A stretch of 64,000 bases of DNA, taken from the NCBI RefSeq assembly GCF_963668385.1, contig NZ_OY764327.1:5960724-6024723 (forward strand), given 5' to 3'. Positions 1 to 64,000 of the stretch are shown here, piece by piece. The position numbers were made by a program, and so were the translations under genes. This DNA comes from an uncultured Carboxylicivirga sp. Its GTDB lineage: Bacteria > Bacteroidota > Bacteroidia > Bacteroidales > Marinilabiliaceae. Each line of letters opens with the position of its first letter. The stretch's first letter is position 1. Under the pieces are notes generated by a model, which was given only the letters and a program-made list of their open reading frames with translations, was not told the origin of the DNA and searched no databases.

Positions 1-547
1 AAACCTCTTTAGTTTGAGGCCACATATTTTCGTCGGCAAAAAATGTACAAACTCCAGCTTTTGCCTGCTTACGGCTTCGTGAGTTAAAAAGCATTATCAT
101 TGCTTCGGCTGCAGCTGTTGCTTCATCAAGCAATGATGCATTCGCAATTTCCATACCTGTGATTTCAGTTACAACCGTCTGAAAATTCAATAATGCCTCT
201 AATCGTCCTTGTGAAATCTCAGCCTGATATGGAGTATAAGAGGTGTACCACACCGGGTTTTCAAGCACATTACGTAAGATTACAGCTGGTGTAATTACAT
301 CGTAATATCCCATACCGATATATGTGTTGTATACCTTGTTTAATTTTGCAATATCATGTATCTTCCTAAAATACTGACGTTCTGTTAACCCTTCCGATAT
401 ATTTAGTGGTTCTTCTAACCTAATGGAAGCAGGTATAGTTTGATTGATTAATTCATCGACTGATGAAACGCCAATACGATCGAGCATTGTACTAATCTCG
501 TAATCTCTTGGACCAATGTGACGCGAGACAAACTTATCAGTTGCCAT
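1..547 (-). CDS. gcvP: Glycine dehydrogenase (decarboxylating), P protein, N-terminal part
   Basis: Partial gene: the start codon is at 547 and the coding frame runs off the left edge, giving about 182 N-terminal residues. The reading begins MATDKFVSRHIGPRD, the typical opening of the glycine cleavage P protein, followed by IGMGYYD and NPVWYTSYTPYQAEISQGR, which are characteristic of the family. The protein is PLP-dependent; it decarboxylates glycine and passes the aminomethyl group to the H-protein lipoyl arm. The PLP lysine lies in the missing C-terminal half. Whether this is the full-length bacterial GcvP or the GcvPA subunit cannot be decided from the fragment, though the opening matches the full-length type. 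No gcvT or gcvH is visible next to it. Confidence 0.93.
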   Translation of the reverse strand, partial: MATDKFVSRHIGPRDYEISTMLDRIGVSSVDELINQTIPASIRLEEPLNISEGLTERQYFRKIHDIAKLNKVYNTYIGMGYYDVITPAVILRNVLENPVWYTSYTPYQAEISQGRLEALLNFQTVVTEITGMEIANASLLDEATAAAEAMIMLFNSRSRKQAKAGVCTFFADENMWPQTKEV

Positions 548-616
548 AGTTAAATTTTTATATCAATTTGGTGTTACTTCCTAAACAATTCATGATTCAA
601 ATAGAAGAAGAAATTT

Positions 617-655
617 GGTAAAATTCAATGACTTTTACCACCTTCAAGGGAGGTT
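617..655 (-). other. Two small hairpins in the gcvP 5' leader region
   Basis: The 294-bp gap 548-841 has no gene. It holds a near-palindrome GGTAAAA-N9-TTTTACC at 617-639 and an adjoining imperfect hairpin (ACCACC / GGGAGGT) at about 637-655. Both lie 70-110 bp upstream of gcvP on its coding strand and could be part of a structured leader. The conserved core of a glycine riboswitch is not recognisable here. Function unknown. Confidence 0.3.
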
Positions 656-841
656 TTTAAAATATTATACTATTAATCTACCATTAGTGTATAAAAACAC
701 TACCCTTTCTCTATTTTTTACTATCTCACAAAATACTTTCTTCTATAAAGATGAATCCGGTTCTTTTTGTTTGTAAAAACATCCAAAATTTTAAATACAA
801 ACTACTTGATGGGCTAGGTCACAATAATCACTATTTCTGTT

Positions 842-1486
842 TTATGAAACCAAAAATGGATTACTCATTTTTTCCCGTCCAACGGTTGTTGATGGACCAT
901 GACCAGGAAATAACTGGACATCATCATCCAATGTAAGAATTTTATCCTTTAAATTGGTAACAAGCGTATCGAAATCACCACCTGGCAGATCTGTACGACC
1001 AATGCTGCCCTGAAAAATAGAGTCACCCACAATGGCTATTTTATCCTCTTTACTGTAAAAGATAATTCCTCCCATTGAATGCCCCGGAACGTGAATAACT
1101 TCCAACGATGAATTTCCGAATTTAACTATATCTCCTTCGTTTAAATAATTAGATATAGACGGTGGATTTTGATCAACCTCAACCCCAAACTGTGCTGCAT
1201 AACTCACTGTTTGATCAATTAAAAATTCATCGCCTTTATGTGCTTCCATTTCCAAGTTGTATGTCTCAGCAATAAAAGTGGAGCCAAAAACATGATCGAG
1301 ATGTAAATGCGTTTGGAGCAACTTCACCGGTTTATAGCCATTGGTTTCGATAAATTCAGCAATAGAATTACGCTCAGCAGGAGATAAACAACCCGGATCG
1401 ATAATTGCACACTCTTTTGTCTCGTCTGAAAGAATATATGTATTTTCCTGCCACATATTAATTGGCAGCACGTCAATTTTAATCAT
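842..1486 (-). CDS. MBL-fold metallo-hydrolase (glyoxalase II-like)
   Basis: 214 residues when started at 1486 (MIKIDVLPINMW), where the conserved fold begins; an upstream in-frame ATG would add 17 residues that overlap the end of the pcm gene and look non-homologous. The metal-binding motif THLHLDH is at residues 59-65 (His60, His62, Asp64, His65), followed by the second-half signatures VPGHSMGG, GDSIFQGSIGRTDLPGGD and FPGHGPST typical of the YcbL/GloB-like branch. Such proteins bind one or two Zn/Fe ions and hydrolyse thioesters such as S-lactoylglutathione or related substrates. The true substrate cannot be read from sequence. The gene sits 11 bp downstream of pcm on the same strand and is probably co-transcribed. 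Confidence 0.85.
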   Translation of the reverse strand: MIKIDVLPINMWQENTYILSDETKECAIIDPGCLSPAERNSIAEFIETNGYKPVKLLQTHLHLDHVFGSTFIAETYNLEMEAHKGDEFLIDQTVSYAAQFGVEVDQNPPSISNYLNEGDIVKFGNSSLEVIHVPGHSMGGIIFYSKEDKIAIVGDSIFQGSIGRTDLPGGDFDTLVTNLKDKILTLDDDVQLFPGHGPSTTVGREKMSNPFLVS

Positions 1487-1497
1487 CTGTATAATAT

Positions 1498-2145
1498 TTA
1501 ATTTACGGTTCCTTTTAACATAGGTACAAAAGCACATTCTCCTATTTGCTCTTGCTCAAAATCATCCTCCCCCAAACGCGTAATACGTGTCATCATTTGT
1601 TTTTGATCTCCAATAGGAATTACCATCACTCCACCTATTTTCATTTGTAATAATAACTTATCGGGTATAAATGGTGCTCCAGCTGTAATTATTACTTTAT
1701 CGAACGGAGCAAAAGATGGTAAACCTTCATATCCATCTCCCAGAAAAAAACGTCCACTGTACCCCATTTGTTTTAATAATTTGGTTGAACGTGTATATAA
1801 TTCCTTTTGTCTTTCGATGGAATACAAACTTACTCCCATTTGAATTAACACCGCTGCCTGATAACCCGATCCAGTTCCTACTTCCAACACTTTTTCGCCT
1901 GGTGTAATATTTAATAATTGAGATTGCAAAGCTACAGTATAAGGTTGCGAAATCGTTTGTCCGGCCGCAATTGGGAAGGCCTTGTCCTGATAAGCAAATG
2001 AAACAAAGCTACTTTCCAAAAACAAATGACGGGGAACCATACCAATGGCTTCCAACACATTTCTATCTGTAATATTTTTTCGTATTAATTCCTGCACCAA
2101 ACGCTGGCGCATTCCTTTATGTCTGAAAGAATCCAACATTTCCAT
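1498..2145 (-). CDS. pcm: Protein-L-isoaspartate O-methyltransferase
   Basis: About 215 residues from the ATG at 2145 (MEMLDSFRHKGMRQRLV); the longer frame opens with TTG. The protein carries the PCMT signature FPIAAGQTISQPYTVA and the SAM-binding motif I VLEVGTGSGYQAAVL, followed by DKVIITAGAPFIP. The enzyme methylates isoaspartyl residues in damaged proteins so that they can be repaired, using S-adenosylmethionine in the cytoplasm. Length agrees with the family (about 210 residues). It lies upstream of the MBL-fold gene on the minus strand and diverges from the sugar transferase at 2212 across a short AT-rich gap. Confidence 0.93.
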   Translation of the reverse strand: MEMLDSFRHKGMRQRLVQELIRKNITDRNVLEAIGMVPRHLFLESSFVSFAYQDKAFPIAAGQTISQPYTVALQSQLLNITPGEKVLEVGTGSGYQAAVLIQMGVSLYSIERQKELYTRSTKLLKQMGYSGRFFLGDGYEGLPSFAPFDKVIITAGAPFIPDKLLLQMKIGGVMVIPIGDQKQMMTRITRLGEDDFEQEQIGECAFVPMLKGTVN

Positions 2146-2211
2146 ATGAAGCAAAAATAGTTTTTTTTGCCTTCTTAAAAATATTTTCGAATAACATTCG
2201 TTAACGTTTTT

Positions 2212-3633
2212 ATGGGGGTTATGTCTAACATATCAAAAAAATCAATCAACCTGTATTTTCTGCTCAATGATATCATTGTTATCATTGTGTCAGCCTCCTA
2301 TTCTGTATCCATTTTAAAAGCAGATTTACCTTCTTTTTCAACGCAATTCGCCCTTAAAATACAATCATTGCTTAACCAAACAATGGTAACTTTTCTTTTA
2401 GCGGTATATATTCTCTTCATATTGTTTCTAACAGGGTTATACCGTAATAGAATCAACCTGTCCATAACCAGTCATCTATCAAAAACATTTAGTGGCTTAG
2501 TAATCGCCTTTTCGAGTTTATTCATCTATTTCTATGGCTTATTTAATCTTTTTTCGTTAGCCAATGTATGGAATACCTACTTAATGCTTATTGCAGTTAC
2601 GTTTTTAAGCATTAATATCCCACATATTTTAATTATTATAATTCTTCGTATGTTAATGCACAAGGGCAATTGGGGAATTAAAACCATCTTAATCGGATCA
2701 AATGGCATATTGTCGCAGGCATACGAAGAACTAAGCCAGTTGGGTAAACTAAGTGGGAATAACATTACCGATGTTATTAGAATAGATGATATACCACCAA
2801 AAGGAAGCAATGTAGCTCTGAGTTACACTGAAGCTGAGAATTTATTAAAAAAACATCAGCCTGATGAAATTATCATTGCGGTACCTTCAGCAAAAGAAAA
2901 GCTAATCACCAACCTAATTACTATAGCAAAAATGCGGGATATTTCCATTAAGCTCATTCCTGATGCTCAATCGATAGTTAAAGGATTCGCTCAAATTAAT
3001 GCTTTAATTGCCCCTCCTTTTGTTGCGGTTACAAAAAAAGAGATGGCTGTTTGGCAAGAATTCATAAAAAGGTTGATTGATTTATTTATTTCTATGGTTG
3101 GATTAGTTATTCTTTTGCTATTCTTTCCTTATCTGGCGTGGCGCATCAAAAAAGATTCAGATGGTCCTATTTTCTATACTCAGGAACGAATTGGTAAAAA
3201 TGGCAAACCATTTAAGATTATTAAATTCAGAACAATGATTGTTAATGCTGAAAAAGAAGGACCAGCATTATCATCGACGAATGATAACAGAATTACACGA
3301 TTTGGTCGTTTTTTACGACGTTGGAGAATTGATGAAACACCTCAGTTTATTAATGTTATTATCGGTAACATGTCAATTGTTGGTCCTCGTCCGGAAAGAG
3401 CTTTTTATATCAACGAAATATCGAAAAGAGTACCTCATTACAGTGAAATTCTTCAATGTCGCCCAGGAATTACTTCTCTTGGAATGGTAAAATACGGGTA
3501 TGCCGAGAACATTGATCAAATGATTCAACGCTTAAATTATGATACCCTCTATTTAAATAATATCTCTTTACTGGTTGATTTAAGAATTTTGCTTTATACC
3601 TTAAAAACTTTAGTAAGTGGTGAAGGAAAATAA
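2212..3633 (+). CDS. Polyprenyl-phosphate sugar (glycosyl-1-phosphate) transferase, WbaP/WcaJ type
   Basis: 473 residues. The N-terminal part has four to five hydrophobic segments (about 12-130), then a Rossmann-like CoA-binding region around 150-260, then the bacterial sugar transferase domain from about residue 286 (KRLIDLFISMVGLVI). The signatures are FYTQERIGKNGKPFKIIKFRTM, the RWRIDETPQ segment and IVGPRPER near residue 392. These enzymes transfer a sugar-1-phosphate from a UDP-sugar to undecaprenyl phosphate at the inner membrane, the first step of exopolysaccharide or capsule subunit assembly. The sugar specificity is unknown. It stands alone here, without glycosyltransferase or Wzx/Wzy neighbours, which is unusual for a priming enzyme. 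The start may be 2212 or the next ATG at 2221. Confidence 0.9.
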   Translation: MGVMSNISKKSINLYFLLNDIIVIIVSASYSVSILKADLPSFSTQFALKIQSLLNQTMVTFLLAVYILFILFLTGLYRNRINLSITSHLSKTFSGLVIAFSSLFIYFYGLFNLFSLANVWNTYLMLIAVTFLSINIPHILIIIILRMLMHKGNWGIKTILIGSNGILSQAYEELSQLGKLSGNNITDVIRIDDIPPKGSNVALSYTEAENLLKKHQPDEIIIAVPSAKEKLITNLITIAKMRDISIKLIPDAQSIVKGFAQINALIAPPFVAVTKKEMAVWQEFIKRLIDLFISMVGLVILLLFFPYLAWRIKKDSDGPIFYTQERIGKNGKPFKIIKFRTMIVNAEKEGPALSSTNDNRITRFGRFLRRWRIDETPQFINVIIGNMSIVGPRPERAFYINEISKRVPHYSEILQCRPGITSLGMVKYGYAENIDQMIQRLNYDTLYLNNISLLVDLRILLYTLKTLVSGEGK

Positions 3634-3634
3634 A

Positions 3635-3661
3635 AAAGGTGAATCGAAATGACTCACCTTT
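3635..3661. terminator. Bidirectional hairpin between convergent genes
   Basis: AAAGGTGA (3635-3642) and TCACCTTT (3654-3661) form a perfect 8-bp stem with an 11-nt loop. It lies between the stop codons of the plus-strand sugar transferase and the minus-strand GH13 gene, so it can serve both. Confidence 0.65.
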
Positions 3662-3667
3662 CACTAT

Positions 3668-6448
3668 TTAGTATTTAACTACTTTAGAATATCTTGTTTG
3701 ATCTCCATTTGACAGTTTTATCAGATAATGACCTTTGGGTAAATGTCCCAGATTAACTGAAAATTGATCCTGCTGAAATATCTTTTTTTCGACACATGCT
3801 CCGGTTAAAGCATATACTTCCACCACTTTTTCATCTTTTAAATCAGTATCTATTTGTAAGGTATTAGTAAATGGATTTGGATAGCAGAGGAATCGAGAAG
3901 AAGTCATTACTTTTTCATCTTCAATGCCTGTATTTGTATCAAAACTGGTTAGCTTTTTTTGACTAAAGATTACATAATCGCCCGGTTGAAATGTAAATGA
4001 CACATTTACATCGTCCACCTGAATACTGTCACCAGTAATGTTATTGTACCATTTTCCGGTAGTACTAAAATCAGGGCTAGCCGTTTGTCGTGTTAAACCA
4101 AAGTTAGCAACAACACGCACATCGGATCCTGACATATTCAAAGCTATTTTCTTAACAGAACCATCAACATCCATTGTAAAATCGGTTGTATTAAACACTT
4201 CTTCTCCGGTTTTAATCTCGATCATTCGTTTAAACACATTAAATAACTGCTCTCGATTTTCGTTTTGTTGATATTCCCATACAGGGGGCTTTTGAGCTAA
4301 ACGGCAACCATCACTAATGGTACCATCAGTACATCTGTTAATGCTTAAATCGAAGCCCAACTCGCCAAACTGCCAAACCATTTTTGGTCCAGGCGTACTA
4401 AAGAATACTACCGCAGCAGCTTCCATTCTACTTAATGCAGTTACCTCATCCGTTGTTTTATAATCGCCTTCAGAAGCACCATACAATTTGTTTTTATACA
4501 TTAATCGTTCTTCATCATGACTCTCCATATAATTAACCACATGAGGAGCATCCCAACCTCTTTCACGATATGATGTCCAACTCAGATCAGAAGCATATCC
4601 CATCGTTGCTTCATTATAATCATGATTAGCATTACCCCATAGCATAATACCATAGTCGGCTAATACTGTTTCTTCATCATTATCTGATAAATGCTCAAAA
4701 ATAACATAGGCATCCGATTTACGTTTCCAGATTTCACTGGTCATTCTTTCCAAAATATCAATTCGGCTTTGATCATAAGGACTTGCCCAACTACTTTCAT
4801 CATATTCAGTATTGGTAAAACCTTTGGTAAAATCGAAGCGGAAACCGTCAATTTTATATTCATTCATCCAATATGAACAGATGCTATCAACCAAGGCCTG
4901 AGTTTCGGCACTCTCGTGATTAAAATCATACCCCCATTGAGCATCCGGATTTTTCATATTATGATTTACATTGTACCAAGGGTTTTGAGCCGTTGGTTTT
5001 TCGCCATCGAAATACATTTGTACAAATGGAGACTGCCCAAACGAATGATTGAGCACCATATCCATTATTACAGCAATTCCATTTCTATGGCATTCATTGA
5101 TAAATGATTTATAATCATTTATAGTTCCGTATGCTTTATCGGCTGCAAAATAAAACGAAGGATTATAGCCCCAACTATCGTTTCCTTCAAATTCGTTAAA
5201 AGGCATTAACTCAATAGCATTAATCCCCAATCGTTTAAGATAGCTCAATGTATCAGCTACTGTTTTGATATCCTGATTTGCGGTAAAGTCGCGAATCAAC
5301 AACTCATATATAACCAATGCTTGTTTATCAGGAGCAACAAAGTCTGCATTATCCCAGGTAAAAGTATTTTCCGAAGTTGAGAATACACTAACAATACCAT
5401 CGGTTTTATTGGTTGGGTAAGGTTTTAAATCGGGATAAATGTCAGAACTGATATATTGATCGTTCCATGGATCAAGTATTTTATTAGTATAAGGATCGGC
5501 AATCTTTAAATCATCATCCATCCAATACTGATATGCATATTCGGTGTTAGGCTCTAAATTAGTCAATGTTAACCAAAAATAATCACCATCTTTTTTCATC
5601 AAGTAATCACTTTTAGGTGTCCAATCATTAAAATCGCCCATCAAATAAACAAACTCTTTATATGGCGCATAAATAAGGGCTGTAACCGAATAATTATCGA
5701 TACGATTAATACCTCTGCGAAGACCTTCAGGTCTTGTCTCTTCAACCGGAAGTCCTCGCGTATAAAAAGTAATACTCTCTTCAACCGTTTGATCACCCGA
5801 TGTTGCTACTGCTTTAATATCATACTGATCTTCAGATACTCCTTGAATGATATAGTTAATGCTATTTGAAGAGGTTGATTCAACTTCAACATCGTTAACA
5901 TAAAGCGTTAACTGATCGCTCAATATAGAATTGATTTTAACTGTTACATCATCACCAACAGGTACCAGAGTTTTATCTTGTGGCGATTCTATCGAAACGG
6001 CTAATTCTTCGTCGGACACTGATACGAAAATATCATTACCACCCGTATCTTTTCCTTCCTGTGAACCATCAGCACTACGAAAAACAAACGCCATTTTTTG
6101 AATCGTTTCTCCATCAGGCACTCCATAGAATTCTCTTATGGAAGGTGAAAGAGTTAATGTATAGACATTTTCTGATACCTTAGTCAGTTTGCAAGCATCA
6201 ATATTTTCACTCCATTCGGCTTTCACATATTTCCAATCTCCATCACCAGTACTCTGGTCGGTAATTACACCTGTATGCGCATAAATATCACCCGTAAAAT
6301 CAGCTAAACCGCCCGTTCCTCTATCTGCATAAAAAGTTATTGTAACCTCATCTCCTTCTACCGGAATTGCCGGATCGGAAGTTACCACCTGCGCCATCAT
6401 CAGCTGCGTCCAAACAACTAATAATCCTAAAATGTAAATCTTCTTCAT
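3668..6448 (-). CDS. Secreted GH13 alpha-amylase with starch-binding N-domains and type IX secretion C-domain
   Basis: 926 residues. Order of parts: signal peptide (1-19), a beta-rich CBM-like domain (about 25-145), a second E-set domain (150-230), a CBM48-like domain around 245-345 (YLMGDFNDWTP), the GH13 barrel (about 375-770), and a C-terminal sorting domain of type A (about 850-926, CYPNPFTNTLQI to the end). All GH13 catalytic signatures are present: DMVLNH at 463-468, GFRFDF with nucleophile Asp539, acid/base Glu585 (IFEHLS), and HD at 644-645. The C-terminal domain indicates export by the type IX system to the cell surface or medium, where the enzyme would cut starch-like alpha-glucan. 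Its start overlaps the stop of the upstream GH13 gene by 4 bp (ATGA), so translation is probably coupled. Confidence 0.93.
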   Translation of the reverse strand: MKKIYILGLLVVWTQLMMAQVVTSDPAIPVEGDEVTITFYADRGTGGLADFTGDIYAHTGVITDQSTGDGDWKYVKAEWSENIDACKLTKVSENVYTLTLSPSIREFYGVPDGETIQKMAFVFRSADGSQEGKDTGGNDIFVSVSDEELAVSIESPQDKTLVPVGDDVTVKINSILSDQLTLYVNDVEVESTSSNSINYIIQGVSEDQYDIKAVATSGDQTVEESITFYTRGLPVEETRPEGLRRGINRIDNYSVTALIYAPYKEFVYLMGDFNDWTPKSDYLMKKDGDYFWLTLTNLEPNTEYAYQYWMDDDLKIADPYTNKILDPWNDQYISSDIYPDLKPYPTNKTDGIVSVFSTSENTFTWDNADFVAPDKQALVIYELLIRDFTANQDIKTVADTLSYLKRLGINAIELMPFNEFEGNDSWGYNPSFYFAADKAYGTINDYKSFINECHRNGIAVIMDMVLNHSFGQSPFVQMYFDGEKPTAQNPWYNVNHNMKNPDAQWGYDFNHESAETQALVDSICSYWMNEYKIDGFRFDFTKGFTNTEYDESSWASPYDQSRIDILERMTSEIWKRKSDAYVIFEHLSDNDEETVLADYGIMLWGNANHDYNEATMGYASDLSWTSYRERGWDAPHVVNYMESHDEERLMYKNKLYGASEGDYKTTDEVTALSRMEAAAVVFFSTPGPKMVWQFGELGFDLSINRCTDGTISDGCRLAQKPPVWEYQQNENREQLFNVFKRMIEIKTGEEVFNTTDFTMDVDGSVKKIALNMSGSDVRVVANFGLTRQTASPDFSTTGKWYNNITGDSIQVDDVNVSFTFQPGDYVIFSQKKLTSFDTNTGIEDEKVMTSSRFLCYPNPFTNTLQIDTDLKDEKVVEVYALTGACVEKKIFQQDQFSVNLGHLPKGHYLIKLSNGDQTRYSKVVKY

Positions 6449-8319
6449 TTTATAAGCTTAAATGTTTTTTCATAATTTTGCTCTTTCATCCAAACCGATG
6501 CTCCTCTGGAAACTTTCCCAAACTGTAAAATCTGATTATTTGATCTTACTTTTTCTTCTGGATTCAAGACATTAATATACACCTCATCTTCATTATCTCT
6601 TTCAAATGAAGAAATGTTAATTGTAATATTTAACGAATCAGATTTTGAAAGCATCAGAAAAACACCTCCAAAATCATTCATTCCATTTCGATAAACTATA
6701 TATTGATTGCTATTTATAACAGTACTATCTATCATTGCGTCTCCTTGCAGAACAGATCTCACCTTCAACAATTTCTCAATCACATTAGGTAAGTTATCAT
6801 CAGCTTTAACCGTATCTATTTTTGTATTAAAATCGGTTTGAACAACAGGAAAAAGATGAGAATAAAAAATACAAGGCGTAGGTTGATGAAATAAAATATA
6901 GGCATACGCCATTTGCCAATCTTTTACAATCCACTTATCGTGCTCCTTACCTGTATCATGATTTTCAGCAAAAGTGATGATTCTATCTGCCGGCAACTGC
7001 GAAATAAGACCTGCATTAACCAACTGCGACATATCAAATTTTCCGGTTGAATCGTTACACATATCGGTTAAGAGTTTTTTTAGCGGAAAGTCAAATGATT
7101 GTACATTCGCTTTATTCTCCTGGTTGATTTCTTTATTCCACAAGCTAATCTGGTCAATAGAATATGTAAAAAACTCGGTAACACAGAAACCAGAATCCGG
7201 AATAACATTATTTGTCCAATCATGTACAAACTGAGGTGCTATTCCATTCACAAAATCCAAACGGGCACCATCATATTTTACCTCATTCATTAACCAATGC
7301 CCCCACGATGTCAATTGTTTTTGTACATTTTTGCTCTGATGATCAAAATCGTGACCAAACAACTTAGAATTAGCAACAATGCCTGCAGTATCCGGATAAT
7401 TCACTATGTAATCATCGGAATCAGAAGGATGAAAATCAGAATAATTCCAAGTCATTTTATTCGAAGCTGGCTTAATACCAGTGTATGAATACACTTCCCA
7501 ATTTAGTTCTTTACCACTTTCGTCAGTTATTGATGAAATAGTTAATCCGTTTGTTTGATCTCCCCAGTTCAGATTTTTATCCAATACTTCCAACTGAAGC
7601 CATAATTTCATTCGTGAATTTCGATTAATTTGATATTGAATTTGCACTTCTTTATCAACTAATCCTTCCCAATATCCATAGGGGTTGTTTTTTGATAAAA
7701 TGGGATGAAAAATTTTAGATGCATTATCCATCGACGGCTCATTCGAAACCTTTAATCGGTATCCATCCTTTATTCTCGTATTTACGGTATTTTTTAGAAA
7801 AATACTTAGTTTTTGATTGGCTTGCATTTCAACAACAAAACGCAATTCATTTACCGGGTAACCGGCTGTTTTTTTACTTCGCGTAAGAAGATAATTCTTT
7901 AAAATAGGATTCGCTTCCAGATCTTTATTCTGAAACGAATACATATGATTTAAAACAACATCGGCATACACCTCAATATTATGCTGATGAGCTTTATTGA
8001 CAAGTTGATTCAATTGCTGACGTGTTCCAAACCGGGTACTTATGGTTCCGTTCTGATTAATTTCCCCTAAATCATAATGGTCGTAGATTCCATAACCCAT
8101 ATCATAAATCCCCCAATTTCCTTTGGATGGAGGAGGCAACCAAACACCACTTATTCCAATACTTTCGACATAATCGAGTTGTGAATTAAGATGATTATAC
8201 CATATCCCTTCTTTTGCCTTATCATTAACTGGCACATCCCAATAAAAACCTTGAAGTATGACTTGAGAATGAAGCAACATATTCAGCATTAAAAAAGATA
8301 TTGATACAATTGTTCTCAT
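6445..8319 (-). CDS. Exported GH13 alpha-amylase with a large domain-B insert
   Basis: 624 residues with an N-terminal signal peptide (MRTIVSISFLMLNMLLHSQ) and no convincing lipobox. The barrel starts immediately (VILQGFYWDVP) in the style of bacterial alpha-amylases. Catalytic signatures: ADVVLNH (Asp120, His125), ARLDF with nucleophile Asp355, Glu382 in VTEFF as acid/base, and NHD at 453-455. Between regions I and II (about 130-300) lies an unusually long beta-rich insert that resembles a carbohydrate-binding module placed in domain B. All active-site residues are intact, so it should hydrolyse alpha-1,4-glucan, probably in the periplasm or at the outer membrane. It follows susE after a 61-bp gap holding a strong hairpin, and is translationally coupled to the next GH13 gene. 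Confidence 0.9.
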   Translation of the reverse strand: MRTIVSISFLMLNMLLHSQVILQGFYWDVPVNDKAKEGIWYNHLNSQLDYVESIGISGVWLPPPSKGNWGIYDMGYGIYDHYDLGEINQNGTISTRFGTRQQLNQLVNKAHQHNIEVYADVVLNHMYSFQNKDLEANPILKNYLLTRSKKTAGYPVNELRFVVEMQANQKLSIFLKNTVNTRIKDGYRLKVSNEPSMDNASKIFHPILSKNNPYGYWEGLVDKEVQIQYQINRNSRMKLWLQLEVLDKNLNWGDQTNGLTISSITDESGKELNWEVYSYTGIKPASNKMTWNYSDFHPSDSDDYIVNYPDTAGIVANSKLFGHDFDHQSKNVQKQLTSWGHWLMNEVKYDGARLDFVNGIAPQFVHDWTNNVIPDSGFCVTEFFTYSIDQISLWNKEINQENKANVQSFDFPLKKLLTDMCNDSTGKFDMSQLVNAGLISQLPADRIITFAENHDTGKEHDKWIVKDWQMAYAYILFHQPTPCIFYSHLFPVVQTDFNTKIDTVKADDNLPNVIEKLLKVRSVLQGDAMIDSTVINSNQYIVYRNGMNDFGGVFLMLSKSDSLNITINISSFERDNEDEVYINVLNPEEKVRSNNQILQFGKVSRGASVWMKEQNYEKTFKLIK

Positions 8320-8336
8320 TTATTATATGCAAGAAA

Positions 8337-8361
8337 AGGCTGTCCTGAAAAAGGACAGCCT
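8337..8361. terminator. Strong hairpin between susE and the amylase pair
   Basis: AGGCTGTCCT (8337-8346), a 5-nt loop, and AGGACAGCCT (8352-8361) form a perfect 10-bp stem in the 61-bp gap downstream of susE. On the minus strand it is followed by only a short T run (TTTTC), so it may be a leaky terminator or an mRNA-stabilising hairpin that sets a lower level for the two amylase genes than for susCDE. Confidence 0.6.
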
Positions 8362-8380
8362 CTAAAATACTTTACTTTAC

Positions 8381-10186
8381 TTATTGTAGTGTACCTGTAC
8401 CATTAATAAAATCTAATGAAATACTTTGTCCAGTAGTAACATTCAATCTGTCTTGATCATCACCAACTCCTCTGTATTCAATTACATCATTGAGTGCAAT
8501 AAATTCAGCTTGCCACCAGTCAACAAGGTTACCATCTTTATTTGTCATTGTTGATGCCGTTGCATACATACGAAGTTCACCATTACCAGTAAATGCAGGA
8601 GATGTAATTACTTTATTAGCATTATCAACAGTAAATGCAATACCTCCATTCCAATTTTCATCACCAAATACACCTCCAATTCCATTTACGGAAGGAGTGG
8701 TAATTTCAATTGTTTCTTCTATCAAATTCACAACAACCATATAATATCCAGATTCATAAACATCTGGAACATTATCAGATCCTTTAGCATAAACCCCATC
8801 TACAGCATCTCCACTTACTCCGAAATCTTTCCCCCATGCTTGTTCTTCACTAAATTTCAATCCTGCGTCTTGTACTCCTTTTTCGATCCAAACAATTCTC
8901 CAAAATAAATGAGGATTACTGTGTACTGGTATCATTTCAATATCATTCTCACCCCAAGTCCATCCTCCGATAGAAGCACCAATCATATACATGTGTGCTG
9001 GATAAGCAGAATATTCTACAATAGTAACTTTTTTAGTATCTCCACTAGCAGCATCTATTTCTAATGTTATAGTATACTCACCTTTAGTACTAACTGAGAA
9101 ATTACCATCTTTATCAACAACCTGATCAGTACTATTCTCAACATCAAGAGCAGCATAACCTACGTCAAAACTAATCCCATTTTCTGGCGCAGCTTCTCCA
9201 TTAAGAGTTCTTAATTTGAATCCTTCTTCTGCTTCCAAAACAACACCTGTCCAAGTCCAGGTAAATGTAGTTCCATTAGAGGCAGGTTTACCTTCATTAT
9301 CTGGCAATAAAACATTACCCCAATTCCATGAACTTCCATCTGCTGTTGCATTAGCATTATCAGCACTAACTCCTGTTCCCACAGCGTCAAGAACTACGTC
9401 TGTCCAGTTTGTTAAATCACCAGCAGAGTTTTGAACAATTGAGAATTTTTCGTTTGTAACATCCAGAGTAATGGTATAATTACCACCTAAGGTTTGAATA
9501 TTTGATCCACCAGACTTTAATTCAACATCTTGAGCATCTTCAATTACTTCTGAATCACCAGACAATCCATAATTAAATTTCCAAGGATCACTATCCTTTT
9601 TAGGAGCGCGGAATTTAAAATCACCTGGAACCATATCTAAAGTAATGGTGTAAACATCATTATCTTTATCGTATGTCATATATTGGTCATTTTCTACATC
9701 CCAACCACCAACAGCACTACCAATAACAGTCCAAGGCTCAGCATCAAAATAAGTGGTAACATTCATCTCAATTGTTTCACTTGATAAATGATGATTTGCA
9801 CTTACACGAAGAATAATATCATGAGCTTCACCATCAGTAAATCCAGCTGCCAACATGGCTTTATTAAAATCACCTACAGTAATTTCATAAGGAGATGTTA
9901 TACTATTAGCAATTACTTTATATGAAGAAAAATCACCACCAGTTGCATCTACTTCTATTGAGTATTCCTCAACAACAGGAATATTAAAATCAGCGGCACT
10001 CCACTCAAAAGTCTTGAAAACTTCTTCTTCGTTCACTTTTTCCAGAACATAAGTACCACCACCATCTGGTGCAGTTAAAACTGGCTTAACAGCATCTGCT
10101 GGCACCTGAACCTTATCTTCATCTTCACACGAAGCAAAAAGGCCCAACAACAGTATCAATAAAGCATATATATTAAAATGTCTCAT
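8381..10186 (-). CDS. susE: SusE/SusF-like starch-binding outer-membrane lipoprotein
   Basis: 601 residues. The signal peptide ends in the lipobox LFASC with Cys20, followed by acidic residues typical of surface-exposed Bacteroidota lipoproteins. The N-terminal E-set domain of the SusE family spans about 33-145. It is followed by three or four beta-sandwich modules (about 150-255, 262-390, 397-497 and 500-601) with recurring IGxxxGGW segments (residues 155-162 and 402-409) typical of SusE/SusF starch-binding repeats. It is expected to bind alpha-glucan chains at the cell surface next to SusC/SusD. The length exceeds SusE of Bacteroides thetaiotaomicron (about 390 residues), so the protein may combine SusE and SusF roles. 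It lies 17 bp downstream of susD and is surely in the same operon. Confidence 0.87.
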   Translation of the reverse strand: MRHFNIYALLILLLGLFASCEDEDKVQVPADAVKPVLTAPDGGGTYVLEKVNEEEVFKTFEWSAADFNIPVVEEYSIEVDATGGDFSSYKVIANSITSPYEITVGDFNKAMLAAGFTDGEAHDIILRVSANHHLSSETIEMNVTTYFDAEPWTVIGSAVGGWDVENDQYMTYDKDNDVYTITLDMVPGDFKFRAPKKDSDPWKFNYGLSGDSEVIEDAQDVELKSGGSNIQTLGGNYTITLDVTNEKFSIVQNSAGDLTNWTDVVLDAVGTGVSADNANATADGSSWNWGNVLLPDNEGKPASNGTTFTWTWTGVVLEAEEGFKLRTLNGEAAPENGISFDVGYAALDVENSTDQVVDKDGNFSVSTKGEYTITLEIDAASGDTKKVTIVEYSAYPAHMYMIGASIGGWTWGENDIEMIPVHSNPHLFWRIVWIEKGVQDAGLKFSEEQAWGKDFGVSGDAVDGVYAKGSDNVPDVYESGYYMVVVNLIEETIEITTPSVNGIGGVFGDENWNGGIAFTVDNANKVITSPAFTGNGELRMYATASTMTNKDGNLVDWWQAEFIALNDVIEYRGVGDDQDRLNVTTGQSISLDFINGTGTLQ

Positions 10187-10203
10187 ATTTTCCGTTATTA
10201 AAA

Positions 10204-11838
10204 TTAATAATTAGGATTCTGCTTAAGGTTTGGATTAGCAGTAATATCAGTAAATGGAATAGGCATTAAATTATACCTGTCTGCTACATCTTGTCCATTT
10301 AAACTATTTCCTTTTAAAGGCCAGTTATAACCTGATGTAAACTTACCAAAACGAACCAAATCAGTACGTCTGTGACATTCCCAGTATAATTCACGCGCAC
10401 GTTCATCTAAAATCCAATTTAAATCAACAGAAGTAGGTAATGCTACTCCAGCTCTGTCTGTAATTTCTTTTAGATAACCAAGATCCTGAGTACTTACAGC
10501 CCCGTCAAGTCGTAAATCAACTTCGGCAGCCATTAAATAGGCATCGGCCAAACGAAAAACTGGAATATTTATATCAACCCAGGTTGATACTCCTTCATTG
10601 CTTCCATTACCACCATCACGTGTTTTGTTTTTATATTTAATAACGGCATATCCTTCTTGAAATTGATCCTGATTTTGAATCTCTAATGACTGACCTTCTG
10701 TAAACCATAATGCTCTACTATCAGCAGCATCAAATTTATTCACCAAGGCTTTTGTGGTTCTATTACCACCCCATCCTTCTGAAATACCATAATCGCTTGG
10801 TGCCATTACATCACCTCCAATTGAAGCAGCTAACACATATGTCATGCCTCCCCATGTGCGAGAGTAGTCTCCGTCATAGTTAATTGAGTAAATAATTTCT
10901 TTATTGGCTTTATAATTATCTGCCAAGAATAAAAACTCATAAGGAGAATAAACATCAGTTACCGTTTTATCAGCTTCTGTAATTAAACTATAGTTTTCAG
11001 CAAAAATCTTATTCAAGTATGTTTTGGCTTTTGTATAGTAATCATCACTTTGATGAGCTGCATCTAAATATACAGCCTGATTTAAATACAATTTTGCTAA
11101 CAACATCCAGGCTGCAGCTTTATTAGCTTGTCCTCCGGCAGCTTGAGATGGGTCTAATAATATTTCGTCAGTATCTTCTCCGTCTCCTACTATAGTTATC
11201 AATTCCTTTTCAATATAATTAAATAATTCAGGACCTCTAGCTTCTCCTGCAGGCTGTGGTAAAACCGAACCAATAGGACTGTCTTCTGTTACGAATGGAA
11301 TTCCATTACCATATAAATCCAAAGCATGCCAGTATGATAAAGCGCGTAAAAAACGAGCTTCTGCCTTATATTGTGGCAAATGTGTATACTCAGTTTTACC
11401 ATACGTATTTGACTGACGAATAAACTCATTAGCTAACGAAACCTGATAAATAGCTCTATAATAAAACTGACGAATAAATCCATTATTAGCACCCCAAGTA
11501 ACCTGACTCAAATCTGGTAAATCACCATCATTCCAACCATTAACAGCCTCATCAGTAGGCAACTCCTGACAAACAAAATATGCCCTCCAATATTGACTAT
11601 GTCCTTCATCAAAACCTGATAAGTCACCATCTCCAGCAGGACCTGTTTGACCAGACACTGCAAACCCTGCATAAATTTTTGCTAATACTTGTTGAAAAGC
11701 TTCTTCGGAAGTATAAATTTTATCCGGAGTTGATAAATTTGGATCAATCGGAGTTACATCCAAATCATTGACACAAGAGCCTAAAGACAAAACAAATCCT
11801 AAAGCAAATGCTAGTTTATATATAATTAATTTCTTCAT
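10204..11838 (-). CDS. susD: SusD/RagB-family glycan-binding lipoprotein
   Basis: 544 residues from the ATG at 11838; the longer open frame begins with GTG. The signal peptide ends in SLGSC (lipobox Cys22), followed by NDLDVTPIDPN. The tetratricopeptide-like SusD fold is supported by the segments EEAFQQVLAKIYAGF, YRAIYQVSLANEFIR, EARFLRALSYWHALDLYG and the C-terminal RARELYWECHRRTDLVRFGKF, all classical for the family. The protein caps the SusC barrel and delivers maltodextrin to it. It is 12 bp from the susC stop codon and 17 bp from susE. Starch as ligand is inferred from the GH13, GH65 and SusE neighbours rather than from binding residues. Confidence 0.95.
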   Translation of the reverse strand: MKKLIIYKLAFALGFVLSLGSCVNDLDVTPIDPNLSTPDKIYTSEEAFQQVLAKIYAGFAVSGQTGPAGDGDLSGFDEGHSQYWRAYFVCQELPTDEAVNGWNDGDLPDLSQVTWGANNGFIRQFYYRAIYQVSLANEFIRQSNTYGKTEYTHLPQYKAEARFLRALSYWHALDLYGNGIPFVTEDSPIGSVLPQPAGEARGPELFNYIEKELITIVGDGEDTDEILLDPSQAAGGQANKAAAWMLLAKLYLNQAVYLDAAHQSDDYYTKAKTYLNKIFAENYSLITEADKTVTDVYSPYEFLFLADNYKANKEIIYSINYDGDYSRTWGGMTYVLAASIGGDVMAPSDYGISEGWGGNRTTKALVNKFDAADSRALWFTEGQSLEIQNQDQFQEGYAVIKYKNKTRDGGNGSNEGVSTWVDINIPVFRLADAYLMAAEVDLRLDGAVSTQDLGYLKEITDRAGVALPTSVDLNWILDERARELYWECHRRTDLVRFGKFTSGYNWPLKGNSLNGQDVADRYNLMPIPFTDITANPNLKQNPNY

Positions 11839-11850
11839 AATTATCACTAA

Positions 11851-14800
11851 TTAAAATGTTACATTAACACCTAATAAAAATGTTCTTGGACGTGGATAAA
11901 TGTTATTATCAATTCCGCCATTAACTTCTGGATCCATACCTTCGTAACCACTAATAACAAAAGCATTATTAACCGAAGTATACACTCTCATTTTCATTTT
12001 ATTATTTAAAACATCACTCACATCATATCCTAGAGTAATATTATCCATTCTGAAGAAAGATGCTTTTTGTACATAATAAGATGAAAAATACTGAGCTGTA
12101 TTAAAGTTTGTATTTAATACATCTGTATGTAAATTATTTAAATACTCTCCACTAATCTGCATACTATTATACCAACCTCTACTTGAAGCCATATTATTGT
12201 ATACGTATTGTCCAAGATTTGCTCTACCAACTATACTCAAATCCCAGTTTTTATAACTTAATGAAGTATTTAATCCAAGCATTACTTTAGGTGCTGCTTG
12301 CTGATATGCTGCCAAATCACTCTCATTAAATTCCCCATCTTCATTTCTATCCATATAAACACCTTCGATTGGTTTACCATTAGCATCGTATACCTGTTGA
12401 TACACAAAGAAAGAATTGGCAGGTTTTCCAACCTGTTGAATTTGTATCATATTACCAGTACCTCCACTAATACCACCTGTCATCACACCTAAGTAATCAG
12501 GATCGTCAACACTGGTTAATTTGGTAATTTCATTTTTATTATAAGTAACATTGGCTCCAATGTTCCATTTAAAATCACCTTTATCAATAGCAAGGGCATT
12601 CACAGTGAATTCAACCCCTTTATTTTCAAGACTACCAACATTTGTTACCAATTCATTTGTCAAGTTAGCTCCTGCAGGAACCGGAATTTGGTTTAACAAG
12701 TCATCAGTAACCCTTTTATACAAATCAATGGTACCACTAATTCTGTCATTTAAAAATCCATAGTCAAATCCAACGTTATAAGTAGTTGTTTCTTCCCACT
12801 TCAAATTAGCATCATATCCATTGGGTCTTATTGTGACAAAAGGAACTTTATCATAACTACCTGTTGAACTATTATAATAAATGTATCTAGCATATGGCTG
12901 ACCACTTGTATAGGTTCCAAAATAACCATAGTTAGTACCAATATCTTGTTGACCAGTAACACCATAACCAACTTTCAGTTTTAAAGTAGAGATGACACCA
13001 CTTTCTGACAAAAATGATTCATCTTTAATACTCCACGCTGCAGCAGCAGAGGGGAATAAGCCCCATCTATTATCTTTTGAAAATTTTGATGACCCATCAT
13101 TACGCAAAGTAAACGTTAAGTAGTACTTTTCAGACAATACATAATTAATACGTCCAAAGAATGATACTAAATAGTTTTCATATCTGTTTGTATTCTCAAC
13201 ATCTCTTACAAATTCATCTTTATCATTTGGCAAATTAAACCACGAAGCTGATTTATCTTGTGCCCAAAAATGTTGCCAAGAATAACCTCCCATTACATCA
13301 AAACGAGAATCAATACTTGGTAAAGCCTTAGTATATTGTAAATAAAAGTCCAACAACTCATTCTTTTTGTATTGCATGTAATTGTTATACGCTCCACCTC
13401 TTAGATATGCTTCAGTATCCCATGCAGCCCCAGGCATTACTTGAACACCTCCATCATCTTTACCTTCAGAATAATCGTAACCAAGATTTAAGTTAGCTCT
13501 TAAATCTGGTAAAAAATGAAATTTATAATCAAATTGAGCATTTCCAACAAAACGATTTACAAGTGATTTATCCATTTTTTGATCAATCAAAGCACGAGGA
13601 TTCGATGGAGCATTGCTGTTAGGTGAACCATCTGATCTAACCCATGCATAGTAACCTCCATAAGCTTCATAACCTGGCAACATTGCAGTACGAGTTGGAT
13701 CAAAACTTACAGCTGCACCAACAGCATCTTGATTTGAGAAATTGTTTTTGATAAACATTCCCTTTGCTGAAATATTTACACGTAAATGATCATCGAAAAA
13801 TGATGGATTAACATTAAGTGCTAACGTCTTACGATCCATACTTGATTCATCAAGGATACCATTTGTTAAGTTATATCCAGCAGAAAAACGATATGGAAGG
13901 TTATCAACTATCATACCTGATAAAGCAACAGTGTGATCTGTACTTACAGCAGTTCTGTATATTTCATCTTGCCAATCGGTATTACCTTCTCCCAATAAAT
14001 TAGTATTCGAAGGGAACTTTTCAGTTAAGACATCACGGTATTCATCTGCTGATAAAATATCAAGTTTACTTGCAGGTGTTGCCACTGAAAATGTACCAGC
14101 ATAATCAATTTTCATTCCACCAGCTTTACCTTTTTTTGTTGTAATTAAGATAACACCATTAGATGCTCTTGATCCATAGATAGCGGTGGCTGATGCATCT
14201 TTCAAAACAGTAAATGTTTCGATATCATTTGGATTAACCACATTAAGTGGGTTACGCATGCCATTAATGCCATTATTATCTAAAGGCACACCATCTACAA
14301 TAATTAAAGGATCATTTGATGCTGAAATAGACGAACCTCCACGGATACGAATTGTAGCGCCTTCGCCAGGAGCACCACCTCCATCGGTAATTTGCACCCC
14401 GGCTACTTTTCCATTAATTAATTGCTGTGGAGAACTAACAACACCTTGATTAAAATCATCAGCACTAACAGTTTGGATAGACCCTGTCAAATCTTTCTTT
14501 TTACTGGTACCATAACCAATAACAACAACTTCTTCCATTCCAATAACATCGGCTTCCAAAGAAATATTAATTTGAGTTTGATCAGAAATAATCGACTCTA
14601 CATTTTTATAACCGATAAATGAAAAGATTAGGGTTTGCCCTTTTTGGGCTTTGAGGCTATATGCACCATCCGGAGTAGTAATAGTACCAGTAGTAGTACC
14701 TTTTATTGCAACAGTAACACCGGGTAAAGGCATTCCATCATCTGAATCTGTCACAACTCCTGTAACAGTCATTTCCTGTGCATGTATATTCAGAAAACTA

Positions 14801-14853
14801 AATATTGCCAGAAAAAGAAACAGTAACTTAAACAAATTGGACTGTTTTTTCAT
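11851..14853 (-). CDS. susC: SusC/RagA-family TonB-linked outer-membrane transporter
   Basis: 1000 residues. Signal peptide (1-25), carboxypeptidase-regulatory-like beta domain (about 27-105, VTGVVTDSDDGMPLPGVTV), the SusC motif EEVVVIGYGTSKKKDLTGSI, a plug domain (about 115-235, including LIIVDGVPLDNNGIN and SNGVILITTKKG), then the 22-strand barrel ending in a C-terminal Phe. The protein imports oligosaccharides across the outer membrane with energy from TonB-ExbBD. It is the first gene of the operon susC-susD-susE-GH13-GH13; the upstream 520-bp spacer carries LacI-type operators. Specificity for maltodextrin is inferred from the locus. Confidence 0.96.
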   Translation of the reverse strand: MKKQSNLFKLLFLFLAIFSFLNIHAQEMTVTGVVTDSDDGMPLPGVTVAIKGTTTGTITTPDGAYSLKAQKGQTLIFSFIGYKNVESIISDQTQINISLEADVIGMEEVVVIGYGTSKKKDLTGSIQTVSADDFNQGVVSSPQQLINGKVAGVQITDGGGAPGEGATIRIRGGSSISASNDPLIIVDGVPLDNNGINGMRNPLNVVNPNDIETFTVLKDASATAIYGSRASNGVILITTKKGKAGGMKIDYAGTFSVATPASKLDILSADEYRDVLTEKFPSNTNLLGEGNTDWQDEIYRTAVSTDHTVALSGMIVDNLPYRFSAGYNLTNGILDESSMDRKTLALNVNPSFFDDHLRVNISAKGMFIKNNFSNQDAVGAAVSFDPTRTAMLPGYEAYGGYYAWVRSDGSPNSNAPSNPRALIDQKMDKSLVNRFVGNAQFDYKFHFLPDLRANLNLGYDYSEGKDDGGVQVMPGAAWDTEAYLRGGAYNNYMQYKKNELLDFYLQYTKALPSIDSRFDVMGGYSWQHFWAQDKSASWFNLPNDKDEFVRDVENTNRYENYLVSFFGRINYVLSEKYYLTFTLRNDGSSKFSKDNRWGLFPSAAAAWSIKDESFLSESGVISTLKLKVGYGVTGQQDIGTNYGYFGTYTSGQPYARYIYYNSSTGSYDKVPFVTIRPNGYDANLKWEETTTYNVGFDYGFLNDRISGTIDLYKRVTDDLLNQIPVPAGANLTNELVTNVGSLENKGVEFTVNALAIDKGDFKWNIGANVTYNKNEITKLTSVDDPDYLGVMTGGISGGTGNMIQIQQVGKPANSFFVYQQVYDANGKPIEGVYMDRNEDGEFNESDLAAYQQAAPKVMLGLNTSLSYKNWDLSIVGRANLGQYVYNNMASSRGWYNSMQISGEYLNNLHTDVLNTNFNTAQYFSSYYVQKASFFRMDNITLGYDVSDVLNNKMKMRVYTSVNNAFVISGYEGMDPEVNGGIDNNIYPRPRTFLLGVNVTF

Positions 14854-15054
14854 AAAACATAGATTTTCTTAATTATTAATAAACATTTGATCTCCATTTC
14901 AAAGGATTTCGGTGGATTTATGACTTAGCAACTGCGCTAATACCTTTAAAACAGTGTTTATCGTATTGAAATAACATTGCAAACATAAACAGTTTGCTCG
15001 AAACCTTAAACACTTTTTAACATGATAAAACATAAATTTTCCAAATTAATTACC

Positions 15055-15066
15055 GCAATCGTTTGC
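15055..15066. promoter_or_regulatory. LacI-family operator, site A
   Basis: GCAATCGTTTGC: half-sites GCAA and TTGC around a central CG, the classic LacI/GalR-type palindrome GCAAnCGnTTGC. Identical 12-mers occur at 16604-16615 and 16669-16680. It lies about 200 bp upstream of susC and about 310 bp upstream of lacI. Confidence 0.75.
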
Positions 15067-15130
15067 GATTACGATTGCAAAAGTAATTTTATGATATAAA
15101 ACATGTCCTTCATTTTCATACCCCATCATC

Positions 15131-15142
15131 GAAAACGTTTGC
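15131..15142. promoter_or_regulatory. LacI-family operator, site B (one mismatch)
   Basis: GAAAACGTTTGC matches GCAAnCGnTTGC except at the second base. It lies 76 bp from site A, about seven helical turns, so a looped tetramer or paired dimers are possible. Confidence 0.5.
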
Positions 15143-15373
15143 GGTAATAGGAATACAGACCAACTCTATCGCTATTCCTACCGTAGGAAATGAATGAGTA
15201 ATTACCTTCAATAAGTTAAATAGCTGAATTCACTTTGTTAACATTCATTAACAAAGCAACCTATTATTCAATTCTAAAAAAAAGAGATATTGCACCCCCC
15301 TTATGAAATAAATCTATTTTACTATCTTTAACTTCTGAGCATTTGCAAGAATGCCATTTTCCAAGGTAATTAT

Positions 15374-16402
15374 ATGAAGTCACATCCGATAACAATAAAA
15401 GATATAGCACGAGTTTTAGGCATTTCACCTTCAACTGTTTCAAGGGCATTAAAAGATCATCCTGATATTAGTCCAAAAACCAAACAGTTGGTGCAAACTT
15501 TTGCCGAAAAGGTAAATTACCGCCCCAATGCTTTAGCTTTGAGTTTACGTAGTAGTAAAACCAATACGATTGGAATAGTGATTCCGGAAATTGTACACCA
15601 TTTTTTCTCAACAGTAATAAGTGGAATTGATGATGTAGCATATGGTAAAGGATACAATGCTATTATTTGTCAGACAAATGAAAACTACCAACGAGAAGTA
15701 ATTGATTTACAAGCACTAATTGACAATAGAGTTGATGGAGTATTGGTATCGATGAGTAAGAACACTCATGATTTTACTCATTTTCAAAATGTAAGAGATA
15801 ACGGTATTCCTATCGTATTTTTCGATCGTATCTGTGAAGAAATTTCAACTGACCGAGTTATTGCTGATGATTTTGAAGGAGCTCGCATTGCAACTAAACA
15901 CCTTATTAGTAAAGGCTGTCGAAAAATAATGCATCTTTCAGCTCCTCAACATTTATTGATTGGTAAAAACAGAAAAGAAGGTTACTGCAGCGCACTAAAG
16001 GAGCATCAACTTGAATGCAATGATCGACTTCTGGTTAAATGCGACACTCGTGAATCTGTATTTGCAAAAGAAGATGAGATTATAAAATTAGCTGGTGAAA
16101 TTGATGGAATATTCGCTGTTAACGACAGTACTGCTATTGCTGCAATGCAAATTCTTCAACGTAACGGATACAATGTTCCCAAAGACATAGCAGTAGTAGG
16201 CTTTGGTGACGGTCCTATTTCAGACATTGCCTATCCTCCATTAACAACCGTTGAACAAAAAGGGTACATCATAGGTCAGGCAGCAATGAATTTATTAATA
16301 GGACATATTGAGGATACTGCCATCGAAGGAGAATTCGAAACAAAAATTTTTACACCTGAATTAGTTGAACGTACATCTTCTCAATTAGGAAAGTCAATTT
16401 AA
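15374..16402 (+). CDS. LacI-family transcriptional regulator of the alpha-glucan locus
   Basis: 342 residues. The N-terminal helix-turn-helix (about 5-50) reads ITIKDIARVLGISPSTVSRALKDH, followed by the hinge helix region NYRPNALALSLRS and the periplasmic-binding-protein-like effector domain (about 60-335, IGIVIPEIVHHFFSTVISGI). This is a full-length LacI/GalR repressor. It sits between the divergent sus operon and the transporter-pgmB-GH65 operon, and palindromes of LacI type flank it on both sides, so it probably controls both arms. In Bacteroides the starch locus is instead governed by the membrane regulator SusR; no such gene is seen here. The effector is unknown; maltose or a phosphorylated sugar is plausible. 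Confidence 0.93.
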   Translation: MKSHPITIKDIARVLGISPSTVSRALKDHPDISPKTKQLVQTFAEKVNYRPNALALSLRSSKTNTIGIVIPEIVHHFFSTVISGIDDVAYGKGYNAIICQTNENYQREVIDLQALIDNRVDGVLVSMSKNTHDFTHFQNVRDNGIPIVFFDRICEEISTDRVIADDFEGARIATKHLISKGCRKIMHLSAPQHLLIGKNRKEGYCSALKEHQLECNDRLLVKCDTRESVFAKEDEIIKLAGEIDGIFAVNDSTAIAAMQILQRNGYNVPKDIAVVGFGDGPISDIAYPPLTTVEQKGYIIGQAAMNLLIGHIEDTAIEGEFETKIFTPELVERTSSQLGKSI

Positions 16403-16603
16403 AATTCCTAAGTATACTGTTAGCATCCTCGATTCATATCTGTTTCGAGGAATTTACACTTCCGATCCCAATACTTCACTAGGAATTATTGAAACATACC
16501 GACAGTAGTCAACTGAAGTTCTTATTATTACACTATTCAAAAATAGATCTTCTGCTCAATATTCTCAACTTTCGATAAAATCTCCACATTTTTGTAAGTT
16601 TTT

Positions 16604-16615
16604 GCAATCGTTTGC
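16604..16615. promoter_or_regulatory. LacI-family operator, site C
   Basis: GCAATCGTTTGC, identical to sites A and D, embedded in TTTTGCAATCGTTTGCAAAA so the palindrome extends further. About 400 bp upstream of the MFS transporter gene. Confidence 0.75.
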
Positions 16616-16668
16616 AAAATATTTTCTTCAATACTTAATCAAAAAAAACTAATTATTACCATCACTCC

Positions 16669-16680
16669 GCAATCGTTTGC
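16669..16680. promoter_or_regulatory. LacI-family operator, site D
   Basis: GCAATCGTTTGC again, 65 bp downstream of site C and about 80 bp upstream of the candidate -7 element at 16760. Confidence 0.75.
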
Positions 16681-16759
16681 AATCTATACTATCATTGAAA
16701 ACTACAACTTTAGAAAGCTTCATCGCAACTTTTTCAATACTACATCTTGACATATTTCT

Positions 16760-16767
16760 TACATTTG
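16760..16767 (+). promoter_or_regulatory. Candidate -7 element of the MFS-pgmB-GH65 operon
   Basis: TACATTTG fits the Bacteroidota -7 consensus TAnnTTTG and lies downstream of operators C and D. The -33 TTTG is not evident, and the leader would be about 235 nt long. Confidence 0.35.
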
Positions 16768-17005
16768 TATTGGATTTATGTAAAAGTAACTTACCTGCTA
16801 ATACCTTTAACTTGAAACATTCGTTTTGAGATCAGGAGTATTATCCTGTTGAAATCACAAAAAACATTTAAGCGAATAAGTGGTATAACACTTACATTTT
16901 GATGTTCGTATTTAATCGTTCATCATTAACAAACTAGTTGCTGTAATGACCTAATTATATTTCATTACAATAATTATAAATGAGCTAATTGATAATAGAA
17001 AAAAG

Positions 17006-18394
17006 ATGAAGAAATTACCAAAACTATCATTTTGGCAAATATGGAATGTGAGCTTCGGATTTTTAGGAATCCAAATGGGCTTTGCTCTTCAGAGTGCCAA
17101 TGTTAGTCGTATTCTTTCCAATTTGGGTGCCGATTTACATTCTCTCCCTCTGTTTTGGATTGCAGCACCTCTAATGGGATTAATTGTTCAACCCATTGTT
17201 GGTTCAGCCAGTGATCGCACATGGAATAGGTTTGGAAGACGAGGACCTTATATTTTAGGAGGTGCTATTGTTGCTGCTATTGCTATGTTTTTAATGCCAA
17301 ATGCATCATCTGTGGTATCAATCATGCCTGTGTTACTTTTTGGCTTGTTAATGTTTGCTCTCATGGATGGTTCATTTAATATTACGATGCAACCGTTCAG
17401 AGCATTAGTTGCAGACATGACTCCCGAAGAACAACGAAACCTTGGTTATTCAACACAAAGTTTTTTAATTAACGCAGGTGCTGTATTAGGTTCAATTTTA
17501 CCATTTATCTTAACAAATGGTCTTAACATTGCCAATACATCAGAACCAGGCACAGTTGCACCTTCGGTAATCTGGTCATTTTATATTGGTGGTAGTGTTC
17601 TACTATTATCTGTTATCTGGACAGTTGTTCGAACAAAAGAATATCCTCCCGAAGAATATGCTGAATATAAAGGATTAGATCAATCTCAGGAAACCGATCC
17701 TCAATACAAAGGCATTATCGGATTCTTCCGGTTATTGAAAATAACGCCAAAAACAATGATTCAATTGGCAGTTGTTCAGTTCTTCTCGTGGTTTGCATTA
17801 TACATTATGTGGGTTTACACAACTCCAGCTGTTTCGCAGCATGTATGGGGCGAGGCCATTGGCGAAAGTGCAACTAAAGGAGCACAAGATGCTGGTGATT
17901 GGGTAGGTATTTTGTTTGCTGCTTATAGCTTATTTGCTGCATTATTTTCAACACAAATGTCAAAATTGGCAACCAAATTTGGCAGAAAAACAATTTACAG
18001 TGTTGCATTGCTTATTGGTGGTATAGCATATATATCAACCTTATTTTTTAAAGGAGGTGATATGGTACATTTAAACCTTCTTTTTACACAGGTAGATGTT
18101 CCATCAAGCGCAGTAATGTGGATGCTACCAATGGTAGGAATTGGAATAGCCTGGGCAGCAATCTTGGCAATGCCTTATGCAATTCTTTCAGAATCAATCC
18201 CAGCTGATAAAATGGGTGTATTCATGGGAATATTCAACTTTACCATTGCCGGACCTCAAATCCTTAGCGGATTAATAGCTGGTCCAATTATTAAATATTG
18301 GTTTGATGGCGAGGCCATCTATATGATCGTAATTGCAGGTATAAGCATGTTACTTGGAGCCATATCTGTAAGCTTTGTTAAAACTAAAAACTAA
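17006..18394 (+). CDS. MFS sugar transporter (SLC45/GPH-like maltose permease)
   Basis: 462 residues with about 12 transmembrane helices. The first half carries GSASDRTWNRFGRRGPYILGG, the cytoplasmic loop 2-3 signature of the sucrose/maltose-proton symporter group (SLC45-like), and ALVADMTPEEQRN after helix 4 to 5. The protein would import maltose or short maltodextrins across the inner membrane with protons. It is the first gene of the operon with pgmB (26 bp downstream) and GH65, a combination in which the transporter supplies maltose for cytoplasmic phosphorolysis. The upstream region carries LacI-type operators. Substrate is inferred from context. Confidence 0.88.
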   Translation: MKKLPKLSFWQIWNVSFGFLGIQMGFALQSANVSRILSNLGADLHSLPLFWIAAPLMGLIVQPIVGSASDRTWNRFGRRGPYILGGAIVAAIAMFLMPNASSVVSIMPVLLFGLLMFALMDGSFNITMQPFRALVADMTPEEQRNLGYSTQSFLINAGAVLGSILPFILTNGLNIANTSEPGTVAPSVIWSFYIGGSVLLLSVIWTVVRTKEYPPEEYAEYKGLDQSQETDPQYKGIIGFFRLLKITPKTMIQLAVVQFFSWFALYIMWVYTTPAVSQHVWGEAIGESATKGAQDAGDWVGILFAAYSLFAALFSTQMSKLATKFGRKTIYSVALLIGGIAYISTLFFKGGDMVHLNLLFTQVDVPSSAVMWMLPMVGIGIAWAAILAMPYAILSESIPADKMGVFMGIFNFTIAGPQILSGLIAGPIIKYWFDGEAIYMIVIAGISMLLGAISVSFVKTKN

Positions 18395-18420
18395 GTATAG
18401 TCATAAATCGAGAAGAAAAG

Positions 18421-19086
18421 ATGGATAAGATTAAAGCATGTTTGTTTGACCTGGATGGGGTGATTGTGGATACAGCCAAGTATCATTATATAGCTTGGCG
18501 CGAATTAGCGAAGGAACTGGGATTTGACTTTACTGAACAAGACAATGAAAGACTTAAAGGAGTGAGTCGAATGACTTCTCTTGAAATATTATTGGAGATT
18601 GGTGGAGTAACGCTTTCTGATGAGGAAAAAATCCGTTTAGCCGATAAGAAGAACGAAAACTATCTTACCTACATTTTAAAGATGAAACCGGATGAAATTC
18701 TTCCTGGCGCAAGAACTTTTATGGAAGAATTAAAAGCTAAAGGAATTAAAATTGCCTTAGGATCAGCAAGTAAAAATGCTATGACCATTCTTAATCGCTT
18801 GGAATTAACCGACCTTTTCGAAGCAATAATTGATGGAACCAAAGTATCGGAAGCAAAACCCAATCCTGAAGTATTTATAAAAGGAGCTGAAGCATTAGAT
18901 GTTAAACCAGAAGAATGTGTTGTTTTTGAAGATGCAGAAGCTGGTATTGAAGCGGCTTTAGCAGGAAACATGAGATGCGTTGGAATAGGATCACCTAAAG
19001 TACTGGGCAAGGCAAACTTAGTAGTTGATGGATTACACCAAATGGATTACACCAAACTACTTAGTCTGGAAAACAACAACCAATAA
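18421..19086 (+). CDS. pgmB: Beta-phosphoglucomutase
   Basis: 221 residues, HAD superfamily. The nucleophile motif FDLDGVIVDTA places Asp10 (phosphorylated) and Asp12 (general acid/base). Next come the cap-domain segment YHYIAWRELAKELGF, KGVSRMTSLEILL, the GSASKNA motif II and FEDAEAGIEAA motif IV. These are the signatures of beta-PGM, which turns beta-glucose 1-phosphate into glucose 6-phosphate. It lies between the transporter and the GH65 phosphorylase, which produces beta-glucose 1-phosphate, so the pathway is complete within one operon. Confidence 0.95.
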   Translation: MDKIKACLFDLDGVIVDTAKYHYIAWRELAKELGFDFTEQDNERLKGVSRMTSLEILLEIGGVTLSDEEKIRLADKKNENYLTYILKMKPDEILPGARTFMEELKAKGIKIALGSASKNAMTILNRLELTDLFEAIIDGTKVSEAKPNPEVFIKGAEALDVKPEECVVFEDAEAGIEAALAGNMRCVGIGSPKVLGKANLVVDGLHQMDYTKLLSLENNNQ

Positions 19087-19149
19087 CACCTATTTAATTA
19101 AGTGGTTGCAGAAATGTATTTAACTGATAAACCTTAGAATTGTACTGAA

Positions 19150-21462
19150 ATGAAAGAATATTTAATCCACGACGAGTGGAACATTATAGAAGAAGGATTT
19201 AATCCGGAATATCATCAATCATCAGAAAGTATCTTCAGTCTGGGTAATGGTAAAATGGGCCAACGCGCCAACTTTGAAGAAACATACACCGGCCCTACTT
19301 TGCAAGGAAGTTACGTAGCAGGAATTTACTATCCAGACAAAACCCGTGTTGGATGGTGGAAAAACGGATACCCTGAGTATTTTGCAAAAGTATTAAATAG
19401 TCCAAACTGGATTGGTATTGATGTTCAGATCAACGGACATTTTCTGGATCTTTACACTTGTAAAACCGAAAATTTTAAGCGTGTGCTAAACATGCAGGAA
19501 GGCTACCTTTATCGCGAATTTACAGCGATAATGGATGATGGAAAGAAGATAGCTGTTGAAGCCAAAAGATTCCTGAGTATGGCCGACACCGAAGTTGGCG
19601 CTATTCGCTATGCGGTTACCCCCTTAAACTTCACTGGTAAAATTTCTTTTACTCCTTATGTTGATGGAGATGTAGAGAATGAAGATTCAAACTACGACGA
19701 AAAGTTTTGGAATCTGATAGAAATGGAAGCCCATGCCGGCGAAGCTTTTTTAGTTACTGAAACAAAAAAACTTGGGTTCAGAGCAGGATATGGTATGATG
19801 TATAAAACCTTTATTCAAGGTACTGAGGTTAGCATCAAGCCCGAGATAATGAAAAAAGCTGCCTGGGTTGGCAACCGTGTTGAAAAAGAAGTAAAAGAAG
19901 GTGAGCAGTTCACAATTGAGAAAATTGTAGGCGTTACCAGCTCTCTTAATTATAGTAAGAACGATATTTTGGTAGCTGCTAAAAACTCAACTAAATACGG
20001 CTTTGATAAAGGTTTTGACACCTTATTTGAAGCTCATTCAAATGAGTGGAAGCAAAAATGGGTACATAGCGATATTAAAATTGAAGGTGATATTGCTGCT
20101 CAACAAGGTATTCGTTTTAATATTTTTCATCTTAACCAAACATACACTGGCGAAGATGAGCGCTTAAATGTAGGACCTAAAGGATTTACAGGAGAAAAAT
20201 ATGGAGGAACTACTTACTGGGATACTGAAGCTTACTGTATACCATTCTTCATTTCTACAGCTCCGTCGAATGTTACACGAAATTTACTAATATATAGGTA
20301 TAAGCAATTAAACAAAGCGATTGAAAATGCACAAAAGCTTGGTTTTAAAGATGGTGCAGCCCTCTATCCTATGGTTACTATAAATGGAGAAGAGTGTCAT
20401 AACGAGTGGGAGATTACCTTTGAAGAGATTCACCGAAATGGTGCCATTGCATTTGCTATCCATAACTACATTCGCCATACAAATGATTTTAAATATCTCG
20501 AAGAATATGGCTTAGAAGTATTATTAGGTATTTCTCGTTTCTGGAGCCAACGCGTAAACTGGTCAGGCGAAAAGAAAAAGTACGTTATGCTAGGTGTTAC
20601 CGGCCCTAATGAGTACGAAAACAACATCAACAACAACTGGTATACCAATAAAATGGCTACCTGGTGTATGAAATATACCACAAAAGCATTTGAAATTGTT
20701 AAGCAAAACAACCCTGAAGCATATAATGCCATTGTTGCTAAAACAAACTTCAATGCAGATGAAGAACTTGCCAAATGGAAAGACATCACCGATAACATGT
20801 ACTTCCCTTTCAACGAGGAACTGAACGTATTTATGCAGCAAGATGGCTACATGGACAAGGAACATATTTTGGTGAAAGATCTGGATCCTAAGCAACGCCC
20901 TATCAACCAGCATTGGTCATGGGACCGAATTTTGCGAAGCTGCTACATCAAACAAGCCGATACATTACAAGGTATTTATGTTTTAGAGGACGAATTCGAT
21001 TTGGAAACCATCAAACGCAATTTTGACTTTTACGAACCTCGTACTGTTCATGAGTCATCATTATCGCCATGCGTACATGCCATTTTAGCAGCTAAAATAG
21101 GCGCTGTTGATAAAGCATATGAAATGTATTTACGCACATCGCGATTGGACATTGATGATTATAACCATGAGGCACACGAAGGATTGCACATTACTTCGAT
21201 GGCCGGAACATGGATGTCGGTTGTTGAAGGCTTTGGTGGAAAACGTGTTTACGATGGTAAATTGTATTTAAACCCTATTGTACCCCAACAATGGACAAAA
21301 TACGCCTTCCGCCTTCGATTCCTGAACAGTGATATGGAAGTAATTGTATCAAAAGATAAAGTGGAAGTCGTTTCTCATTCAGACAATACTATTGAGTTAT
21401 ATGTATACGACGAATTGATAACCGTTGCCCCACATCAAACGGCTTCGGTAAGTGCTAAATAA
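19150..21462 (+). CDS. Maltose phosphorylase (GH65)
   Basis: 770 residues, the usual length for GH65. The N-terminal beta-sandwich (about 1-270) is followed by the (alpha/alpha)6 barrel (about 320-690) and a small C-terminal beta domain. The catalytic acid is Glu488 in VTGPNEYENNINNNWYTN, matching Glu487 of Lactobacillus brevis maltose phosphorylase. GGTTYWDTEAYCIPFF and the HESSLSPCVHA phosphate-binding segment are also present. The enzyme would split maltose with inorganic phosphate into glucose and beta-glucose 1-phosphate in the cytoplasm; no signal peptide is present. Kojibiose or trehalose specificity cannot be strictly excluded, but pgmB and the amylases make maltose most likely. Confidence 0.92.
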   Translation: MKEYLIHDEWNIIEEGFNPEYHQSSESIFSLGNGKMGQRANFEETYTGPTLQGSYVAGIYYPDKTRVGWWKNGYPEYFAKVLNSPNWIGIDVQINGHFLDLYTCKTENFKRVLNMQEGYLYREFTAIMDDGKKIAVEAKRFLSMADTEVGAIRYAVTPLNFTGKISFTPYVDGDVENEDSNYDEKFWNLIEMEAHAGEAFLVTETKKLGFRAGYGMMYKTFIQGTEVSIKPEIMKKAAWVGNRVEKEVKEGEQFTIEKIVGVTSSLNYSKNDILVAAKNSTKYGFDKGFDTLFEAHSNEWKQKWVHSDIKIEGDIAAQQGIRFNIFHLNQTYTGEDERLNVGPKGFTGEKYGGTTYWDTEAYCIPFFISTAPSNVTRNLLIYRYKQLNKAIENAQKLGFKDGAALYPMVTINGEECHNEWEITFEEIHRNGAIAFAIHNYIRHTNDFKYLEEYGLEVLLGISRFWSQRVNWSGEKKKYVMLGVTGPNEYENNINNNWYTNKMATWCMKYTTKAFEIVKQNNPEAYNAIVAKTNFNADEELAKWKDITDNMYFPFNEELNVFMQQDGYMDKEHILVKDLDPKQRPINQHWSWDRILRSCYIKQADTLQGIYVLEDEFDLETIKRNFDFYEPRTVHESSLSPCVHAILAAKIGAVDKAYEMYLRTSRLDIDDYNHEAHEGLHITSMAGTWMSVVEGFGGKRVYDGKLYLNPIVPQQWTKYAFRLRFLNSDMEVIVSKDKVEVVSHSDNTIELYVYDELITVAPHQTASVSAK

Positions 21463-21523
21463 CGATTAGTTTAGATACTTATAATAAACTACATATTAGG
21501 CTAGTCCTAATTTTAAATAAAGT

Positions 21524-21550
21524 AAAAGGAGTCGATTGACTCCTTTTTTT
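21524..21550 (+). terminator. Rho-independent terminator after the GH65 gene
   Basis: AAAAGGAGTC (21524-21533), loop GATT, and GACTCCTTTT (21538-21547) followed by more T residues. A perfect 10-bp stem and T tract. It separates the GH65 operon from the following GH13-like gene. Confidence 0.88.
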
Positions 21551-21633
21551 ATTAATATTACAGCGGGGAATATTATTTACATTTTCAGTATATTTAACTA
21601 TATTATTGAAAAAGAGCAACAACCGATTTAACC

Positions 21634-23478
21634 ATGAATCAATTTGTAAGAAACGTAACCGTTATTGTAATATTAGCTTTTGTTTCAGTCTTAACCTTTG
21701 CCAAAAACATAGACGTTAATGTGTTTCCTGGCAACTGGTGGACTAAAATGAAAACGAACACCATTACTCTTACAGCTTCAGCAGAATTTACAGGCCAAGC
21801 ATTTGCTACCATCAACTATCCGGGCATCAAAATACTTAAAACTTATCCGGGCGAAAGCAACCATTACTTATTTATTGACATTGAAATTACTAAACAAGCC
21901 ACTGCCGGTTCAGCACCGATTACATTTCGCGATTCGAAAGGCAATTCTGGTTCGTTTAATTTTACCATTCAAGAAAGAAATACTTATAAGCCCCAAGCCT
22001 TAACCAATCAAGATATCATTTACCAAATAGTTGCCGATCGTTTTAGAAATGGCAATACCAAAAACGACAACATTAACGGTTACTTCGAAGTTAGCGATCG
22101 ACTTAATCCTACGGGAATTCACGGTGGCGACTTTCAAGGTATTACTCAATCGATTGATTACATCAAAAGCTTTGGTTTTACTTGTATCGATATTCTTCCC
22201 GTGTACGAAAGTAACCTGATGGCTTTATCTTATCAGCGAAACGGTATAACCAACAGCTACAAAATTGATAAAAGATTAGGAAGTTTAAAGGATTATCAGG
22301 AACTGATTAATAAGTGCCATTTGAATAATATCAAGGTTACACAAACGATGGTTTTTCATCAGTTAGGTAAATATAATGAGTGGAATCAAATTCCTCCTTT
22401 TACATCCTTTTTTCATAATCCGGAACTAAAATATTCAACAGATCAAAAACTCATACCATCCGATCCATACGCCTCTGAACACGATAAAGATCTAGCTTTG
22501 GGAACCTGGCAAGAATTAAATATGCCCGCTGTTAACCAAAGAGATGAGCGTTTACAAAAGCAACTTATTCAAAATTGTATCTGGTGGTTGGAAACATCAA
22601 AGGCCGACATTCTTAAAATTGATGAAATCAATCGCAACTCACCTGATTTTTTAGCTAAGCTTTTTAAAGCTATTTACAGAGAATATCCATCCTTATCAAT
22701 CATATCTGACCACTCAGCCAGCGACACTAACATTAACTTTTGGCAGGATCTAGCCATTGATGCAGGTTTTAATAAAACACAGATTCACATTAGTGATTAT
22801 CCGCTAGCTTTGGCTTTAGACGATGCCTTTTCTGTGTATAGAGAAGGTGATGAAGGATTGCAGGATCTTTACGCAACAGTCACCGAAGATTATAAATATG
22901 CCAATCCAATGGGTAATGTAGTGATGGCCGACAATCATCAGTTAACACGTATGTTTTCCAATGCCGATAAGGACTTTAATCAGGCAAAAATGATGCTAGG
23001 TTATCTATTAACTACACGAGGTATACCAAGTATATTCTATGGAACAGAGTGGCTTTTGGATGGCACTATCAATAAAGGAAAAGGATTTGTTCGAAAAGAT
23101 TTTCCAGGAGGATGGCCGGGTGATACTAAAAATGGTTTTACTCAAAAAGGCTTCTCGATTCAAGAGAATGATTTTTTCAATTATTTTACCCGATTGGTCA
23201 ACTGGCGGAAGGAAAATCAATCGTTATTTGATGGAAAATTTATTCAGTTTGCACCCAAAGATGGCATCTATGCCTACTATCGTAAAAAAGATAGCAATGC
23301 CGCTTTTATTCTGATTAACAACACTGAATCAACTATTCGAATCGACCAAAATACCTATAAAGAAATATTAGACCAATACAGCAAAGGATATGATATTGTA
23401 TCAGAATCAACCTTCGACGATTTCTCTAACTTATTACTAGGAGCCAAATCAATCCTTATCCTTCAATTAAAAAATTAA
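21634..23478 (+). CDS. Exported GH13-like protein with degraded active site (SusA/neopullulanase-related pseudoenzyme)
   Basis: 614 residues with a signal peptide (about 1-23), an N-terminal beta domain (about 25-115) like that of SusA/cyclomaltodextrinases, a barrel (about 120-530) and a C-terminal beta domain. The fold markers IIYQIVADRFRNGN (129-141) and RGIPSIFYGTE (462-472) are conserved. The catalytic regions are not. Region I reads VTQTMVFHQ where an Asp and Asn-His are expected. Region II keeps only Asp330 (ILKID, with Lys328 for the usual Arg). The acid/base Glu is Asp359 (IISDH). Region IV reads DNHQ with Gln436 instead of Asp. Hydrolysis is therefore unlikely; glycan binding or sensing is possible. 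The gene is intact and follows the GH65 operon after a terminator. Confidence 0.88.
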   Translation: MNQFVRNVTVIVILAFVSVLTFAKNIDVNVFPGNWWTKMKTNTITLTASAEFTGQAFATINYPGIKILKTYPGESNHYLFIDIEITKQATAGSAPITFRDSKGNSGSFNFTIQERNTYKPQALTNQDIIYQIVADRFRNGNTKNDNINGYFEVSDRLNPTGIHGGDFQGITQSIDYIKSFGFTCIDILPVYESNLMALSYQRNGITNSYKIDKRLGSLKDYQELINKCHLNNIKVTQTMVFHQLGKYNEWNQIPPFTSFFHNPELKYSTDQKLIPSDPYASEHDKDLALGTWQELNMPAVNQRDERLQKQLIQNCIWWLETSKADILKIDEINRNSPDFLAKLFKAIYREYPSLSIISDHSASDTNINFWQDLAIDAGFNKTQIHISDYPLALALDDAFSVYREGDEGLQDLYATVTEDYKYANPMGNVVMADNHQLTRMFSNADKDFNQAKMMLGYLLTTRGIPSIFYGTEWLLDGTINKGKGFVRKDFPGGWPGDTKNGFTQKGFSIQENDFFNYFTRLVNWRKENQSLFDGKFIQFAPKDGIYAYYRKKDSNAAFILINNTESTIRIDQNTYKEILDQYSKGYDIVSESTFDDFSNLLLGAKSILILQLKN

Positions 23479-23752
23479 TGGTTTGAAATAGATGCAGCTA
23501 TTGTCAAAAGATTCCAACAACGCTGTTCGATGACATCGGAAGCCATTGTCGTATTTTTCCAACAAGCCAGTCAAATATTTCGGGGGAATGACTACATCTG
23601 TTCCAAGTTCAGCATATTGATTGAGAAAAGGGACTAAAAGCAGACGTACGAAAATTTACGATTCTTCTTTATCACAGAGCATTCACCCACCTTAAACTTT
23701 ATGGGCTAAGACAAAAATTGTATTTTTAAGCAAATACTAAAACTACAAAAAG

Positions 23753-24409
23753 ATGTCTGACACTAAAAAAATTGCAGTTATACTTTCGGGTTGTGGCGTT
23801 TACGATGGTGCCGAAATTCACGAATCGGTTTTAACAATGCTTGCTATTGCCAAACAAGGTGCTGAATATACCCTTTTTGCACCAGATGTAAAACAACATC
23901 ACGTTGTAAACCATGTTACCGGCGATGAAATGAGCCAAGAAAGAAATGTATTGGTTGAGTCAGCTCGTATTGCCCGAGGAGCCATCAATCCACTTAGCGA
24001 TTACAAAGCTGCCAATTTCGATGCTCTTGTTTTACCAGGCGGATTTGGTGCAGCTAAAAATCTGAGTTCATTTGCATTTGAAGGACCTGATAGTACTGTT
24101 GAAGCCGAAACATTAAGAGCCTTAAAAGACACACACACTGCTCAAAAACCAATTGGCGCCTTATGCATTGCTCCGGCTATTGTAGCCAAAGCACTAGGAA
24201 ATATTGAGGTAACCATTGGGCAAGATGCCGGCACTGCCGAAGCTATTGAAAAGATGGGTGCAACTCACAAATTAACCAACCATGGCGAAGTGGTTATCGA
24301 TATCAAAAACAAAATTGCCACCACTCCATGCTACATGTTAGATGCCAATATTATTCAAATTGCTCAAGGAGCCGAAAATGTGGTAAAAGCAACCATTGAT
24401 ATGATTTAA
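23753..24409 (+). CDS. elbB: ElbB-type glyoxalase/DJ-1 family protein
   Basis: 218 residues, the normal length. The opening KIAVILSGCGVYDGAEIHESV, the central ARIARGAINPLSDY and VLPGGFGAAKNLSSFAF, and the nucleophile elbow GALCIAPAI are diagnostic of ElbB (formerly enhancing lycopene biosynthesis protein 2), in the DJ-1/PfpI superfamily. Glyoxalase activity has been reported for the Escherichia coli protein; its physiological role is unclear. It is a single gene between two terminators, in front of the convergent glutamine synthetase. Confidence 0.93.
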   Translation: MSDTKKIAVILSGCGVYDGAEIHESVLTMLAIAKQGAEYTLFAPDVKQHHVVNHVTGDEMSQERNVLVESARIARGAINPLSDYKAANFDALVLPGGFGAAKNLSSFAFEGPDSTVEAETLRALKDTHTAQKPIGALCIAPAIVAKALGNIEVTIGQDAGTAEAIEKMGATHKLTNHGEVVIDIKNKIATTPCYMLDANIIQIAQGAENVVKATIDMI

Positions 24410-24423
24410 TATCATACAATACA

Positions 24424-24459
24424 AAAAAACGCATCGGAATAATACTCGATGCGTTTTTT
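24424..24459. terminator. Bidirectional terminator between elbB and glnN
   Basis: AAAAAACGCATCG (24424-24436) pairs with CGATGCGTTTTTT (24447-24459) around a 10-nt loop. T tracts follow in both directions, fitting the convergent genes. Confidence 0.88.
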
Positions 24460-24482
24460 TTATATTATAATATTTCTTTCTA

Positions 24483-26672
24483 CTATCTAGAGAATAATAG
24501 CTCACGATATTTTGGCAATGGCCACATTTCGTTGTCAACTATTAATTCTAATTTATCGATATGATAACGAATATTGTCTAAGAAAGGACGAACTTCTTTA
24601 TCGTAAGCATATGCTTTTTCTGTTTCAGACTCAATAACATTACATTTCTTACGAGCTTCAGTCATTTCTTTCACTTTTGCTTTAATAGCAGAAATATGAG
24701 TTGAAATAGTTCTGATTAACTCCTTACGAGCTGAAGCAATTTCGTTGAATTCTTTTTCGGTGAAGATATCGCGGATACCTTGTACGTTTTGAATCAACTG
24801 AGTTTGATAAGCAACGGCAGTTGGTACGATGTGGTTGATAGCTAAATCACCCAATGTACGAGATTCGATTTGAATCTTTTTCATGAATTTCTCCATTTCA
24901 ACCTCAACACGTGCTTCTAACTCACGTTCTGACATGATACCAGTATCACATAAGATACGTTTGCTGTTTGCATCTAAGTATTTAGATAATGATTCAGGTA
25001 CTGAAGTGATGTTTGATAAACCACGTTTAGCAGCTTCTTCTTTCCACTCATCGGAGTAACCATCACCGTTGAAACGGATTGGGTTCGACTCAAGAATCAC
25101 TTTCTTAATCGTTTGGAAGATAGCTTCATCTTTCTTCACTCCTTTTTCGATCAATGCGTCAACATCTTTCTTAAATTCTTCTAACTGAATAGCCAATGCA
25201 GCACTTAAAGCTGTTAATGGAGCAGCACAGTTTGATGAAGATCCTACTGCACGGAACTCAAAACGGTTACCTGTAAATGCAAAAGGAGAAGTACGGTTAC
25301 GGTCTGTGTTATCCAAAAGAATTTCAGGAATACGACCAATACCTAATTTAAGAGCTGTTTTTTCGTCTGGAGTCATTTTCTGATCAGTAATCTTCTCAGC
25401 TAAATTATCCAACATATTAGCAATTTGAGATCCAGTAAATACTGAAAGAATTGCTGGAGGTGCTTCGTTAGCTCCTAAACGGTGACTGTTTGGTGCAGTT
25501 AAAATAGAAGCACGTAATAAATCCTGGCTCTTATATACAGCAGCCAATGTGTTAACCACAAAAGTTAAGAACTGTAAGTTTCCTTTAGGATTTTTACCAG
25601 GAGCCATCAAAACAACACCTTTATCGGTTGCTAACGACCAGTTATTGTGTTTACCAGAACCGTTAATTCCAGCAAATGGTTTTTCGTGAAGTAATACTTC
25701 GAATTTGTGGTGACGAGCAACACGCTTCATCAAGTCCATCAACAATTGATTGTGGTCGTTGGCCAAGTTAGCTTCTTCAAAGATAGGAGCTACCTCAAAT
25801 TGGTTTGGAGCCACCTCATTGTGACGAGTTTTAACAGGAATTCCTAAACGGTGAGCTTCAATTTCTAATTCAATCATGAATTTAGAAACACGCTCAGGAA
25901 TAGAACCAAAGTAGTGGTCATCTAACTGCTGATCTTTAGCAGAAGAGTGGCCCATCAATGTTCTTCCTGTTACAATAAGGTCAGGACGAGCTTGATAAAG
26001 AGCTGTATCAATTAAGAAATACTCTTGCTCCCATCCAAGGTTAGTATATACCTTACGAACATCTTTATCGAAATATTGAGCTACAGCTACAGCAGCTTTA
26101 TCCACTGCAGAAAGAGCTTTTAAGAATGGCGTTTTGTAATCTAACGCTTCACCTGTGTATGAAATAAATACAGTAGGAATACATAAAGTAGTACCTACAA
26201 TAAAAGCTGGAGAAGATACATCCCAAGCTGTGTAACCACGAGCTTCGAAAGTTTGACGAATACCTCCTGATGGGAAAGATGATGCATCTGGTTCTTGTTG
26301 AGCCAACAGTTTACCTGAAAATGCCTCAATCATACTACCATTATCCCCGTAATCGATAAAACCATCGTGCTTTTCAGCAGTTCCATCGGTTAATGGTTGA
26401 AACCAGTGAGTGTAGTGAGTTGCACCACGCTCCATTGCCCAGGCTTTCATACCAGAAGCAACAGTATCTGCGATTTTACGATCGATTGTTTCTCCTTTAT
26501 CGATCGCTACTTTTACAGCCTCATAAGCATCTCTTGAAAGATACTTTGACATGGCATCCATATTGAATACTAATTCTCCATAGTAATCGGTTGCCTTTGC
26601 TGATGGGAAAACAACTTGTTTTGCTTCCCTGTTCATTAACTCACCAAGAGCTTGAAATCTAAGTTTTGCCAT
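24483..26672 (-). CDS. glnN: Glutamine synthetase type III
   Basis: 729 residues, the long GSIII form typical of Bacteroidota and cyanobacteria rather than the 470-residue GSI. It begins MAKLRFQALGELMNREAK and has the GSIII-specific segment GGIRQTFEARGYTAWD. ATP/glutamate-site motifs include NGSGKHNNWS (about residues 335-345) and NRTSPFAFTGNRFEFRAVGSS (about 455-475), and a GSIII C-terminal helical domain follows. The enzyme makes glutamine from glutamate, ammonia and ATP in the cytoplasm. It is a single gene; an AT-rich 300-bp region upstream presumably carries the promoter. Confidence 0.97.
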   Translation of the reverse strand: MAKLRFQALGELMNREAKQVVFPSAKATDYYGELVFNMDAMSKYLSRDAYEAVKVAIDKGETIDRKIADTVASGMKAWAMERGATHYTHWFQPLTDGTAEKHDGFIDYGDNGSMIEAFSGKLLAQQEPDASSFPSGGIRQTFEARGYTAWDVSSPAFIVGTTLCIPTVFISYTGEALDYKTPFLKALSAVDKAAVAVAQYFDKDVRKVYTNLGWEQEYFLIDTALYQARPDLIVTGRTLMGHSSAKDQQLDDHYFGSIPERVSKFMIELEIEAHRLGIPVKTRHNEVAPNQFEVAPIFEEANLANDHNQLLMDLMKRVARHHKFEVLLHEKPFAGINGSGKHNNWSLATDKGVVLMAPGKNPKGNLQFLTFVVNTLAAVYKSQDLLRASILTAPNSHRLGANEAPPAILSVFTGSQIANMLDNLAEKITDQKMTPDEKTALKLGIGRIPEILLDNTDRNRTSPFAFTGNRFEFRAVGSSSNCAAPLTALSAALAIQLEEFKKDVDALIEKGVKKDEAIFQTIKKVILESNPIRFNGDGYSDEWKEEAAKRGLSNITSVPESLSKYLDANSKRILCDTGIMSERELEARVEVEMEKFMKKIQIESRTLGDLAINHIVPTAVAYQTQLIQNVQGIRDIFTEKEFNEIASARKELIRTISTHISAIKAKVKEMTEARKKCNVIESETEKAYAYDKEVRPFLDNIRYHIDKLELIVDNEMWPLPKYRELLFSR

Positions 26673-26872
26673 ATTCGCTTAATTTTTTATCGAGTTAGCA
26701 GAAGCAAAAATAGATTTTTTTATTATATCGCCATCATTTTTAGGGTCAAATTTGATAATTTTTTATTTTTTCATTTAAAAAAGCTACATTTTACAAGCAA
26801 ATGAGATGATTTACCGAAAATATATAGATATACATGCTCATTTTCACCCATTTTAGGAGTAGTGTCAATTTT

Positions 26873-26917
26873 ACAAAAAAAGTCATCTACCCTACATATC
26901 AACAGGACAGATGACTT
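26873..26917 (-). terminator. Terminator of the M20 dipeptidase gene
   Basis: On the minus strand AAGTCATCT (26917-26909) pairs with AGATGACTT (26888-26880), followed by a run of seven T (26880-26874). Confidence 0.8.
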
Positions 26918-26974
26918 ATTAAAACACAAAAACACCTATTTCACCCCATCACTAGAGCATAGGCGTTAGGTACT

Positions 26975-28345
26975 CTATTTTTTCAACTCAGCAAAATATT
27001 GATAGAAATATGGAATGGTTTCAATACCATTATAAAATTGCTCTAACGGATAATTTTCGTTTGGCGAATGAATAGCATCAGAACCCAATCCAAATCCCAT
27101 TAAAACAGATTTTACGCCTAAAATTTCTTCAAATGTTGAAATAATAGGAATAGATCCTCCACTACGAACAGGCACTGGTTTCTTGCCAAACACTGTTTCA
27201 CAAGCCTTTTCAGCTGCCTGATATGCAGGTAAGTCTATCGGGCAAACATAAGCCTGCCCTCCGTGTAACGACTCTACTTTAACCTTAACATATTCGGGAG
27301 CAATGGATTCAAAATGTTGTTTAAACATTTCTGCAATCTGCCCATGATTCTGATCCGGCACCAAACGCGATGAAATTTTAGCATAGGCTTTTGATGGCAA
27401 TACAGTTTTGGCTCCTTCTCCGGTGTATCCTCCCCAAATACCGCAAACATCAAAAGAAGGCCTAATTCCGGTACGCTCATTGGTTGTATAACCTTTTTCA
27501 CCCCATAACTCTTTTACATCCAATGCATTTTTGTACTCTTCTTCATTATATGGAGCCTGAGCCATCATTGCTCTTTCTTCATCCGAAACTTCAATAACAT
27601 CGTTGTAAAAACCAGGAATGGTTATATGTCCATTATCATCAACCATTTGAGTTATCATTTTGGCTAAAACATTTATAGGATTTGCCACTGCTCCTCCGAA
27701 CATACCTGAGTGTAAATCTCGGTTAGGGCCTGTCACTTCCACCTCCCAGTAGGCTAATCCTCTCAATCCTGTTGTAATAGTTGGAACATCCGGAGCAATC
27801 ATGCCTGTATCAGAAACTAAAATCACATCTGATTTCAATAGCTCTTTGTTATCTTCACAAAACTTAGGAAGATTTGGAGAGCCCACTTCTTCTTCTCCTT
27901 CAATCAAAAACTTAACGTTACATTTTAACTGATTGGTCTTAACCAGATATTCAAATGCCTTGGCATGCATAAATCCCTGTCCTTTATCATCGTCGGCACC
28001 TCGGGCGTATATTTTTCCATCGCGAATTTCAGGTTCAAATGGAGGAGAATCCCAAAGGTTAATAGGATCAACTGGCATAACGTCCATATGACCATATACC
28101 ATTACTGTAGGAAATGATGAATCCAATATTTTTTCGCCATAGGTTACAGGATTACCCTCTGTCTCCATAACCTCAGCTTTATCAGCACCTGCTTCCAACA
28201 AAATCTTCTTCCATTGTTCTGCAGCCTTAAACATATCGGGTTTGTGATCAGCAACTGAACTAATTGATGGTATTCGAATTAACTCGAACAACTCATCTAA
28301 AAATCGTTGTTTATTTTCTTCAATGTATTGTTTTAAATCTTGCAT
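26975..28345 (-). CDS. M20-family dipeptidase
   Basis: 456 residues. Metallopeptidase M20 signatures: YGHMDVMPVD (His86 metal ligand, Asp88), ARGADDDKG (Asp119 bridging ligand), EGEEEVGS (about 149-156, catalytic Glu and ligand), SDTG and the C-terminal His in DAIHSPNENYP. A lid/dimerisation domain lies at about 200-360. These enzymes hydrolyse dipeptides or release C-terminal residues using two zinc ions. The closest named groups are the carnosinase/CNDP-like and PepV-like dipeptidases; exact substrate is unknown. No signal peptide, so cytoplasmic. Flanked by its own terminator downstream. Confidence 0.9.
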   Translation of the reverse strand: MQDLKQYIEENKQRFLDELFELIRIPSISSVADHKPDMFKAAEQWKKILLEAGADKAEVMETEGNPVTYGEKILDSSFPTVMVYGHMDVMPVDPINLWDSPPFEPEIRDGKIYARGADDDKGQGFMHAKAFEYLVKTNQLKCNVKFLIEGEEEVGSPNLPKFCEDNKELLKSDVILVSDTGMIAPDVPTITTGLRGLAYWEVEVTGPNRDLHSGMFGGAVANPINVLAKMITQMVDDNGHITIPGFYNDVIEVSDEERAMMAQAPYNEEEYKNALDVKELWGEKGYTTNERTGIRPSFDVCGIWGGYTGEGAKTVLPSKAYAKISSRLVPDQNHGQIAEMFKQHFESIAPEYVKVKVESLHGGQAYVCPIDLPAYQAAEKACETVFGKKPVPVRSGGSIPIISTFEEILGVKSVLMGFGLGSDAIHSPNENYPLEQFYNGIETIPYFYQYFAELKK

Positions 28346-28453
28346 ATTATTTGGCTTACTATTTATTTCTAAACCTGAAAAATAAGCATATCCGATTGAA
28401 GAACCTAGGATTTATCTCATGTTAACCATAGTTCTTTAAATTTAATCTAAATA

Positions 28454-28490
28454 AAAAGGCGATAATCGAATAATTCGATTACCGCCTTTA
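28454..28490 (-). terminator. Terminator after the yebC-like gene
   Basis: A 16-bp nearly perfect stem: AAAGGCGgTAATCGAA against TTCGATTAtCGCCTTT (one mismatch-type wobble), followed on the minus strand by T residues. Confidence 0.8.
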
Positions 28491-28509
28491 AACATTATAA
28501 TTAATTTAC

Positions 28510-29220
28510 CTATTTAATATTGTTGAAGACGTTGGTTACATCATCATCTTCTTCAAACTTAGCCAATAATTTATCAATTTCGGTTTGCTGTTCCTCGGTT
28601 AGTTCTTTTGTATCCTGAGGGATGCGTTCAAACTCCGCATTTTCAATTTCAAAACCGGCTTCTTCAAGGTATTTCTGAATAGGCCCGAATGATTCAAAGC
28701 CGCCATACACCATCATATACCCCTCATCCTCAAAAATCTCATCAATTCCGAAATCGATCATTTCAAGCTCAAGCTCTTCCAAATCGATGCCATCTTTCAT
28801 CTTTACTTTGAAGTGACATTTATGCTCAAACATGTAATCAACACAGCCAGTTGTACCTAATGAACCGCCATACTTATTAAAGTAACTTCGCACGTTGGCA
28901 ACTGTACGGGTTGAATTATCAGTTGCTGTTTCCACCATAAAAGCAGTACCAAAAGGACCGTATCCTTCATATACAATTTCTTTATAATCTTCAGTATCCT
29001 TACTGGTAGCTTTTTTAATGGCTCGTTCAACATTATCCTTAGGCATGTTGGCTGCCTTAGCATTCTGAATCAACACACGCAAACGGGAGTTACTTTGCGG
29101 ATCAGGGCCTGCTTCCTTTACACAGATAGTAATTTGCTTTCCAATCTTTGTAAACGTCTTGGCCATTGTTCCCCAACGTTTTAATTTAGTGGCCTTTCTA
29201 TATTCAAATGCGCGTCCCAT
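28510..29220 (-). CDS. YebC/PmpR-family regulator (TACO1-like)
   Basis: 236 residues, within the family range of 235-250. The N-terminus MGRAFEYRKATKLKRWGTMAKTFTKIGKQI is the Bacteroidota variant of the YebC opening. PQSNSRLRVLIQNAKAANMPKDNVERAIKKA and YEGYGPFGTAFMVE are highly typical. Members act as transcription factors (PmpR) or as translation factors that relieve stalling at proline stretches (TACO1/YebC). Which role applies here cannot be told. Single gene with its own terminator. Confidence 0.93.
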   Translation of the reverse strand: MGRAFEYRKATKLKRWGTMAKTFTKIGKQITICVKEAGPDPQSNSRLRVLIQNAKAANMPKDNVERAIKKATSKDTEDYKEIVYEGYGPFGTAFMVETATDNSTRTVANVRSYFNKYGGSLGTTGCVDYMFEHKCHFKVKMKDGIDLEELELEMIDFGIDEIFEDEGYMMVYGGFESFGPIQKYLEEAGFEIENAEFERIPQDTKELTEEQQTEIDKLLAKFEEDDDVTNVFNNIK

Positions 29221-29378
29221 TATATTATATTAATCTGGTTTTTAATAAAAATGCAAATTTAAGCCTCATTTTTTAATTTTAATACTTCTTGCAAAAATTT
29301 ATTAACTTAAAAACAACAGATACACCATATATTAAGCCTTCGAGGCACTCTGAAATTTTTAGATAGCAGGTATTTTGT

Positions 29379-29386
29379 TACTTTTG
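29379..29386 (+). promoter_or_regulatory. -7 element of the small RHH-like gene
   Basis: TACTTTTG matches TAnnTTTG exactly and lies 22 bp before the ATG at 29408. A TTTG at -33 is not evident. Confidence 0.4.
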
Positions 29387-29407
29387 TGAGCACAAGCGAA
29401 TCAGCGC

Positions 29408-29659
29408 ATGACGAAAAAGGATAAAAAGAAAGAACTGGCAATATTAAACCGAGATAAGGCTTTGATTAGAAAACACAAAGCTACCTTTTTACTAAATGAT
29501 AAGGAGAATGAAGCGGTTGAAGCATATTGTAAAAAATACAAAATTGGCAACAAATCGAAGTTTATGCGCGAAGCTGTAATGAGAATAGTAATGGAGCAAT
29601 TTTTAGAAGATTACCCCACCCTATTTGAAAAACAAGATCTGGATCGCTTAATCACATAA
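29408..29659 (+). CDS. Small conserved protein, ribbon-helix-helix-like
   Basis: 83 residues. It opens with a lysine-rich stretch (MTKKDKKKELAILNRDKALI). The core KATFLLNDKENEAVEAYCKKYKIGNKSKFMREAVM has the pattern of a beta strand followed by two helices, as in Arc/MetJ ribbon-helix-helix DNA-binding proteins. The function is not known; DNA binding is inferred only from this pattern. It has a plausible -7 element just upstream and converges on the flavodoxin gene with 2 bp between stop codons. Confidence 0.7.
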   Translation: MTKKDKKKELAILNRDKALIRKHKATFLLNDKENEAVEAYCKKYKIGNKSKFMREAVMRIVMEQFLEDYPTLFEKQDLDRLIT

Positions 29660-29661
29660 AT

Positions 29662-30162
29662 TTACAGATCCAACTCTTTTTTAAGTTGAGCAACCCAATG
29701 CTCAATTCTGTAATCGCTCATATCAGGCTCATTATCCTCATCTAAAGCCAATCCCACAAAACAATCGTCAATCACAGCTTCTGATTCGGAAAAATCATAA
29801 CCTTCAGTCGACCAACTTCCAATTATTTTCCAACCTTTATCTGCAATCAAATGATAAAGACTTCCCATACCATTGCAAAAAGTATCAGGATAAGTTTGCT
29901 GATCCCCACATCCAAACAAGGCAAATGTTTTGTCTTTCAAATCGAGGGATAAAAGTAAATCAACAAACATTTCAAAATCATCCTGCATATTACCCACTCC
30001 CCAGGTAGAAGTTCCTAAAATGATTAAATCGTATTTTAGTATATCACTACTCCGTAGGTCAATAACAGAACGACATTCAGCACCCGGCCAATTTTTCTGT
30101 ATTTTTTCTGCTACAAAATGAGTATTACCTAATGATGATCCGTAAAATATAGCGGTTTTCAT
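29662..30162 (-). CDS. fldA: Flavodoxin (long-chain)
   Basis: 166 residues. The FMN phosphate loop is GSSLGNT at 8-14 (a variant of the usual TGNT), followed by the isoalloxazine-flanking loops GTSTWGVGNMQDDFEMF and GCGDQQTYPDTFCNGMG. These are the 60s and 90s loops of long-chain flavodoxins. The protein is a low-potential one-electron carrier replacing ferredoxin, usually under iron limitation. It is a single gene, 47 bp from the O-methyltransferase gene upstream on the same strand, perhaps co-transcribed. Confidence 0.93.
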   Translation of the reverse strand: MKTAIFYGSSLGNTHFVAEKIQKNWPGAECRSVIDLRSSDILKYDLIILGTSTWGVGNMQDDFEMFVDLLLSLDLKDKTFALFGCGDQQTYPDTFCNGMGSLYHLIADKGWKIIGSWSTEGYDFSESEAVIDDCFVGLALDEDNEPDMSDYRIEHWVAQLKKELDL

Positions 30163-30209
30163 GTTTTAATTAATTGTTTTGTGAAAAACGTACCAAAACA
30201 ACAAAAGGT

Positions 30210-30854
30210 TTAGTGTTTTTTGCGGATAAGAAAAATACCATCTCTTATAGGTAAAATCACTTTCTCAACCCGATCATCGTTTTTTACCTTATTATTAAAA
30301 TCAAGTATTCCTTTGGTATAACGATCGTTCTTTTTCAACTCCTGCACAATTTTACCATCCCACAATATATTATCAGCCAATATATAACCTCCGGGAGATA
30401 TTTTATCAATCAATAAATCGTAATACGCAGGATAAACACGCTTATCGCCATCCATAAAAACCAAATCGTAGGTTTTATTCAAAGTAGGAATTACGTCTAA
30501 AGCATCTCCAATAATCATCGTAATTTTTTTATCAAACCCCGATTTTTGAAGAAATGGTTTCACAAAAGGTTCCAATTCATCATTGATTTCAATAGTATCA
30601 ATGTGAGAACCCTCTTTTTCAAGACCTTGCGCCATACTTATAGCCGAATAACCTGTAAATGTTCCAATTTCCAAAACATTCATGGGAGCAATCATTTGCA
30701 CCAACATTTTTAATATTTGCCCCTGCACATGCCCACTTAACATACGAGGCTGCAACATTTTAATGTGCGTTTGACGGTTAAGTTCCTTCAAAACATCACT
30801 CTCTTCATCTATATGATCTAATATATATTGTTCGAGTTCGATAGAATACTCCAT
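30210..30854 (-). CDS. Class I SAM-dependent O-methyltransferase (family 3)
   Basis: 214 residues with the family-3 (catechol/caffeoyl-CoA-like) arrangement: NVLEIGTFTGYSAISMA as motif I, the acidic SAM-ribose site HIDTIEINDE, and the metal-binding region DLVFMDGDKRVYPAYYD followed by GGYILADNILWDGKI. Such enzymes methylate hydroxyl groups on small aromatic or other metabolites; the substrate is unknown. It is 2 bp downstream of the M16 peptidase gene, so the two are in one transcription unit. Confidence 0.9.
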   Translation of the reverse strand: MEYSIELEQYILDHIDEESDVLKELNRQTHIKMLQPRMLSGHVQGQILKMLVQMIAPMNVLEIGTFTGYSAISMAQGLEKEGSHIDTIEINDELEPFVKPFLQKSGFDKKITMIIGDALDVIPTLNKTYDLVFMDGDKRVYPAYYDLLIDKISPGGYILADNILWDGKIVQELKKNDRYTKGILDFNNKVKNDDRVEKVILPIRDGIFLIRKKH

Positions 30855-30856
30855 TC

Positions 30857-32077
30857 TTACTGATAAATTAAATACGACATCTGATTATCGGCCATCACTT
30901 CATTAGCGATATCAAGAAGCTCTTTTGCTGTTATGGAATCAATCTTTTTATATACCTTATCCAAACTATCAACCTGATCATACAACAAATAACTTTTACC
31001 CATATTCAGCATTAGATTCTCTCTGTTATCAGCCGATATAGCCATTTGTCCTTTCAACTGACGAATTGCTTTATGCAATTGCAATGTTCCCAGCTCCTTA
31101 GTTTTAAGCTTTTTCAATTCTCGATCTACTATAGAAAACGAACGATGCAGATTTTCCTGATCGGTGCCAAAATAAATCGAAAACACACCCGTACCATAGT
31201 AAGGAGCATAACTAGACTCTACATTATAAGCAATACCATTTTTTTCACGCAAAGCCATATTCAACCTCGAATTCATACCTGGCCCTCCCAACAAATTATT
31301 TAATAAATGAAGATGCATTCTGTTAGGATGCTTAAAATCATAGGCAACATTTCCTATTATTACGTGGCTTTGATGCGTATCTTTTTCAATTGTCAATGAT
31401 TGAGGCGTATAAGGTAACACTTCTGGACGTTCATGCTGACGTAAATTTATAGGCACAGGCCCCAAATATTTCTCAGCCCAAGCCACTATTTTTTTAAATG
31501 ATACATTACCAACACTGGCAAATACCATTTGATCGGTATTGTAATTTCGATTGATAAACTGCTCAATTTGTTTTTTTCCAAATGACTTTAAATGTTTAGG
31601 TGTTCCTAAAATATTTCTTCCCATTGGATCGTTGGCAAATACCATTTCTTCAAACTCATCAAAAATCAGTTCTGCTGGACTATCTTTATAGGAATTAATC
31701 TCGTCAACAATTACTTCTTTTTCTTTTTCAATTTCTTTAGCCGGAAATACCGAATTGAATGTTATATCCTGAATCAATTCAATTGCCCGCTGAAAATCCT
31801 GTTTTAGAAAAGAAGCGTAAATACAAGTTTCTTCCTTAGTTGTATAGGCGTTTAACTCTCCCCCCACATCATCTAAACGACTTAAAATATGATATGCCTT
31901 TCGCTTTTTTGTACCTTTAAAAACAACATGCTCGATAAAATGAGCCATACCATGCTCACTCTCTTCCTCATCCCTCGATCCGGTATTAATAATTAACCCA
32001 CAATATCCCACATGCGACTTATCTTGCTTGTGAATGATGCGAATGCCATTAGGCAATGTAAAATTCTGATATTCCAT
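30857..32077 (-). CDS. M16-family zinc peptidase (processing-peptidase-like)
   Basis: 406 residues from the ATG at 32077 (MEYQNFTLPNGIRIIHK); the longer frame uses TTG. The inverted zinc motif HFIEH is at 46-50 (His46, Glu49, His50), with the third ligand Glu in the downstream KEKEVIVDEINSY segment. The C-terminal half is the inactive M16 domain (GGPGMNSRLNMALREKNGIAY). The protein is of the pitrilysin/MPP-beta size class and carries no signal peptide, so it probably degrades peptides in the cytoplasm. It may be translationally linked to the O-methyltransferase gene 2 bp downstream. Confidence 0.92.
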   Translation of the reverse strand: MEYQNFTLPNGIRIIHKQDKSHVGYCGLIINTGSRDEEESEHGMAHFIEHVVFKGTKKRKAYHILSRLDDVGGELNAYTTKEETCIYASFLKQDFQRAIELIQDITFNSVFPAKEIEKEKEVIVDEINSYKDSPAELIFDEFEEMVFANDPMGRNILGTPKHLKSFGKKQIEQFINRNYNTDQMVFASVGNVSFKKIVAWAEKYLGPVPINLRQHERPEVLPYTPQSLTIEKDTHQSHVIIGNVAYDFKHPNRMHLHLLNNLLGGPGMNSRLNMALREKNGIAYNVESSYAPYYGTGVFSIYFGTDQENLHRSFSIVDRELKKLKTKELGTLQLHKAIRQLKGQMAISADNRENLMLNMGKSYLLYDQVDSLDKVYKKIDSITAKELLDIANEVMADNQMSYLIYQ

Positions 32078-32166
32078 TAAAAAATTTATGAGGCGCAAAA
32101 TTACTAAATATCAAGGAAATTAGCACAGCACTTACGAAAAAGAAAAAGTAAATTTTAAAAAATGAT

Positions 32167-32196
32167 TTTGTAGAAAGAAATCTTTCCGTATATTTG
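32167..32196 (+). promoter_or_regulatory. Promoter of the tRNA-Phe cluster
   Basis: TTTG (32167-32170), an 18-nt spacer, and TATATTTG (32189-32196) make a good Bacteroidota promoter. The start would lie about 50 nt before the first tRNA. Confidence 0.7.
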
Positions 32197-32255
32197 CACC
32201 GCATTTGAACGGAAATGCTCCTGAAAGCCCCGAAAAACGGGCGTTTTTAATGATT

Positions 32256-32328
<73 letters not shown>

Positions 32329-32329
32329 C

Positions 32330-32350
32330 CAGTCTTGAGAGACTGATTTT
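32330..32350 (+). terminator. Short hairpin after tRNA-Phe copy 1
   Basis: CAGTCT, loop TGAG, AGACTG (32330-32345), then ATTTT. Weak T tract; it may be a partial terminator or processing signal. Confidence 0.4.
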
Positions 32351-32405
32351 AGGGTTTGGTTCTGTGAGGACAGAATCAATATTAAAGGGTAAAGGGTTAT
32401 TGTTC

Positions 32406-32431
32406 GTTATTTTTACTTCGGTAGAAATAAC
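32406..32431 (+). other. UUCG-loop hairpin abutting tRNA-Phe copy 2
   Basis: GTTATTTTTAC, loop TTCG, GTAGAAATAAC: an 11-bp stem with one G-T wobble, ending 2 nt before the mature 5' end of copy 2. A related hairpin precedes copy 3. Confidence 0.6.
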
Positions 32432-32433
32432 AT

Positions 32434-32506
<73 letters not shown>

Positions 32507-32510
32507 CGCA

Positions 32511-32543
32511 AAAGGTTGATTTAAACAAGTCAACCTTTTTTTA
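32511..32543 (+). terminator. Terminator after tRNA-Phe copy 2
   Basis: AAAGGTTGA (32511-32519) pairs with TCAACCTTT (32530-32538), followed by a T tract. Confidence 0.8.
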
Positions 32544-32600
32544 ACTCTTTAAAATATGCTTCTGTATAATCAGAAACATACTTACTCAATAATTATTGTC

Positions 32601-32625
32601 GTTATTTTTACTTCGTACTAATAAC
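32601..32625 (+). other. Hairpin abutting tRNA-Phe copy 3
   Basis: GTTATTTTTAC, loop TTC, GTACTAATAAC: same position and nearly same left arm as the hairpin before copy 2, with two unpaired positions. Confidence 0.5.
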
Positions 32626-32627
32626 AA

Positions 32628-32700
<73 letters not shown>

Positions 32701-32703
32701 CAC

Positions 32704-32737
32704 AAAGGTTGATTTCATTTGAAGTCAACCTTTTTTT
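32704..32737 (+). terminator. Terminator after tRNA-Phe copy 3
   Basis: AAAGGTTGA (32704-32712) pairs with TCAACCTTT (32725-32733), followed by T residues. Near-copy of the terminator after tRNA copy 2. Confidence 0.85.
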
Positions 32738-32835
32738 GTATATTCAAATCCAACAAATCATCATTAAAGCTAACTATTTAAGTATAATCTATTGAGGCAA
32801 TCTTAATTAGAACACTATTAATCAACGACCTTTAC

Positions 32836-33483
32836 ATGGATATTACAAACACAACTCTTGTAAATTGGAGTGATTTCTTTAATCTACTAATCCGATTTTC
32901 ATTCAACTTAATCGTCACTCTACTTTTAGTAAGAGTAATCTATTACCAAACAGCACGTCGAAAAGATTACTTATTTACATTTTTATTAATAGGTACAATA
33001 ATCTTTTTACTTTGCTTTCTTCTTGAGAGCGTAAAGCTTCAGCTAGGATTTGCACTAGGCCTATTTGCCATTTTTGGCATTATACGGTACAGAACCACCC
33101 AAATGCCAATTAAAGAGATGACCTATCTATTCCTAACTATTGGAATAGCTGTTATTAATGCACTAAGTAGCAGTAGTATTAGTTTTATCGAAATTGCTTT
33201 TACCAATCTGGTTATTTTAATTATTACGTATGGGTTGGAAAGAATATGGTTATTAAAGCACGAATCGAGCAAATTAATTATTTACGATAAAATTGAACTA
33301 ATAAAAACAAGCAAACGAAAAGAGCTAATTGAAGATTTAATAGATAGAACGAATCTACCAATCCATCGTATTGACATCGGAAAAATCAATTTTTTACGAG
33401 ACACTGCTGAAGTAATCGTTTACTATTACACCGACGATATCAGCAATGTAAATATGAGCGAAATAACTGACGATGACGATTAA
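32836..33483 (+). CDS. DUF4956 membrane protein
   Basis: 215 residues. Four hydrophobic segments lie in the first about 140 residues (around 15-38, 45-65, 68-85 and 95-140), with the family motif LGLFAIFGIIRYRTTQMPIKEMTYLF, followed by a soluble C-terminal domain (about 145-215) ending in an acidic tail DDDD. The motif assigns it to DUF4956. Members are often found beside genes for VTC-type polyphosphate polymerases; none is present here. Molecular function is unknown. It is a single gene with a bidirectional terminator downstream. Confidence 0.85.
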   Translation: MDITNTTLVNWSDFFNLLIRFSFNLIVTLLLVRVIYYQTARRKDYLFTFLLIGTIIFLLCFLLESVKLQLGFALGLFAIFGIIRYRTTQMPIKEMTYLFLTIGIAVINALSSSSISFIEIAFTNLVILIITYGLERIWLLKHESSKLIIYDKIELIKTSKRKELIEDLIDRTNLPIHRIDIGKINFLRDTAEVIVYYYTDDISNVNMSEITDDDD

Positions 33484-33508
33484 TAAACAACCCAAAGTAA
33501 CAAAAACA

Positions 33509-33541
33509 AAAGAGCCGCTCCCTCAAGGAACGGCTCTTTCT
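33509..33541. terminator. Bidirectional terminator
   Basis: AAAGAGCCG (33509-33517) pairs with CGGCTCTTT (33531-33539). It separates the convergent DUF4956 and outer-membrane protein genes. Confidence 0.85.
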
Positions 33542-33557
33542 ACTGTAAACAATTAAT

Positions 33558-34370
33558 CTAAAATTTAAATCCAATTTTCAGAACCGGCTCGGCAAAAATT
33601 GTAGTAACATGCGATGCTGCTTCCTGAGCTTCCATTCCTTGCTGATGAAAAATGCGCTTTACATTATACATGTAAGACACTGTTTTTATTTCAAAACCAA
33701 AGAAGAAACCTTCAGCCAGATAATAATCTACCCCTCCGACTAAACTACCACCAAAAGCATATACTTCTCCACGACGAGTATCGTAAGTGGGAATTACCTC
33801 TCCATTACCATCAAGCCCCCTGTATCCATCATATATCTCCATCTGACCATACACTCCGTTTGCCTGAACGCCCGCATACGGAAATAATCTGGGAACTTTT
33901 GTTGCGAAGTAATAATCGGCACCTACGTCACCATAAAATTGCATTGTAGTTCTGCCTTCTAAGTGCGCATATCCAGGAATTGCTGTACCGGGATAATCGT
34001 AATAAACACTACCAACACCTTCCACTGCATCTCGTGAAGGAGAACTTACAATCATCCCTCCACCTGCTAATCTCAGTGCTATATTCGAAGTTAAGAAATA
34101 TTTACCCTCAACACCAATGGCATTTACAATACTATTGCCATCACTATAAAACGAACTTCTTGAAACAGGCTGGCCAATACTTACTGAGTTTGAAGACATA
34201 CCTGCATTTACTTCATAGTAGCTTAACGAAGGATAATCAACAGACTTACCCAACCGCAACGATATCGTTTTATCTCCTGCCTGAGGCGCATATTCCTGAG
34301 CTTCTGCTTGTGTATAACCTCCCATAACCAGAAGCATACACAATACTTTTACTATTATTTTTCTATTCAT
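33558..34370 (-). CDS. Outer-membrane beta-barrel protein, paralogue 1
   Basis: 270 residues with a signal peptide ending at AEA-QEYAPQ (about residue 24). The rest is made of alternating beta strands rich in Tyr/Gly/Phe, and the last residue is Phe after KIGFK, as expected for a BAM-inserted barrel. A likely size is 8-10 strands. No enzymatic motif is seen. The gene follows a coiled-coil lipoprotein gene by 76 bp, and the same pair is repeated upstream at 36540-38971; over the last 150 residues the two barrels are nearly identical. A joint function of barrel and coiled-coil lipoprotein in the envelope is likely, but unknown. Confidence 0.8.
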   Translation of the reverse strand: MNRKIIVKVLCMLLVMGGYTQAEAQEYAPQAGDKTISLRLGKSVDYPSLSYYEVNAGMSSNSVSIGQPVSRSSFYSDGNSIVNAIGVEGKYFLTSNIALRLAGGGMIVSSPSRDAVEGVGSVYYDYPGTAIPGYAHLEGRTTMQFYGDVGADYYFATKVPRLFPYAGVQANGVYGQMEIYDGYRGLDGNGEVIPTYDTRRGEVYAFGGSLVGGVDYYLAEGFFFGFEIKTVSYMYNVKRIFHQQGMEAQEAASHVTTIFAEPVLKIGFKF

Positions 34371-34446
34371 ATCAGGCTTTTATTTTTAGGATTAAACTTC
34401 TAAAGAGGCCGCCATTAATAGTCGGCCCACAAACCTCTCCTAAATA

Positions 34447-35997
34447 TTACTCGCCCAATTCAGCGTCTATCAAGGCTTTTAATTCAGCCGCCATAGCTTC
34501 AAGTATTTGTAATTCAGCTTGAAGATTAGCAATATATTCTTCTTGGTATGCTATTTCGTTTTCCCAACTTGTTGATTCCATATCTATTTGAGCAATTTGA
34601 TATTCTAAATCAGCAATATTATTTTCCAAATCTTCAATTTTATTCTGAAGATTTTCAAGTGATGACTCAAGAGCACTTACAACCCAACTAACATAACTTA
34701 GCTCATTACTCAACATATTATATTCATCCCACAATGCGACATATTCATCATATAACGTATTAGCTAATTCATCAGCCTCTTCATAAGTTGCTTTTGCTGT
34801 AAAATAAGCTGCTTGTAATGCTGCAATTCCTGCTGAAACATTATCTCCACCAATCATAGTTTTATAATAAGCAACAACAGCCTCTACGGTACCTTTTGCA
34901 ATTGTGGCTTCTTCTTTTTGCTCATCAGTACTTCCTGCATCAGCTATAATTGCGTCATAATAAGCGATTGAATAATAATAATCACTAGAAGATACTAATT
35001 CACGATCCACTGCATTAATTGCATCAGAATCAATATACTCAGAACCAACAACATCATCACTTTCGAAAAACTCAATATAGCCTTGATACATTAAACCATC
35101 ATCATAAGCATCATAAGCATCTTCCATTGCATCATAAGCTTCATCTCTAGCCTGATCAGCCATTCCGTATTCATACCACTTCTCTTCACTTTCGGCATAT
35201 TTATCAGTATAAGCTACTCGAAGAACTTCATAATTATTTTCAGCTTCCAACAAAGCAGCAGCCTTAGCCTCAACGTCACCAGTTGCACTTTGAAGTAATG
35301 TCAATGCATCATTTGCATAAGTCAACTCGGCCTCTTTACGCCCTTTTCGTAAAGCTTTTTCAGCCAAACTTTCTCCATAATCACCATCATACAATTGCAT
35401 CCATGATAATTCTATCTGTGCACTTGCAATATTTCTATTTAAAGAAAGAATATCATCCAACACATCTTCATAATCCCCCCAATACTCATCCAACGCAGGA
35501 TTATCAGTGGCATATCGCGCCATCATCATCTCATAATAAGCCTTAGCATCTTCTAACGCCAACTGAGCATCCATTAATTCTTGCTCTGCCTCTAAAGCAG
35601 CAATTGCCAAATCATTGGCCATTCGTGCCTGTTGCAACTCAAGCTCTGCCATCCAAAGTTCGTATTGAAGTTTCATTCGTTCTAACTCCAATGCATCTTC
35701 TTCGATTTGCATTGCAATTTCTAATTCTTTAAGCTGATTTTGCAGATTCTGATATTCAGTAATTGCTAATTCATGTTCGGCCTGCGCATTCATATATGCA
35801 GCCTGTGCATTTGTGTAATTAGCACTCGCTTGTGCCATCAACGCCTCCGCACTTGCTCTAGCCTGAATTAATGCAGCTTGTGCTTCTCGAATCGCCTTTA
35901 CTCCCTCAGCCTCTTCATTTTTAACACAACTTGTTAATGCAAATACAACCATCAGAGCGATGGCAAAACCATTTCTTGAAAATTTAACTGTTTTCAT
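34447..35997 (-). CDS. Coiled-coil lipoprotein, paralogue 1
   Basis: 516 residues. Signal peptide and lipobox LTSC (Cys24) followed by VKNEEAEGVKAIREAQA. Residues about 35-170 are a nearly uninterrupted Ala/Glu/Gln-rich heptad coiled coil. Then come a Tyr/Asp-rich middle (about 175-330), a conserved segment AVDRELVSSSDYYYSIAYYDAII and VEAVVAYYKTMIGGDN (about 330-385), and a second coiled coil (about 430-516) ending AELKALIDAELGE. The shape suggests an elongated antiparallel hairpin anchored in a membrane, possibly spanning the periplasm. No known family is recognised. The paralogue at 37421-38971 is also exactly 516 residues. It forms a pair with the outer-membrane barrel downstream. Confidence 0.8.
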   Translation of the reverse strand: MKTVKFSRNGFAIALMVVFALTSCVKNEEAEGVKAIREAQAALIQARASAEALMAQASANYTNAQAAYMNAQAEHELAITEYQNLQNQLKELEIAMQIEEDALELERMKLQYELWMAELELQQARMANDLAIAALEAEQELMDAQLALEDAKAYYEMMMARYATDNPALDEYWGDYEDVLDDILSLNRNIASAQIELSWMQLYDGDYGESLAEKALRKGRKEAELTYANDALTLLQSATGDVEAKAAALLEAENNYEVLRVAYTDKYAESEEKWYEYGMADQARDEAYDAMEDAYDAYDDGLMYQGYIEFFESDDVVGSEYIDSDAINAVDRELVSSSDYYYSIAYYDAIIADAGSTDEQKEEATIAKGTVEAVVAYYKTMIGGDNVSAGIAALQAAYFTAKATYEEADELANTLYDEYVALWDEYNMLSNELSYVSWVVSALESSLENLQNKIEDLENNIADLEYQIAQIDMESTSWENEIAYQEEYIANLQAELQILEAMAAELKALIDAELGE

Positions 35998-36487
35998 AGT
36001 TTTTTTTAGTTTGATTAATAAGGCGCAAAATAGCTGGAGACAGATACGAACCGCCAGTTAGCTTTGACGAAATGCTGATTTTTGTTGATTAAATTGAAAA
36101 TATTTTACTCACTTAGTGTTATTATTTAACATAACTCTCCATCCTCTTTGTCTTTAAATAGTCACTACTGAACAAAAATTAGTTTTGAAAACACGATATT
36201 TAATTCACTAATACCAGATAGTTAGCACACTATTACATTACTTATTTATTATTTTATTTACTTTAAAACACGTCTATTTATTAATAATTTTAAATATTCA
36301 TAACATAACCCTAATAACACATAGACATACATCAACTATTATACAAATAAACTTTACATCCATTATTAAATAATCAATTATACAAACTTAAAGAGAATGT
36401 ACTATTTTCGTTAACATAATCAGTTGTCGTCAGCAAAACAAACTTTTATTTTATCAACCTTCACTTTACATATGTTAACAAAATAAA
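35998..36487. other. Long AT-rich leader/intergenic region 1
   Basis: About 490 bp with no gene. On the minus strand GTCAAAGCTA (36068-36059) and, 26 nt later, TATTTTGCG (36032-36024) recur in the leader of the paralogous gene at 38971, about 60-80 bp before the start codon. The remainder (36100-36480) is very AT-rich and shows nothing recognisable. Confidence 0.5.
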
Positions 36488-36518
36488 AAAAAGGCTGCCT
36501 AAAAAAGACAGCCTTTTA
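36488..36518 (-). terminator. Terminator after barrel paralogue 2
   Basis: AAAAGGCTG (36489-36497) pairs with CAGCCTTTT (36509-36517) with A/T runs on both sides. Confidence 0.85.
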
Positions 36519-36539
36519 AATTCAATTAAGACTTATATT

Positions 36540-37346
36540 CTAAAACTTAAATCCAAGTTTTATTACAGGTTCTGCAAACAAAGAAGTTACATGAGAGTCA
36601 GCATCTTGCGCTTCCATTCCTTGTTGATGAAAAATACGCTTAACGTTATACATATATGACGCAGCTTTTATTTCAAAACCAAAGAAGAAACCTTCAGCCA
36701 GGTAATAATCAACACCCCCAACTAAACTTCCTCCAAAAGCATACACTTCTCCACGACGAGTATCGTAAGATGGAATCACCTGACCATTACCATCTAAACC
36801 ACGGTAACCATCTGAGATCTCCATTTGTCCATAAACACCATTACCTTGTAATCCAACATATGGAAACAGGCGAGGCACTTTAGTTGTAAAATAATAATCT
36901 ACACCTAAATCGCCATAAAACTGCATAGTGGTTCTTCCTTCCATATGAGCATAACCAGGTATTGCAGTTCCAGGATAATCATTGTAAACATCACCAACTC
37001 CTTCAACAGCATCCTGAGAAGGTGAACTAACCATCAAACCTCCTCCGGCAATACGCGCAGCTATATTAGAAGTAATAAAGTACTTAGCTTCAACTCCTAT
37101 AGCATTTACAATACTGCTGTTATCATTAAAAAATGATGATCTCGTTACAGGTTGTGCCATATTTACCGAAGAATTAGTAGTTCCTCTATTAACTTCATAA
37201 CTACTTAAAGATGGATAATCGACAGCTTTTCCTAATCGAAGCGACACAATCTTATCTCCTGCTTGTGGGGCATAGTCTTGTGCATTAATTGACAAACTAC
37301 ACAACCCCAATACACAAGCAATACTAAAAATTACTTTCTTTTTCAT
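36540..37346 (-). CDS. Outer-membrane beta-barrel protein, paralogue 2
   Basis: 268 residues, signal peptide ending near residue 22 (SINA-QDYAPQAGDK). Alignable with the protein at 33558-34370 from end to end without large gaps. The segments RRGEVYAFGGSLVGGVDYY and YNVKRIFHQQGMEAQ are identical, and differences cluster in the N-terminal third and in presumed loops. It ends in Phe like other outer-membrane barrels. The gene lies 74 bp downstream of its coiled-coil lipoprotein partner and is followed by a strong terminator, so the pair is a separate transcription unit. Confidence 0.8.
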   Translation of the reverse strand: MKKKVIFSIACVLGLCSLSINAQDYAPQAGDKIVSLRLGKAVDYPSLSSYEVNRGTTNSSVNMAQPVTRSSFFNDNSSIVNAIGVEAKYFITSNIAARIAGGGLMVSSPSQDAVEGVGDVYNDYPGTAIPGYAHMEGRTTMQFYGDLGVDYYFTTKVPRLFPYVGLQGNGVYGQMEISDGYRGLDGNGQVIPSYDTRRGEVYAFGGSLVGGVDYYLAEGFFFGFEIKAASYMYNVKRIFHQQGMEAQDADSHVTSLFAEPVIKLGFKF

Positions 37347-37420
37347 AATTGGCTTTTATTATTAGGATATTACTTTAAAGAAGGCTGGAGCAAAACTCCA
37401 ACCTATAACTTTCCTAGCAA

Positions 37421-38971
37421 TTACTCACCAATTTCAGCTTCGATTAAAGCTTTAAGATTTGCTGCTTCAGCTTTTTGTGCTGCAAGCTCAACTTCTAAAG
37501 AAGCAATTTTATCTTTTGTATAAGCTACAACAGCTTCGTAATCTGAACCTTCTGCGTTCAAGAATGCAATATCATCTTTAGTATTTGCAATTACATCTTC
37601 CATAAATTCAATTCTATCTTGAATAGCGGTATAAGTATCTTCCAAATCTTCAGCATATGCATCAGCAAGGTCTTTATCAGCAGAAATTAAAGATTTTTCT
37701 TTAGTAAGAGCTGTATATTCATCATCCACTTTATTGTAAGCTTCTAAAGCAGCCTCATGAGCATCTTTAGCCGTAAAATAAGCTGTACGTAATGCTTCAA
37801 TACCTTCTGCAACTGAATTTCCACCAATCAATGATTTATAATAAGCAACAACAGCTTCAACAGTTGCTTTATCAACACGAGCTTCCGCAACTTGGTCATC
37901 AGAATATACATCACCATCATTTGCAATGATTGTAGCGTAGAATGCAATAGAATTATAATAACCGGCTGAAGACACTAACTCTCTGTCAACTGCTTTAATA
38001 ATATCGCTTTCAATAGAAGCACCTTCAGTTTCATCACCTTCGAAAGCGTCTATATCACTTTTAAGTTCTAAAGCATCAGCATATACATCTCCAGCCTCGC
38101 TAAATGCAGTATTTGCATCTGTTAAAACATTATTAGCAGCTACTCTCTCTGTATTTTTGGCAGTTACTTCTTCTTGTTTTTCGTTCAATTTGATCTCAAG
38201 ATTTTCAACTACTAAACGAGCGTCAGCCAAAGCTGTTTCACGATCTGTTTGACCATTAGCAATTGCTTTGTATTTTGCCAAATAACCTTCTTGAAGAGCT
38301 AATAACGCTTGAGTTCTTTCTAATTCAAGAGTTTTATCAGCTACATTATAACCCTCACTACCAACAAGTTCTAATTTAGCTAATTTCAAGTTTTCACTAG
38401 CAAGATTTTGTTGTAAACTGTAGATTTTACTACTCAAGGTATTATAAGCAGTTAAATATGCAGCCAATTCAGGATTAGATGTTGCATATTGTGCCATTTG
38501 AGTTTCGTATGCACGTTTTGCTGATTCTAATTGTTGCTTAGCTAAATACATTTGAGCTTCTGCTTGTAAAGCATATGTATCAAGATTTGTTTGAGCTTGT
38601 AACTTTTGTAGTTCAATATTAGCTAATGTTACTTCCAATTCAGCTGTTAAACGAACTAGTTCAATTGAATCTTTTGAAGCTTGAATTTGATTACGCAATT
38701 CCTGAGCTTCATTTGCTAATTTTTGAGACTCTACCGATGCCAATTGAGCTTCTGTCTGAGCGTTTTTATAAGCTGTTTCTGCATTACGGTAAGCTACATC
38801 AGCCGCAGTCATAGCTGTTTCTCTTGCTGCTTGTGCTTTAATATACTCTGCTTGAGCTTCACGAATAGCTTTTACACCATCAGCTTCTTCGTTTTTAACA
38901 CAACTAGTAAATGCTAAAGCAGCACCTAATGATACTACTGCAATACTTTTTCCAAATTTAATTGTTTTCAT
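37421..38971 (-). CDS. Coiled-coil lipoprotein, paralogue 2
   Basis: 516 residues, lipobox FTSC (Cys24) followed by VKNEEADGVKAIREAQA. The coiled coil extends over about 35-180 with heptads rich in Ala, Gln and Glu, and again over about 220-290 and 425-516. The conserved island AVDRELVSSAGYYNSIAFYATII and VEAVVAYYKSLIGGNS is shared with paralogue 1, and the ending AANLKALIEAEIGE nearly matches it. Outside these islands the two have diverged strongly while keeping exactly the same length. Probably an elongated envelope protein acting with the adjacent barrel; function unknown. Confidence 0.8.
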   Translation of the reverse strand: MKTIKFGKSIAVVSLGAALAFTSCVKNEEADGVKAIREAQAEYIKAQAARETAMTAADVAYRNAETAYKNAQTEAQLASVESQKLANEAQELRNQIQASKDSIELVRLTAELEVTLANIELQKLQAQTNLDTYALQAEAQMYLAKQQLESAKRAYETQMAQYATSNPELAAYLTAYNTLSSKIYSLQQNLASENLKLAKLELVGSEGYNVADKTLELERTQALLALQEGYLAKYKAIANGQTDRETALADARLVVENLEIKLNEKQEEVTAKNTERVAANNVLTDANTAFSEAGDVYADALELKSDIDAFEGDETEGASIESDIIKAVDRELVSSAGYYNSIAFYATIIANDGDVYSDDQVAEARVDKATVEAVVAYYKSLIGGNSVAEGIEALRTAYFTAKDAHEAALEAYNKVDDEYTALTKEKSLISADKDLADAYAEDLEDTYTAIQDRIEFMEDVIANTKDDIAFLNAEGSDYEAVVAYTKDKIASLEVELAAQKAEAANLKALIEAEIGE

Positions 38972-39358
38972 CTTAAAAAGATTTGTTTAGATTATTAAGT
39001 AAAATAAAAATCGATCGCAAAACTAATTTCCATAACGTAATAGTCATACTAGCTTTGACAAACAATTCTTTTTTATTGATGAATGAATACCTAAAAACAA
39101 CAAGGACTTTCAAAAATATGTTAGGTTAATATTATTTAAAATAAACTTAAAATAGAAATAAACACACCAAAACAAACACCATACAACACTCTATATATGC
39201 ATATTAAACACATACAAAATTAACAAATACAATTAAAGATTATTTTATTTTACAAATCATAATGATACATTATTAACTACTATTCCCAATAACATACGAC
39301 TAATAATAAATAATCCCACAATATACTTACATATTTATAAATATAGACATATACAAAA
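38972..39358. other. Long AT-rich leader/intergenic region 2
   Basis: On the minus strand GTCAAAGCTA (39059-39050) and TAGTTTTGCG (39025-39016) match the elements in front of paralogue 1 with nearly the same spacing. TAGTTTTG fits the -7 consensus TAnnTTTG. The part 39100-39358 is AT-rich and shows nothing else. Confidence 0.5.
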
Positions 39359-39396
39359 ATACTCCACAATAGACTAACTAGTCTACTATGGAGTAT
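39359..39396 (-). terminator. Terminator of the cobalamin operon
   Basis: ATACTCCA (39359-39366) pairs with TGGAGTAT (39389-39396), with further inner pairing TAGACTA / TAGTCTA; followed by ATTTTTG on the minus strand. Confidence 0.8.
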
Positions 39397-39422
39397 TAAC
39401 ATTACATTTTGAAAAGCAAAGC

Positions 39423-40487
39423 CTACTCTTCTATCCTAATATCCTCATTTGCGGTATTATAAACAGCAGCTTCATCAAACGAAGTCATTTTATTAAGCAT
39501 GGCAACCGAACCTTTAATTACCGAATAAGCAACTGCAGAACCAGTTCCCTCACCTAAGCGGAAGCCTAAATCTAAAATGGCTTTTCCACCTAGATAATCG
39601 ACCATTCTCTTGTGTCCTTGCTCTTGCGATTGATGTGAAAAGAATGCATAATCAACCACTTTAGGATTAATAAAATTAGCAACTAACAATGCCGAAGTAG
39701 TAATAAATCCATCAGTAATAATAATCATTTGTCGAGCAGCCGCTTCAAGCATTCCACCTGCAATGGTTGCAATTTCTAATCCACCAAAACGAGCTAAATT
39801 TTCAACCGGATCATTAGAAATTCCATGTTTCTCTATTGCATCCTTCAACACTTTGGTTTTATGCTTAACGCCCTCTTTATTTAAACCCGAACCTGGCCCC
39901 ACACAAGTTTCGAGATCAATACCTGTTAATACGGTCATAAGAGCTGATGCAGGAGATGTATTACCAATTCCCATCTCACCAAAACCGACCACATTCGATC
40001 CTTGTTCATGCAATTCAGCTACAATTTTACGCCCATTTTCAAGTGCTTTCAAGCACTCCTCTTGCGTCATTGCATGCTCTTTTAAAAAGTTACGGGTTCC
40101 TTTTCTAACTTTAGCATCAATCAGTTTTGGATGCGATTTAAAATCATAACTTACTCCAGCATCTACCACACGTAAATCAAAACCATACTCCTGACTAAAT
40201 AAGCCGATTCCTCCGCCACCATTTAAAAAATTAAGACACTGCTGCCAAGTAATTTCAATTGGACACGGACTTACTCCCTCTTCGCAAATCTGATGATCGG
40301 ATGCAACCGTTAACATTACTGGTTTCTTCAACTCAGGCGTTAAAGTTCCTTGAATCAAGGCAACCTGAAGAGCAATTTCTTCCATGCGCCCTAACGAACC
40401 AATTGGTTTTGCTTTCTGATCAATTTTGTATTGAATTTCTTCCTTTAATTGATTGTGTAACGATGGAATTTCAATGGTAAATGACAC
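39423..40487 (-). CDS. cobT: Nicotinate-nucleotide-dimethylbenzimidazole phosphoribosyltransferase
   Basis: 354 residues, the family length. It opens with the substrate-binding segment KIDQKAKPIGSLGRMEEIALQ, continues with FGEMGIGNTSPASALM and the phosphate-binding VGPGSGLNKEGVKHK, and has the catalytic glutamate Glu313 in RLGEGTGSA. The enzyme activates the lower ligand base (dimethylbenzimidazole or another base) as its alpha-riboside phosphate for cobalamin assembly. It is the last gene of cobQ-cobD-cbiB-cobT, 11 bp after cbiB and before a terminator. Confidence 0.96.
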   Translation of the reverse strand: MSFTIEIPSLHNQLKEEIQYKIDQKAKPIGSLGRMEEIALQVALIQGTLTPELKKPVMLTVASDHQICEEGVSPCPIEITWQQCLNFLNGGGGIGLFSQEYGFDLRVVDAGVSYDFKSHPKLIDAKVRKGTRNFLKEHAMTQEECLKALENGRKIVAELHEQGSNVVGFGEMGIGNTSPASALMTVLTGIDLETCVGPGSGLNKEGVKHKTKVLKDAIEKHGISNDPVENLARFGGLEIATIAGGMLEAAARQMIIITDGFITTSALLVANFINPKVVDYAFFSHQSQEQGHKRMVDYLGGKAILDLGFRLGEGTGSAVAYSVIKGSVAMLNKMTSFDEAAVYNTANEDIRIEE

Positions 40488-40498
40488 TTTATTATTCT

Positions 40499-41434
40499 TT
40501 AAAGGTTAATAATTTGAAGTAGAATGGCTATCATAATCGACAACAAACACACTGTATGATTAATACGAGCCGTTATATTGATATCCTTTGATATCAGCTC
40601 GCGATGATTTTTTCCAATAAAAGGTTTATCTACCATTTTTCCGTGATAGACATTAGGTCCACCAAAGCGAACATCTAAAATACCCGCCAAGGCAGATTCG
40701 GGATAACCCGCATTTGGGCTACTATGCTTTCGTCCAAATAAGTACATATATTTAAAAGCACGGATAGATAAATTAGCCAATGCCATTAATATACCGGTTA
40801 ATCGTGCTGGAATAAAATTGACAACATCATCAAGCCGGGCTGCAAATCGTCCAAAATACAGGTAACGATCACTTTTATATCCAATCATCGAATCCAATGT
40901 ATTAATCATTTTATAGCCCATCATCCCAGGAATTCCAGCAATGACAAACCAAAAAATGGGAGCTACCACTCCATCGCTCAAGTTTTCGGCCATTGTTTCC
41001 AAAACAGCGGTCCTGATTTGTTGATCGGTAAGCTGAGAAGTATCTCGACCAACAATTCGCGACAATTGCTTTCGTCCTGCTTCGAGCCCTTGATAATCAA
41101 GAACTTTAAAAACCATCCTCCCTTCATGAATCAATGTACGGTTAGCAATACCATAAAAGAAGAATATTGCCACAAAAAGAGCATATCCAATAGAACTGTA
41201 TTGAATTAGTACGAATTGAAGTCCTCCAAATATAAGTGTAACTAGCAACAACAATAATAAAGTAGAAACCATCCCTTTTACAAAACACTTTTGGCCTTTG
41301 TTCAATTTCTTTTCGAGATATGATATAGACTTACCGAAATATACAATTGGATGTGGCAACCAAACAGGATCGCCCAACAGTAAATCAAGCAGATAAGCAA
41401 GTAATATAGCGAATATAACCAAATATGAATCCAT
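40499..41434 (-). CDS. cbiB: Adenosylcobinamide-phosphate synthase
   Basis: 311 residues with several transmembrane helices. Conserved motifs: LLGDPVWLPHPIVYFGK at the N-terminus, RDTSQLTDQQIRTAVLETMAENLSDGVVAPIFWF, and NTLDSMIGYKSDRYLYFGRFAARLDDV. The inner-membrane enzyme attaches aminopropanol phosphate (or ethanolamine phosphate) to adenosylcobyric acid. The start codon overlaps the stop of cobD by one base (TAATG), indicating coupled translation. Confidence 0.95.
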   Translation of the reverse strand: MDSYLVIFAILLAYLLDLLLGDPVWLPHPIVYFGKSISYLEKKLNKGQKCFVKGMVSTLLLLLLVTLIFGGLQFVLIQYSSIGYALFVAIFFFYGIANRTLIHEGRMVFKVLDYQGLEAGRKQLSRIVGRDTSQLTDQQIRTAVLETMAENLSDGVVAPIFWFVIAGIPGMMGYKMINTLDSMIGYKSDRYLYFGRFAARLDDVVNFIPARLTGILMALANLSIRAFKYMYLFGRKHSSPNAGYPESALAGILDVRFGGPNVYHGKMVDKPFIGKNHRELISKDINITARINHTVCLLSIMIAILLQIINL

Positions 41435-42474
41435 TAGGAATGAATACTTTTAATGGACGAAAAACACATTTTCAATCCAGATATCAACAACTGATTTTTA
41501 TGGGGAGTTTGAACTGCCACACGAATATGAAATGGTGTTAAGGTTCGAAAATTAGAGGCATCGCGCACCAAAACTCCAACTTCATTTACCAGATAATCTT
41601 TTACCGTAGAAGCTTCAATAGGTGTTTTAACCAAAAAATACCCAGTGCTCGACTCCTGCACCTCACATCCTAATGCCTGTAACCCTTGTGATAATTGGCG
41701 AGCTTGTGAATGGTAAGCAATTAGATCTTCCATATTAATGCGAGGGTGATTAATAACATATTTACCCGCTGTAATAGCCAACGAATTTACAGACCACGGA
41801 GCCTGCATAGCTCTTAAACGTTTACCCATTGCCGGATGACAAAGCATATATCCCAAACGCAAACCGGGCAAACAATTATTTTTAGTTAAAGATTTTAAAA
41901 CTACCAGGTTTTCGATCTGTCCTACTCTACTATCAAGCGTAACATTTTCCATGCAATATTCAGCATAAGCCTCATCGATCACAAAAACAGTTTGCGGATT
42001 TTTCTTAATCAAGGAAAGTAAAGTATCTGGCTTAAAAACCCTGCCGGTTGGATTATTAGGATTACAAATCCAAAAAACATCAAAATCAGTATGCATATCT
42101 TCATTGATGAAATTAGATCCGCAATAAGTTATGGAGTGATTATTTACCGAACAGGCATGCTCATATTCAGAGAAAGTAGGACTTACTATTCTACTTTTTT
42201 TTCCTGCAAATAAACGAGCAATCAAAAAGATTGATTCGATGGTTCCATTACATGCCAAAATACAATTAGGACTAACATGATAACGATTTGCCAATAAATC
42301 CACAAGAGATTCGGCATAAGGCTCTGGATATTTTCCAACAATCGACACCTGACCCTTTAAATGATCTAAAAGTTGAGGGTCAGGCCCCAAATACCAAGCA
42401 TTTGTACTAAAATCAGCAATAATCTCACGGTTGTATTTATACCCATCATCACCATGATCAAACCTGTTTACCAT
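41434..42474 (-). CDS. cobD: Threonine-phosphate decarboxylase-like aminotransferase
   Basis: 346 residues, PLP fold type I. It starts HGDDGYKYNREIIADFSTNAWYLGP, resembling the N-terminus of CobD/CobC (HGGxxxxxxxxxxDFSxNxNPLGPP). CNPNNPTG lies at 137-144, Asp167 in VFVIDEAYAEY contacts the PLP nitrogen, Lys198 in LKSLTKNN would form the Schiff base, and GLRLGY follows. In the cobalamin operon its role is to decarboxylate L-threonine O-3-phosphate to aminopropanol phosphate, used by CbiB next door. Histidinol-phosphate aminotransferase is the closest alternative, but the operon position argues for CobD. It lies 1 bp after cobQ. Confidence 0.87.
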   Translation of the reverse strand: MVNRFDHGDDGYKYNREIIADFSTNAWYLGPDPQLLDHLKGQVSIVGKYPEPYAESLVDLLANRYHVSPNCILACNGTIESIFLIARLFAGKKSRIVSPTFSEYEHACSVNNHSITYCGSNFINEDMHTDFDVFWICNPNNPTGRVFKPDTLLSLIKKNPQTVFVIDEAYAEYCMENVTLDSRVGQIENLVVLKSLTKNNCLPGLRLGYMLCHPAMGKRLRAMQAPWSVNSLAITAGKYVINHPRINMEDLIAYHSQARQLSQGLQALGCEVQESSTGYFLVKTPIEASTVKDYLVNEVGVLVRDASNFRTLTPFHIRVAVQTPHKNQLLISGLKMCFSSIKSIHS

Positions 42475-42475
42475 C

Positions 42476-43951
42476 TTATTCCTCCCGGTTCATCACTTTA
42501 TAAATGTACTCCATATCAAGATTAGCACGTAAATGATCGGCCAACCTATCGTATTCTTTATTTTTAAAATCTTTATAACTTAAAGGTGCAACCTCTTCGC
42601 TAGTGTATGGCGATAACAACTTATTTATCACCACCTGATTATCGAGTATACCGTGCATATAAGATCCCCAGCATTTCGCAGAAAGAAATACACCTTCGGT
42701 TGAACTATCGTTAAGCCTTACCAACGGCTGGGCCTCTTCAATAGCTTCTGTGCGGCCCATATGAATTTCATATCCTTCGCAAACCTCATCATTATCGAGA
42801 AAACGAAATTGAGTCTGCACCGTTTGCTTATCTTCTGTAATAACTGTTTCAACAGGTAACAATCCCAATCCGTCAATGGCCTTTATACTTCCTTCTAATT
42901 GATCGGGATCTTTAATGGCTTTACCCATCATCTGATAACCACCACAAATTCCGATAACACTTTTACCACTGCTATGCATTTCAACCAATAAGCCGGCAAT
43001 TCCCTTTTCTTTGAGAACTGATAAATCCTTAATGGTATTTTTAGATCCCGGAAGAATTACAATATCAGCTTTTTGAAGTTCATTAAGTTGATCGGAGTAA
43101 TACAAATTCACTCTCTCGTCGTGCTGAAGCGCATTAAAGTCAGTGAAGTTTGACATTTGATTGAGTAAAACAACGGCAACATTAATTTTTCCATCAACTG
43201 CCGTACGTTTCTTTTGATCGAGCACCACAGAATCTTCTTCTTCAATGTAAATATCGCGAAAATAAGGAATAACACCCACAACCGGAACACCTGTCAATTC
43301 CTCTATCGTCTTCTTACCCTCATCGAACAAACGAATATCACCCCTGAACTTATTAATAATAATACCTTTCAGATACTTACGTTCTTCTTCGTTAAGTAAC
43401 ATTACGGTACCATAAACACTTCCGAACACCCCACCTCTATCTATATCAGCAACGAGATAAACAGCTGCTCCTGTTCGAATAGCCATTCGCATATTTACAA
43501 TATCTCTATCTTTAAGATTTAATTCCGAAATAGAACCAGCTCCCTCCAAGACAATGGGTGAAAAAAGATTATTCAATCGCTCAAAGGCTTCGAAAGCAGC
43601 ATCAAATAACGGTTGACTATTATTAGATCTAAAATACTCATAGGCTGATCTGTTTCCAACCGGCTTTCCATTCAAAACCACCTGCGACATCATATCTCCA
43701 GTTGGCTTTAACAGAACCGGATTCATATCGGAGTGACAAGCAATTCCACAAGCTTCGGCTTGAGTCGCCTGAGCACGCCCTATTTCAAATCCTTCGGGCG
43801 TTGCATAGCTATTTAGCGACATATTTTGCGCCTTAAAAGGTGCAGGTCGATATCCATCCTGCTTTAAAATACGGCAAATGCCTGCATTTATAACACTCTT
43901 ACCTGCATCGGAACAGGTCCCCACTATCATTAGCGGTCGCAATTCTTTCAT
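42476..43951 (-). CDS. cobQ: Cobyric acid synthase
   Basis: 491 residues from the ATG at 43951 (MKELRPLMIVGTCSDAGKSV); the longer open frame starts with TTG. The N-terminal dethiobiotin-synthetase-like ATPase domain has the P-loop variant GTCSDAGKS and the signature FKAQNMSLNSYAT. The C-terminal type I glutaminase domain has the nucleophile Cys336 in GICGGYQMMG and the C-terminal MHGILDN histidine. The enzyme amidates four carboxylates of adenosylcobyrinic acid diamide using glutamine and ATP. It is the first gene of the operon. I see no cobalamin-riboswitch box in the about 190 bp upstream. Confidence 0.96.
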   Translation of the reverse strand: MKELRPLMIVGTCSDAGKSVINAGICRILKQDGYRPAPFKAQNMSLNSYATPEGFEIGRAQATQAEACGIACHSDMNPVLLKPTGDMMSQVVLNGKPVGNRSAYEYFRSNNSQPLFDAAFEAFERLNNLFSPIVLEGAGSISELNLKDRDIVNMRMAIRTGAAVYLVADIDRGGVFGSVYGTVMLLNEEERKYLKGIIINKFRGDIRLFDEGKKTIEELTGVPVVGVIPYFRDIYIEEEDSVVLDQKKRTAVDGKINVAVVLLNQMSNFTDFNALQHDERVNLYYSDQLNELQKADIVILPGSKNTIKDLSVLKEKGIAGLLVEMHSSGKSVIGICGGYQMMGKAIKDPDQLEGSIKAIDGLGLLPVETVITEDKQTVQTQFRFLDNDEVCEGYEIHMGRTEAIEEAQPLVRLNDSSTEGVFLSAKCWGSYMHGILDNQVVINKLLSPYTSEEVAPLSYKDFKNKEYDRLADHLRANLDMEYIYKVMNREE

Positions 43952-44171
43952 GGCTAAGGTTGAAAATTTGTGCAAAGATAAGTATTTCAATTGCGCATAA
44001 AATCTTCAAGTGTGCATATATACTATGTTTTGAAACATATTTGCACTACATACCTCATCTCTTAACGGTTTTGATTTTATCACTTTTTATTAACAAGTAG
44101 AATATTTTCAAATAAGTACAGCATCTAATCACTTTCTTTTATCGATGCTTCAAACATCTTTTCAAAAATTT

Positions 44172-44179
44172 TATCTTTG
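44172..44179 (+). promoter_or_regulatory. -7 element of the DUF3667 gene
   Basis: TATCTTTG matches TAnnTTTG. It lies 28 bp before the ATG at 44208 and inside the longer open frame that begins at 44145, which supports 44208 as the true start. Confidence 0.5.
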
Positions 44180-44207
44180 TTTTCCTAATCGGATTCAACC
44201 TTACACC

Positions 44208-45212
44208 ATGAATGATAGCAAATCTACCCCAATCGAAGATAGATATACAGAAGAAATAAATTGCAAGAACTGCAACACCTTATTTAAAGGTCAATACTGC
44301 CCTAACTGTGGTCAACATATTAAAGAAATAGAGCGCCCCATTCGGTTTATGATTGTTGACTTTATGGGAACTGTTATTTCATTTGACACCCGATTAATAA
44401 AAACACTGGTTGCTATTTTATTTAAACCCGGCAAATTAACTCAGGATTTTTTAGATGGCAAACGCGCAAGATACATGCCTCCGTTTCGTTTTTATGTCTT
44501 TATCAGTTTTATTATGTTTTTACTTATATCAACCATAACTAATAAAAACATTGCGCCTAGTTTTTTCCAGAGCAATGATGACTCTGATAAAATTAGTTTA
44601 AACGATAGCATAACTGTTGATAAAGATTCGATTTTACTGGAAGTAAATAAGAATTTAAAAGAGACTCTTGATTCAAGCGAATACTCAGCCATTCCAATTA
44701 ATCTTACCAACACTGATTCAATTAAAGAATCATCAGAGGATTTTGTTGATAAGATGACTGATTTTTCGGATGACGATATAGATAAATATAAATCTACAGC
44801 AAAACTAATTGAGGAACATCCCGAAATATTCACGGCAAAGCTTTTTCAATATACATCGTGGTCGTTGTTTTTGATTATGCCCATTTTTGCCTTTCTGCTA
44901 TGGATCGTATTTTTCAAAAGCAAAAGCCTCTACATTGGCCATTTGATTTTTGCATTAAATATTCACTCTTTTCTTTTTACCCTAACAGCAATTATAACAG
45001 GTATTGCGTTGATTTTTCCAAATCATTCTACCTCTTGGGCAGGGTATCTATATCTTCTTGCTCCCCTTTACCAAACCATTGGAGCTAAACGATTATACAA
45101 ACGAAGCTGGCCTGGCTCTTTCTTCCGACTTACACTAGTGTGGTTTTTATACGGTATTATTTGGATTATCTGTTTATGTCTTCTGTTTACATTTACCTTT
45201 TTATTTATGTAG
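44208..45212 (+). CDS. DUF3667 membrane protein with zinc ribbon
   Basis: 334 residues from 44208 (MNDSKSTPIEDR); the upstream ATG at 44145 is unlikely because a promoter element lies between. The N-terminal zinc ribbon has CKNC and CPNC pairs about 12 residues apart (CKNCNTLFKGQYCPNCGQH). It is followed by the DUF3667 core FDTRLIKTLVAILFKPGKLTQDFLDGKRARYMPPFRFYVF with the first transmembrane segment, a poorly conserved Asp/Ser-rich extramembrane region (about 125-215), and three more hydrophobic helices. Function unknown. Single gene, divergent from the cobalamin operon. Confidence 0.85.
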   Translation: MNDSKSTPIEDRYTEEINCKNCNTLFKGQYCPNCGQHIKEIERPIRFMIVDFMGTVISFDTRLIKTLVAILFKPGKLTQDFLDGKRARYMPPFRFYVFISFIMFLLISTITNKNIAPSFFQSNDDSDKISLNDSITVDKDSILLEVNKNLKETLDSSEYSAIPINLTNTDSIKESSEDFVDKMTDFSDDDIDKYKSTAKLIEEHPEIFTAKLFQYTSWSLFLIMPIFAFLLWIVFFKSKSLYIGHLIFALNIHSFLFTLTAIITGIALIFPNHSTSWAGYLYLLAPLYQTIGAKRLYKRSWPGSFFRLTLVWFLYGIIWIICLCLLFTFTFLFM

Positions 45213-45462
45213 GATCGAAAAATTGTTATTTCTCCCAATCAATACATATACAACTTTATTCTTTACCTCAACTATTAATAGAAGTACAATTTTACTGTTT
45301 TTAATACCTACAGAAAGGCCATAATTAAGCAGTAAGATTAAATTTGTACTAGTAATTGAATAATTATTTACAAATAATAAGAGTAGGATTAATCATTTTT
45401 GAAAAACCAATACCAAAGTAATACCCAATAAAAAGAACAATTAAAACGACACAAACATTAAG

Positions 45463-46467
45463 ATGAAATTGCTAACAAAGAGTATGCTTGCATTGGCTAT
45501 CCTGATTTCGGTTGCCAGTTGTTGTCAACAAGACAAGAAGATTGAGTACATCAACCCGGTTGTTGCACAACGTGCCGATCCTTGGGTTACTAAATCAGAT
45601 GATGGATTTTATTATATGATTTCAACTGCACCAGAATACGATCGTATTGAGATTATTAAATCGAAAACCATTAACGATCTTGGAAATACTGAACCCAACA
45701 TTGTTTGGCGCAAACACGAAACGGGTATTATGGGAGGTTATATCTGGGCCCCTGAACTACACCGTATCGATGGTAAATGGTATATTTATTTTGCAGCCGG
45801 AAATGCAGAAAACATCTGGAATATCAGAATGTATGCCCTTTCAAACGAATCGGCCGATCCTACGCAGGGCGAGTGGAAAGAAGAAGGTAGAATCATGACT
45901 GAGAAAGATTCCTTCTCGTTAGATGCTACCACTTTTGAACACAATGGTAAAAGATATCTTATATGGGCACAAGCTAAAGGTTCTGAGAACTCGTCATTAT
46001 ATATGTCGGAAATGGAAACCCCTGTTAAGCTAAAAGGGCCCGAAATCGTAATTACCTCTCCCGAACTAGAATGGGAAACACGTAAATACAAAGTAAACGA
46101 AGGTCCGGCTGTTATAAAACGCAACGGTAAAATATTTGTGACTTATTCTGCTAGTGCCACTAACCACAATTACTGTATGGGGTTACTTTGGGCTGATGAA
46201 AATTCAGATTTAATGAAACCTGAATCGTGGAACAAATTACCGGATCCTGTTTTTGAAACCAACGAATCGGTTCGTCGCTTTGGCCCTGGACACAACTCTT
46301 TTACAGTTGCTGAAGATGGAAAAACAGATGTTTTGATTTATCATGCAAGAGTATATAAAGAAATTAGAGGCTTTGAATTAAATGACATCAACCGTCATAC
46401 ACGCGCCCGCACTTTTACATGGGACGAAAAAGGATTTCCCGATTTTGGTCAGGAATTAGCTGACTAG
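45463..46467 (+). CDS. GH43-family glycoside hydrolase, lipoprotein
   Basis: 334 residues. The signal peptide ends in the lipobox SVASC (Cys20). The five-bladed beta-propeller of GH43 is supported by the three active-site carboxylates: Asp39 in QRADPWV (general base), Asp154 in SLDATTF (pKa modulator) and Glu213 in VNEGPAV (general acid). GH43 enzymes act on arabinose- or xylose-containing glycans; subfamilies with this short single-domain layout often are alpha-L-arabinofuranosidases. The substrate is not determined. It is alone, without SusCD or other pentose genes nearby, and has its own terminator. A possible -7 element TAAATTTG lies at 45339-45346. Confidence 0.88.
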   Translation: MKLLTKSMLALAILISVASCCQQDKKIEYINPVVAQRADPWVTKSDDGFYYMISTAPEYDRIEIIKSKTINDLGNTEPNIVWRKHETGIMGGYIWAPELHRIDGKWYIYFAAGNAENIWNIRMYALSNESADPTQGEWKEEGRIMTEKDSFSLDATTFEHNGKRYLIWAQAKGSENSSLYMSEMETPVKLKGPEIVITSPELEWETRKYKVNEGPAVIKRNGKIFVTYSASATNHNYCMGLLWADENSDLMKPESWNKLPDPVFETNESVRRFGPGHNSFTVAEDGKTDVLIYHARVYKEIRGFELNDINRHTRARTFTWDEKGFPDFGQELAD

Positions 46468-46490
46468 AATTTTTAAGTTTAACGATAAGT

Positions 46491-46534
46491 AAAAGCTTAT
46501 TTACGATGGAAAAATCCAAAGTAAATAAGCTTTT
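46491..46534 (+). terminator. Terminator after the GH43 gene
   Basis: AAAAGCTTATTTAC (46491-46504) pairs with GTAAATAAGCTTTT (46521-46534), a perfect 14-bp stem with T tract. Confidence 0.9.
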
Positions 46535-46766
46535 TTATTTCTGATTGTCTCGTCATCCACTCAAACACACACCTCTTCAAATTATTATCAATCTCCGCCA
46601 TTCTTTAAATAAACTTTAACAGTTTTAAATTTGTTTAGAATCAGAAGCCTCTTAATTTTGATTCATCTAACGATAAAAATACACGAGCTTCGCTTCAACC
46701 TATAGACGTGTAATAATTATCAGGCTAAATAACCTTATTCTTAATTTTAAAGAAATCTCATAGCTT

Positions 46767-47975
46767 ATGAATATCATTCTAAGTATCGGCATTCTAATTT
46801 TCACCGGATTTATTTTGGGTGAATTAGCCGAAAAAATTAAACTCCCTAAAATTTCAGGCTACATTTTAGCCGGAATATTATTAAATCCAGATGTTACTGG
46901 AGTAATGAACAATAGCTTTGTAAGCGATACTGATCCATTATTAACCATGGCTCTTTCGTTTATCACCTTTTCAATAGGCGGAAGTCTTTCTGCCAGCAAT
47001 TTAAAAGCAACTGGCAAAGCAGTAATATGGCTAACCATTAGCGAATCGCTTTTTGCATTTCTATCCGTATTTATATTTCTGCTGGTATGGTTGTACTTTT
47101 TCACGAATCTATACAGCTCGTTCTACATTATTATTGCTGTCAGTTTACTATTGGCATCATTGGCTGCTCCTACTGATCCATCGGCAACACTAGCCGTTAT
47201 TCACGAATATAAAGCTAAAGGACCCGTTAGCAGTGCTATGTTACAAATTGCAGCTTTTGATGACTTGGCCGGAATTATTATATATACACTGGTTGCTGCT
47301 TTTGCTCCATACTTTTTAGGTAACTCAGATATACAGCTTGGTCATAAGTTGGCGGAGATGGGTATCGATATAGGTTTTGCCCTTCTGATAGGAGCCATTG
47401 TTGGTGTTTTATTCATAGGTATTGTTAAGCTCGTAAAAAAAGAAACCGAAGGATCGTTGATTGTGTTAACGTTTGGGTTGATACTTCTTACTTATGGTAT
47501 CTCTGAATATTTCGGATTTGAATCGCTATTAGCCACTATGGCATTGGGCGCTGTTACTATTAACTTCAATCCAATGGCCGGTAAAATCTTTAAATTAATA
47601 GAGCGCTATACCGATGAATTGATTTTTGTGATTTTCTTTTCCCTTTCGGGATTACACTTACAACTTTCATCAGTTGCAGGAAGTGCGTCCATAATTGTTA
47701 TTTATATAATTGCTCGAGCTATAGGTAAATTTGGAGGTATACTCTTCAGCTCATCATTTATGCAAGTAGAACCTAAAGTAAAAAAATATGCAGCTGGCGG
47801 TTTAATTCCTCAAGGAGGTATTGTAATTGGATTATCCATACTACTAACCAAATCGCCCGAATACAAAGATTTAGCATCGACAATTATTGGAGTTGTTATT
47901 GGAGCTGCTCTTATTCATGAAATATCAGGTCCATTAATTTCACGGATTTCATTGAAAAAAGCCGGCGAAATATAA
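46767..47975 (+). CDS. Cation:proton antiporter (CPA/NhaP-like)
   Basis: 402 residues, about 12-13 transmembrane helices. Conserved ion-path elements are LPKISGYILAGILLNP near the N-terminus, AAPTDPSATLAV (unwound helix) and the AAFDDLAG pair of aspartates in the following helix, as in the electrogenic CPA2/NhaP class. The protein would exchange Na+ or K+ for H+ across the inner membrane. No C-terminal TrkA-N or TrkA-C domain follows. It precedes ldhA by 55 bp on the same strand, and co-transcription is possible. Confidence 0.9.
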   Translation: MNIILSIGILIFTGFILGELAEKIKLPKISGYILAGILLNPDVTGVMNNSFVSDTDPLLTMALSFITFSIGGSLSASNLKATGKAVIWLTISESLFAFLSVFIFLLVWLYFFTNLYSSFYIIIAVSLLLASLAAPTDPSATLAVIHEYKAKGPVSSAMLQIAAFDDLAGIIIYTLVAAFAPYFLGNSDIQLGHKLAEMGIDIGFALLIGAIVGVLFIGIVKLVKKETEGSLIVLTFGLILLTYGISEYFGFESLLATMALGAVTINFNPMAGKIFKLIERYTDELIFVIFFSLSGLHLQLSSVAGSASIIVIYIIARAIGKFGGILFSSSFMQVEPKVKKYAAGGLIPQGGIVIGLSILLTKSPEYKDLASTIIGVVIGAALIHEISGPLISRISLKKAGEI

Positions 47976-48030
47976 TCAAGGCATCTAATTTTACAATCAG
48001 ATAAATATTCAACTAGAATCAAAAACACAT

Positions 48031-49062
48031 ATGGAAAACAATAAAGCAAAGAAGATTAAAATGGCTGTCTTTAGCAGTCGTAAATGGGTAGTAGATTCTT
48101 TTAACGAACTAAACATTAAGTATAAATATGAAATAACCCATTTTGAAGCTCGTCTTTATAACAAAACCATTCCATTAACAAAGGGTTTTGATGTGGTATG
48201 TGTGTTTGTAAACGATACGGTTGATGAAGAAATTATCAAAGGACTAAAAGAAAATGGCGTAAAACAAGTCGCATTACGCTGTGCCGGTTTTAATAATGTG
48301 GATATTGAAGCGGCCCAGCAACTCGACATGAATGTAGTAAGAGTTCCTGCTTATTCACCATATGCCATTGCCGAACATACATTGGGATTGATACTAAGCT
48401 TAAATCGTAAATTCCATAAGGCATACACAAGAGTGCGCGATGGTAATTTTGCTTTGGATGGTTTATTAGGATTCGACTTACATGGTAAAACAGTTGGTAT
48501 TATCGGTACCGGTAAAATTGGTGAAATATTTATCAATCTGGTTAAAGGATTTGGATGTAACATACTGGCTTACGATAAATTTCCAAATGAAAGATTGCAA
48601 AAAGAAGGACTTAAGTATGTTGAATTGCAAGATATTTATAAGCAGAGTGATGTAATTTCGTTGCACTGCCCATTAACCTACGAGACCTTCCATATGATTA
48701 ACGAGTACGCCATTGCTGCCATGAAAACAGGTGTAATGATTATAAACACAAGCCGTGGACCATTAATTGATACCGAAGCAGTTATTGCAGGATTAAAAAA
48801 AGGCAAAGTGGGCTATTTAGGGCTGGATGTATACGAGGAAGAAGAGGAGCTGTTTTTCGAAGATCACTCAGAAACCGTTATTCAGGATGATAAATTTGTA
48901 CGTCTTCAAACATTTCCAAATGTTTTAATTACGGCTCACCAAGCTTTTTTCACTAAGGAAGCTACCATGAACATTGCTGAAACGACTTTTGAAAATGTCA
49001 AATTGTTTTTTAAGGAAGGTAAAAGCCCGAATATAGTTTTGCCGAAATCAAGTTCGAAGTAA
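48031..49062 (+). CDS. ldhA: D-lactate dehydrogenase
   Basis: 343 residues. The NAD-binding motif is GIIGTGKIGEIF, and the catalytic set is Arg near 242 (NTSRGPLID), Glu in the DVYEEEEELFFEDHS segment, and His303 (ITAHQAFFT). The insertion YEEEEELFFEDHS and the N-terminal segment THFEARLYNKTIPLTKGFDVVCVFVND are typical of fermentative D-LDH. It reduces pyruvate to D-lactate with NADH in the cytoplasm, suggesting mixed fermentation under low oxygen. An internal Met at residue 11 is an alternative start. A hairpin terminator follows. Confidence 0.95.
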   Translation: MENNKAKKIKMAVFSSRKWVVDSFNELNIKYKYEITHFEARLYNKTIPLTKGFDVVCVFVNDTVDEEIIKGLKENGVKQVALRCAGFNNVDIEAAQQLDMNVVRVPAYSPYAIAEHTLGLILSLNRKFHKAYTRVRDGNFALDGLLGFDLHGKTVGIIGTGKIGEIFINLVKGFGCNILAYDKFPNERLQKEGLKYVELQDIYKQSDVISLHCPLTYETFHMINEYAIAAMKTGVMIINTSRGPLIDTEAVIAGLKKGKVGYLGLDVYEEEEELFFEDHSETVIQDDKFVRLQTFPNVLITAHQAFFTKEATMNIAETTFENVKLFFKEGKSPNIVLPKSSSK

Positions 49063-49077
49063 ATCAATAAAATAACA

Positions 49078-49103
49078 CAAAGCCTCTTTAACAAGGGGCT
49101 TTG
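49078..49103 (+). terminator. Terminator after ldhA
   Basis: CAAAGCCTC (49078-49086) pairs with GGGGCTTTG (49095-49103) with one G-T wobble; the T tract is short. Confidence 0.65.
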
Positions 49104-49178
49104 TTCATTTAACAGTGCTAAGTTTTTTTGAATGACTTACTGGATTTACTAACTTCGCATTACTAACTATAAAAGTGA

Positions 49179-51254
49179 ATGCGTCACCTAATTATATTTC
49201 TAAGCTTATCTCTGCTTACTCTTCAAATAAATGCACAGTCGTTTACACCTCAACAAAAAGCATATCTTTATCGAATAACGCAAAAAACGCCTGTTTTAGA
49301 ACGTAACCTTAGCAATTGCTTCCATTTTAATAAACAGGATTTTATTCGTCCAACTCTATATGGGACCATTATCGACTACGATGCTATCGAATATTATCAG
49401 CATAACAATCCCGATTCATTAACCATTAACTGGATGCAGTTGAGCAATTCGGCTCCGGGCTTAATAGCCGAATCCACTACCCTTCTTGCCATATACGAAC
49501 TCAACGAAGAACTTAAAAATATTATTCAACATTCATTATTTGAAAATGAACTATACCAAACATTCAAAAAAGAATTAAGAAATAGTCTTCCTTCTAAGCT
49601 GAAGGATAAAAAGAAGGATGATGTAATTACAACGGTTATTCACCCATCGTTACCTTTAAATATAAAATTGCAGCAACTCGACAAATTAAAATTGACGCCC
49701 AAAGAGCAACAAAAATTAATGAATCAATGGCGCAATATTCTTAATAAAATCATTACCGAGCGTAGCAAAAAGTATTTTCAACAAATAAGTCCAGAGCAAC
49801 AATACACTCATTTGGTAATGCCAGCGGCCGGCGAAGGAAGTGGTACTGCCGGTTTGCTATACGAAACAGAAACTCATCCCGACGATGCCAGCAAAAGATG
49901 GTATGGAAAGGCCATTGGTTTATTCACCTATCAATTACGGGTTCGTAAAAACGAAGTTATCCCCGAAGATATGAGTAGCTCCAACATTCATCTAAAACAA
50001 GATGATGGAAATGCTTTTCACTTTTCGTTATGGGGACTAAATTCGTCCTTTAAGCCACTGGTGGTAATTACAGCGAACAAGAAAAGCTATCATCTTTTTT
50101 CCAATTACGAATCAAAAGAGTTATCACCAGATCCATCGAAAGGCAAAGGAATATCATACATAGACAGAATAAATCAAACACAGGAAGAGTTAATTGACAA
50201 GCCACTAAAAGAACTACAATCCGAGAGCTCCTTATCTACTATTTTAGACAAAGAATACAAAATAAAAGCTAACATTGAAGCTCAACTGGAAACTTTAGGA
50301 ACTGAAATTGACAGCCTGCAAAAAATAGAACCTTTGCCTGAAGCTGCTATCACTTATCGACGTGGTTTGATAGATAGTAACCTGAGTAATCTTACCAAGA
50401 AAGAGCAAAGAATTAAAAGCCTCGAAGATAAGCTGACTGCCGAGTACAAAAAATTGGACAATGCCCGTACTAAAATTGCCAAGATGAAACAATTATTGGG
50501 TCCCAATCCTCAAGAGTGGAGCGAAAGCAGAGACGTTTACACCTTTAGCGATGGTGTATGGTTTAATGCGCAAACGCAAGACCTTATTTTTCCGGCAAAC
50601 ACCAAACCTTCAGAGATTGATATCACTTTACTATCTGCATCGTACAGTTTAAAAGGAGAACAGCGCGACGAAGTGCAATTATTAGTCAACAATGTTTCAG
50701 CACCCAAAATCATATCTAAAAAACCAGTAAACAGCCCAGCAGATACCATCCAATTAAAGCATTATTTCTATCCTGATGAATTTATTATTTCAGCAGATGA
50801 ATCCATCCTATCAGAAAGTGACTCAACTTCTATCGTACCAAATGCATTATCCGATATCAACATTCAAATAACAATACCCAACTACACTTCAAGTAGTATA
50901 ACACCAAAATATTATCAAAACAGAGAAAGAGAATTCAAGCTTCCAATCACTAACCTTGGAAAGCAACGAATGGCGAATGCAGAAATCATCATACATAATG
51001 ATTCTGCAAACATTCAAATTACAAGCTCAACCGATCTGGTTGCCACTCGCCTATCTCAATTACCTGAGAATCTTAGAGATTTATTAAAAATAAAATGTAG
51101 CTCGCTCCAGAATAACAAATACCTGGCAACACTGCGTGCATTATCCTTATTAAAACTAATGGACATTCAGATCGATTTAGACAAAATCATTTTCCCTAAA
51201 GAATTAACACAAGAAGAAATTGAAATACTAATTAAGTTTATTGAATCCAATTAA
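49179..51254 (+). CDS. Exported protein of unknown function with central coiled coil
   Basis: 691 residues, not recognised. A signal peptide (MRHLIIFLSLSLLTLQINA) suggests export to the periplasm or beyond; no lipobox and no type IX C-terminal domain are visible. Residues about 130-210 are helical and charged, 215-315 have beta character (AAGEGSGTAGLLYETETHPD), about 330-450 are a coiled coil, and the remainder is mixed beta with a Ser/Thr-rich stretch followed by a Leu-rich helical C-terminus. No catalytic motif is evident. It converges with oxyR; the two stop regions overlap by 4 bp. Confidence 0.75.
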   Translation: MRHLIIFLSLSLLTLQINAQSFTPQQKAYLYRITQKTPVLERNLSNCFHFNKQDFIRPTLYGTIIDYDAIEYYQHNNPDSLTINWMQLSNSAPGLIAESTTLLAIYELNEELKNIIQHSLFENELYQTFKKELRNSLPSKLKDKKKDDVITTVIHPSLPLNIKLQQLDKLKLTPKEQQKLMNQWRNILNKIITERSKKYFQQISPEQQYTHLVMPAAGEGSGTAGLLYETETHPDDASKRWYGKAIGLFTYQLRVRKNEVIPEDMSSSNIHLKQDDGNAFHFSLWGLNSSFKPLVVITANKKSYHLFSNYESKELSPDPSKGKGISYIDRINQTQEELIDKPLKELQSESSLSTILDKEYKIKANIEAQLETLGTEIDSLQKIEPLPEAAITYRRGLIDSNLSNLTKKEQRIKSLEDKLTAEYKKLDNARTKIAKMKQLLGPNPQEWSESRDVYTFSDGVWFNAQTQDLIFPANTKPSEIDITLLSASYSLKGEQRDEVQLLVNNVSAPKIISKKPVNSPADTIQLKHYFYPDEFIISADESILSESDSTSIVPNALSDINIQITIPNYTSSSITPKYYQNREREFKLPITNLGKQRMANAEIIIHNDSANIQITSSTDLVATRLSQLPENLRDLLKIKCSSLQNNKYLATLRALSLLKLMDIQIDLDKIIFPKELTQEEIEILIKFIESN

Positions 51255-52198
51255 CGCCACTCAACAATGGCTCCTCTTGATTTATCGAGCATTTCTTCCG
51301 GCACCTGTTCTTTAACCGATTCACTTAATCGTTCGAGCAAAACTTTTTTATAAAACGATCGGGAATAAACCAAACTTACCTCGCGCACAGGTACTGGCAA
51401 TTCAAACTCTTTAATATTGTGATGCATTTCAAAAGGCAATTCCTCTGCTGCCAAACCTGGCAGTAAGGTATAACCACCTTCAGCATCCACCAACTTACGA
51501 ATGGTATCTAACGAACCACTTTCGAAATTAACAGGCATATCCTTACGCATTTCTTCTTTTACTTCACAAAGATTCAGTACTTGCGAACGGAAACAGTGCC
51601 CCTCGTCCATCAACCACAAACCATCCGAATCAAGCATCGACGTTTTTAAATGTCCTTTATTATATAAAGCATGTTCGCGATGAGCATATATCAGAATATC
51701 CTCGTAAAACAAAGGCTGCTCAACAATGCCATGCTGATGTAGTGGAGTAACCAAAATAGCTGCATCCAGCAAATCATGTTCCAGTGCATCTATGCAGCTT
51801 TCTGTCACCATTTCTTTAAACGAAACAGACACCAGAGGATTATCTCGCTTGAAAGCCCCAACAAAACGAGGCAACAGATAAGGAGCCAATGAAGGAATAA
51901 TTCCTACAGTTAGCTCTCCTTCTATCCTACCCGACTCTTCGCGTACAATTTCCTCCAAACGATTGTATTCACTAAGAATTTTACGGGCCTGATCAACAAT
52001 TTTTTTACCCAATAATGTAGTAACAATTGGCTGTTTGGTACGATCAAAAATTACAAGCCCCAATTGCTCCTCAGCTTTCTTGATTTGCATACTTAAAGTA
52101 GGCTGCGTAACAAAGCATTTTTCGGCCGCAACGGTAAACTGTTTGTAATTATCAACCGCTACTAAATATTCTATCTGTTGAAGATTAAGTCCAAGCAT
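51251..52198 (-). CDS. oxyR: OxyR-type LysR-family peroxide regulator
   Basis: 315 residues. The N-terminal winged helix (about 5-65) reads LQQIEYLVAVDNYKQFTVAAEKCFVTQPTLSMQIKKAE, as in OxyR. The regulatory domain carries the redox pair Cys202 and Cys211 in GHCFRSQVLNLC, which has the same spacing as Cys199 and Cys208 of Escherichia coli OxyR. It should sense hydrogen peroxide through disulfide formation. The neighbour, divergent dps, is a classical target, and a long dyad lies between them. A minus-strand -7 element TATCTTTG at 52231-52238 overlaps the dyad, consistent with autoregulation. Confidence 0.93.
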   Translation of the reverse strand: MLGLNLQQIEYLVAVDNYKQFTVAAEKCFVTQPTLSMQIKKAEEQLGLVIFDRTKQPIVTTLLGKKIVDQARKILSEYNRLEEIVREESGRIEGELTVGIIPSLAPYLLPRFVGAFKRDNPLVSVSFKEMVTESCIDALEHDLLDAAILVTPLHQHGIVEQPLFYEDILIYAHREHALYNKGHLKTSMLDSDGLWLMDEGHCFRSQVLNLCEVKEEMRKDMPVNFESGSLDTIRKLVDAEGGYTLLPGLAAEELPFEMHHNIKEFELPVPVREVSLVYSRSFYKKVLLERLSESVKEQVPEEMLDKSRGAIVEWR

Positions 52199-52218
52199 CT
52201 GTATTTCAATTTATATAA

Positions 52219-52264
52219 ATGATATCAATACAAAGATAAAAATTATCTATTTGATTGATATCAT
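52219..52264. promoter_or_regulatory. OxyR-type operator dyad between oxyR and dps
   Basis: ATGATATCAAT (52219-52229) and ATTGATATCAT (52254-52264) are perfect inverted arms, with inner AGATAA (52234-52239) and TTATCT (52243-52248). The 46-bp length with several spaced half-sites fits a LysR tetramer. The right arm sits between the -33 and -7 elements of dps. Confidence 0.75.
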
Positions 52265-52281
52265 CACATGCAATACATTTG
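52250..52281 (+). promoter_or_regulatory. dps promoter
   Basis: TTTG (52250-52253), 20-nt spacer, TACATTTG (52274-52281): a complete Bacteroidota promoter, 45 bp before the dps start codon. Confidence 0.75.
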
Positions 52282-52326
52282 TAATACAAAATAAAACAAG
52301 AATATAAACAACTAAAATACAACAAT

Positions 52327-52809
52327 ATGAAAACGATGAACGAATTATTAGGATTGAAAAATGATCAAAGCATCAACCTTTCAAATCAATTAAACGGATT
52401 ATTGGCCAACTACCAACTATATTATCAAAACCTAAGAGGTTTTCACTGGAATGTTAAAGGTGATAAGTTTTTTGAACTACACACAAAGTTTGAAGAATTA
52501 TACGACGATGCTGTTCTTAAAATAGACGAGATTGCCGAACGCATTCTGACTTTAGGAGGAACTCCTCTACATACTTTCAGCGACTATATTGAAAACAGCG
52601 AAATTAAACAACAAAAAGATATTTCGAATGGTGTTGAATGCATGGAAAATACTTTAGAAAACCTTGCTACCATTGTTCGGTTAGAAAAAGCTATTTTGCC
52701 AGCAGCCCAGGAAGCTGAAGACGAAGGAACTCTAACACTGCTTACCGACTATATTAGTCAGCAAGAAAAAGTGTTATGGATGCTTAAGGCCTGGTTATCC
52801 AGATCATAA
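52327..52809 (+). CDS. dps: Dps-family ferritin-like protein
   Basis: 160 residues. The inter-subunit ferroxidase ligands are conserved: His40, His52, Glu56 (in place of Asp), Asp67 and Glu71, in the pattern GFHWNVKGDKFFELHTKFEELYDDAVLKIDEIAERI. The protein forms a 12-subunit shell that oxidises ferrous iron with hydrogen peroxide and protects DNA. No Lys-rich N-terminal tail is present, so direct DNA binding is less certain. It is divergent from oxyR, carries a good promoter overlapped by the OxyR-type dyad, and ends in a strong terminator. Confidence 0.95.
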   Translation: MKTMNELLGLKNDQSINLSNQLNGLLANYQLYYQNLRGFHWNVKGDKFFELHTKFEELYDDAVLKIDEIAERILTLGGTPLHTFSDYIENSEIKQQKDISNGVECMENTLENLATIVRLEKAILPAAQEAEDEGTLTLLTDYISQQEKVLWMLKAWLSRS

Positions 52810-52835
52810 GACCACTATTTATATCATGACTCACT

Positions 52836-52870
52836 AAAAAGGACTTGTAGCAATGCAAGTCCTTTTTTTT
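52836..52870 (+). terminator. Terminator after dps
   Basis: AAAAAGGACTTG (52836-52847) pairs with CAAGTCCTTTTT (52856-52867), 8-nt loop and T tract. Confidence 0.9.
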
Positions 52871-53024
52871 ATTGATATCATATCTCTTTCATCCACTTAC
52901 ACTAATTGAAATCCGGTATTTTGCCTAATAACTAAAGGGTACTTCCCAATAAGTATTAAAACCACCCCGGCTTCGCACCAACACGTAAAATCACCTATAC
53001 AACAATACTTTACGCACTGTTTAA

Positions 53025-53055
53025 TTGGTAAAAAAACAGCCCCATTGTACTTTTC
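53025..53055 (+). promoter_or_regulatory. Candidate promoter of the TonB-dependent receptor
   Basis: TTG (53025-53027), 20-nt spacer, TACTTTTC (53048-53055), one mismatch to TAnnTTTG, 43 bp before the ATG. Confidence 0.45.
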
Positions 53056-53098
53056 GGCTGTCAAATATGAATAACAATTTGATTAAAACAATCATACA

Positions 53099-55651
53099 AT
53101 GAACCGATTTTTTCTAACAGTCATTCTCTTTTTAATATTCAATCAATCCAACTTATGTGCTCAAGGCATCATTCAAGGAAAACTGTACGACGAAACAACC
53201 AACGAACCTTTGATTGGTGCGGCCATACAAATTAAAGACACATCAATTGGAACCATTACCAACGAAAAAGGTGAATTTTCGCTAGAGAATAATCAGCCTC
53301 TGCCTGTTACTCTAGTTATGTCATACCTGGGATATACAACCGGAGAAATAGAAATTACCAACGAAAGTATTCAACAAATCTACCTTAAATCGAGCAGTAC
53401 CTCGCTCAACGAATTTACGGTTACCTCGCGTCGACGCCAGGAAGAACTACAGGAAGTTCCTATTCCCATTGCTGTAATTGGGGTTAAAGAAATAGGAAAC
53501 TCCGTTTCGTTTAATGTCAACCGCATAAAAGAACTAGTTCCATCAGTGCAATTATATTCATCCAATCCACGCAACACTACCTTAAATATACGAGGTTTGG
53601 GATCTACTTTTGGTCTTACCAACGATGGTATCGATCCGGGCGTGGGCTTTTATGTTGATGGAGTATATTACGCCCGACCTGCCACCACCACTCTCGATTT
53701 TATTGATGTGCAACAGATAGAAGTTTTGCGCGGACAACAAGGTACTTTATTTGGTAAAAACACAACTGCCGGTACATTTAATATCACCAGCAATAAGGCA
53801 TCGTTCGAAAATGCAGCTGTTTTTGAGCAAACCTTCGGAAACTATGGATTTATTCAAACCAAAAGTTCGGTTACCGGCCCATTAGTAAAAGATATTTTAG
53901 CAATGCGCATATCTTTTAGCGGCACTCAGCGTGATGGAAATATTTATAACATGCGAACCGAGAAATACACCAATACTTTGAATAACCAGGGCATCAGGGG
54001 GCAATTACTATTTAAACCCAATAATGCCGTGGATATAACATTTACCGGAGATTACACCCGGCAGCGACCCAATGGATACGCGCAAGTGTTTGCAGGTGTA
54101 GCTACCACCCAAAGAGCCGGATTTCGTCAGTTTGAGAGTATCATTGCCGATTTAAACTACGACCTGCCCAGCCGCAACCCTTTTGATCGAGTAATCGATC
54201 ATAACACTCCCTGGAATTCGGGTCAGGATATGGGCGGTGTTTCCATTAACATCGATATCGATACCAATAAAGGAACACTCACCTCCACCTCGGCCTGGCG
54301 ATTCTGGAACTGGGATCCATCGAACGACCGGGACTTTACCGGACTGTCTGCCATTGCTCAATCTCAGGCACCATCAATTCACAACCAGTTTTCGCAGGAA
54401 ATAAGATATGCTGGTAATTTCACCGATGACATCAGTGGTGTTATAGGCATATTTGCTTTTTATCAAAAATTAAAAGCCGATGGGGCACACATTCTTGAAG
54501 CCGGACCCGATCAATGGCGTTTTGTGCAAGATTCGCAAAATCAATTGTGGGAAACGCCCGGCCTGCTCGATGGTTTAACTCAAGAAACCCGCCCTACTTT
54601 TAATAATTTCAGCGGAGCCATATTTGGGCAAATAGACTGGAACATTAGCGATAACTTTAGCATTTTACCCGGCCTGCGTTTAAACTACGATATGAAAGAT
54701 GTAGATTTTAGTCGTACTGTTAGCGGAGGCCTTCAAACCAACAATCCGGATTTAATTGCCCTGCAACAAAAAGTATTTAAACCACTGGCTTTTAAAACCA
54801 ATATCGACGATTGGAACCTATCGGGTAATATTACATTGAAATATCATCTGTTTTCTTCAACCAATGTTTTTGCCACTTACTCGTTAGGCTTTAAACCTGT
54901 TGGATTAAACCTTGGCGGGATACCTTCGGAAAATGGCGAGCCCTTACTTGAACTGGCCGAAGTAAAACCCGAAAAAGTAAATCATTACGAAGTTGGCTTC
55001 AAATCAAACCCGCGGACAGGCGTTGCCCTAAATATTACCGCATTCTCTACCCATATTAACGATTATCAAACCAATGTTAGATCGGCTGAACTAGGTGTTA
55101 CGCGTGGTTATCTGGCTAATGCCGAAAAAGTGCAGGTAGATGGAGTCGAATTCGAATTCAGTTATAATCATCCAAGCTTTTTCCGAGTTTCAACCTCGAT
55201 AAGTTATACCGATGGCCGATATAAATCATTTAAGAATGCCCCTGTACCGCTAGAAGAAACAGGAGGTGCTGATTATAAAGATATATCGGGAGAAGTTCTT
55301 CCGGGTATTTCAAAATGGGCCGTAACCGGTAATATCGAATTGTTTCAAAATGGTAGTTTGATGACTAAAAATGGTGAATACTTTTTGGGTGCTGATATCT
55401 TTTATCGATCTGATTTTTCATCGAGCCCATCGGCATCAAGATATTTGAATATTGATGGATACTCGCTTATCAATAGCAGAATCGGATTCAGAACCAGCAA
55501 AGGATTTACCACTTTTATATGGGGACGCAACCTTTTTAACACTAATTACTTCGAACAATTATTACCTGCCGGAGGAAATGCAGGCCACTATGCAGCCGTT
55601 TTAGGCGATCCGCGAACTTATGGTATTACCTTGCGATATACATTTAATTAA
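53099..55651 (+). CDS. TonB-dependent receptor with carboxypeptidase-like N-domain
   Basis: 850 residues. Signal peptide (about 1-21), CarboxypepD-regulatory-like domain (about 23-105, IIQGKLYDETTNEPLIGAAI), plug (about 115-230: VPIPIAVIGVKEI, NIRGLGSTFG, VDGVYYARP, EVLRGQQGTLFGKNTTAGTFNI), then a barrel ending in LRYTFN. It resembles siderophore/vitamin receptors rather than SusC, and no SusD lies next to it. The substrate is unknown. It converges on the siroheme/sulfite operon across a repeat array, so the proximity to sulfur genes does not show co-regulation. Codon use is more GC-rich than in the 23-52 kb part. Confidence 0.9.
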   Translation: MNRFFLTVILFLIFNQSNLCAQGIIQGKLYDETTNEPLIGAAIQIKDTSIGTITNEKGEFSLENNQPLPVTLVMSYLGYTTGEIEITNESIQQIYLKSSSTSLNEFTVTSRRRQEELQEVPIPIAVIGVKEIGNSVSFNVNRIKELVPSVQLYSSNPRNTTLNIRGLGSTFGLTNDGIDPGVGFYVDGVYYARPATTTLDFIDVQQIEVLRGQQGTLFGKNTTAGTFNITSNKASFENAAVFEQTFGNYGFIQTKSSVTGPLVKDILAMRISFSGTQRDGNIYNMRTEKYTNTLNNQGIRGQLLFKPNNAVDITFTGDYTRQRPNGYAQVFAGVATTQRAGFRQFESIIADLNYDLPSRNPFDRVIDHNTPWNSGQDMGGVSINIDIDTNKGTLTSTSAWRFWNWDPSNDRDFTGLSAIAQSQAPSIHNQFSQEIRYAGNFTDDISGVIGIFAFYQKLKADGAHILEAGPDQWRFVQDSQNQLWETPGLLDGLTQETRPTFNNFSGAIFGQIDWNISDNFSILPGLRLNYDMKDVDFSRTVSGGLQTNNPDLIALQQKVFKPLAFKTNIDDWNLSGNITLKYHLFSSTNVFATYSLGFKPVGLNLGGIPSENGEPLLELAEVKPEKVNHYEVGFKSNPRTGVALNITAFSTHINDYQTNVRSAELGVTRGYLANAEKVQVDGVEFEFSYNHPSFFRVSTSISYTDGRYKSFKNAPVPLEETGGADYKDISGEVLPGISKWAVTGNIELFQNGSLMTKNGEYFLGADIFYRSDFSSSPSASRYLNIDGYSLINSRIGFRTSKGFTTFIWGRNLFNTNYFEQLLPAGGNAGHYAAVLGDPRTYGITLRYTFN

Positions 55652-55751
55652 CTTACTTAGCTATTAATCAATATAAATTTTCACATGTACACACTATATC
55701 CACTTAGTTCTCAGTAGTGCCCTCCAGAACCCTTTACCACCAAGACTTACA

Positions 55752-55839
55752 GAGATGCGCATCTCAGACACACGAGATGCAGTGCATAAGTAAACGAGAT
55801 GCGCATCTCACGGCTTTTAGATGCGCATCTCATTTTTAT
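55752..55839. repeat. Four-unit 22-bp tandem array with palindromic core
   Basis: Units start at 55752, 55774, 55796 and 55818, exactly 22 bp apart. Units 1 and 3 begin with the perfect 14-bp palindrome GAGATGCGCATCTC. Unit 4 has TAGATGCGCATCTC. Unit 2 has only the left half, GAGATGC, followed by AGTGCAT. The remaining 8 bp of each unit differ. The array lies between the convergent ends of the TonB receptor gene and the cobA-hemD gene, in a 251-bp gap that holds nothing else. The 22-bp period (two helical turns) puts all sites on one face of DNA. Function unknown. Confidence 0.85.
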
Positions 55840-55902
55840 CTTCCCCGCATCATTTAAAATTAATCCGGAATCTAATAAATTATAGTTAAACAATAAGTGC
55901 TT

Positions 55903-57564
55903 TTAGCTAGCCAAAACGCCATATGCCAACTCTTTAAAAACCTTATCGACCGACTTACTTTTACATACCGGAATTAAATGGTCGGGGAAATAACCATAAA
56001 AATCAAAAAAATGACGAACCGTTGTAGGCGAAGTAAAAACTACCCCGGTAAACTCATCCAAGTTATGACGAACGGTACTTTCGGGAACAATATTATCGTA
56101 CAAACACAATTCCTTAACCCGATTACCCAGCAGACGTAAACCTTCTGGTAAATTCTCTAATCGCTGTGTTGAACTTGGCAATACTATTCGCTCGCCTTTA
56201 ACACCTATCTCATCAAAAGCCTTCAGCACGGCTTCGGTAGTATATTTATCAGACACAGGGCACTCATTTATACCATACTCTTTTAGCTTTTGCGAACTTG
56301 CCGGTCCCACTGATGATATTTTTATCGAACTTAAATATCGGGCATCGTATCCCAGTTGATTCAAGGTTTTAAAAAACTCACTTACCGCAAACGGAGTAGC
56401 AAATACCAATCGATCAAATGAGTGTAAATTATTAATCAAATCAATCTGGCATTGAGTTGGCTCAACTGATCGAATGGCCAGCATTGGATTATGCACCACT
56501 CTTCCGCCTCCTTTATAATCGTTTACATTAGTGCCGGTGTACAGCCAATTTTGCCCCAATTTATTTACATCATCGGTAGCCGTGTGGCCTACAATTACCA
56601 CCGATGGAGCAGGCAAAACGTTTTCGGCCCTTTGTAATTGGCCTAAAGTATATCTTTTAATTTCTTTATCGGGCAACGACGCATTTCGAACCACAGCCAC
56701 CGGTACATTAGCCGGCCATTTTTCATTTATCAAACGTTGCGCCCACTTTTGCTGCTGCCCTGCTCCCATATAAAAAACCAAGGTGTCGGCTTTAGGCAAT
56801 TTATTATTGATAGCATCATGGCCCAATGCAAAAGCAACCGATGTACTCACCCCCCTACATGTTAGCGGAATAACACCATCGGCCGATGCTGCCAAAGCAG
56901 CGGTAACACCAGGAATTATTTCAGCTTCGACAAATCGCTTTTGCAAATACCGAAACTCTTCTCCACCACGTCCAAAAATCAATGGGTCGCCGCCTTTTAT
57001 ACGTACCACCGTTTTACCTCGCACTGCTGCTTTATACAACAGCTCATTAATATCGCCTTGCAAAGCACTATGTTTACCCTTGCGTTTGCCCACATATACT
57101 TTTTCGGCTTTAAACTGATCGAGGTAAGTATGATCAATTAAATCGTCGAAAAAAATACTGTCGGCCTGCTGAAGCAAGCGATGAGCTTTAAGCGTTAACA
57201 ACTCGGGATTACCTGGACCAAAGCCAGCTATATAAACTTTACCATAAAAACGTCGTTGATCAATCTTCCAAAAATCAAGCTGATTTTCTTTTAGCGAAAT
57301 AAGTACCAACGGATCATCATCGCCATTATTTAAGATGGCCTGAATTTTAAATTCATCCGGAAGCTTTGTGGCAATCTTATTCCACTTAACCAAAGCCAAA
57401 TCAACATCACCCATGCACAACATCATTAACTCTTCAGTTCCTAATTGTTTTTTAGGATTGGCATGATTCAACTGAATAACAGCGCTGTCAGGCAAAGCAA
57501 ATTCTATCTCCGACAGAATACTTTGCGAAACCGGCTCGTAACTTTTTAAGATGATTTCGTACAT
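55903..57564 (-). CDS. Uroporphyrinogen-III C-methyltransferase/synthase fusion with HemC-like N-domain
   Basis: 553 residues in three parts. Residues 1-100 resemble domain 1 of hydroxymethylbilane synthase (MGDVDLALVKWNKIATKLPDEFKIQAILNNGDDDPLVLI aligns with the HemC segment around VHSLKDLPT), but the key Lys/Asp/Arg residues are lost. Residues about 108-345 are a SUMT (CobA) methylase: VYIAGFGPGNPELLTLKA, VVRIKGGDPLIFGRGGEE, EIIPGVTAALAASA and PLTCRGVSTSVAF. Residues about 360-553 are a HemD-like uroporphyrinogen-III synthase. The enzyme would close and doubly methylate the tetrapyrrole to precorrin-2 for siroheme. It is the last gene of the sulfite reductase operon, 24 bp after the precorrin-2 dehydrogenase gene. 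Confidence 0.88.
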   Translation of the reverse strand: MYEIILKSYEPVSQSILSEIEFALPDSAVIQLNHANPKKQLGTEELMMLCMGDVDLALVKWNKIATKLPDEFKIQAILNNGDDDPLVLISLKENQLDFWKIDQRRFYGKVYIAGFGPGNPELLTLKAHRLLQQADSIFFDDLIDHTYLDQFKAEKVYVGKRKGKHSALQGDINELLYKAAVRGKTVVRIKGGDPLIFGRGGEEFRYLQKRFVEAEIIPGVTAALAASADGVIPLTCRGVSTSVAFALGHDAINNKLPKADTLVFYMGAGQQQKWAQRLINEKWPANVPVAVVRNASLPDKEIKRYTLGQLQRAENVLPAPSVVIVGHTATDDVNKLGQNWLYTGTNVNDYKGGGRVVHNPMLAIRSVEPTQCQIDLINNLHSFDRLVFATPFAVSEFFKTLNQLGYDARYLSSIKISSVGPASSQKLKEYGINECPVSDKYTTEAVLKAFDEIGVKGERIVLPSSTQRLENLPEGLRLLGNRVKELCLYDNIVPESTVRHNLDEFTGVVFTSPTTVRHFFDFYGYFPDHLIPVCKSKSVDKVFKELAYGVLAS

Positions 57565-57588
57565 GACTGATCGTTTTTGATGTTAATA

Positions 57589-58071
57589 TTAAAAGCGTAA
57601 TTCTTCTTTGGTCTTTACTTGGGGCAGTTGATTCCTATCGCCCAACTCCCTGATGGCATTTCGCCAGTTAATAGCGGCGTAAACATTTTCGCCATTAGAG
57701 CTAACAGCTACGGCCATTTGGTCTTTTTTATAGATAGCAGGCGAGATAAAATCGCAGTTTGAGGGCTTATCCACCACATTAACCAAACAACGATAATTGA
57801 GAGCATCGGCTCTTATCTGGCTGTTTAATTCATGATTATTAGTGGCTGCATACACCAACAAATGCCCTTGTAAATCACTTGGCTCGTATGCTTTTTCGAC
57901 AATTTGAATAAAACCTCTCTCTCTGATTTCATCCACCACCTCCAATGCAATTACTTTAATATTTTGGGTAAACTTTTCGAGCGATTCTATTTTATGAATG
58001 GCAACTTTACCTCCCCCTATAATCAAAATCGACTCTCGTTCTATATCTATTGAAACCGGTAAAAAATTCAT
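57589..58071 (-). CDS. Precorrin-2 dehydrogenase/sirohydrochlorin ferrochelatase (Met8p/CysG N-domain type)
   Basis: 160 residues. The NAD-binding motif is ILIIGGGKVAIHKIESL. Further family landmarks are LLVYAATNNHELNSQI, the NVVDKPSNCDFISPA segment with the catalytic-type Asp, and VAVSSNGENVYAAINWRNAI. It oxidises precorrin-2 to sirohydrochlorin and may insert iron to give siroheme. It is shorter than Met8p (about 200-270 residues) because the C-terminal helical domain is reduced, so ferrochelation may depend on another protein. It sits between the DUF2061 gene and the cobA-hemD gene. Confidence 0.9.
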   Translation of the reverse strand: MNFLPVSIDIERESILIIGGGKVAIHKIESLEKFTQNIKVIALEVVDEIRERGFIQIVEKAYEPSDLQGHLLVYAATNNHELNSQIRADALNYRCLVNVVDKPSNCDFISPAIYKKDQMAVAVSSNGENVYAAINWRNAIRELGDRNQLPQVKTKEELRF

Positions 58072-58096
58072 GACCTTTAGTGTTTTTAATGATTAC

Positions 58097-58327
58097 TTAT
58101 ATCTGATACTCCGGATCAGCTAACTTCTCTTTACCCAGCTTAATATTGTTCCATACCCTTTCGTGCAGATAATAAAGAAGTAGTTTGGTAAATACCTCGA
58201 CTCCACTGATAGATGCTGCCAAACCAACTTTACCAGTAATGAGGTACGAAACCAAAAATGTATCGATGGTTCCGGTAATTCGCCACGAAATAGTTTTGAT
58301 GATACTTCTGTATGGTTTTTCTTTCAT
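58097..58327 (-). CDS. DUF2061 small membrane protein
   Basis: 76 residues with the DUF2061 pattern: KTISWRITGTIDTFLVSYLITG, then AASISGVEVFTKLLLYYLHERVW. Two predicted transmembrane helices (about 16-35 and 36-56) are followed by a charged tail. DUF2061 domains recur in sulfate-assimilation operons and are sometimes fused to adenylylsulfate kinase, which fits its place 10 bp after cysI. Its molecular role is not known; a part in sulfite/sulfate handling is inferred from position only. Confidence 0.85.
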   Translation of the reverse strand: MKEKPYRSIIKTISWRITGTIDTFLVSYLITGKVGLAASISGVEVFTKLLLYYLHERVWNNIKLGKEKLADPEYQI

Positions 58328-58337
58328 CTTCCCCTTA

Positions 58338-60053
58338 TTACTTTATCACACTTACTTCTTTGGCTGGATTCACAATTGCTTTTCGAATAACAAAATCACC
58401 AAACTTCTCTGCCTCATTTCGTTCTTCGGAATATTGCTTTAACAAGGGCTCTAATAAACTCAGAATCTCTTCTTCGTTAACCATTTCTTTATAAAGCGTA
58501 TTTAAACGATTGCCCGAAAAACCAGCACCTAAGTATAAATTATACCTTCCGGGAGCACGTCCAACTAAACCTATCTCACCTAAAAAGGGACGACCACACC
58601 CGTTAGGACAACCGGTCATTCTGATTAGTATATCATCATTAGTAAGTTGATATTTTTCGAGAATAACATCCAGTTTATCAATTAACGACGGCAGATATCG
58701 TTCAGCTTCGGCGAAAGCCATGGTACAGGTATTTAAGGCCACACAAGCCAATGCATGCTTGCGCAATCCGGTAAACTTTGCTCCATCACCAATGCTATAT
58801 TCATCCAATACACTTTGCACCTTCGCTTTATTTTTATCATCGATATTACCCAATACCAAACCTTGGTTACCGGTTAATCGGAAATCACACACATTTAATT
58901 CTGCAACTTTTCGCAGCCCCTCTTTAAGCTTGTACTTTTCGGTATCTTTAACTCGTCCGTGTTCAACATACAAGCCTAAAAACCATTTACCCGAGGCGGC
59001 CTTCTTCCATCCAAAAACATCACCATTACCTTTAAATTCATAAGGTCTTGAATCTTCTAATTGGTAGCCCAATCGTTGATGTAATATCTGAGTAAAATTA
59101 TCTATCCCTAATCGGTCGATGGTATATTTTAATCGCGCCAGCTTGCGATTCGATCGATTACCATAATCGCGTTGCACCTTCACAATTTCTTCAATTACTT
59201 CCAATGCTTTTTCTTTAGGAATATAACCAATCACATCGGCCAGGCGAGCATAAGTTTCGCTCATTCCATATGTTTTACCCATTCCTCCACCTACAGCAAC
59301 ATTGTATCCCAATAGCTGATCGTTTTCAACAATGGCGATCAAACCAATATCATTGGCAAAAACATCGGTATCGTTATAAGGAGGAACCGCGATGGCAATT
59401 TTAAATTTACGAGGTAAATAGGTCTTTCCTAAAATCGGCTCTTCATCAACCAGCCCTTCGGTCAATAGTTTTTTATTCAACCATATTTCGTGATATGCAG
59501 TTGTTTTAGGTAGCAGATGATCGCTTATTGTTTGCGCAAAGTCTGCCAACTCACCCACCACCGGCGATAAACCTTCGTTAGAAGTACTCATCACGTTACG
59601 ATTTACATCACCACAAGCTGCAATACTATCGAGCAACGAGTCGTTAATACCTTTCATTGTGGTTCTAAGATTTCGCTTGATAATACCGTGCAACTGAAAA
59701 GCCTGGCGCGTGGTTAGTTTCATGGTTGAATTACCATATTTAACTGATAATTCGTCCATAGCAACCCACTGAGATGCCGTTGAAACACCAGCTGGAACAC
59801 GGGCTCTAATCATAAAGCTATACAAAGGTTCGAGCTTTTGCCCTTTTCGTTCATCGTCTAAATCGCGATCGGTTTGCTGATAGCTCCCATGAAACTTAAT
59901 AAGCTGAGTATCGTCTGCTGCAATGGCCCCGGTGATTTGATCATCCAGACTTTCAACAAGGCTTCCTCTTAAAAAATTGCTCTTTGTTTTTATTATTTCC
60001 ACCTCAGATGGCTTCCATTCCTGAGGTTGTGGTAAATCTTTCAATTTAGTCAT
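58338..60053 (-). CDS. cysI: Sulfite reductase hemoprotein (beta) subunit
   Basis: 571 residues, normal for CysI. Tandem ferredoxin-like/4Fe-4S repeats. The siroheme-Fe4S4 cysteines appear as CVALNTC and GCPNGC (around residues 433-485), followed by RPFLGEIGLVGRAPGRYNLYLG. The N-terminal half has RARVPAGVSTASQWVAMDELS, TTRQAFQLHGIIKRNL and GDVNRNVMST. It reduces sulfite to sulfide by six electrons, with the flavoprotein encoded 27 bp upstream. The operon also carries siroheme biosynthesis genes, so the cofactor and enzyme are made together. Confidence 0.96.
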   Translation of the reverse strand: MTKLKDLPQPQEWKPSEVEIIKTKSNFLRGSLVESLDDQITGAIAADDTQLIKFHGSYQQTDRDLDDERKGQKLEPLYSFMIRARVPAGVSTASQWVAMDELSVKYGNSTMKLTTRQAFQLHGIIKRNLRTTMKGINDSLLDSIAACGDVNRNVMSTSNEGLSPVVGELADFAQTISDHLLPKTTAYHEIWLNKKLLTEGLVDEEPILGKTYLPRKFKIAIAVPPYNDTDVFANDIGLIAIVENDQLLGYNVAVGGGMGKTYGMSETYARLADVIGYIPKEKALEVIEEIVKVQRDYGNRSNRKLARLKYTIDRLGIDNFTQILHQRLGYQLEDSRPYEFKGNGDVFGWKKAASGKWFLGLYVEHGRVKDTEKYKLKEGLRKVAELNVCDFRLTGNQGLVLGNIDDKNKAKVQSVLDEYSIGDGAKFTGLRKHALACVALNTCTMAFAEAERYLPSLIDKLDVILEKYQLTNDDILIRMTGCPNGCGRPFLGEIGLVGRAPGRYNLYLGAGFSGNRLNTLYKEMVNEEEILSLLEPLLKQYSEERNEAEKFGDFVIRKAIVNPAKEVSVIK

Positions 60054-60080
60054 GATAATAGGTTTACTGCTTTACTACAA

Positions 60081-61856
60081 TTAATACACATCTTCCTGAT
60101 AACGCTTTAACTTTCGAAGTTCAAGCAGTTTTTTCTCAGCCTCTGTTTCACTAATATTTCCCTGCTTACTAAGTATTTCAACAAAAGCAGCACGCACATC
60201 CTTGGCCATATAATCTTTATCGCCACATACATATATATAAGCTCCTTGTTCAAGCCAATTATAAACTTCCTGAGCCTTTTCCAATAATCGATGCTGCACA
60301 TAAACCTTCTCTTGCTGATCGCGCGAGAAAGCAACATCAATATTATTCAACACTCCATTCGAACGATATTTCAACCATTCAGCCTGATATAAAAAGTCAG
60401 TTTCGAAATGCTGATCTCCAAAAATCAACCAGTTCTTTCCCGAAGCTTCCTTTTCTGCTCTTTCCTGAATAAATGAGCGGAAAGGTGCCACACCCGTTCC
60501 GGGTCCTATCATAATAATTGGCTTATCATTTTCTGGTAATTTGAATCCTTCGTTCCGTTTAACTCTTACACCAACTTTGTCTTCAACAACCGCACGATCG
60601 GCCAAAAACACAGAACAAGCTCCTTCGTGAAGGCGATTGTTTTTTTCGTAACGAACAGCACCAACCGTTAAGTGAACTTCCTCACCAACCTCGGTCTGCG
60701 ACGACGACACCGAATAAGCTCGAGGAACCAACGGTCGTAATGCATCTACCAACTGCTGCGCATTAAGATTAAAAGCAAAATCGAATAACACATCCAGTAA
60801 ATCATGGCCATCGAGGTACGAATCCAACTCATCAATACTATCAAGCAAAGTATTAAGATCTGATTCCGTTACGTAAGCCGACAGCTTCTTAATAACCGGA
60901 AGCGTAACCACAGTAATTTCACGATGATATTGCAAGGCATCTTTCAATCTTAACTCATCACCCTTAACCTTCACCACTTCATCAGGAGCTAATTTTAATT
61001 TTGAAATAATCTGATCAACCAACTTTTCATCATTTATTGCATAAACCTCCAGTGCATCACCTGGCTCGTATTGCAAACCCGAGTCTTCGAGCGACAACTC
61101 TACATGGTAAGTTTCTTTTGCGGAACCTCTGCCATTTAGTAATACCTTCTCCAATACTTCGGCCTGATAAATTTCAGTTCCGGGTATCGGTTTAGTAACT
61201 ATTGGCTTACTTTTAGCTGTAACAGTGGATGTTGAACTACCAAAAATCCTTACCACATTGGCAGCCACACCATCCAATTGATCTTCAAAATCAACATCTA
61301 ACAAAACAGCTTCGGTCAGTGCTTTGGCGCCTCGTTTTACCAATCGCTCATGAAAATCAATTCCGGTTTGACAAAACTTTTTATAACTGCTATCTCCTAA
61401 TGCAACCACCGCAAAATTAACTCCGGATAAATCACCGGCTCTTTTAGTATCCAGTAAACGATGTAATTCTTCTGCAGCCGCAGGTGGCTCACCTTCTCCT
61501 TGAGTTGAGACCACCACCAATACATTCTTTTCATCTTTTAAAGCCTTTACTTTATAATCAGCCATATCAAATACTTCTGCCTTTACTCCATTTGCTTTTG
61601 CATTATCAGCAATATAAGAAGCGACTATATTTGAATTTCCGGAATGTGATCCGACTAAAACACTAAGGGTTGCTTCTGCAACTGGCTCCTCATGCACAGT
61701 TTGATCAGAACTATTATTTGATTCGTTTTGCAGGCCCAGACCCGATAAATAACCTCCCAACCATAACAGTTGGTCTTTTGACAAACCTTTAATTAATTCA
61801 TCAGCCTTGCCCAATAATTCTAATGGCAGAACTGCGCTATCTGTTGACTTTGACAT
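60081..61856 (-). CDS. cysJ: Sulfite reductase flavoprotein (alpha) subunit
   Basis: 591 residues. An N-terminal helical linker (about 1-60), an FMN flavodoxin domain (about 65-205: VLVGSHSGNSNIVAS, STQGEGEPPAAAEELH, ALGDSSYKKFCQTG), an FAD-binding domain with inserted helical connection (about 220-430, RAYSVSSSQTEV), and an NADPH domain (about 440-591: IMIGPGTGVAPFRSFIQ, YVCGDKDYMAKDV). It passes electrons from NADPH to CysI. It is the first gene of the cysJI operon. Its 5' side is occupied by a 267-bp inverted-repeat element 60 bp before the start codon, which may have displaced or replaced the original promoter. Confidence 0.95.
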   Translation of the reverse strand: MSKSTDSAVLPLELLGKADELIKGLSKDQLLWLGGYLSGLGLQNESNNSSDQTVHEEPVAEATLSVLVGSHSGNSNIVASYIADNAKANGVKAEVFDMADYKVKALKDEKNVLVVVSTQGEGEPPAAAEELHRLLDTKRAGDLSGVNFAVVALGDSSYKKFCQTGIDFHERLVKRGAKALTEAVLLDVDFEDQLDGVAANVVRIFGSSTSTVTAKSKPIVTKPIPGTEIYQAEVLEKVLLNGRGSAKETYHVELSLEDSGLQYEPGDALEVYAINDEKLVDQIISKLKLAPDEVVKVKGDELRLKDALQYHREITVVTLPVIKKLSAYVTESDLNTLLDSIDELDSYLDGHDLLDVLFDFAFNLNAQQLVDALRPLVPRAYSVSSSQTEVGEEVHLTVGAVRYEKNNRLHEGACSVFLADRAVVEDKVGVRVKRNEGFKLPENDKPIIMIGPGTGVAPFRSFIQERAEKEASGKNWLIFGDQHFETDFLYQAEWLKYRSNGVLNNIDVAFSRDQQEKVYVQHRLLEKAQEVYNWLEQGAYIYVCGDKDYMAKDVRAAFVEILSKQGNISETEAEKKLLELRKLKRYQEDVY

Positions 61857-62366
61857 TTACTTCAGTTTAGATAATACGATCCCATGACGATGACTCGTCG
61901 ATTAAAAAAAACTAACAACCTGAGTTCGACGTAAAATTTTGAACTCAAAACGCTTACAAATAGTTAGTTTCAAGTGTATATTGACGAAAGAATAGCGGGC
62001 TATTTTGAGTCGATTGCACGAAGAAAATTGCTGTTTGTAAGTGGAAATTAGCAAGCTTTGAATAAATAACTGATTAACTGCTTCAAATTTCATCGCAACA
62101 GTTCACTATTACTCTTAAATTATTCATTGTAAATCAGTTCTTTATTTCAATCTGAGTTTTAAAATTTAAATCGAACTCAGGTTAATAATAAGAAACTGCA
62201 AACCTATTTGTTTGCCTAGGAAAGAAGAGCCCATCAGGGCATTCGTTTATCGAGATGAAAGATAACCTGTAAAGGAAGGATCATGACTGGACTTTTATCG
62301 TTAATGTTTTGCAAAACCAAAGGGTACCTAAAAGTGGTTAACAATACCCTTTGATTACTATTTTTA
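61857..62366. other. Intergenic region between cysK and cysJ
   Basis: The 510-bp gap contains the 267-bp inverted-repeat element (61917-62183, listed separately). Between it and cysK (62184-62366) are small hairpins (GCCC/GGGC near 62230-62246; CAAACC/GGTTTG-like pairing near 62198-62213), which may belong to the cysK 3' end. No riboswitch is recognisable and no gene is supported; an open frame within the element is not convincing. Confidence 0.5.
61917..62183. mobile_element. Candidate non-autonomous (MITE-like) element
   Basis: The ends are inverted copies: AACCTGAGTTCGA at 61917-61929 and TCGAACTCAGGTT at 62171-62183 are perfect, and the similarity continues to about 31 bp with 5 mismatches. 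Each end also contains an internal palindrome (TGAGTT...AACTCA). The 267-bp length, the absence of a transposase and the long inverted ends fit a MITE-like element or the remnant of an insertion sequence. No clear target-site duplication is seen. Confidence 0.5.
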
Positions 62367-63290
62367 TTAATCAATATTAAAAGTGCTTAAATAACGCTCG
62401 CCAGTATCAGGTAAAATAACAACAATCCTTTTTCCTTTATTCTCTGGTCGTTTCGCCACTTCAATAGCTGCCCACAAAGCTGCTCCCGAAGAATATCCAC
62501 ACAAAATACCATCTGAAACAGCCGCTTTATGAGCGGTTTCAACAGCATCTTCGTTTGATACTCTTACAACTTCATCGTATACTTCTGTATTAAGAACACC
62601 TGGTACAAATCCAGCTCCAATACCTTGAATTTTATGCGGACCAGGGTTTCCTCCTGACAGTACCGGAGAAGATTCAGGCTCAACAGCAACCACTTTTACA
62701 TCCGGATTTTTTTGCTTCAACACTTCACCTACACCTGTAATAGTACCACCCGTACCAATACCAGCTACAAAAATATCAACTTTACCATCGGTATCGTTCC
62801 AAATTTCCAAAGCGGTTGTATTACGATGAATCTCCGGATTCGCAGCATTATTGAACTGCTGTGGAATAAATGCTTTTGGTAATTCGGATGCCAATTCACT
62901 GGCTTTTTCAATAGCACCTTTCATTCCTTTATCAGCAGGAGTCAGTACTAATTCAGCACCAAACTTTTTCAATAGCTTTCTGCGCTCAATACTCATACTT
63001 TCCGGCATAGTTAAAATCAAACGGTAACCTTTAACTGCTGCTACAAAAGCTAAACCTACCCCTGTATTACCACTAGTTGGTTCAACCAATACTGTATCTT
63101 TATCAATCTTACCACTTTTTTCGGCATCGGTAATCATTGCAAATGCAATACGGTCTTTTACCGAACTGGCAGGGTTAAAAAACTCAAGTTTGGCCACTAC
63201 TTCGGCAGCTGCTCCTTCTGCCAACTTATTTACTTTTACTAATGGTGTATTACCAATTAATGCGGTAACGTTTTCTGCTATTTTACTCAT
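62367..63290 (-). CDS. cysK: Cysteine synthase A (O-acetylserine sulfhydrylase)
   Basis: 307 residues. The PLP lysine is Lys45 in NPASSVKDR. The substrate loop [13 protein letters not shown], the phosphate-binding [15 protein letters not shown], and [11 protein letters not shown] are all conserved. It converts O-acetylserine and sulfide to cysteine, taking the sulfide made by CysJI. It lies 28 bp after the Rrf2 regulator gene and is presumably co-transcribed with it. Cysteine synthase is a known partner of the CymR-type regulator in Bacillus. Confidence 0.96.
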
Positions 63291-63318
63291 TATTTTAATG
63301 TTTTATGGTTATCAATAC

Positions 63319-63738
63319 TTAAATATAATACATGATGTGATCGTTTTCTTCGGTGTAATGAGCCTTTAACTTATCCAAAGTATACGACCTTAACACCTCA
63401 TCATAATCACTTTTTACTTCTTGCAAGAACAAGCCTGCTGCTTTGTTTGCATTATTTCCTTCTGATTCTATAGGTTTTTCCATTTTGTCATCCAACACAC
63501 TTACCAAATCATACAGGTTAATATTCTTCAAAGGCTTTGCTAAAAAATAACCTCCTCCTGCACCTCTCTTCACATCAACAATACCTTTTTTACGAAGAAT
63601 AACAGCAATAGCCTCAAGAAATTTCAATGGTAAATCCTCATTCTCTGCAATTTCAGCCACACCTCTTAAACTCCCCTCAGGAAGAATTGCCAAAGCCAAA
63701 ATAAATCTTAATCCATAATATACCTTCTTTGGAAACAT
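63319..63738 (-). CDS. Rrf2-family regulator (CymR-like)
   Basis: 139 residues. The winged-helix domain (about 1-80) has the Rrf2 pattern KKVYYGLRFILALA, GVAEIAENEDLPLKFLEAI, VILRKKGIVDVKRGAGGGYFLAKP. The C-terminal dimerisation helix follows. There is no cysteine at all, so unlike IscR or NsrR it cannot bind an Fe-S cluster. That feature and the adjacent cysK resemble CymR, which controls cysteine metabolism in a complex with CysK. Targets probably include cysK and perhaps cysJI. Signal sensed is inferred. Confidence 0.9.
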   Translation of the reverse strand: MFPKKVYYGLRFILALAILPEGSLRGVAEIAENEDLPLKFLEAIAVILRKKGIVDVKRGAGGGYFLAKPLKNINLYDLVSVLDDKMEKPIESEGNNANKAAGLFLQEVKSDYDEVLRSYTLDKLKAHYTEENDHIMYYI

Positions 63739-64000
63739 ATCCTATTCATTTACTATTTTCATAGGCAAATATGATTCAATGATTTATATTGTGCAAATAC
63801 CGAAGACCTACTTTATCATACTTATTTAGTATTATTTATTTATAAATAAATGTATATCAATACAATAACCAACAATAGTAGATTGTAATTTTATTCATAC
63901 TTTTTGAGTATGTTTTTAGTTATTTATCCTATTATTTAAGTATTTTAATTCTAAAAAGCTTCACGAATAGTAAAAAACAAGCCTTTTTCATTATGATTTG
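63739..64000. other. Region upstream of the Rrf2-cysK operon
   Basis: 262 bp, very AT-rich, running to the window edge. It holds two palindromes that could be regulator sites: CATAC-N6-GTATG-type (ATTCATACTTTTTGAGTATG, 63893-63912) and ATTTATTTATAAATAAAT near 63834-63851. Neither is a recognised operator. No gene is seen. Confidence 0.35.

Follow-up and report, generated by a model that had tools for sequence, protein, structure and literature searches.

The gene at positions 21634..23478 on the + strand of the window, by which we mean the whole 64 kb stretch of DNA analysed here, encodes psGH13, a degenerate GH13_46-type protein of 614 amino acids (the coordinates include the stop codon) recognised from its open reading frame, its Pfam domains and its match to solved structures. 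Judged from sequence, psGH13 is a selected pseudoenzyme lineage of single origin, as 29 degenerate genes fall into one clade and 28 of them are full-length, which is more than chance or decay would be expected to leave. Our preferred reading, to which we would give a probability of roughly 0.45, is that psGH13 acts as a secreted, non-catalytic binding protein with a rebuilt pocket and its own transcription unit, following one early loss of catalysis. According to this model, a single loss of glycosidase catalysis would have occurred in a GH13_46-type ancestor when the window's bacterial family was young, and its descendants, psGH13 among them, would have been maintained as non-catalytic proteins that are secreted, most likely to the periplasm, and transcribed as a unit of their own. 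The N-terminal, barrel and C-terminal domains would have been retained and the former -1 subsite would now form a different polar pocket, typically composed of T238, H242, Q or K at 243, K328 and D359, that may hold a ligand without cutting it.

psGH13 retains a GH13_46-type architecture

The psGH13 frame runs uninterrupted for 614 codons from an ATG at 21634 to a stop codon ending at 23478. The N-terminus of the protein carries a hydrophobic stretch without a lipobox, as do those of the other 28 members of the degenerate clade (29/29), and approximately the first 24 residues (21634..21705, + strand; the boundary was placed by eye) probably constitute a signal peptide, not of the lipoprotein kind. 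The protein is thus predicted to be secreted, most likely to the periplasm; SusA is placed in the periplasm of B. thetaiotaomicron by PMC12578637. Three Pfam domains follow on the + strand, all of them exceeding their cut-offs: the N-terminal domain Cyc-maltodext_N (PF09087, residues 30-116, 21721..21981), the GH13 barrel domain Alpha-amylase (PF00128, residues 131-481, 22024..23076) and the C-terminal domain Cyc-maltodext_C (PF10438, residues 537-611, 23242..23466). Comparison of psGH13 with NCBIfam returned only matches far under the cut-offs.

The best solved relative of psGH13 is the cyclomaltodextrinase of Flavobacterium sp. 92 (1h3g), which it matches with an E value of 5.5e-95 over query residues 31-612, and the next solved match, after mutant entries of the same enzyme, is the neopullulanase SusA (9fyz). 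Both proteins are members of subfamily GH13_46 as defined in PMC9781549, and psGH13 has the layout which that source gives as a marker of the subfamily, with Cyc-maltodext N and C domains flanking a GH13 barrel. psGH13 shares these three domains and full-length homology with the two solved proteins, together with a second GH13_46 marker, the adjacent Trp-Trp pair between regions V and II (residues 317-318), which occurs in 29/29 degenerate members. On the other hand, several markers of the 1h3g enzyme and SusA are lost in psGH13 in addition to the catalytic triad discussed below. The MPDLN motif of region V reads MPAVN, with A299 in place of its Asp, a residue that is absent in 29/29 degenerate members and present in 64/64 intact rows of our residue table. 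The aromatic Tyr-X-Tyr end of region II is not found (LKIDEINRN), nor is the Glu that follows the proton donor (ISDHS), although this second Glu is missing from many intact relatives too. These comparisons support the classification of psGH13 as a putative GH13 pseudoenzyme of the SusA/cyclomaltodextrinase type.

The window contains two other GH13 genes, both on the - strand, at 3668-6448 and 6445-8319. These overlap by four bases, their catalytic motifs are kept as judged by eye in alignments to solved amylases, and the gene at 3668-6448 ends with a Por-secretion sorting domain.

Two of ten active-site residues are kept in psGH13

The ten positions of the GH13 -1 subsite considered here, and the role of each, are those generally known for GH13 enzymes. 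In the alignment of psGH13 with 1h3g, H181 is replaced by Q201, Y183 by N203, D218 by T238, S222 by H242, H223 by Q243, R309 by K328, E340 by D359 and D418 by Q436, and two of the ten residues are kept (D311 as D330 and H417 as H435). On the + strand of the window, these changes map to Q201-R-N203 (22234..22242), where intact relatives have H-G-Y or, rarely, H-T-Y; to region I, VTQTMVFHQ (22336..22362), in which the Asp, Asn and His have become T238, H242 and Q243; to region II (22615..22623), in which Arg has become K328 and the nucleophile position D330 is kept here and not clade-wide; to region III (22708..22710), where the acid/base Glu is D359; and to region IV (22939..22941), where the transition-state stabiliser Asp is Q436. 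Hence one member of the catalytic Asp/Glu/Asp set is retained (D330) and the other two are replaced (D359, Q436), and psGH13 would not be expected to hydrolyse.

The initial annotation had made the same calls at residues 330, 359 and 436 and had described region I as destroyed, and the alignment bears it out on both counts (the region I Asp and His being replaced by T238 and Q243). The catalytic losses it reported are real, but the damage extends further than it had stated, to positions 201, 203 and 328. Its stress on Asp330 as the surviving nucleophile was misplaced, as position 330 is Glu in 16, Asp in 11, Tyr in one and Cys in one of the 29 degenerate members, the Tyr occurring in an orthologue (G006) that is 65% identical to psGH13.

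The initial annotation had also considered that an intact Asp/Glu/Asp triad might be found at shifted positions, in which case psGH13 would still be a glycosidase. No such triad is present in the sequence alignment with 1h3g, which is free of one-sided gaps within 8 columns of nine of the ten sites and has a single gap column near the tenth (position 359), and the 65%-identical orthologue lacks the Asp that the window has at position 330. We found no point in support of this explanation, which the alignment appears to rule out and which we regard as extremely improbable.

The degenerate genes form a single clade

A search of 71 genomes of the window's family yielded 93 matches to psGH13 at E <= 1e-60, all 93 of which were classified. 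A total of 29 matches, from 29 of the 71 genomes and 12 of the 21 genera, are degenerate GH13_46-type genes, and the remaining 64 are intact. Among named genomes, the one relative detected is that of C. linearis (67% identity, L045), which NCBI assigns to the family Marinilabiliaceae. We compiled a residue table of 29 degenerate and 64 intact rows, the latter consisting of 58 family genes, five genes from other families in the order and 1h3g. Of the ten -1 subsite residues, 0-4 survive in each degenerate row and 9-10 in each intact row, with nothing between. Six family matches that were at first unclassified, and that lie outside this table, are intact with 10/10.

Outside the family, 95/95 sequences (27 + 40 + 28) are intact with 10/10. 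They comprise the best-scoring matches to a profile built from 18 degenerate sequences, together with another 40, and two of them are also among the five order rows of the table. As matches were present in 157 of the 295 genomes of the order and 62 of the 295 genomes of the class, and these sequences represent part of them, further degenerate lineages may exist elsewhere in the order or class. The viral contigs scanned for relatives of psGH13 gave no match.

In a maximum-likelihood tree of 93 rows (29 degenerate sequences, 63 intact genes and 1h3g), the 29 degenerate sequences form one clade with an SH-aLRT value of 100, and the clade persists after deletion of 84 columns that surround the active site. 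When 61 of the 93 rows were bootstrapped, with 32 of the 64 intact rows left out, bootstrap and SH-aLRT support for the degenerate clade was 100/100. The 29 sequences also remain one clade when 93 order and class sequences are added (a set that leaves out four duplicate or in-family loci), in a tree that does not resolve where the clade attaches among the intact genes. Independent decay in several genera is ruled out by this single clade, which is recovered without the pocket columns as well.

psGH13 is under selection but evolves faster than its neighbours

Full-length frames of 602-627 amino acids are found in 28 of the 29 degenerate members, across 12 genera. The exception, in G061 (L080:4460-6387), is divided into two frames by a frame change near residue 438, which may reflect either a real loss or an assembly error. 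For two pairs of degenerate genes we obtained omega values of 0.100 (G011/G009) and 0.063 (G019/G071), compared with 0.053 and 0.022 for the intact GH13_46-type genes of the same genome pairs; these estimates represent two of 11 degenerate pairs, the other nine being saturated or nearly so at silent sites. The 28 full-length frames, together with the low omega in two pairs, led us to reject a sequencing error or a pseudogene. Along with the likely signal peptide, they agree with the earlier view that the frame is selected rather than decaying.

At the same time, psGH13 evolves faster than both its surroundings and its intact paralogue, the GH13_46-type gene SusA2, which is located in the same genome far from the maltodextrin locus (L084:7868-9745; G000:C1:913373-915211). 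The identity of psGH13 to four same-genus orthologues is 67, 65, 55 and 52%, whereas in the same four genomes it is 89, 89, 84 and 79% for the maltose phosphorylase, 83, 80, 77 and 75% for ElbB and 87, 86, 78 and 73% for intact SusA2; the MFS gene is almost as divergent as psGH13 in one of the four (60%). In addition, psGH13 is missing from 3 of 14 same-genus genomes, and it is therefore dispensable somewhere. Divergence exceeding that of maltose phosphorylase and SusA2, absence from these three genomes and the split gene in G061 are all features that a decaying pseudogene or relaxed leftover could show. We nevertheless consider decay very unlikely in view of the open full-length frames in 12 genera, the omega of 0.06-0.10 in two pairs and the N-terminal hydrophobic stretch in every member of the clade.

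The former -1 subsite may form a partly conserved polar pocket

Several of the residues that replace the catalytic machinery are themselves conserved in the degenerate clade. T238 is found in 22/29 members, H242 in 23/29 and K328 in 21/29, position 243 is Gln in 19/29 and Lys in 9/29, and position 359 is Asp in 22/29, with Ala in five, Ser in one and Thr in one. Position 436 varies freely and is Asp or Glu in 4/29; acidic residues otherwise occur at position 330 in 27/29, at 359 in 22/29 and at 201 in 14/29. Asp433, two residues before H435, is Asp in 29/29. When site rates are ranked within the clade, positions 242, 243, 359, 238, 328 and 435 fall between the 10th and 24th percentiles and position 201 at the 40th, while positions 330, 436, 203 and 299 fall between the 55th and 73rd. 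Averaged over the ten positions of the pocket, the rate is 0.65, compared with 1.02 for random sets of ten, 3.6% of draws being as low, and this mean is about 10 times the value for the intact genes (0.06), each rate being relative to its own set. We read these patterns as a loss of the catalytic constraint, with the new polar pocket being, as far as substitution patterns can tell, partly constrained.

This constraint is moderate and differs between subclades. The 7 of the 29 members with Ala, Ser or Thr at position 359 have Lys at 243 and Glu or Asp at 201 in every case. Given these differences, neither a single ligand nor a binding function need be common to the whole clade.

The pattern of conservation bears on two further explanations for the rebuilt pocket. 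The first is that psGH13 has become a neofunctionalised enzyme whose pocket carries out other, non-GH13 chemistry, a proposal with which the conservation of T238, H242, K328 and D359 and the invariance of Asp433 would agree. However, an acidic residue is invariant at none of the ten pocket positions tested, and we judge new chemistry of this kind to be quite improbable. The second is an ancestral conversion within one family, whereby the new, partly conserved pocket accommodates a ligand that is not maltodextrin, either binding it or converting it without hydrolysis; this broader proposal we regard as doubtful rather than improbable.

psGH13 appears to be transcribed separately from the maltodextrin operon

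The gene order in the window is susC (- strand), lacI, MFS, beta-phosphoglucomutase, GH65, psGH13 and elbB, all names except elbB having been assigned by eye and from the initial annotation. The GH65-type maltose phosphorylase gene (19150..21462, + strand), likewise named in this way rather than from a family library, precedes an intrinsic terminator at 21524..21554 on the + strand, which consists of a 10-bp stem (21524-21547) followed by a T run and has a predicted energy of -13.1 kcal/mol (z -5.3). In 10 of the 11 same-genus carriers of psGH13, a strict search detects a terminator in the corresponding position, and in the eleventh (L059) it can be recognised by eye, with a G-U pair; in G022, which belongs to another genus, a terminator is also found shortly before psGH13. 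As a general scan of the window gave 8 terminator sites, this one among them, compared with 6.7 in shuffled sequences, and hence no excess, our argument for this terminator is based on how it folds and on its conservation. Some read-through past it may occur. A sigma-70-like site at 21576-21604 was given no weight, with 29 such sites found compared with 36.4 expected in shuffles.

A motif scan identified four LacI-operator-like palindromes (no strand assigned) around lacI, two between susC and lacI (15053-15068 and 15129-15144) and two between lacI and the MFS gene (16603-16616 and 16667-16682). Their consensus, derived from the hits of this analysis, is near CCGCAAACGTTTGCGG, and no further copies were found in the window at the mismatch limits used. 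We propose these four palindromes as a candidate operator of the maltodextrin regulon. Within 380 bp upstream of lacI, the palindrome matches at 12-16 of 16 positions in 8 of the 9 psGH13-carrying genomes of the genus for which lacI lies in the stretch read (9 of 16 in L049), and upstream of the MFS gene it matches at 13-15 of 16 in 8 of 11 genomes (8-9 in L048, L055 and L059). For psGH13, the upstream stretch gives a best match of 8-11 of 16 in 11/11 genomes, a score that does not exceed the shuffle maxima of 11-12 in any of them; in the window the best match is 11, the same as the maximum after shuffling, and falls within the GH65 gene.

With a terminator before it and no operator found, psGH13 lies beside the operon and looks like a separate unit, probably with its own promoter. 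The terminator and operator scans led us to reject psGH13 as a likely member of the maltodextrin operon.

The genomic neighbourhood of psGH13 differs between genera

In the window's genus, psGH13 lies directly downstream of GH65 in all 11 genomes that carry it. In the three genomes of the genus that have the operon and lack psGH13 (G003, G008 and G012; L217, L218 and L219), no recognisable psGH13 remnant was found after the maltose phosphorylase gene. psGH13 is also located near the operon in G022 and G014, where the operon still holds an intact SusA; in several genera outside the window's own, an intact SusA comes after the maltose phosphorylase gene, whereas the window's operon has none. In 9 of the 11 other genera, no maltodextrin-operon gene was seen beside psGH13 in the stretches available, some of which are short. 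Furthermore, when maltose phosphorylase was searched for at E <= 1e-100 in 20 selected genomes, including 12 psGH13 carriers, three of these 12 had no match (G065, G066 and G023, the last with a genome completeness of 93%).

These observations bear on the earlier proposals that psGH13 is retained in the maltodextrin locus and may bind or sense maltodextrins there. The position of psGH13 right after the maltose phosphorylase gene in every same-genus carrier, and its proximity to the operon in G022 and G014, agree with such a role. Acarbose is a mimic of maltooligosaccharides. According to PMC11633381, acarbose is bound at a single site by the catalytically inert D331N variant of SusA and at two sites by the wild type, so that a dead GH13_46 protein can bind. 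Against a role in the window's locus are the conserved terminator before psGH13, the failure to find the operator palindrome upstream of the gene in 11 genomes, the different contexts in 9 of 11 other genera and the psGH13 genomes in which no maltose phosphorylase match was found. The gene is adjacent to the locus, these features do not support its functional retention there, and a maltodextrin binder or sensor of the locus seems to us distinctly unlikely. Maltodextrin itself is a possible ligand of psGH13, for which these data provide no specific support.

The main rival to the binding-protein reading is that psGH13 is a regulatory or scaffold subunit, which assembles into mixed oligomers with an intact GH13_46 enzyme, or with a different GH13 protein, and tunes its partner in the way that plant ISA2 does with ISA1. 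Such a role would have precedents in the SusA of two Bacteroides, described as a dimer in PMC11633381, and in ISA2, described in PMC12510319 as a non-catalytic GH13 paralogue bound by ISA1; a potential partner is available in the intact GH13_46-type paralogue elsewhere in psGH13's own genome. However, this paralogue is unlinked to psGH13, and the model is weakened, with regard to GH13_46-type partners only, by four genomes in which psGH13 is the sole full-length GH13_46-type match (G007, G028, G065 and G066, with genome completeness of 100, 95, 92 and 86%, respectively). We therefore consider a partner subunit unlikely and favour the secreted binding protein.

Downstream of psGH13 in the window is elbB (23753..24409, + strand), which encodes a DJ-1/PfpI glyoxalase that exceeds the cut-off of NCBIfam NF008747. 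In 14 of the 29 loci and 7 of the 12 genera (window 21634-24409, L046-L050, L053, L056, L062, L077, L081, L082, L083 and L109), a gene of this type lies downstream of psGH13 in the same orientation, no more than 0.9 kb away. Six of the 14 gaps contain an opposite-strand frame, seven are of 136 bp or less and one is a 4-bp overlap. The intervening frame is LigT-like by Pfam in L046 and L056, and a search for a remnant of such a gene in the window gave nothing convincing. In six same-genus genomes of a second subgroup, elbB is located elsewhere. We know of no reason that would link a secreted GH13-like protein with a DJ-1-type protein without an evident signal.

psGH13 and other non-catalytic GH13 proteins

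GH13 proteins without enzyme function include the animal heavy chains rBAT and 4F2hc (GH13_35 and GH13_34), as described in PMC11239784. These are heavy subunits of amino acid transporters, whereas psGH13 is a predicted secreted bacterial protein that is related to a different subfamily. Plant ISA2 is presented in PMC12510319 as an old, selected, non-catalytic GH13 paralogue, with at least four of five catalytic-site residues changed in every member examined there. psGH13 resembles ISA2 in being an apparently non-catalytic GH13 paralogue that is old and under selection. Unlike ISA2, a plant protein that partners ISA1, psGH13 is also present in genomes lacking an intact GH13_46-type paralogue. 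In the literature searched, which covered few subscription journals, we found no account of a GH13_46-type pseudoenzyme lineage from bacteria, and the main text of PMC9781549 contains no word beginning with lack, incomplete or inactive.

As the Pfam Alpha-amylase model is matched over its cut-off by psGH13 and by the seven relatives checked, automatic CAZyme counts would probably miscount these genes. If the pocket does serve a ligand other than maltodextrin, psGH13 would be a new case of bacteria using the GH13 fold for something other than glycosidase activity. With its one origin, its many members and the gap between the 0-4 active-site residues kept in degenerate genes and the 9-10 kept in intact ones, the lineage offers a natural series with which to ask why a dead glycosidase is kept.
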